Positions 1 through 21,189 of a stretch of 21,189 nucleotides of DNA are shown here, piece by piece (position 1 is the first letter of the stretch; every line of letters starts with the position of its first letter). The position numbers and the translations under genes are program-made. The stretch is from positions 1-21,189 of IMG/VR virus record IMGVR_UViG_3300050821_005339, one strand, 5' to 3'. Source of the DNA: a virus. Below the pieces are notes generated by a model that saw only the letters and a program-made list of their open reading frames with translations, made no database searches and was not told where the DNA came from.

Positions 1-446
1 GAGCGTTGCTTTATTGTTTGCGACGATTGTTCCAATAAATCCATCAATGTTTTGAAAATTCTTGGAATATGGATTAGGGCGCAGTCTCTGTAAAAATTCG
101 AGATTTGCCCTTTTTGCAAAAAACTTGAATTATACTGCACAATTGCATATTGCAATTTTGTTAGCGCCTCCCAATCTTTTACATGTTGATTTACCAAGGT
201 TTCATTGATTAAATGAATGTCCACACCTTCACGTCTCACAGCGGCATAAGATATAAGCTCTTGCCTAATTTGCTTATTATTCGCTCTATTAGCTAATTTA
301 GGAAATAAATTTGCAATCGCGCTTGGCGCAAGTGATTCAATTATTTCTTGACCATGTACGGCGGGAAATTTGAATATAACATATTCAGCTTCATTTCCAC
401 TGCCATCTTTTATTGTAACAATTTTAGGTTCTAAATTAGCAACCAT
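1..446 (-). CDS. Partial phage protein after tail tube, possible tail assembly chaperone
   Basis: An open frame runs from an ATG at 446 through the left edge without a stop, giving 148 residues of a truncated protein. The start follows an AGGAAG ribosome site that overlaps the stop of the tail-tube gene, so translation is probably coupled. The protein is soluble-looking and mostly helical, with no signal peptide, membrane segment or recognisable catalytic motif. In contractile-tailed phages the gene after the tube protein usually encodes the tail assembly chaperone, which holds the tape measure during tail polymerisation; size and position fit, but this assignment rests on synteny only. In such phages a second chaperone is often made by ribosomal frameshift near the end, which here lies outside the window. 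Confidence 0.6.
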   Translation of the reverse strand, partial: MVANLEPKIVTIKDGSGNEAEYVIFKFPAVHGQEIIESLAPSAIANLFPKLANRANNKQIRQELISYAAVRREGVDIHLINETLVNQHVKDWEALTKLQYAIVQYNSSFLQKGQISNFYRDCALIHIPRIFKTLMDLLEQSSQTIKQR

Positions 447-447
447 A

Positions 448-891
448 TTAACTTCCTATTACTGATTCAAAAGTGAAGCCGTAAGTGCGGGTTTTCAATT
501 TTCCATCACTACCGAAGCTTTTCGCAGGTGCGGCATCCGTCATAATGCCATTACTGAAAGTTGTGGTAGTATTATCAGCATAAACAATTGTCATGGTGAT
601 AATATCAAGTGCAACAGTTTTGCCTTGGCTAACGCGATTGTTTGAAGCCACAACTTGAAGATTCTGATCATCAAGAGAGCCAGCGACAACACTTATTGTG
701 CCTTTCAATGGATTAGCTTTGCTCCATGCAATGCCATCGCCATTTAAACCCATAGCGAAATCACCCATCTGCACAGACGGAAAATCAAACGCATCAACAT
801 CATTTGAAAATTGAGACACAGGAAAACCGACAGGATAAGAGTTTGAAGCAATTATACTGACGGTTGAGCCAAAACCAGTTACATTTTCCAT
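448..891 (-). CDS. Tail tube protein, DUF3277 family
   Basis: This 147-residue protein matches the DUF3277 pattern: it opens with a short segment followed by a GFGSTV beta stretch, has the central VQMGDFAMGLNGDG region, and ends in a KTRTYGF-like beta segment. DUF3277 proteins are the inner tube subunits of contractile tails and polymerise as hexameric rings inside the sheath. It lies directly downstream of the DUF3383 sheath gene, the standard sheath-tube order. The ATG at 891 follows AAAGGA at good spacing. The length is typical for the family. Function is inferred from the family and synteny. Confidence 0.85.
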   Translation of the reverse strand: MENVTGFGSTVSIIASNSYPVGFPVSQFSNDVDAFDFPSVQMGDFAMGLNGDGIAWSKANPLKGTISVVAGSLDDQNLQVVASNNRVSQGKTVALDIITMTIVYADNTTTTFSNGIMTDAAPAKSFGSDGKLKTRTYGFTFESVIGS

Positions 892-908
892 GCTTTGTAT
901 CCTTTAAA

Positions 909-2408
909 TTATATTAAAATATCAGTTCCATCTACTAAACGAATCACATCGTTTTTAGAGTATATCAATGTATAAACTGCTTTGTATTTTGTAGTCCCGC
1001 TTACAACATAAGGCACTATTGCTACATTATACCAATAACCAGCATTTTGCACTTGCTGCCAAGCAAGAGCATTTCCAGTAACTGTTGTGATGTAAGTTTG
1101 TTGAATAGCTGTTAAAGTCTTACCAACAGAAATTGTACCATTCGTAAGCGCCTGATTGATGACACTTTGTAAAATTGTTGAAAGCTGGCCAATACCAGTT
1201 TTATTTGCGGCCAATTCAGGCAACGCAAGCAATAAACTAATAATAGCAGATTCAGCGGCGCTTTTTAACCATATTTCATTTGCATAGGTATTCTGATCAA
1301 GTGGATCAACCGGCAATCCAAACATTACGCCATTTTGATAAAATGATACAAGCTGACCGGCCTGTTGAGTTTGACCATAATAATTGATACTCAATCCATC
1401 ATAAAGTGCTTTATTTGCATCGGTTGTTACAGATGGAGTTAAATTAAACATCTGGAACATATAATTTTGTACAGCATTTGTTCCAGTATAATTGGTTGCT
1501 GATAAAATCATCATTGGTACTTGCTCTGGATACTCGGTAGATAAAGGCGCAAGAGTTAAAGTAATGCCACCAATATTAGCAAGCGCAGCACTCCATGCAG
1601 AAGCATTTGCAACAGATACTGGCACTGAATACATAAATTCATTATTTAGTGCGTTATTCCAAGTTGCAGCTTCCGTTACTTGAGCTAAATTAAGTGTTGG
1701 TATAAAAGCAAAAGAACCAAAATTATTTGATTGTGCTGCAGAATTTGTAAGTACAGTCGTAATACTTTCAGCAGCGGAGCCATTAGAAAATATTGCACCA
1801 GCACCCCATCCTAATGGAGCAATTAAATCCGTTGTAACTCCAGCCGTAACAGAAATAACATCCGTACCAGTTAAACCGGAAACTAAATCAAAACAGCTGC
1901 GTGTTGCATCATAAGAAACAACAGCTGCTGTCCATGCTGTACCGCCGGCACTATATCCATTAATTGCTGTTGTTATGTCAGTTGCAACGGCCGCAAGACT
2001 TCCCGCCCCAGATAAATTAATGCTTGTAAGATGATGTGTAAAACCACCCATAGTTAATGTAAAATCACCTGTTGTTATTCCAGTAAATTGACTAACCGCA
2101 TAAGATGCGGGAATACCAAAAATAAGAGATGCAGTTGCAACATTTGCCCAATTAGCAAAGCTTATTTGATTTGGCGCTGTGATATTTTTACTTATCCATC
2201 CAAAATAAAAAACTGCACGCAGATATTCAGTTGATGATGTACCAAAATAAGTACCAACATCAGTTGCGTTATTAAAAACTACATACGAATTTGTTGGCAC
2301 AAGTGCATTTTCAGTAAAAAATCTACCACCTAAATCACGAGTTGCAACGCCTGCTCCCGCACCTACGCCCGATGTAATATTTACATATTCTGATAAAGAA
2401 ATTGGCAT
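909..2408 (-). CDS. Tail sheath protein, DUF3383 family
   Basis: This 499-residue protein has the DUF3383 layout: an N-terminal VNITSGVGAGAG segment, a central Ser/Thr/Ala-rich beta domain (about residues 105-240), and a C-terminal domain with YGQTQQAG and SFYQNG motifs near residue 345 and ALAWQQVQNAGYWY near residue 450. DUF3383 proteins form the contractile sheath around the tail tube. Family members are typically 450-510 residues, so this looks complete. The start at 2408 follows a GAGGG ribosome site. Low GC with Ala/Thr-rich composition is expected for a sheath. It sits between the tail terminator and the tube, which supports the assignment. Confidence 0.88.
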   Translation of the reverse strand: MPISLSEYVNITSGVGAGAGVATRDLGGRFFTENALVPTNSYVVFNNATDVGTYFGTSSTEYLRAVFYFGWISKNITAPNQISFANWANVATASLIFGIPASYAVSQFTGITTGDFTLTMGGFTHHLTSINLSGAGSLAAVATDITTAINGYSAGGTAWTAAVVSYDATRSCFDLVSGLTGTDVISVTAGVTTDLIAPLGWGAGAIFSNGSAAESITTVLTNSAAQSNNFGSFAFIPTLNLAQVTEAATWNNALNNEFMYSVPVSVANASAWSAALANIGGITLTLAPLSTEYPEQVPMMILSATNYTGTNAVQNYMFQMFNLTPSVTTDANKALYDGLSINYYGQTQQAGQLVSFYQNGVMFGLPVDPLDQNTYANEIWLKSAAESAIISLLLALPELAANKTGIGQLSTILQSVINQALTNGTISVGKTLTAIQQTYITTVTGNALAWQQVQNAGYWYNVAIVPYVVSGTTKYKAVYTLIYSKNDVIRLVDGTDILI

Positions 2409-2421
2409 TTTATTAACCCTC

Positions 2422-2964
2422 TTAAACTGTTAAAATATCTAATTCCGTGCTTTGTATAATCGGCGATGTTGATGTAATAATTTGATTGTGCCTTAACACA
2501 AAATCAAAACTTGGGGACGCTTCAAAATTTTGCGTATCATCTAAAAAATATGGATTTCTTATATCCATAATTCTCATTATACCAACGTCCTGTGCTTCGA
2601 GTGTATCAACTGTTACACTACTTTGCAAGATATATGCTATAGCGTTTAAAATATCCGAAGCTGTATATTGAGTTGGCGTTAATGGATTTTGTATAGAAAG
2701 CGCCGACATTTGAAAGGTCGTCTGATATGCTTGCGTTTCTTGATGTACCATTGTCATGCTTCCAGAATTCCAAACATCAGAGCGCTGTGGATAACCAAAG
2801 CGATGATCACCAATCTTATATAAAAATGCTGTTGGCACTTTTGGAACGCCCTGTTGTGTAGCTTGAAAAGCCTGTTTAATAATTAAATTATTTGGCAAGC
2901 CGGCAGTAATTAACTGTCCTTGAATAGTAGTAATAATCAATGCTATCAACGCATTATCTAACAT
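2422..2964 (-). CDS. Tail/neck terminator-like protein
   Basis: The 180-residue product begins with a helical stretch, followed by a segment with KVPTAFLYKIGDHRFGYP, then alternating beta segments ending in VLRHNQ. This resembles the LIC_12616 / gp12-like neck terminator group found just upstream of DUF3383 sheaths. Such proteins cap the tail tube and join it to the neck. The ATG at 2964 follows AGGTTAAG, a site that contains the stop region of the preceding gene, so translation is probably coupled. The family call is from sequence impression plus gene order, not from a profile search. Confidence 0.65.
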   Translation of the reverse strand: MLDNALIALIITTIQGQLITAGLPNNLIIKQAFQATQQGVPKVPTAFLYKIGDHRFGYPQRSDVWNSGSMTMVHQETQAYQTTFQMSALSIQNPLTPTQYTASDILNAIAYILQSSVTVDTLEAQDVGIMRIMDIRNPYFLDDTQNFEASPSFDFVLRHNQIITSTSPIIQSTELDILTV

Positions 2965-2971
2965 TCTTAAC

Positions 2972-3331
2972 CTATAAAGTTATTTGTACTGCTATTACAC
3001 CCGACCAACCATTTATTTGAAACCAATCAGTTTCATATAAACATTTATAAGTTTTACCATTAAATACAATTTGATCACCTGAAATATTGCGATCAATTTC
3101 CATAATATCTTTTGAAATATAAAAGATTAAATATTTCTTTTGAAATAATAATCCAAATTTATCAAATAGCTCTCTTGGCACGGCTTGAACCTGACCATAA
3201 ACACAAATTGGTGGAGAATAAATTGAAACATCCTGACCAATAGAATTTAGTGAAGTCGATAAAAATTTATTCCATGTAAATTGCTGGCTTCCTATCAACG
3301 TCATTGCCATATTAAGCAAATTAGGTAACAT
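2972..3331 (-). CDS. Phage collar/neck-type protein
   Basis: The 119-residue product contains the sequence features of small collar proteins in DUF3383-type phages: a VYGQVQAVPRELFDKFGL segment, a YLIFYISKDI strand, a GDQIVFNGKTYK strand and a tryptophan-rich TDWFQINGW end. It probably forms part of the neck between connector and tail. Its start at 3331 overlaps the upstream gene by 11 nt and has a weak ribosome site. A second ATG lies at codon 8, so the true start could be slightly downstream. Function is inferred from synteny. Confidence 0.6.
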   Translation of the reverse strand: MLPNLLNMAMTLIGSQQFTWNKFLSTSLNSIGQDVSIYSPPICVYGQVQAVPRELFDKFGLLFQKKYLIFYISKDIMEIDRNISGDQIVFNGKTYKCLYETDWFQINGWSGVIAVQITL

Positions 3332-3794
3332 TTTCTACTACGCTAGTTAATGTTGCAATTTCCAAGCCAGTATCAACCAATGGCTTCACTGAATTATTGC
3401 CGCGGGCTTGACGTTCTGCAATTGTTCTTGCGGCAAGTGGCGGTTGTGTCAATTTTGCAATATTCTTTGAAATATCACTTTCTGCAACTAATGTAATTTT
3501 ATTCATAACATCATAAGCAGTTGTCTTTCCATTGATAACCTGCTTTGCACCTTGATTTGCTATTCTTGCCCATTTATCCTTATTATCAATCGCCGCCGGT
3601 CTTACAGTTGGTCGTGGCGGAATATTCTTTGATGCATTACCAAATTCATTTTGCGCCGCAACTTCTGCAACCGGCGTACCATCTGGATAATTATATGTAG
3701 AAAACCAGCCAACTTTGCCTTGTATTTTTTCTAAAACTTTTAAACCTAAATTAAGGGCTTTAAAAGCATCAGGATTGCTTTGTTTAATATCCAT
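3321..3794 (-). CDS. Head-tail joining / tail completion candidate
   Basis: This 157-residue protein contains a segment typical of phage tail-completion or HK97-gp10-like proteins: [14 protein letters not shown] near residue 29, AAQNEFG near residue 47, and IPPRPTVRP near residue 58, where the ring-forming core usually begins. The C-terminal half is helical with PLVDTGLE near the end. These proteins sit at the neck or tail tip-proximal ring and help tails dock on heads. It overlaps the upstream DUF4054 gene by 11 nt and the downstream collar gene by 11 nt, as expected of a co-translated set. The exact family is uncertain. Confidence 0.6.
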
Positions 3795-4233
3795 ACCATC
3801 CTAACCTACGAAATGATGATCTTTGAGGACTGCCTCCGATATATGCACCACCTACACTTAAAACTTGCAATAATGCTAATAATTGCTGACCATAAGGTGT
3901 TGATTGTAACCAATATTGCCATTGATTAGGTAATTCAGGCGGTTGCAATGTTACCGACACCTTATCAACAGTTGCGTTAATCATTACACCTGTGCTTTGT
4001 TTTTGGGCTATAGTTTGAGAAATAGCTGTTAAATGCGCTGTCATTAAATATAATGCTTGCATGCGTTGCGGCTGAGTAAATCCACCGCGATAACAATAAC
4101 CATTTGGATTTGATATATAAATCGTTGCAGTGTTAAAAAACCCCTGCAATGTCGCATCAGAAATTGGTGGTGTGCATTGAAAAGCGGGAAACTGGTCGCG
4201 AAAATTCGCAGGATTGAAAATAATCGCGCCCAT
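3784..4233 (-). CDS. DUF4054 head-tail connector protein
   Basis: The 149-residue product matches DUF4054: FRDQFPAFQ near residue 11, [18 protein letters not shown] in the middle of the N-terminal half, and [13 protein letters not shown] near residue 62. DUF4054 proteins are adaptor-like components that attach beneath the portal. The start at 4233 has a strong AGGTGAAAT ribosome site. It sits between the capsid block and the neck genes, the normal position. Length is standard for the family. Confidence 0.82.
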
Positions 4234-4246
4234 ATTTCACCTATTA

Positions 4247-4708
4247 TTATTGTAATGTATTCTTCAGTGTATTTTTGGTAAATCTGCCAGTGCCTTTTGA
4301 TTTCTTGCCTTCTTCATCAAGATTACCAACCTTCACCATATCAGCTTCAATAATTGGCGCTGATACATCGCGAGATTCCATGCCACTAGTTACAGCAACT
4401 TCTGGATTAACTTTCCCCTTACGAACTTGAATATATCCATTTTTTAAATGAGTTTGGAATACCTCATTTGCATTTAGCAATTCCAATTCTTCCTCTGTAA
4501 CCTTAGTCATAATACCGTAAGGTGTTTCAAGCTTTCGCATCCCAACAGGAGCAACGCCTGAACCACCTTTTATAAGAACGGCTTTTTCTACAATAGGCAA
4601 ATCTACTGCTCTTGAAGTTTGACCCGGTACAGCAACCACTTTAGGTTTAATGTACCGAGTATAATTAACATCCGCTGCCAAAGTAGAATATACATAGTGA
4701 TTAGTCAT
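4247..4708 (-). CDS. Uncharacterised structural-module protein
   Basis: This is a 153-residue protein I do not recognise by family. It lies between the major capsid and the DUF4054 connector, a slot that often holds a small head or connector-associated protein. It is basic at the C-terminus (KKSKGTGRFTKNTLK), has a Gly-rich stretch (IKGGSGVAPVGMRK) and a helical EELELLNANEVFQTHLK segment around residue 72. There are no membrane segments or signal. The ATG at 4708 follows AAAGG. A virion or assembly role is inference from position only. Confidence 0.6.
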   Translation of the reverse strand: MTNHYVYSTLAADVNYTRYIKPKVVAVPGQTSRAVDLPIVEKAVLIKGGSGVAPVGMRKLETPYGIMTKVTEEELELLNANEVFQTHLKNGYIQVRKGKVNPEVAVTSGMESRDVSAPIIEADMVKVGNLDEEGKKSKGTGRFTKNTLKNTLQ

Positions 4709-4735
4709 AGTAAGCCTTTGTTTTAGTTTAATATT

Positions 4736-5917
4736 TTATATGCCAGTTGCGCGATATACTGCGTACGGTCTTTTGCACATAATACCAGCAGTAGACGTTG
4801 CAAAGCCTTCTTCGTAAGCTTTAGTATGTCTTTCCACACCAGTAACTATAAACTTAGCTGGAACCATCTGAATAAAAGTCTGGCCACCATCTGTGCTAGT
4901 ACCATCATCAACACGATCAGCAAATAAATAGAATACGTTAGCTCCACCATTTGCACCATCAAATTCCGGTATAGAAATAACACGGATTGTTGGATATGTT
5001 TGACGTATCCAATCCATTACTGAAATGCCAAAATCAGTTGTACGAGCAAGATAATCATAACGATTAACTGGCACAGCAAGAGTTAATGCTACTTTTTCAG
5101 GAGCAATAACACCAAGAGATTGCGTACGAATTGTCTGAATGCCGGCAAGAATATCCTGATAAATTTCTTGGAAAGTTTTAACACTCCAAAGCAATGAACT
5201 AGAAACAGCACCTGTAGCAACAGTTACATAACCCGGCAAACCCGGATCAGTAAGAACACCATAAGTCTGATTTAAGCCTGAATTCTGACCATAGAAACCA
5301 ATACGATTACGCATAAGTTCAAGACCGAATCTCATAACTGATTCACGTTTCAAAGCAGCCATATTTAAACGACCGCGTGCGCCAACTAACTCCTCGCGGA
5401 AGCCAATTCTGAAACCATCTTCCCACTGAACTGTATCACGATAAACATAGTTTACGTTTACGCCAGACAACGGAACGTTTGTAAAATCACTATATGACTG
5501 AGGATTAGAGGTATTTTCAACCAACTGTTGAACAATCTGCACATCTTCAAAAGCACCGATTGTCATAATACCAGCAAAATCATCAATTGTCTGAGCCGCT
5601 GTAATTGTAGCAACAGCGCCCGGAAGCCAGCCCTGCAAATTCTGAATCAATGTACCAACAGAAGGCACTGTTACGTTGCCCTGTATTGTGTCCATTCCAA
5701 AGCGATTAGCTTTTGGAGCTTCATCATATCCGAATCCAGCTTCGTCAATCTTATCAAGGCCATAAATACCCATGTATTCAAGACCTTGATAATTATTAAC
5801 TTTAAAATCACCATCATTCGCAAATTTCCCATTCGCAAGCATTTTAGTAGCGTGTAACGCCCTAACTTTACCAGCGGGAATATGCGAATGAACAACTTCA
5901 CCTATTTTGTTTGTCAT
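4736..5917 (-). CDS. Major capsid protein, DUF2184 family
   Basis: The 393-residue product matches the DUF2184 capsid group: an NRFGMDTIQGNVTVPSVGTL N-arm, a central VNYVYRDTVQWEDGFRIGFR core, an RGRLNMAALKRESVMRFGLE helix, a RIGFYGQN loop, and a C-terminal YAVYRATGI tail. DUF2184 proteins adopt the HK97 fold and build the icosahedral head. A good GGGGAACC site precedes the ATG at 5917. Upstream are the cement protein and the DUF2213 protease/scaffold gene, the expected order. The sequence appears complete, with no break. Confidence 0.88.
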   Translation of the reverse strand: MTNKIGEVVHSHIPAGKVRALHATKMLANGKFANDGDFKVNNYQGLEYMGIYGLDKIDEAGFGYDEAPKANRFGMDTIQGNVTVPSVGTLIQNLQGWLPGAVATITAAQTIDDFAGIMTIGAFEDVQIVQQLVENTSNPQSYSDFTNVPLSGVNVNYVYRDTVQWEDGFRIGFREELVGARGRLNMAALKRESVMRFGLELMRNRIGFYGQNSGLNQTYGVLTDPGLPGYVTVATGAVSSSLLWSVKTFQEIYQDILAGIQTIRTQSLGVIAPEKVALTLAVPVNRYDYLARTTDFGISVMDWIRQTYPTIRVISIPEFDGANGGANVFYLFADRVDDGTSTDGGQTFIQMVPAKFIVTGVERHTKAYEEGFATSTAGIMCKRPYAVYRATGI

Positions 5918-5928
5918 TTTGGTTCCCC

Positions 5929-6918
5929 TTAATTATTAAGACTAATTACAGCTTCACCCGGATTCACAACATCATATTGTAATACTGTGCAATTCGGAAT
6001 AACGATATTTGCGGTATCAGTAATAGCAACCGCAGGTGTTACAGTTTGGCTTGTATTAATTGTGTAAGTGCCTGTGCCACCAACACCAGTACCGAATGCG
6101 GTAACTACTGTGCCAGCAGGAAAGCCACTTGCTGCATTAACAGCCATGCCAAGATAAACCTCGCCACTAACAACAGTCGCAACTGTCAATGTTGTGGTTG
6201 AGCCAGTTGCAGTTCCAGAAAATGCCGGAGCCGGAACACTTGGTGTTGTCATCGCTTCAGATGAAACAGTCTGAGTATTAATCGTACTAAGATTATAAGT
6301 ACCTGTATAACCAAGACCAGTTCCCGCAGATATAATACGAGTGCCACCTTGAATGTTTCCAGTTGTATCAAAAATCAACTGACCTAACTGAATTCTACCA
6401 CGAGCTACTGCGCTAACAGTTAATACGTCTGGAGTGCTTGAACCACCTGCTGCAATTGAGCCTGTAAATGTAGTAATTGGCGGTATTGTTGAAAGAGCGC
6501 CTGTAGCTGGATTATAAGTTACTATATCACCAACAAGCGGATCATTATCAACCAACACACCAACTATTCCCTGAGTCATAAGACCAGCAATTGAATAATC
6601 TGGTAATGATAATGTTGGGCTAAGAGGAGCGCCAGAAAGTCCCACTGAGAAATATTCTTTTGAATTTACAAGAATACCAGCAAAAACACCTGTCGAACTG
6701 TGCGCCTGACCAACCGTTGCAGTTCCCACGTTTGGGGATGCATTAGCTGGATTTGCATTCGCGCCGTTACTAACTGTAAAAGCATAACCAAAAGTATTAG
6801 CTACACCTGCGGAATATAAATTATATGCCAGCGTTTTATTAGGCGAACTTTTTACCACATCACCCGGAGTAAACAAGGCAGGGTAAAAATTAACCGTAGA
6901 CTGAAAAGAAGCTACCAT
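5929..6918 (-). CDS. Capsid cement/decoration protein with duplicated beta module
   Basis: The 329-residue product is encoded between the protease/scaffold gene and the major capsid gene, where cement proteins normally lie. Residues 1-150 resemble the gp24-like structural cement group (FTPGDVV near residue 17, GVLVDNDPLVGDIVTYNPATG near residue 120). From about residue 155 two related modules follow, each starting with FTGSIA or FSGTAT, then a VLTVSAV/TLTVATV strand, GRIQLGQ/GEVYLGM, and ending in GYTGTYNLS or GGTGTYTIN followed by QTV. The protein finishes with a short PNCTVLQYDV segment that looks like the end of the cement domain. The modules therefore look inserted. AAGGAG precedes the ATG at 6918. 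Confidence 0.75.
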   Translation of the reverse strand: MVASFQSTVNFYPALFTPGDVVKSSPNKTLAYNLYSAGVANTFGYAFTVSNGANANPANASPNVGTATVGQAHSSTGVFAGILVNSKEYFSVGLSGAPLSPTLSLPDYSIAGLMTQGIVGVLVDNDPLVGDIVTYNPATGALSTIPPITTFTGSIAAGGSSTPDVLTVSAVARGRIQLGQLIFDTTGNIQGGTRIISAGTGLGYTGTYNLSTINTQTVSSEAMTTPSVPAPAFSGTATGSTTTLTVATVVSGEVYLGMAVNAASGFPAGTVVTAFGTGVGGTGTYTINTSQTVTPAVAITDTANIVIPNCTVLQYDVVNPGEAVISLNN

Positions 6919-6930
6919 TGTTTTTTCTCC

Positions 6931-8268
6931 TTAGATTGAATTTTCATTAAGGTATTTTGCAAGATTTGCATCCATACCTACACTTGTGTTACTTGCTGAA
7001 TCAAGACCATAACCGGTTTTTGTAGCAGTACGATTATGATAATACGCATCAAGAGCTATTGTTTCAGAACCTTTTGGGCATTTAATGCCTAGTTTCTTAA
7101 CACCATAAACAGCAACTTCCGCAAGAGTTTTATCGGCATGATCGAATGTGCCAATATCATGTGAAAGTTTTTCAGCAAGGGCGTTACGATTTGAAACTTC
7201 TGAAAGCATTGATTTCTTGAATATCTCAAGTTTTTTATCCATAGCCGAATCCATACCATCTTTTTTCTTTTCTTCTTCTTCTTTATCAATGCCTTTTACT
7301 GTTGGCTTCACAGCATCATAACCTTCTTTATAATTATCGTCATCATCTGTACCTTCTTCTTCTTCACCTTCGCCTTTCATCATTTCTTTAAGTTCATGAT
7401 ATTTAGGCATATTCTTTTTAGCCCATGCATGAACCTCTTGTATTGAAAGTTCGCTTTTTTCGCCTTCGCCTTTGCTTTCAACATCATCATCATCATCTTT
7501 GGCTTTATCATCATCCAAAGCTTTTTTTGATTCTTCTTTTTCCATTTCTTTCTTTTCTTCTGGCATTTTGAACTCCTTTGTTATTTCAATTGAATCGAAC
7601 GTATATTGAGAATGATCTAATACAGCAACTTCTTTACCCATCCGGCCTTGTTCAACTAACGCAAGATGATTGCCTCTGATTTCTCTTTGAATAGCATCAT
7701 ATTGAACGCCATTCCAAGTTCCAGAAACTATTTCATAAATACAACGATAACCAGCGCTTAATTGCTTTTTACCGCTTTCTATTAAATCAGAAAGACCTTC
7801 TGATAAAATTTTAATATTTCCGTAAAGTATGCCATCTTTGAAATAAACATCTTCACCTATAATACCTTCTATACCCTTTTTTTCCGCTGGTGTCAAACCT
7901 TCGTTACTGTCACCTAAAAGCACATTTGGATGATCGTCAACTATAGGTATCAATTTAAACGATGCTATTGTATCTGGATTTGATAACTCTTCTTCTGGTC
8001 TGTAAACATTGTAAATACGGTTTGGATCACCACCAACAGTTTCACCGGAATATGGAAATATACCCTCGCGTGAAAGTGGGTTATCTCTTATTTCTGGCCA
8101 CCCATTAACATCATATTCGCGTGCAGATTCATTTTCATCTTTACCACCAGCTTTACGTTCAATTGAATAAGCGATGGCCACAGCCTGTTCTTGACTCTTG
8201 CCCGATTCTATCTCTTTTTTTACATTATGCTGGAAGGCAGCTTTACTTTTGGAATGTTCAAGAGGCAC
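6931..8268 (-). CDS. DUF2213 prohead-protease-like protein with acidic scaffold tail
   Basis: This 445-residue product has three parts. Residues 1-45 hold a short motif common at the start of phage proteins ([20 protein letters not shown], then [11 protein letters not shown]). Residues 50-220 match DUF2213, related to prohead proteases, with [15 protein letters not shown] and [10 protein letters not shown] segments and a RGNHLALV motif that supplies the conserved His. Residues 225-335 are strongly acidic and lysine-rich, typical of scaffold sequence. Such proteins act inside the procapsid, guiding capsid assembly and then being cleaved out. The start is GTG at 8268, preceded by GAGGAATAA, which itself holds the stop of the MuF gene. 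No frame break is seen. Confidence 0.8.
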
Positions 8269-8270
8269 GT

Positions 8271-9128
8271 TTATTCCTCATCAAATTTTATAACAGGTAT
8301 CGCTCTACAGCGACAATTTATTTCCGATCCGGGATAGATTCTTCTTTCATTATCTTCCGAAAATGGCAAATTGTCAAAAGAAAATATTTGGCCTGATAAT
8401 TTGATGTGATGTTTTCGTGGTTCATTTGAACCGCCAGTATGTAACCATTCAAACTCTTTTATGCCAAGTTTTTGCATCTTGGCTTTATTGACATTATTAA
8501 AAGCTTTACGAGTTTGATCGTATGCAATAATCTTAGCTCTGCGCTTACTAATTCCTTTTGCTTTTTCTAAATATGGCAATAAATCTTGCATACCATTGCC
8601 AGTGGTTATCGAGCGCATAACGGCTTGTTGCACACCGTTTAAATATTCACTTGAAATAGTTTTAATTAAATTAGCATTTTCTATTGTTGTGGCGTTTAAT
8701 ACTTCAATAGTTTCTTGTGAAATCGAGGAAGTCTTTAACGATAAACCGCCAGATAAATCTTTAAGACTACCATGCAAAGCTGTTGTGCTGGATTTTTGTG
8801 CATCATCGGAAACTTTTTCAGCTAACGGCTTGGCAATACTAGCGAATATATCGTTAAATTTTTCCATTAGAGCGTTGGTTAATATCCGCGCTTGACTGCT
8901 TAACGATGCATCTTGTGCGAAATATGCTTTGGAAAAATCCTGTCTAAAAAGATTTTTAAGTTCTTTTTCGACTTCGTTTGTCATTTGATCGATAAGTTTA
9001 TCTAGTTTATTTTTATAACGCAAAGCATCTGATATATTAGGATTTAAAGCCGAACCACGCAAATGCTTCGGTTTAAATTTTTGCACCCAAGCAACTTTTC
9101 GTTTAGTAAGTATCTTGAGAATTTTCAT
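8271..9128 (-). CDS. MuF-like minor head protein
   Basis: This 285-residue protein (ATG at 9128; a TTG lies three codons further upstream) carries the Phage_Mu_F / SPP1 gp7 domain near its C-terminus: [21 protein letters not shown] near residue 190, [15 protein letters not shown] near residue 225 and [18 protein letters not shown] at the end. MuF proteins associate with the portal and are packaged in or near the head, with a role in DNA ejection or head assembly. The N-terminal half is helical and lysine-rich. The gene overlaps the 3' end of the portal gene by about 26 nt, as usual for this pair. Confidence 0.85.
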
Positions 9129-10617
9129 CAGATTCAATTTCCTGCATACCGGTTAAATCTTCGGTTATTGCTTCGATACCATTGTAACCAGATTCCTTAT
9201 CGCTAATCAAACGGTTACGAATATCCACACCATCAATCGCGCCGACATTTGCATAAGCTGAATCGGTTTGTGCTTTTTTCAAATTGATATCCGCCGCTTC
9301 CGATGCTGTAGGTTCGTCAACAGGATTCCATTTTACTTCTGTTTTGAATTTCACACCAAATTTAGGCAATATTTCAGATTTATTTAATAATAAGTGATGT
9401 CTTTCAACTATTGGCGATAAGCCATGTTGTTGAATACTAGTAAGTTTTTGATGATATGATTTTGCGTCAAATTCACCAGTTGCATTAAATCCTTTTGGCG
9501 ATGTGCCAAGTAATTTTGTAGCCGGAATTTCCGCTGCGGCCGCAACTAATTGAAATTGCGTCATTGTTACAACATCAACATCCGCAAGTGACGTATCAAA
9601 TTGTTGTACTTCATCATTTAAGCCAATCGTCTGCACGCCATAATTATCACGCATTTGTGATAATGCAGTTAAATGACTTGCCAATACTTCTTGCTGCGCC
9701 ATTCCTTGAGTTAAATCAATTTTTAATGTGTAAAGCCTTTTTGTTAAAGATAATAATGGCGCTTCATTTGCCATGCGCTCGGCAGCATAAACACGCTCGG
9801 CAATCCATTGTGGAACAGGAATACCGCCATAAATATAACTTGGTTTCAATATATCAGGCAAATCGCAAGTACGATATATCACTAAATGCGTACGATGATA
9901 ACGCTTGCCATTTATTAACCACCATGTCGGCTCATAAAAATCTTTTGCCGCAGGATTTGATGACGCTTCATAATCCAATAAAGGTGCTATCCAATATGGG
10001 TCAATTTGACTAATTCCTTTATACGCACCTGCACGCACTCCATCAATATTAAACGGTTTTGCATAATAATCTGGATCAGGCGAATCAACTTCAAATATAA
10101 CAATACGAATACCAAATATCCTACCCATACGAATAGCTTCTACGCAATTAGGCAGAACTTTAAGTTCTTTATCTCTTTGACGCATATATTCCAATATAGA
10201 AGGGTCAACTTCTATTTCATCATTTACAGTAATTTCATAACCATTGCGGCTTGCATCTTCCGCCGGCATTGTGCATGCTTTATTGATAAGCCAATTTTGT
10301 GAAATCATTGCACTTGCTTGCCAACCTATAAAACCTTGTCCGGCAAAATAACCAAGAATATTTTCAGGCAATACGCCAAAACTCATATTTTGAAGTTTAG
10401 CAAGAGTAAGATCGTTATATGCCTCATCCATTGCAAGTTTGCCTTCTGGATTTATAGCCACAAAATCATTCACAGCTTTTTGAAAGCTTTTTGTTATTTG
10501 CGTTTCAAGTGCTGTACGTTTTTGCTTTTTGTCCATTCCAGCATTCCAATCGGTACTGAATAATGAATTAGATTTTGAAGGCTCTTGTTTGATGATTTCT
10601 TTTTTAAATGGCCACAT
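9103..10617 (-). CDS. Portal protein, HI1409/DUF1073 family
   Basis: The 504-residue product matches the DUF1073 portal family: an N-terminal linker, SFGVLPENILGYFAGQGFIG near residue 77, NWLINKACTMPAEDASRNGYEI near residue 107, and PATKLLGTSPKGFNATGE in the C-terminal half. Portals form the dodecameric DNA gate at one capsid vertex and dock the terminase. The ATG at 10617 overlaps the large-terminase stop by 1 nt (TAATG), so expression is coupled. The terminase-portal-MuF order is canonical. Part of this family has been related by name to Acb1-like anti-CBASS domains, but nothing here suggests an enzymatic role. Confidence 0.85.
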   Translation of the reverse strand: MWPFKKEIIKQEPSKSNSLFSTDWNAGMDKKQKRTALETQITKSFQKAVNDFVAINPEGKLAMDEAYNDLTLAKLQNMSFGVLPENILGYFAGQGFIGWQASAMISQNWLINKACTMPAEDASRNGYEITVNDEIEVDPSILEYMRQRDKELKVLPNCVEAIRMGRIFGIRIVIFEVDSPDPDYYAKPFNIDGVRAGAYKGISQIDPYWIAPLLDYEASSNPAAKDFYEPTWWLINGKRYHRTHLVIYRTCDLPDILKPSYIYGGIPVPQWIAERVYAAERMANEAPLLSLTKRLYTLKIDLTQGMAQQEVLASHLTALSQMRDNYGVQTIGLNDEVQQFDTSLADVDVVTMTQFQLVAAAAEIPATKLLGTSPKGFNATGEFDAKSYHQKLTSIQQHGLSPIVERHHLLLNKSEILPKFGVKFKTEVKWNPVDEPTASEAADINLKKAQTDSAYANVGAIDGVDIRNRLISDKESGYNGIEAITEDLTGMQEIESDENSQDTY

Positions 10618-12065
10618 TAGAAATACCTTCCGTTTTTGGTTGATGTAAGCTGCATATCAAAGAATCCTTTTGGCCGAGCAGCCAACAAATCATTTATAGC
10701 ATCACACATAGGGTCGATCTGGTCATCATATTGATGCGAATCATTTGGCGCAAAAGCTTCACATTCATTTATAAAATCGTTAATGAAGTGTGACTCTTCT
10801 AATAAACAAACATATCCTGATTCTATGAAACTTGCAACATCCATAACGCGAGTTAGCTTATCAATGTTACGTTCTATACCCTCAACCGGTATTCTATCAG
10901 TGCGATTAAATTCTTGAATAAGCCCTGTTCCGCTAACCTTATCTTCGATTTTCATTACACGTAATGCGCCAACATTAGGCATTGCGCGATGTTTATTCCA
11001 AAAATCCCTTGCAGCACGTCTTAAATCGGGAGCTTCCCATTTACCACGCAATAAATCAAGAAGCACTATTCTGCCATCTTCCATTTTACCCCAACATTCA
11101 AAAACACTATAGTCATTATGCTGTTTAACTTTTTGGGCTGTATCGACATAAATAACACGATGCTTAATAATCGGACAAACTTTAAGACGCGGGAACCATT
11201 CGCCTCTGATAAGATTGCCGCCGATAATAATAGGGTTTTGCTGGTACAAAGATTCCCATGACGATGTTGTAAGAGTTGCCTTGCGCTCTAAAAGAAATTC
11301 AACAGATTTATGTTGTGGAAATAAAGCCTCACCAATTTTACGATGCTCTTCGTCTTGAATAGCTATTGCCGGATATTTCAATACTTTAATTTCAGGACGC
11401 TTTTGTATTAACCTGCCAATCGGGTCATCAATATGCCAACGTGTTAAAATAGCCAATAAAGCACCCTCTTCACCGAAGCGGGTAAAAAAGTCATCCGTAA
11501 ACCATTCCCATGTTTTATCGCGTATTGTCGGGCTGCCCGCGGCTTCGCGTCCTTTTATCGGGTCGTCAATAACGCCAATATCCAAGCTTTCACCAGTAAT
11601 ACTACCACCGACCGTAGTATTTCTAAAAAAACCTTCGCGCCCAACATACTCAAGCATATCGTTAGTGCGCTGCGCATCGCCACGTTTTTGGCTTAATTTA
11701 AGTGCTGGAAATATTTGTTTATATTTATCGCTATCAAAAACACGCTGCAAACGAAGGTTAGCACGCACACCAAGCCTATCACTGAACGAGGTATAAATTA
11801 CACGCCAATCAGGATTATGACCACATAACCATGCAATGAATTCTATAATTTGAACTGATTTACCATGTTGCGGTGGAGCTTCAATTACTAATTTGGGTTT
11901 TAATCCAGCAATAAATTCTTCGTAGAATTGCTGTAACTTTATGGCAACTTCACGCTGCCACCAGCCATGTTTCATTTTAGGATTAATATATTGACGAAAA
12001 GCCCAGAAACTTTCCTGAGCTTCCAGCGCTGCTAAATCTTTCAATATATCAATTGGCTTTCTCAT
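10617..12065 (-). CDS. terL: Terminase large subunit
   Basis: The 482-residue packaging motor has an N-terminal ATPase with Walker A EAPPQHGKS (about residues 62-70), Walker B IGVIDD (163-168) and coupling motif ILTRWH (206-211). The C-terminal RNase H-like nuclease begins with RVIYVDTAQ near residue 303, where the Asp is catalytic, and ends with a Tyr-Asp-Asp-Gln-Ile-Asp cluster near residue 450. It cleaves concatemeric DNA and pumps it through the portal. Its ATG overlaps the stop of the small-terminase candidate in an ATGA junction. The motif set is complete, so the enzyme should be active. Confidence 0.93.
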   Translation of the reverse strand: MRKPIDILKDLAALEAQESFWAFRQYINPKMKHGWWQREVAIKLQQFYEEFIAGLKPKLVIEAPPQHGKSVQIIEFIAWLCGHNPDWRVIYTSFSDRLGVRANLRLQRVFDSDKYKQIFPALKLSQKRGDAQRTNDMLEYVGREGFFRNTTVGGSITGESLDIGVIDDPIKGREAAGSPTIRDKTWEWFTDDFFTRFGEEGALLAILTRWHIDDPIGRLIQKRPEIKVLKYPAIAIQDEEHRKIGEALFPQHKSVEFLLERKATLTTSSWESLYQQNPIIIGGNLIRGEWFPRLKVCPIIKHRVIYVDTAQKVKQHNDYSVFECWGKMEDGRIVLLDLLRGKWEAPDLRRAARDFWNKHRAMPNVGALRVMKIEDKVSGTGLIQEFNRTDRIPVEGIERNIDKLTRVMDVASFIESGYVCLLEESHFINDFINECEAFAPNDSHQYDDQIDPMCDAINDLLAARPKGFFDMQLTSTKNGRYF

Positions 12066-12445
12066 TCACTAAATATTCTAGTAGGAAGCCCAGCAGCCTC
12101 AGCTTCTGCAATTAACTCTTCACGAGATTGCTTAAACTCATGCTCATGTTTATTATTTGATTCCACAATAGAAACTTTACCATCATGATGTTCCATTAGT
12201 TTTATAGCCGCCTGTGTATCATCTTTATATAAAGCCTTGCCATACAACGATAAAACAATCGCTCTTCCAGCCTCAACTTCAATTTTCTTGCCATTCAAAT
12301 CTTTATAATTTACATCAAAGTCAGCATATTCTTTAATAGCATCACGAAAACTCGTGAAACCTCCCGGCCTTCCTTTTGGATTGCCAGATTGTCCTTTTTG
12401 CCACTGTGTAGCTGGATTGCCAGATTGTCCCGGCTCAAATGTCAT
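12062..12445 (-). CDS. DUF5681 protein, small-terminase candidate
   Basis: The 127-residue product begins with the DUF5681 signature, two GQSGNP repeats with GQSGNPKGRPGG near residues 18-29. Such proteins are commonly encoded right before the large terminase and probably serve as the DNA-recognition small subunit, though this role is not firmly established. The remainder is helical and acidic. It ends in TGA that overlaps the large-terminase start. The ATG at 12445 lies after a CAGGAAG ribosome site that is a near copy of a second CAGGAAC site 11 nt upstream. Confidence 0.75.
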   Translation of the reverse strand: MTFEPGQSGNPATQWQKGQSGNPKGRPGGFTSFRDAIKEYADFDVNYKDLNGKKIEVEAGRAIVLSLYGKALYKDDTQAAIKLMEHHDGKVSIVESNNKHEHEFKQSREELIAEAEAAGLPTRIFSE

Positions 12446-12453
12446 AAAAACAC

Positions 12454-12473
12454 TTCCTGTTACGTTCCTGTTA
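12454..12473 (-). repeat. Tandem duplicated ribosome-site segment
   Basis: The nonamer TAACAGGAA (minus strand) occurs twice, at 12465-12473 and 12454-12462, 11 nt apart. The inner copy is the likely ribosome site for the DUF5681 gene; the outer copy includes the stop codon of the 49-residue gene upstream. This may be a short slippage duplication. Confidence 0.5.
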
Positions 12474-12620
12474 TGTAACTATTTTAACATCTTCTTCATA
12501 AAATTCATAGCATAATTTTTTAACGTACTCACTATCGTTCTGTTTTCCTTCACTAATTGCTATCAGGTACGCTTGGAGTGCGCATTTGTGAAATAGCATT
12601 GAAGGATTGTCCATTAACAT
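12471..12620 (-). CDS. Small overlapping protein, 49 residues
   Basis: A frame starting at ATG 12620 codes for 49 residues and stops at 12471. Its first 70 or so bases overlap the 3' end of the methyltransferase gene in a different frame, and the rest fills the otherwise empty gap before the small terminase. The composition is protein-like: a helix NPSMLFHKCALQAYLIAISE followed by SEYVKKLCYEFYEED. An AAAGAGG site sits 6 nt before the ATG. It ends just before the duplicated ribosome site of the next gene. I do not recognise a family. The fit of start, ribosome site and stop to the gap supports a real gene. Confidence 0.6.
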   Translation of the reverse strand: MLMDNPSMLFHKCALQAYLIAISEGKQNDSEYVKKLCYEFYEEDVKIVT

Positions 12621-13812
12621 GAAAAGCCTCTTTACCTGTGAATTTTTCCCATCTTTTTATTATGACATCACAATATTTCGGGTCTAATTCCATGCTCGTA
12701 TTTGCACGGCTAAGCTTTTCACATGCAATCATTGTGGAGCCGGAACCACCAAAACAATCATGAACTAAGTCACCAGCCTTACTACTATTTTTTAAAGCTA
12801 TTTCAATAAGCTCTACTGGCTTTTGAGTAGGATGCACATAGTCACCAGTTGCACCGCGTGACATTGACCATATATCCGATTGACTTTTATCACCATACCA
12901 AGCGCCGCCTTTTATATAAAATATAAATTCGTGTTGCGGTCTGTAATTTGCATTACCTAAACCAATGGATTTTTTATCCCATACTATGCATGCAGTAGGA
13001 TGCAAATCCACATTAATCAATCCAGCCTCAAACTCAGCGTATGTACGCCAAGGGAAACAAACATAATACGCCGCGCCTTCTTTTGCGTTGATTTTGGCAG
13101 CTAATAAAGAATCCGCTATCATGTCGATTAAATCGTTGCCACGCAAATCATCACCTATAATTTCACCATGAGCCTTAACTTTTACGCCGCCTGTTTTTTT
13201 ATCTAATGAATGATTGCCTCTTGCCCGCCCACCACCATAACTCATTCCATAAGGCGGATCCGTCCACAACATATCAATTTTTTGACCATTCAAAAGCTCA
13301 TCAACATCCGAAGAAACAGTACTATCACCGCAGCGTAACCGATGATCACCAAGTATCCACATATCACCAAGCATATTGATAGGTCTTTCAGGAACTTCAG
13401 GTATTTCGTTTTCATCGCAAAGCCCTTCCATTTCTGGAGCCCAGTCAAGTTCTTTTTCATCAAAACCCCAATCTAATAAATCAGATACATCAAAATTATT
13501 TGCCAACATATCAAAGTCAAATTCGCCAGTATTTTTATTCAAACGCACATTGAGTTCTTTTTCCTTTTCAATAGGTAAATTAACCTCAATACACGGAAAC
13601 TCTTTCCACTTCAAAGCCGATGCCGCCTTAATTCTTTGATGCCCACCAACAATAACATTAAACCTGTCGGGATTAACATTTATCACCGCCGGCTCTACAC
13701 ATTCAAAACTATCAAGCGAGCGCTTCAATTGCTCGAACGCATCCTTATTAATCTGGCGTGGATTATATTCCGCCGGGATTAAATCCTTTATTATTCTTTG
13801 AACTATTTCCAA
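12553..13812 (-). CDS. ParB-domain / DNA methyltransferase fusion
   Basis: About 419 residues. The N-terminal 100 residues form a ParB-like domain with DLIPAEYNPRQI and GGHQRIKAAS motifs. The rest is an amino-methyltransferase of beta-type order: TDPPYG (motif IV) near residue 189, and HDCFGGSGST (SAM-binding motif I) near residue 357, with the probable target-recognition segment between them. The DPPY motif points to N6-adenine or N4-cytosine methylation. Phage copies of this fusion often protect the genome from restriction. The start is uncertain: TTG at 13827 has no ribosome site, while TTG at 13812 has GGGTGG about 8 nt before it; I chose 13812. It overlaps the next small gene at its 3' end. 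Confidence 0.85.
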   Translation of the reverse strand: MEIVQRIIKDLIPAEYNPRQINKDAFEQLKRSLDSFECVEPAVINVNPDRFNVIVGGHQRIKAASALKWKEFPCIEVNLPIEKEKELNVRLNKNTGEFDFDMLANNFDVSDLLDWGFDEKELDWAPEMEGLCDENEIPEVPERPINMLGDMWILGDHRLRCGDSTVSSDVDELLNGQKIDMLWTDPPYGMSYGGGRARGNHSLDKKTGGVKVKAHGEIIGDDLRGNDLIDMIADSLLAAKINAKEGAAYYVCFPWRTYAEFEAGLINVDLHPTACIVWDKKSIGLGNANYRPQHEFIFYIKGGAWYGDKSQSDIWSMSRGATGDYVHPTQKPVELIEIALKNSSKAGDLVHDCFGGSGSTMIACEKLSRANTSMELDPKYCDVIIKRWEKFTGKEAFHVNGQSFNAISQMRTPSVPDSN

Positions 13813-13816
13813 TTTA

Positions 13817-13969
13817 TTACCACCCAAAATGCATTAATTGATTTTGTTTTTTAGCACATTTATAACACGCTCTTGATTCATACAAAGGATGATTTCTTAA
13901 AGGAACTCATCGGCTCCAATCATGTATGCATGCTATTTGTTTAAAAAATCGTTTTATAATTTTATTCAT
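13817..13969 (-). pseudogene. Zinc-ribbon-like mini-gene interrupted by in-frame TGA
   Basis: The ATG at 13969 overlaps the upstream stop as ATGA, so the gene is coupled to the gene before it. Reading continues through an in-frame TGA at codon 21 (13907-13909) to TAA at 13817, giving a 50-codon frame. Before the TGA it has Cys-x-His (CIHDW); after it has Cys-x-x-Cys (ACYKCAKKQ), together a plausible small zinc-binding fold. The TGA sits where a Trp would be natural (SR-stop-VP). Elsewhere in this window TGA acts as a normal stop, so mutation or readthrough is likelier than a changed genetic code. Truncated, the product would be 20 residues. Confidence 0.5.
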
Positions 13970-14217
13970 TTTTTATCTCTTTCAGCAAGCATCATATCGG
14001 CAATTTCATAACTAGATTTTGCAACTAAACTTCCATAAGTATTGCCCTCAATGGCATATTCTTTCATATGGCCTCGAAAATCCGGAGTAATCATTGATGC
14101 CATAGCTTTAGCAGCAAAATAATCTCTTAATTCCATTCCCTGATAAAAAACATCTATTGATCTGTCGTTCATGACTTCATGATGAGTTATTTTTCCGGGA
14201 AATGCATGTTGTTTCAT
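13966..14217 (-). CDS. Small conserved phage protein
   Basis: The 83-residue product resembles a common phage small protein of unknown role, with GMELRDYFAAKAMASMI in the middle and a SSYEIADMMLAER end. The ATG at 14217 follows AGGTTGAAT; a TTG two codons upstream is less likely. Its TGA overlaps the next gene's ATG. No enzymatic motif is visible. Confidence 0.7.
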   Translation of the reverse strand: MKQHAFPGKITHHEVMNDRSIDVFYQGMELRDYFAAKAMASMITPDFRGHMKEYAIEGNTYGSLVAKSSYEIADMMLAERDKK

Positions 14218-14224
14218 ATTCAAC

Positions 14225-14281
14225 CTATTTTAAATAATGTGAACGCAGCCAAGGAGATTTAATTCTAAACCGCGCCCACAT
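14225..14281 (-). CDS. Possible 18-residue peptide
   Basis: An ATG at 14281 opens an 18-residue frame rich in Arg and Trp, ending in TAG at 14225 within the ribosome site of the next gene. The upstream AAGAG is a weak site. It fits the gap exactly, but a frame this short can arise by chance, so it is a low-confidence call. Confidence 0.25.
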   Translation of the reverse strand: MWARFRIKSPWLRSHYLK

Positions 14282-14298
14282 ACTCTTTGGAGAGTTTC

Positions 14299-14673
14299 TT
14301 AAATTTCTGATTTTACTTTATCGTAAACAGCTTTTAGTTCTTCAAAAGTCCAGTGTGTTGCACGCTCTGTATTTCTAACTATTTCAGAAATTATCTGTGC
14401 AATTTTGTTATGAGGAACAATAACTTCCTGATTATAAATCGTTTTAAAATGATAATCGGCACTAGCAAGTACAGCTGCTTTATCAGCTTCGGCTTGATGT
14501 TGTTCTGGAGTTAATTCAACTGGCGCAAGCGCAATCGGACTATCAGAACCACTTCCCACTTCCGGAGCTGCTTCAACAGGCATCGTTTCAGTTGGGGCAA
14601 CTGCAGCATTATCTACAACCGGAACTTCCGCTGAAACTTCTGGTATAGTATCGTTTGTTATTATTGTCGTCAT
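14299..14673 (-). CDS. Acidic protein with disordered N-terminus
   Basis: This 124-residue product has a Thr/Pro/Glu/Ala-rich, presumably disordered first half, followed by a helical region with TPEQHQAEADKAAVL, an NKIAQIISEIVRNTE helix and a FEELKAVYDKVKSEI end. I do not recognise a family. AAAGGA lies before the ATG at 14673, and a strong leftward promoter candidate lies at 14699-14727. A 12-base copy of the promoter's TATAGTATCGTT element is found within its first codons. Confidence 0.65.
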   Translation of the reverse strand: MTTIITNDTIPEVSAEVPVVDNAAVAPTETMPVEAAPEVGSGSDSPIALAPVELTPEQHQAEADKAAVLASADYHFKTIYNQEVIVPHNKIAQIISEIVRNTERATHWTFEELKAVYDKVKSEI

Positions 14674-14698
14674 TTTAATATCCTTTGTTTAAATTGTT

Positions 14699-14727
14699 AT
14701 ATTATAGTATCGTTACATTTAAGTCAA
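14699..14727 (-). promoter_or_regulatory. Leftward promoter with operator-like spacer
   Basis: On the minus strand TTGACT (14722-14727) and TAATAT (14699-14704) are 17 bases apart, a good sigma70-type promoter for the gene starting at 14673. The spacer holds a diverged copy of the window-wide 17-bp element (14703-14719). Confidence 0.6.
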
Positions 14728-14730
14728 ATT

Positions 14731-15348
14731 TTAGTCTAAACCTTCACCTTCATAAAATTCAGTAGCATCAGCGCGGGTTATGGCTATAAATAAATTGCCA
14801 TTCCCAAATTTCACGCTTTCTTTAGAATTGTAAAATCCAGTTGTTTCAAGTCTCATGCCAATTCGATACCAACCCTTATACATCTCTGAAAGCTTATAAA
14901 CTTTCTTTTCAGCTATTTCCGTTTTGGAAACTTCTGATTTTTGTTCAACCTGTCCAAGCATCTCCTCACCATAAAAATCTTTTATATATTTCATAATTGT
15001 TTTTGATTTACGGTATGTAAGTATACATTCCTCGCGCCCACTATCTTTCCATAAAAAGATACGAGCCATGCCAGTTCCGATAATTCCATTACGACTTTTT
15101 ACATCTACTACTAAATTTCTATCAACAGGAATATCAGCAGTCCCATCATGAGTTATCCAGCCATCATTATTAGGCTGTTTTTCTTCTGAACTATTAGGCT
15201 TTTCCTTATTGTTGGCAATATGCTCAAACACAGCCTCTAATGCTGCTTTCATGGAAAATTCCATTGAACCTTCATATTCAGCAAATATATCACAAGCAAG
15301 ATTCAAAATCTTATTAGTAACTTCTATCTTTTCTTTTTTATATTCCAT
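14731..15348 (-). CDS. Uncharacterised phage protein, 205 residues
   Basis: The ATG at 15348 (MEYKKEK) is chosen because a GGAG site lies about 8 nt upstream; a longer frame begins 66 nt earlier but has no support. The N-terminal part is helical; a Ser/Glu/Asn-rich linker follows; the C-terminal part has a WITHDGTADIPVDRNLVVDV segment that resembles short domains found in many phage accessory proteins. No catalytic motif is recognised. The start overlaps the preceding gene by 11 nt, and the ribosome site sits in the loop of a small hairpin (15348-15364), which may be a target for the CsrA-like protein encoded upstream. Confidence 0.6.
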   Translation of the reverse strand: MEYKKEKIEVTNKILNLACDIFAEYEGSMEFSMKAALEAVFEHIANNKEKPNSSEEKQPNNDGWITHDGTADIPVDRNLVVDVKSRNGIIGTGMARIFLWKDSGREECILTYRKSKTIMKYIKDFYGEEMLGQVEQKSEVSKTEIAEKKVYKLSEMYKGWYRIGMRLETTGFYNSKESVKFGNGNLFIAITRADATEFYEGEGLD

Positions 15349-15595
15349 CTTTATTCTCCAAAGAAATTCCACAATCTTGCATAACTTCTTCCATTCCAGA
15401 TATATGTCCAGCAATAAAAAACCCTACAGCCATAAAACAAATTGGAAATTGCAAAATTAAAAATGGTATTAATGGAATCGTAAATTTTGTAAATAATGCA
15501 ATTAAAACATTAGACATAATCAGATGCGCCCAACAAGACTTAGGAACGCGTCCCAACATAAACTTAAGCCAATTAAAAAACGTAACTTTTTCCAT
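15338..15595 (-). CDS. Small membrane protein
   Basis: The 85-residue product has two hydrophobic segments (about residues 26-44 and 45-64), the second rich in Pro, Phe and Cys, so it is likely a two-pass inner-membrane protein. The N-terminus is mildly basic and the C-terminus is acidic. I do not recognise a family. It follows the CsrA-like gene and is preceded by a hairpin (15595-15611) that presents the GGAG ribosome site in its loop. A promoter with a 17-bp operator-like spacer lies at 15627-15655, so it could also be transcribed separately. Confidence 0.6.
   Translation of the reverse strand: MEKVTFFNWLKFMLGRVPKSCWAHLIMSNVLIALFTKFTIPLIPFLILQFPICFMAVGFFIAGHISGMEEVMQDCGISLENKDGI
15348..15364 (-). 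promoter_or_regulatory. Hairpin presenting ribosome site, possible CsrA-type target
   Basis: On the minus strand TCTTT and AAAGA form a 5-bp stem around the loop GGAGAAT, which holds the Shine-Dalgarno GGA directly before the ATG at 15348. CsrA proteins bind such GGA loops. The next gene upstream has an almost identical element. Confidence 0.55.
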
Positions 15596-15611
15596 CTTAC
15601 TTCTCCAAAGA
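15595..15611 (-). promoter_or_regulatory. Hairpin presenting ribosome site, possible CsrA-type target
   Basis: On the minus strand TCTT and AAGA pair around a loop with TGGAGAAGT just before the ATG at 15595. It matches 15348-15364 in size and in the TCTTTGGAGAA core, and lies immediately downstream of the CsrA-like gene. Confidence 0.5.
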
Positions 15612-15626
15612 TTTTCCGTAAACTAA

Positions 15627-15655
15627 CTATAATATAGTATCTGGTAAACTGTCAA
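15627..15655 (-). promoter_or_regulatory. Leftward promoter with exact 17-bp operator spacer
   Basis: TTGACA (minus strand, 15650-15655) and TTATAG (15627-15632) flank the element at 15633-15649 exactly. The promoter lies in the 3' end of the CsrA-like gene and would drive the membrane-protein gene. Confidence 0.6.
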
Positions 15656-15836
15656 CTCCTTTATTATATTTTTTTTCATAAATTTCTCCACGATCCACTA
15701 TAACGCTTTTTGGAAACGAAAAACCAAGCTCCACACTGCCAGTTCTCATTTTCATTACTTTTATTTTTATTAAATCGCCATCAGGCAAAGTAATAATAAT
15801 ATCCGTTTTGTATTTATTTCTTAACAACCTTAACAT
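15627..15836 (-). CDS. CsrA-like RNA-binding regulator
   Basis: This 69-residue product has the size and strand pattern of CsrA/RsmA, the homodimeric post-transcriptional regulator that binds GGA motifs at ribosome sites. It begins ML as CsrA does, has a strand DLIKIKVMKM, then SVELGFSFPKSVIV and DRGEIYEKKY. The conserved ELG.xxPK.vxVxR.EIY block is clear, including the Arg that contacts RNA in CsrA. The N-terminal part (LLRNKYKTDI) is diverged. AAAGGA precedes the ATG at 15836. The two genes downstream carry hairpin ribosome sites with GGA in the loop, consistent with it regulating its own operon; that link is inference. Confidence 0.7.
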   Translation of the reverse strand: MLRLLRNKYKTDIIITLPDGDLIKIKVMKMRTGSVELGFSFPKSVIVDRGEIYEKKYNKGVDSLPDTIL

Positions 15837-15884
15837 GATACATTCCTTTTATTGATTATTATTACAAACTTAAAAAGTCTCGTT

Positions 15885-16166
15885 TTAAAGCCCTACAGCC
15901 TCCAATCCCTCCCTCATGGTACGTGCGGTCATTTTTTCCGTTTTCGTTGCCACAACCCCTATTTCCGTTTGAACGTTGGCCACTTCAATCTCTTTTGCTC
16001 CCAACGCCGCCAATCTTTTTTTAACTCCACCATATCGCCTTCCGGTTAACCTCATCAATTTTGCGTAACTTGCACCAGCCTCCCAGCCTTCGAGCAAAAT
16101 CTTATCTTCCTCAGGCGTCCAGCGGGTGTATTTTGGTATTTTCGTGCCGTATTTAGATTTTCTCAT
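15885..16166 (-). CDS. Myb/SANT-like DNA-binding protein
   Basis: The ATG at 16166 (after AAAAGGAAA) gives 93 residues; a longer frame upstream lacks a site. Residues 12-55 form a Myb/SANT-like helical domain: YTRWTPEEDKILLEGWEAGA, then KLMRLTGRRYGGVKKRLAALG, a spacing typical of a helix-turn-helix with a basic recognition helix. It probably binds DNA, perhaps as a phage regulator. Its start overlaps the stop of a coding-like stretch that continues from the preceding gene in another frame. Confidence 0.65.
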   Translation of the reverse strand: MRKSKYGTKIPKYTRWTPEEDKILLEGWEAGASYAKLMRLTGRRYGGVKKRLAALGAKEIEVANVQTEIGVVATKTEKMTARTMREGLEAVGL

Positions 16167-16237
16167 GGTTGTTTTCCTTTTGTAAATTGTAATAAATTTT
16201 CCCACCAAACAATGCCGTTAAGTTTTTCATAATCCTC
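16163..16237 (-). other. Out-of-frame coding-like tail after the replication-organiser gene
   Basis: After the CCC-TGA stop of the preceding gene at 16236, the +1 frame stays open for 24 codons (EDYEKLNG, WWENLLQFTKG) and ends with TGA exactly in the ATGA of the next gene. No ATG, GTG or TTG starts it. It may be an extension made by +1 slippage at CCC-TGA or the remains of a frameshifted C-terminus. A 14-base direct repeat (16173-16186 and 16246-16259) flanks it. Confidence 0.4.
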
Positions 16238-16850
16238 AGGGTGACTTTCCTTTTGTAAAACTTATAGTCCACGCCAAGAACGCCTTCGCAGGATACCTCG
16301 GAATTTCCTTGCCTTGCACATAAGCATTAAACTTTGATATAAGAAAATCTATGCAATACCCTCCTGCTTCTGATTTAACACAAGCTCGGTCTAAGTCGGT
16401 CAAAAACTTATCCACATCAAAATCAAAACCTTTTTTAAAAGGATCTTGATCCTTTATATTTAAGTCTGATTCTTGGATCTGATTCTTAGGCAGGAGTAAC
16501 TCAGGAGTTGACTGGAGAGTGACTCCTGAGTTTCTTGTATGTTCGTCCCGCAATTCCAATAACTTAGGGCAAATGATTTTCAGAATGTTTCCGTTTTGTT
16601 CTAGTTTTATTTTCCCTTCATTCTGACAATGAACCAGAAATGAATTCAGTTTGTTTTTCTTTCCTTTCAATAATGATTGCCATTTCACCCACGAATGTTC
16701 AGCATAACAATCGGTGCTTTTATCCATTTTTGTCGCAATAATTTCAAGCAACTTGAACCAACGCCCATAACCTTCCCATCCGTAAATCTCTTCAAGATTT
16801 TCTACAAAAGAGTCGTTACTAGCATTACTCATATGCTTAAACCATTTCAT
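16236..16850 (-). CDS. Replication-organiser-like protein
   Basis: The 204-residue product begins with MKWFKHMSNASNDSFVENL, followed by EIYGWEGYGRWFKLLEIIA, the signature of phage replisome-organiser / DUF4373-like N-terminal domains. These bind the phage origin and recruit helicase; winged-helix structure is usual. A flexible linker with NQIQESDLNI follows near residue 117, and a C-terminal helical part ends with FLAWTISFTKGKSP. The start overlaps the HNH gene's stop by 1 nt. The family assignment is by N-terminal pattern. Confidence 0.65.
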   Translation of the reverse strand: MKWFKHMSNASNDSFVENLEEIYGWEGYGRWFKLLEIIATKMDKSTDCYAEHSWVKWQSLLKGKKNKLNSFLVHCQNEGKIKLEQNGNILKIICPKLLELRDEHTRNSGVTLQSTPELLLPKNQIQESDLNIKDQDPFKKGFDFDVDKFLTDLDRACVKSEAGGYCIDFLISKFNAYVQGKEIPRYPAKAFLAWTISFTKGKSP

Positions 16851-17326
16851 TATTTTGCCTCACGTATCTTTTTGGCTTCTGCCATTTTAATACGCATATC
16901 ATCCCAGAACATTCTCTGGCAATCTTCCGATACAATAGAGAAAGACAATTCATCCGCACCAGGCTCATTTACACCTTGGAACTCAGGCAAAGATTCAAGA
17001 GCCTCTGCTATTTTATATAGCTGCAAAGACAAGAAACCCCTTCTTGCAAAGGCTCTTAATAATTGCTGTTGTGCGTATTTTATATGACCGCCTTCTGCGC
17101 TATGACAAGAATCACACAACGTTATTAATACGTTATTATCATATTCCCACGGCTTCTTGTTATAGATGTAATATTTATGATGAACATGCAAAGTTCTTTC
17201 ATCCGCAAAACAATATTGACATATCCACTCGTCACGATTGAGAATTTCCAATCGTTTTTTCTGCCAGCGCGGGTCTAGTAATAATTTTGAATATTCAGAT
17301 TTTGGTGGGAATTTTGACTTAGACAT
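16850..17326 (-). CDS. HNH endonuclease
   Basis: The 158-residue product carries an HNH nuclease domain: Cys-x-x-Cys at CQYC near residue 36, the VHHKYY motif near residue 48 with the catalytic His, WEYDNNVLITLC near residue 59 with Asn, and CDSCH closing the zinc/HNH unit. The C-terminal 70 residues are helical and lack a known domain. Phage HNH proteins act in packaging or as homing nucleases; with its position by the replication gene, either is possible. AAGGT precedes the ATG at 17326. Confidence 0.85.
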   Translation of the reverse strand: MSKSKFPPKSEYSKLLLDPRWQKKRLEILNRDEWICQYCFADERTLHVHHKYYIYNKKPWEYDNNVLITLCDSCHSAEGGHIKYAQQQLLRAFARRGFLSLQLYKIAEALESLPEFQGVNEPGADELSFSIVSEDCQRMFWDDMRIKMAEAKKIREAK

Positions 17327-17369
17327 ATACCTTATCTCTCCGTTAGAGGTTATCCGTTTAAAATCTTCC

Positions 17370-17430
17370 TTGGGAGAAAGAGAGAGGCTGTAGAACGGAA
17401 CTACGCGCTTGCAAACGCCGCCTCTCCCAA
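17370..17430. ncRNA. Candidate structured RNA element
   Basis: A GC-richer 61-base segment in an otherwise AT-rich 177-base gap has inverted outer arms: TTGGGAGA (17370-17377) pairs with TCTCCCAA (17423-17430), or alternatively GAGAGGC (17382-17388) pairs with GCCTCTC (17420-17426). Two inner hairpins are possible (GTAG/CTAC and a GCG-TTGCAA-type palindrome). No run of T follows, so it is not a standard terminator. Strand and function are unknown. Confidence 0.35.
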
Positions 17431-17453
17431 TTTAATCTACTACTCCTATCGCA

Positions 17454-17486
17454 AATAGCAACACATATCTCGCGAATATCGCTATT
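17454..17486. other. Hairpin in the gap after the repressor gene
   Basis: AATAGC (17454-17459) and GCTATT (17481-17486) are inverted around an inner ATAT/ATAT pairing, about 20 bases after the repressor stop on the minus strand. It may serve as weak termination or RNA protection. Nothing else is visible in this part of the gap. Confidence 0.3.
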
Positions 17487-17503
17487 ATTTTGCAACTCTT
17501 AAT

Positions 17504-17872
17504 TTAACCAGCCTTAGCCAAAGTTGATATCATTTTGCTGATGCCTTCTTGCACATCAGGATGCTTTATTTTCCTGAAATTCCTAGCCACATAAAGAGCC
17601 ATTTTCTCTTGATAATCAGGCTGTGGTGTGGGCTCTCTTTCTATGTCATCAAAAAAATACATCACAGGTAATTTAAGAACTTTTGCAATCTTTGTTATCA
17701 TCTCGCATGTAATTCTATCCTTGGCACTTTCGTACTTTTCTAATTGCTGATGACTTATGCCAAGCCCTTCAACGGCCTGTGTTCTTGACATGCCAAGTGC
17801 CATGCGTTGCACCGCAATCTTCCTGCCCATATTGATTGAAAAATTACTTTTTACGTTTTTTACTCTAGCCAT
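17504..17872 (-). CDS. Xre-family repressor-like regulator
   Basis: The 122-residue protein has a helix-turn-helix Xre domain at about residues 15-73: GRKIAVQRMALGMSRTQA, then VEGLGISHQQLEKYESAKDR and ITKIAKVLKLPVMYFF. The pattern LGISHQQLEKYE plus a YFF end is common in alphaproteobacterial regulators. A short C-terminal tail without a protease domain means cleavage-type induction like lambda CI is unlikely. AGGTGAAAT precedes the ATG at 17872. Upstream is a leftward promoter with an operator-like spacer and a 9-bp perfect inverted repeat, so it may control itself. Confidence 0.8.
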   Translation of the reverse strand: MARVKNVKSNFSINMGRKIAVQRMALGMSRTQAVEGLGISHQQLEKYESAKDRITCEMITKIAKVLKLPVMYFFDDIEREPTPQPDYQEKMALYVARNFRKIKHPDVQEGISKMISTLAKAG

Positions 17873-17880
17873 ATTTCACC

Positions 17881-17909
17881 TATTAGTTAAAAGTTGTTAA
17901 TAACTAATA
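17881..17909. promoter_or_regulatory. Perfect inverted repeat upstream of the repressor
   Basis: TATTAGTTA (17881-17889) and TAACTAATA (17901-17909) are perfect inverted arms with an 11-base centre, lying between the promoter and the start codon of the repressor. This is a good operator candidate for autoregulation. Confidence 0.5.
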
Positions 17910-17936
17910 CGTATATAGTTTGTGGTAATATGTCAA
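17908..17936 (-). promoter_or_regulatory. Leftward repressor promoter with 17-bp operator spacer
   Basis: TTGACA (minus strand, 17931-17936) is exactly 17 bases from a weak TACGTA -10 box. The spacer is the window-wide element copy at 17914-17930 (TATAGTTTGTGGTAATA). It would drive the Xre gene. Confidence 0.6.
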
Positions 17937-17953
17937 CTAGTAATTAAATTAAA

Positions 17954-18337
17954 TTATTTTAATTCTATTTTACAAAATTCTTTAAATTCATCGAGGGATT
18001 TTATAATAATTGGATAAATATGAAACATGCCAGCGGCTTTATTCCAGACAAGTTTTTGCTCCGTTGTTAAATCATTTTTTTGATACTTAAATTCAATCAG
18101 AAATAACTTTGATTCGATAGGATTTGCCACGCCGATGGTTAAATCGTAGACGCCTTTTTCATAACCATCTAATTTCATTGCATTGGCAACGTGTGGCTGC
18201 ACACGACCATGATCTGGAGGACATGTCCAGTATAGAAACGGATAACGCTTTAATTGATTATAACCAAGCTGCTCGCGTAAATGGGCTATACATGGCCTAC
18301 GTACAAGTTTACGTTCAAACTGGTTCTTTCTGGCCAT
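17954..18337 (-). CDS. VRR-NUC-type nuclease
   Basis: The 127-residue protein resembles VRR-NUC, a stand-alone PD-(D/E)XK nuclease domain common in phages: GVYDLTIGV near residue 82 supplies the Asp, and FLIEFKYQKNDLTTEQ near residue 98 supplies the Glu-x-Lys pair and typical downstream helix. Such proteins likely resolve branched DNA. It overlaps the upstream HTH gene by 23 nt, so the two are co-expressed. It is unusual to find this nuclease between two regulators. Motifs appear intact. Confidence 0.75.
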   Translation of the reverse strand: MARKNQFERKLVRRPCIAHLREQLGYNQLKRYPFLYWTCPPDHGRVQPHVANAMKLDGYEKGVYDLTIGVANPIESKLFLIEFKYQKNDLTTEQKLVWNKAAGMFHIYPIIIKSLDEFKEFCKIELK

Positions 18338-18554
18338 TTTTCATTTGCTCTATAACTTCCGGTGTGTGACCATATAAATCATTGGCAGTAACTTCACCTT
18401 TAGTCAACTTAAAGACGGCATCAACCATTTTCGAGCGAATAGTTTTGCGTTGACGGAGTTCATACCTGCAAATAGTTGCCCAGCTAACTTCTAGCTTTTC
18501 GCCAAGCACCTCCAAAGTCCATCCCTGTTTTTTCCGCCACGCTCTTAATTCCAT
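18315..18554 (-). CDS. Small Cro/CI-like HTH protein
   Basis: The 79-residue product is nearly all helix-turn-helix: LRAWRKKQGWTLEVLGEKL, then EVSWATICRYELRQRKTI and a trailing helix with LTKGEVTANDLY. It resembles Cro-type or Xre regulators, binding DNA as a dimer. It begins a divergent regulatory region that contains an inverted pair of the 17-bp element, so it is one candidate to bind it. The ribosome site is weak (GGTAAAATAG) and overlaps one of these elements. Confidence 0.75.
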   Translation of the reverse strand: MELRAWRKKQGWTLEVLGEKLEVSWATICRYELRQRKTIRSKMVDAVFKLTKGEVTANDLYGHTPEVIEQMKNGQKEPV

Positions 18555-18556
18555 CT

Positions 18557-18606
18557 ATTTTACCATAATTATACTTAATATATACATTGTATAGATTATG
18601 GTAAAT
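18557..18606. promoter_or_regulatory. Inverted pair of 17-bp operator elements
   Basis: Between divergent genes, TATAATTATGGTAAAAT (minus strand, 18557-18573) and TATAGATTATGGTAAAT (plus strand, 18590-18606) face each other as an inverted pair. The first overlaps the leader of the Cro-like gene. It is the only place where two copies form a palindrome. Confidence 0.6.
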
Positions 18607-18613
18607 AAGTCAA
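18586..18613 (-). promoter_or_regulatory. Leftward promoter of the HTH/nuclease operon
   Basis: TTGACT (minus strand, 18608-18613) and TACAAT (18586-18591) are 16 bases apart, with the element copy 18590-18606 in the spacer. It would drive the Cro-like and VRR-NUC genes. Confidence 0.6.
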
Positions 18614-18631
18614 CAAGGTTTAATTATGCTC

Positions 18632-18659
18632 TTTACATTGATATAGTTTATGGTAAATG
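18632..18659 (+). promoter_or_regulatory. Rightward early promoter with operator element
   Basis: TTTACA (18632-18637) is followed after 4 bases by the element TATAGTTTATGGTAAAT (18642-18658), whose end gives a weak TAAATG -10 box at 16 bases spacing. It precedes the first rightward gene. Confidence 0.5.
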
Positions 18660-18696
18660 TTGAAAGACAACCAATAGTTAATTATAGGTAATAATT

Positions 18697-19014
18697 ATGA
18701 AACCCAAGAAAAAATCTAATAAATTTGTTAGATCAAAGCGATTCCGCAAGATGTACTTTGCACAATGCTCTGAAAACTATAATATAGATAACGATTTGGA
18801 ATATCTATCATTTAGAAACGAACCTAATGCTGATATGGCTTATTTAGAAGCCATAATAGGTGAATATGGCTGCATTAGCAACCAAGAGACATATAAGGCG
18901 CATTATTCGGAAATTAAAGATCGTTACTTTATGGATTTAGGTCAATGCGCTGCCTGTTTATATCAAACTGATGCATATACATATTTGCCACTGCGTAAAG
19001 GTTTTAGAAAATAA
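18697..19014 (+). CDS. Uncharacterised early protein, 105 residues
   Basis: The first rightward gene after the control region. The product begins with a very basic KPKKKSNKFVRSKRFRK stretch, likely nucleic-acid contacting, followed by an acidic helix and four Cys (three as QC, GC and CAAC-like positions) without a clear zinc motif. It ends LPLRKGFRK. AGGT precedes the ATG at 18697. Function is unknown; position suggests an early or immunity-region product. Confidence 0.6.
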   Translation: MKPKKKSNKFVRSKRFRKMYFAQCSENYNIDNDLEYLSFRNEPNADMAYLEAIIGEYGCISNQETYKAHYSEIKDRYFMDLGQCAACLYQTDAYTYLPLRKGFRK

Positions 19015-19027
19015 TTACAAATAGAGC

Positions 19028-19056
19028 TTGACTGTTTATATAGTTTATGGCAAATT
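19028..19056 (+). promoter_or_regulatory. Rightward promoter with operator element
   Basis: TTGACT (19028-19033) is followed by the element at 19039-19055 (TATAGTTTATGGCAAAT), with CAAATT as -10-like box at 17 bases. It serves the 49-residue gene and following genes. The leader then contains AGTTAAC and AAGGAG, shared with the module at 19992-20050. Confidence 0.5.
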
Positions 19057-19088
19057 GCAATTACAAGTTAACAAAAAGGAGATTTAAA

Positions 19089-19238
19089 GTGCCGGACAAT
19101 ATAATCCAATATCATGGAGAAATGTCTTTTTACCATCCCGCATTGCAAATAGCATTAGCTGAACTTCAAAAACTAGAAGGCGAGGAACGTAAATTAAAAA
19201 TGGAAGAAATAGCATATTTAAGCAGGAGAAAATCATGA
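19089..19238 (+). CDS. Small early protein, 49 residues
   Basis: The GTG at 19089 is chosen because GGAG lies 7 nt before it; the in-frame ATG at 19047 lies inside the operator element and has no ribosome site. The product (helical ALQIALAELQKLEGEERK) has no recognisable family. Its TGA overlaps the next gene's ATG as ATGA, so the two are coupled. Confidence 0.6.
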   Translation: MPDNIIQYHGEMSFYHPALQIALAELQKLEGEERKLKMEEIAYLSRRKS

Positions 19239-19435
19239 GTGAAGTAACCGCGTGGCTAGCAGTTTTAGTTTTTATATTTATATATTTTACACCAACAATT
19301 GAAGCCTTTGAACGCAAACATAACAACGCTGGGGCAATATTTATATTAAACCTATTTTGCGGCTGGACATTTTTTGGCTGGGTTTTGGCCTTGGTATGGG
19401 CAAATACTGATAATATTAAAAAGGAGATAAAGTAA
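19235..19435 (+). CDS. Superinfection-immunity-type membrane protein
   Basis: The 66-residue product matches the Imm_superinfect pattern: an N-terminal membrane helix (WLAVLVFIFIYF), a short loop with EAFERKHNNAGA, then IFILNLFCGWTFFGWVLALV, the NxxxGWTxxGWxxALVWA signature of the family. In T4 and relatives, Imm proteins sit in the inner membrane and block DNA entry of related phages. The ATG overlaps the preceding stop. It could protect the host from superinfection during infection or lysogeny. Confidence 0.8.
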   Translation: MSEVTAWLAVLVFIFIYFTPTIEAFERKHNNAGAIFILNLFCGWTFFGWVLALVWANTDNIKKEIK

Positions 19436-19533
19436 TGAAATTAAACATTAAAAAAATAATCATTGAAACAATAATAATGTTAATTGGAGTAGGTGCTTTG
19501 ATAATGTTGGTGGTTGAATTGCCATTGAAATAA
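19435..19533 (+). CDS. 32-residue membrane peptide
   Basis: The ATG at 19435 overlaps the stop of the immunity protein by 1 nt (TAATG) after an AAGGAG site. The product has a basic N-terminus (KLNIKK) and one long hydrophobic helix (about residues 12-27). Single-pass peptides next to Imm-type proteins suggest a membrane role, but no family is recognised. Confidence 0.65.
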   Translation: MKLNIKKIIIETIIMLIGVGALIMLVVELPLK

Positions 19534-19544
19534 GGATGATTAAA

Positions 19545-19976
19545 ATGCCTAAATATTATTATAATGATGCTTTGATTGCGGCTTGGATGGCAATAAATTT
19601 TAATGTTATGTTTACTAAAGAAATTATAGCAGGAATGGCACAAAGTATACATCATCATGATAGTCCAGTTGATTATGATATAGTTATTAAAATTGCAAAA
19701 AATCGTAAATGGGATAAACGTCAATCTCGATATAAAATACCATATTACATTCATCCAGATTGTTATGAAATGCTTAAGCCGCAAGTTGGTGATTTAATTG
19801 AATATTCAGCACATAAAACTGAATATATTGCTGGCCGCGATAGAATCCATCACGAAGCATCAATGGATGGATTTATTAGTTTAGTAGATTTTAATAAATA
19901 TTGGGGTGATAAAGAACTGGCTCCAATAATCCAACGCAACGAAAAAGCCTTTTTCATGCCGGAAATAAGTGAATAA
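19545..19976 (+). CDS. Uncharacterised early protein, 143 residues
   Basis: The ATG at 19545 follows TAAGGATGATTAAA, with AGGA at proper spacing; a second ATG at 19536 lies within the ribosome site. The product begins YYYNDALIAAWMAINFNV, a segment like those in several phage proteins of unknown role, then a His/Asp-rich region (HHHDSPVDYD), a KWDKRQSRYKIPYYIHPDCYE central part and a helical end. No catalytic motif is certain. Confidence 0.65.
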   Translation: MPKYYYNDALIAAWMAINFNVMFTKEIIAGMAQSIHHHDSPVDYDIVIKIAKNRKWDKRQSRYKIPYYIHPDCYEMLKPQVGDLIEYSAHKTEYIAGRDRIHHEASMDGFISLVDFNKYWGDKELAPIIQRNEKAFFMPEISE

Positions 19977-19991
19977 TAATAAAAATAATCC

Positions 19992-20019
19992 TTTACTATT
20001 ATATATTATATGGTAAATT
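19992..20019 (+). promoter_or_regulatory. Rightward promoter with operator element
   Basis: TTTACT (19992-19997) and TAAATT (20014-20019) are 16 bases apart, with the element copy TATATTATATGGTAAAT at 20002-20018. Leader AGTTAAC then AAAGGAGG leads to the ATG at 20051. Confidence 0.5.
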
Positions 20020-20050
20020 GCTATTTATAGTTAACAAAGGAGGTTTAAGA

Positions 20051-20389
20051 ATGAGTTATAAAAAATTACAAGAAAAACTTGATAGATTAAGACTAAATAT
20101 GAATCACGAACATAAAGATGAATTCGATGATTTTATGAATAAAATCATTGATAATCTTAATGAAGAAATTGCACAAACATATAAAAATTTTAATCATCAA
20201 GGAAATATATTGGCTGTTTATGGTTGTTTAATAGATAGTTTGCTTCACAGTTTTGGTGATGTATCGAATGCAAAAGGCATAACAAAAGAACAAAGAAAAA
20301 TTACAGCTACATTTGTTCAAGATGCTCTTATTGTTATTAGAGAAACTTTAAAAATTGCCGAACAAACTAATAATAGAAATTTATCCTAG
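20051..20389 (+). CDS. Uncharacterised helical protein, 112 residues
   Basis: The start at ATG 20051 follows a strong AAAGGAGG site; an upstream TTG frame is not supported. The product is almost all helical: YKKLQEKLDRLRLNM, DEFDDFMNKIIDNLNEEIAQ and a C-terminal ALIVIRETLKIAE. It is soluble, with no known family. It is the first gene of a module leading to the Sak4-like ATPase, so a role in DNA replication or recombination is possible but unproven. Confidence 0.65.
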   Translation: MSYKKLQEKLDRLRLNMNHEHKDEFDDFMNKIIDNLNEEIAQTYKNFNHQGNILAVYGCLIDSLLHSFGDVSNAKGITKEQRKITATFVQDALIVIRETLKIAEQTNNRNLS

Positions 20390-20397
20390 GAATAATC

Positions 20398-20538
20398 ATG
20401 CCAGATCAACAATATTACGACCATTACATGAGTGAATTATGGGAAAAAGAGAAATTGAAAAATCAAGACCAGAATTGTCAACACTTTGGGGAGGCGAAAG
20501 AATGGAAACAAAAGTCAAATCAGTTACAAAAGGCGTGA
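20398..20538 (+). CDS. Small early protein, 46 residues
   Basis: The ATG at 20398 follows AGGA. The 46-residue product is helical and charged (MSELWEKEKLKNQDQN), ending in TGA at 20538. Its last 37 bases overlap the Sak4-like gene, and that gene's GGAGG site lies within it, suggesting coupled translation. No family is recognised. Confidence 0.55.
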   Translation: MPDQQYYDHYMSELWEKEKLKNQDQNCQHFGEAKEWKQKSNQLQKA

Positions 20539-21189
20539 TATGGGGAGCGGCAAAGGTTGGTAAAACTAGTTTGCTTCTTACATTACCACCAGAAGAAACG
20601 CTTGTGCTTGACTTGGAATGCGGATTAAAGGCGGTTGATGGTTTAGCCATTGATGCTTTGGAAATACGTACATGGCAAGATGCAAGGGCTATAGCATCGT
20701 ATATCGGCGGTATTAATCCGGGCTTGCCGATAAACGATATTTCAGTGCCATATAGCGCGGCTCATGTTGAGGCTGCAAAAAAGCGTTATGAGGGCAAATA
20801 TGATTTATCAAAATATAAATATTTATTTATTGATTCAATCACCGTTGCATCCAAACTTTGTAAAATGTGGTGTGAACGCCAGCCCGGAGCTTATAACAAA
20901 GAAGGAAAGCTCGATAGTCGCAAAATATATGGCATGATTGCTGACGAGATGATTCCTTGGTTTAGGCAATTACAGCATGCCAAAAATATGAATATCTGGT
21001 TTATTGGTATATTAGATAAAACAACCAATGATTCGGGTGAGACGGTGTACGTACCACAGATGGATGGCAACCAAACAAAGAATAGCCTTGCGGGTATAGT
21101 TGATGAGATTCTTACATTAACAATTATGCATGCCAAGGATAAAGACGGCAAAGATTATAATCGAAGGGTATTTGTCACAAGTTTATCAA
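20502..21189 (+). CDS. Sak4-like recombination ATPase, partial
   Basis: Cut by the right edge after 229 codons, so the C-terminus is missing. It is a RecA-like P-loop ATPase of the AAA_24/Sak4 type: Walker A GAAKVGKT at residues 15-22, an acidic LDLECGLKAVDG strand (36-47), Walker B YLFIDS (107-112), and later NIWFIGILDKT and a MDGNQTKN segment. Sak4-like proteins help single-strand annealing or recombination in phages, often with an SSB partner. A GGAGG site precedes the ATG at 20502. Start and motifs are clear. Confidence 0.8.
   Translation, partial: METKVKSVTKGVIWGAAKVGKTSLLLTLPPEETLVLDLECGLKAVDGLAIDALEIRTWQDARAIASYIGGINPGLPINDISVPYSAAHVEAAKKRYEGKYDLSKYKYLFIDSITVASKLCKMWCERQPGAYNKEGKLDSRKIYGMIADEMIPWFRQLQHAKNMNIWFIGILDKTTNDSGETVYVPQMDGNQTKNSLAGIVDEILTLTIMHAKDKDGKDYNRRVFVTSLS

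Follow-up and report, generated by a model that had tools for sequence, protein, structure and literature searches.

A divergent CsrA-family protein in the early region of a phage, encoded beside two genes with near-identical leaders

Phage-encoded CsrA proteins are common and one of them, by knock-down, matters for plaque size, but few of the RNAs that they target are known. A divergent CsrA gene lying beside two genes with paired, GGA-rich leaders offers a cheap test case for whether such a protein acts on phage mRNAs or on the host only. This question is raised by IMG/VR record IMGVR_UViG_3300050821_005339, a linear viral fragment of 21,189 bases with 37% G+C, all of which was analyzed (the window). 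An earlier note on this DNA had read the locus either as an autonomous post-transcriptional switch or as a way to hijack the Csr system of the host.

The minus strand of the fragment carries a contractile-tail structural module comprising tail sheath, capsid (PF09950), portal (PF06381), Mu F-like head protein, terminase and ParB-methyltransferase, and to the right of this module lie short early genes, an HNH gene, a replication-initiation-like protein and two HTH proteins. The phage is contractile-tailed and probably temperate. The csrA-family gene is located in the early region, flanked by a Myb-like ORF (15885-16166) and by the gene that we call gene 2 (Table 1). Elsewhere in the fragment (12553-13827, minus strand), an N4/N6 DNA methyltransferase is fused to a ParB-like N-terminal domain, its start codon being uncertain. 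Searching genomes with the terminase returned one Desulfobulbus MAG contig as the sole match, which is too little to name a host. Three viral records encode portals 56-58% identical to that of this phage and have names sharing the source number 2786546892, which suggests several related prophages in one host genome.

The interval 15338-15836, to which the locus had been assigned, does span csrA and gene 2 (15338-15595), but the start codon of gene 3 is the ATG at 15348 and not the TTG of the mechanically called ORF, and this gene is most simply translationally coupled to gene 2. For gene 2 we found no Pfam family over the cut-off, no PHROG and no viral relative. Gene 3 has no better than weak matches, to PHROGs of unknown function (PHROG 9174, E 5e-5 over residues 55-116), and phage and viral sequence searches returned no relatives.

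Table 1. Features of the csrA locus and of the early region.
Feature	Position	Strand	Basis or remark
csrA-family gene, 69 aa	15627-15836	minus	ORF; PF02599; PHROG 9500; alignments; Foldseek
Gene 2, 85 aa, predicted helical membrane protein	15338-15595	minus	ORF; AlphaFold helices 6-15, 19-74
Gene 3, 205 aa	14731-15348	minus	ATG start at 15348 overlaps gene 2 stop
Gene 2 leader copy, GGAAAATCTTTGGAGAAGTAAGATGGAA	15590-15617	minus	Shine-Dalgarno GGAG; includes start codon
Gene 3 leader copy, GGAATTTCTTTGGAGAATAAAGATGGAA	15343-15370	minus	inside coding end of gene 2
Predicted sigma-70-type promoter, TTGACA-18-TATAGT (11/12)	15626-15655	minus	last codons of csrA; reads into gene 2
Operator-like repeat, TTTACCAGATACTATAT	15632-15648	minus	within spacer of the promoter inside csrA 3' end
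Operator-like element, all copies	15632-15648, 17913-17929, 18589-18605, 18641-18657, 19038-19054, 20001-20017		immunity/early region and csrA 3' end
HTH proteins, two	17504-17872, 18315-18554

The 69-residue protein is a real, divergent and intact member of the CsrA family, and the only CsrA in the record. Its identity had been proposed from the block ELG..PK.VIV.RGEIY in the minus-strand ORF 15627-15836, and this assignment held: in a Pfam profile search residues 1-55 scored 39.1 bits against PF02599, above the curated cut-off of 27, and PHROG 9500 ('CsrA-like regulator') matched with an E-value of 4e-7. The score lies far under the NCBIfam equivalog cut-offs for cellular CsrA, which marks the protein as a divergent family member. 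In alignments with bacterial and phage CsrAs, to which its identity is 27-43%, residues M1, L2, L4, R6, G38, P42, K43, R49 and E51 are kept, and all of these except M1 and L2 are invariant among the aligned CsrAs. L4, R6, P42, V47, R49 and E51 correspond to L4, R6, P37, V42, R44 and E46 of CsrA, and the RNA-binding residues L4, R6, V42, R44 and E46 of CsrA/RsmA are all retained in two alignments; L4 and R44 have been named as particularly critical for RNA binding (PMC7652899). The equivalents of R7, H43 and E45 are replaced by N, D and G, respectively, and the protein has a 5-residue insertion before beta-2 and a C-terminal tail of 14 residues.

AlphaFold modelled the monomer with moderate confidence (pLDDT 68), placing strands at residues 12-16, 22-31 and 34-40, with a fairly confident three-strand core. 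Structure prediction, which the earlier note had proposed as a check, turned out favorably in one respect, as the top 12 Foldseek matches in the PDB were all CsrA/Rsm chains (prob 0.60-0.96), but the E-values were weak (0.14 at best) and the model is that of a monomer. In the CsrA dimer, strands 1 and 5 from opposing monomers pair (PMC7652899), and weak E-values are expected for a single chain from such an intertwined dimer, yet they are not decisive. The predicted fold is thus supportive of the five-strand CsrA architecture, but not conclusive.

Phage-encoded CsrA is already widely documented, and its presentation as a novelty was overstated. Besides the PHROG family, E. coli CsrA has matches in 85 records of the phage collection (a few of these, the Salmonella and Acinetobacter entries, appear to be bacterial contigs and not phages), and there are published surveys and a published knock-down. 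Sobrero and Valverde counted csrA in 30 of 2,517 phages (PMC7366521); Campa et al. surveyed GenBank and IMG/VR, proposed host manipulation, including that of CRISPR-Cas, as a role for phage CsrA, and reported that its presence correlates with the presence of CsrA in the host (PMC8450108); and coliphage PTXU04 formed smaller plaques when its csrA homologue was knocked down (PMC11879866).

Among relatives of this phage, as defined by portal similarity, four carry csrA: L145, L146 and L147, with matches over the Pfam cut-off (3/37 records with a related portal), plus L074, detected by tblastn. None of the 30 records with a related terminase (0/30) had the gene. csrA is a recurring accessory gene in this phage lineage, and in all four relatives its neighbors are short genes unrelated to those described here, with different leaders. 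The gene directly after csrA in L145 (1677-1877) encodes a small hydrophobic, probably membrane protein, like gene 2; the two are not homologous, and the likeness is possibly a coincidence. Close relatives of the 69-residue protein were found in neither viral contigs, genomes nor plasmids, and its best phage tblastn match was 44% identical over 53% of the protein.

We consider it probable, with considerable room for doubt, that the protein serves as an accessory regulator of host RNAs, that genes 2 and 3 are controlled mainly at transcription, and that their leaders represent a duplicated ribosome-binding site. A divergent yet intact CsrA-family protein, carried as an accessory gene beside replication genes, would dimerize and, in infection or lysogeny, bind host transcripts that contain GGA or the CsrB/RsmZ-type sponge RNAs of the host, which would shift host translation in favor of the phage. 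Hijacking of the host Csr system is plausible here, but it is the accepted proposal for phage CsrAs generally. In its stricter form, in which the phage CsrA titrates the host system, mainly binding sponge RNAs or forming mixed dimers with host CsrA and having no phage targets, it draws on the precedent of plasmid RsmQ in Pseudomonas (PMC9928087), on the correlated presence of phage and host CsrA (PMC8450108) and on the retained RNA-binding residues. However, an identity of only 27-43% to other CsrAs makes mixed dimers uncertain, and we regard titration as rather unlikely.

Near-identical leaders had been reported for genes 2 and 3, and we confirmed that they agree at 24/28 nt (15617-15590 versus 15370-15343), with TCTTTGGAGAA identical in both. 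Their ungapped score of 18 exceeded the maxima of 15-16.5 in three shuffled windows, and among 5,343 pairs of leaders taken from the same genome, over 41 phage sequences, this pair was the most similar, with two pairs reaching 23 identities; because the pair was picked for its similarity, a fair reading is about one such pair per 41 phage sequences. No enrichment of CANGGANG was found. The GGA conserved in both leaders is that of the Shine-Dalgarno sequence. The leader copies flank gene 2, and the second of them encodes residues at the C terminus of the gene 2 product, an arrangement that insertion of gene 2 together with duplication of the ribosome-binding site would explain. Most simply, an insertion of gene 2 before gene 3 would have duplicated a strong ribosome-binding site and so given rise to the near-identical leaders.

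The same leaders could instead form an autonomous switch, in which the phage CsrA would bind GGA-loop hairpins at the starts of genes 2 and 3 and repress or set their translation, as a post-transcriptional circuit within one operon. Besides the 28-nt similarity, the highest of all 5,343 pairs, both leaders contain three GGAs in 34 nt, which is seen in about 2% of background leaders. As the leaders are copies of one another, this count is one observation and not two; it is nevertheless a point against the reading that we favor, since a CsrA-target reading would predict such an accumulation.

Hairpins with GGA in the loop, claimed for both start codons, could be recovered in part. The minimal stem, built around the shared 11-mer, is unstable (+0.5 to +1.4 kcal/mol) and would engage the A of GGA in a base pair. 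The favored alternative stems (AUCUU/AAGAU and UCUUUG/UAAAGA) are weak; they place the GGA of gene 2 in a loop of 9 nt and have the first G of the GGA of gene 3 paired. The ensemble probability that GGA lies fully within a hairpin loop of 5-10 nt is 0.24 for gene 2 and 0.03 for gene 3, and 8.8% of 296 phage control leaders reach 0.2. From -30 to +3, folding energies differ from those of mononucleotide shuffles by no more than about 1.2 s.d.; when longer stretches are folded, gene 3 lies about 3 s.d. lower than its shuffles. Such marginal hairpins, common in controls, argue against a switch, although CsrA binding tolerates weak stems (PMC7652899) and bare GGA in hairpin loops is also among the ligands of plasmid RsmQ (PMC9928087).

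CsrA SELEX ligands always contain ACA and GGA, with an ANGGAN hexaloop as the structural consensus (PMC7652899), and known targets combine A(N)GGA at the Shine-Dalgarno sequence with three or more sites (PMC4066749). Against the SELEX consensus, both leaders match at 6/12 at best, a score reached by 45-50% of controls. Both have UUGGAG and not A(N)GGA as the Shine-Dalgarno core, the published target list (PMC4066749) has UUGGA among neither its primary nor its secondary sites, and neither leader presents GGA in an ANGGAN hexaloop or a comparable hairpin loop. In favor of CsrA binding, gene 2 has ACGGA upstream of its Shine-Dalgarno core and both genes have AUGGA at the start codon, and a looser published window (-30 to +5) would count those. 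Between -50 and +30 there are two sites in gene 2 and two in gene 3, and gene 2 has three only when positions to -100 are included (read-through transcript). With target criteria modelled on PMC4066749, neither leader qualifies on its own transcript, whereas the tail-fibre and HNH leaders of the same phage do. The description of the leaders as exactly the sites at which CsrA blocks translation was thus not borne out, and we judge an autonomous switch to be unlikely.

A comparison across 20 other phage or viral csrA loci does not support the idea that phage CsrAs as a rule target neighboring genes: leaders downstream of csrA averaged 0.87 GGA each against 0.80 for the remaining leaders at these loci, and consensus scores were equal, in a rough test that covered one or two genes downstream, took start codons mechanically and included some loci that look bacterial. 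As genes 2 and 3 are without homologues, there are no homologous leaders whose conservation would speak for the switch. A search for a CsrB-like sponge RNA yielded nothing credible in Rfam and no striking A(N)GGA clusters. The terS leader (12446-12475, minus strand) contains two CsrB-like CAGGA elements (AACAGGAACGTAACAGGAAGTG) and is more CsrA-like than the leaders of genes 2 and 3, although ACAGGAHG occurs at about chance frequency in the window.

Sequence elements in the 3' end of csrA suggest another layer of control. The predicted near-consensus promoter there is the best-scoring promoter-like site in 14200-20500, where the number of such sites (39 versus 29.1 expected) makes it a prediction only. 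Its spacer holds a variant of a 17-nt operator-like element (consensus TTTACCATAAACTATAT) that occurs six times in the window versus 0.27 expected, a count reached in none of 100 shuffles. The other five copies are found at promoter-like positions, one upstream of the first HTH gene (17913), two (18589 and 18641) in the divergent intergenic region at the second and two between rightward genes (19038 and 20001), and the repeat looks like a phage operator. Two of the copies belong to a 40-nt repeat (83% identical; 19036-19075 and 19999-20038) upstream of two rightward gene groups, which combines the operator-like element with a GTTAACAAA tail. With an operator-like repeat inside the csrA-internal promoter, genes 2 and 3 would share the transcription factor of the early genes, and they are more probably switched at transcription, through a putative promoter and an operator-like sequence common to early promoters, than by CsrA.

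Both layers may also operate within the phage, with CsrA acting via the paired GGA leaders in addition to the operator-bearing promoter inside csrA, a two-layer switch that we find quite improbable. A degenerate CsrA without function in RNA control, as the divergent sequence, the insertion before beta-2 and the change of the H43 and R7 equivalents to D and N might suggest, is very improbable, as every other diagnostic RNA-binding residue and the open frame are kept and the PF02599 score is well above the cut-off. The evidence favors an ordinary accessory regulator, one that most likely acts on host RNAs.

Compared with the bacterial CsrA/RsmA family (PF02599), the protein is alike in domain, length and diagnostic RNA-binding residues, but differs by its low identity (27-43%), the insertion of five residues before beta-2, the C-terminal tail and the D and G that replace H43 and E45. 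With other phage CsrAs (PHROG 9500; Vibrio, Pseudomonas and Burkholderia phages; coliphage PTXU04_00028) it shares a small csrA gene in an early or accessory position of a tailed phage, yet it is divergent from all of them, and its gene neighbors are unique to this phage. Whereas the protein described here is divergent, plasmid RsmQ (pQBR103) has been characterized experimentally and behaves like chromosomal Rsm proteins (PMC9928087); the two are alike in being CsrAs of mobile elements, and RsmQ reprogrammes host translation.
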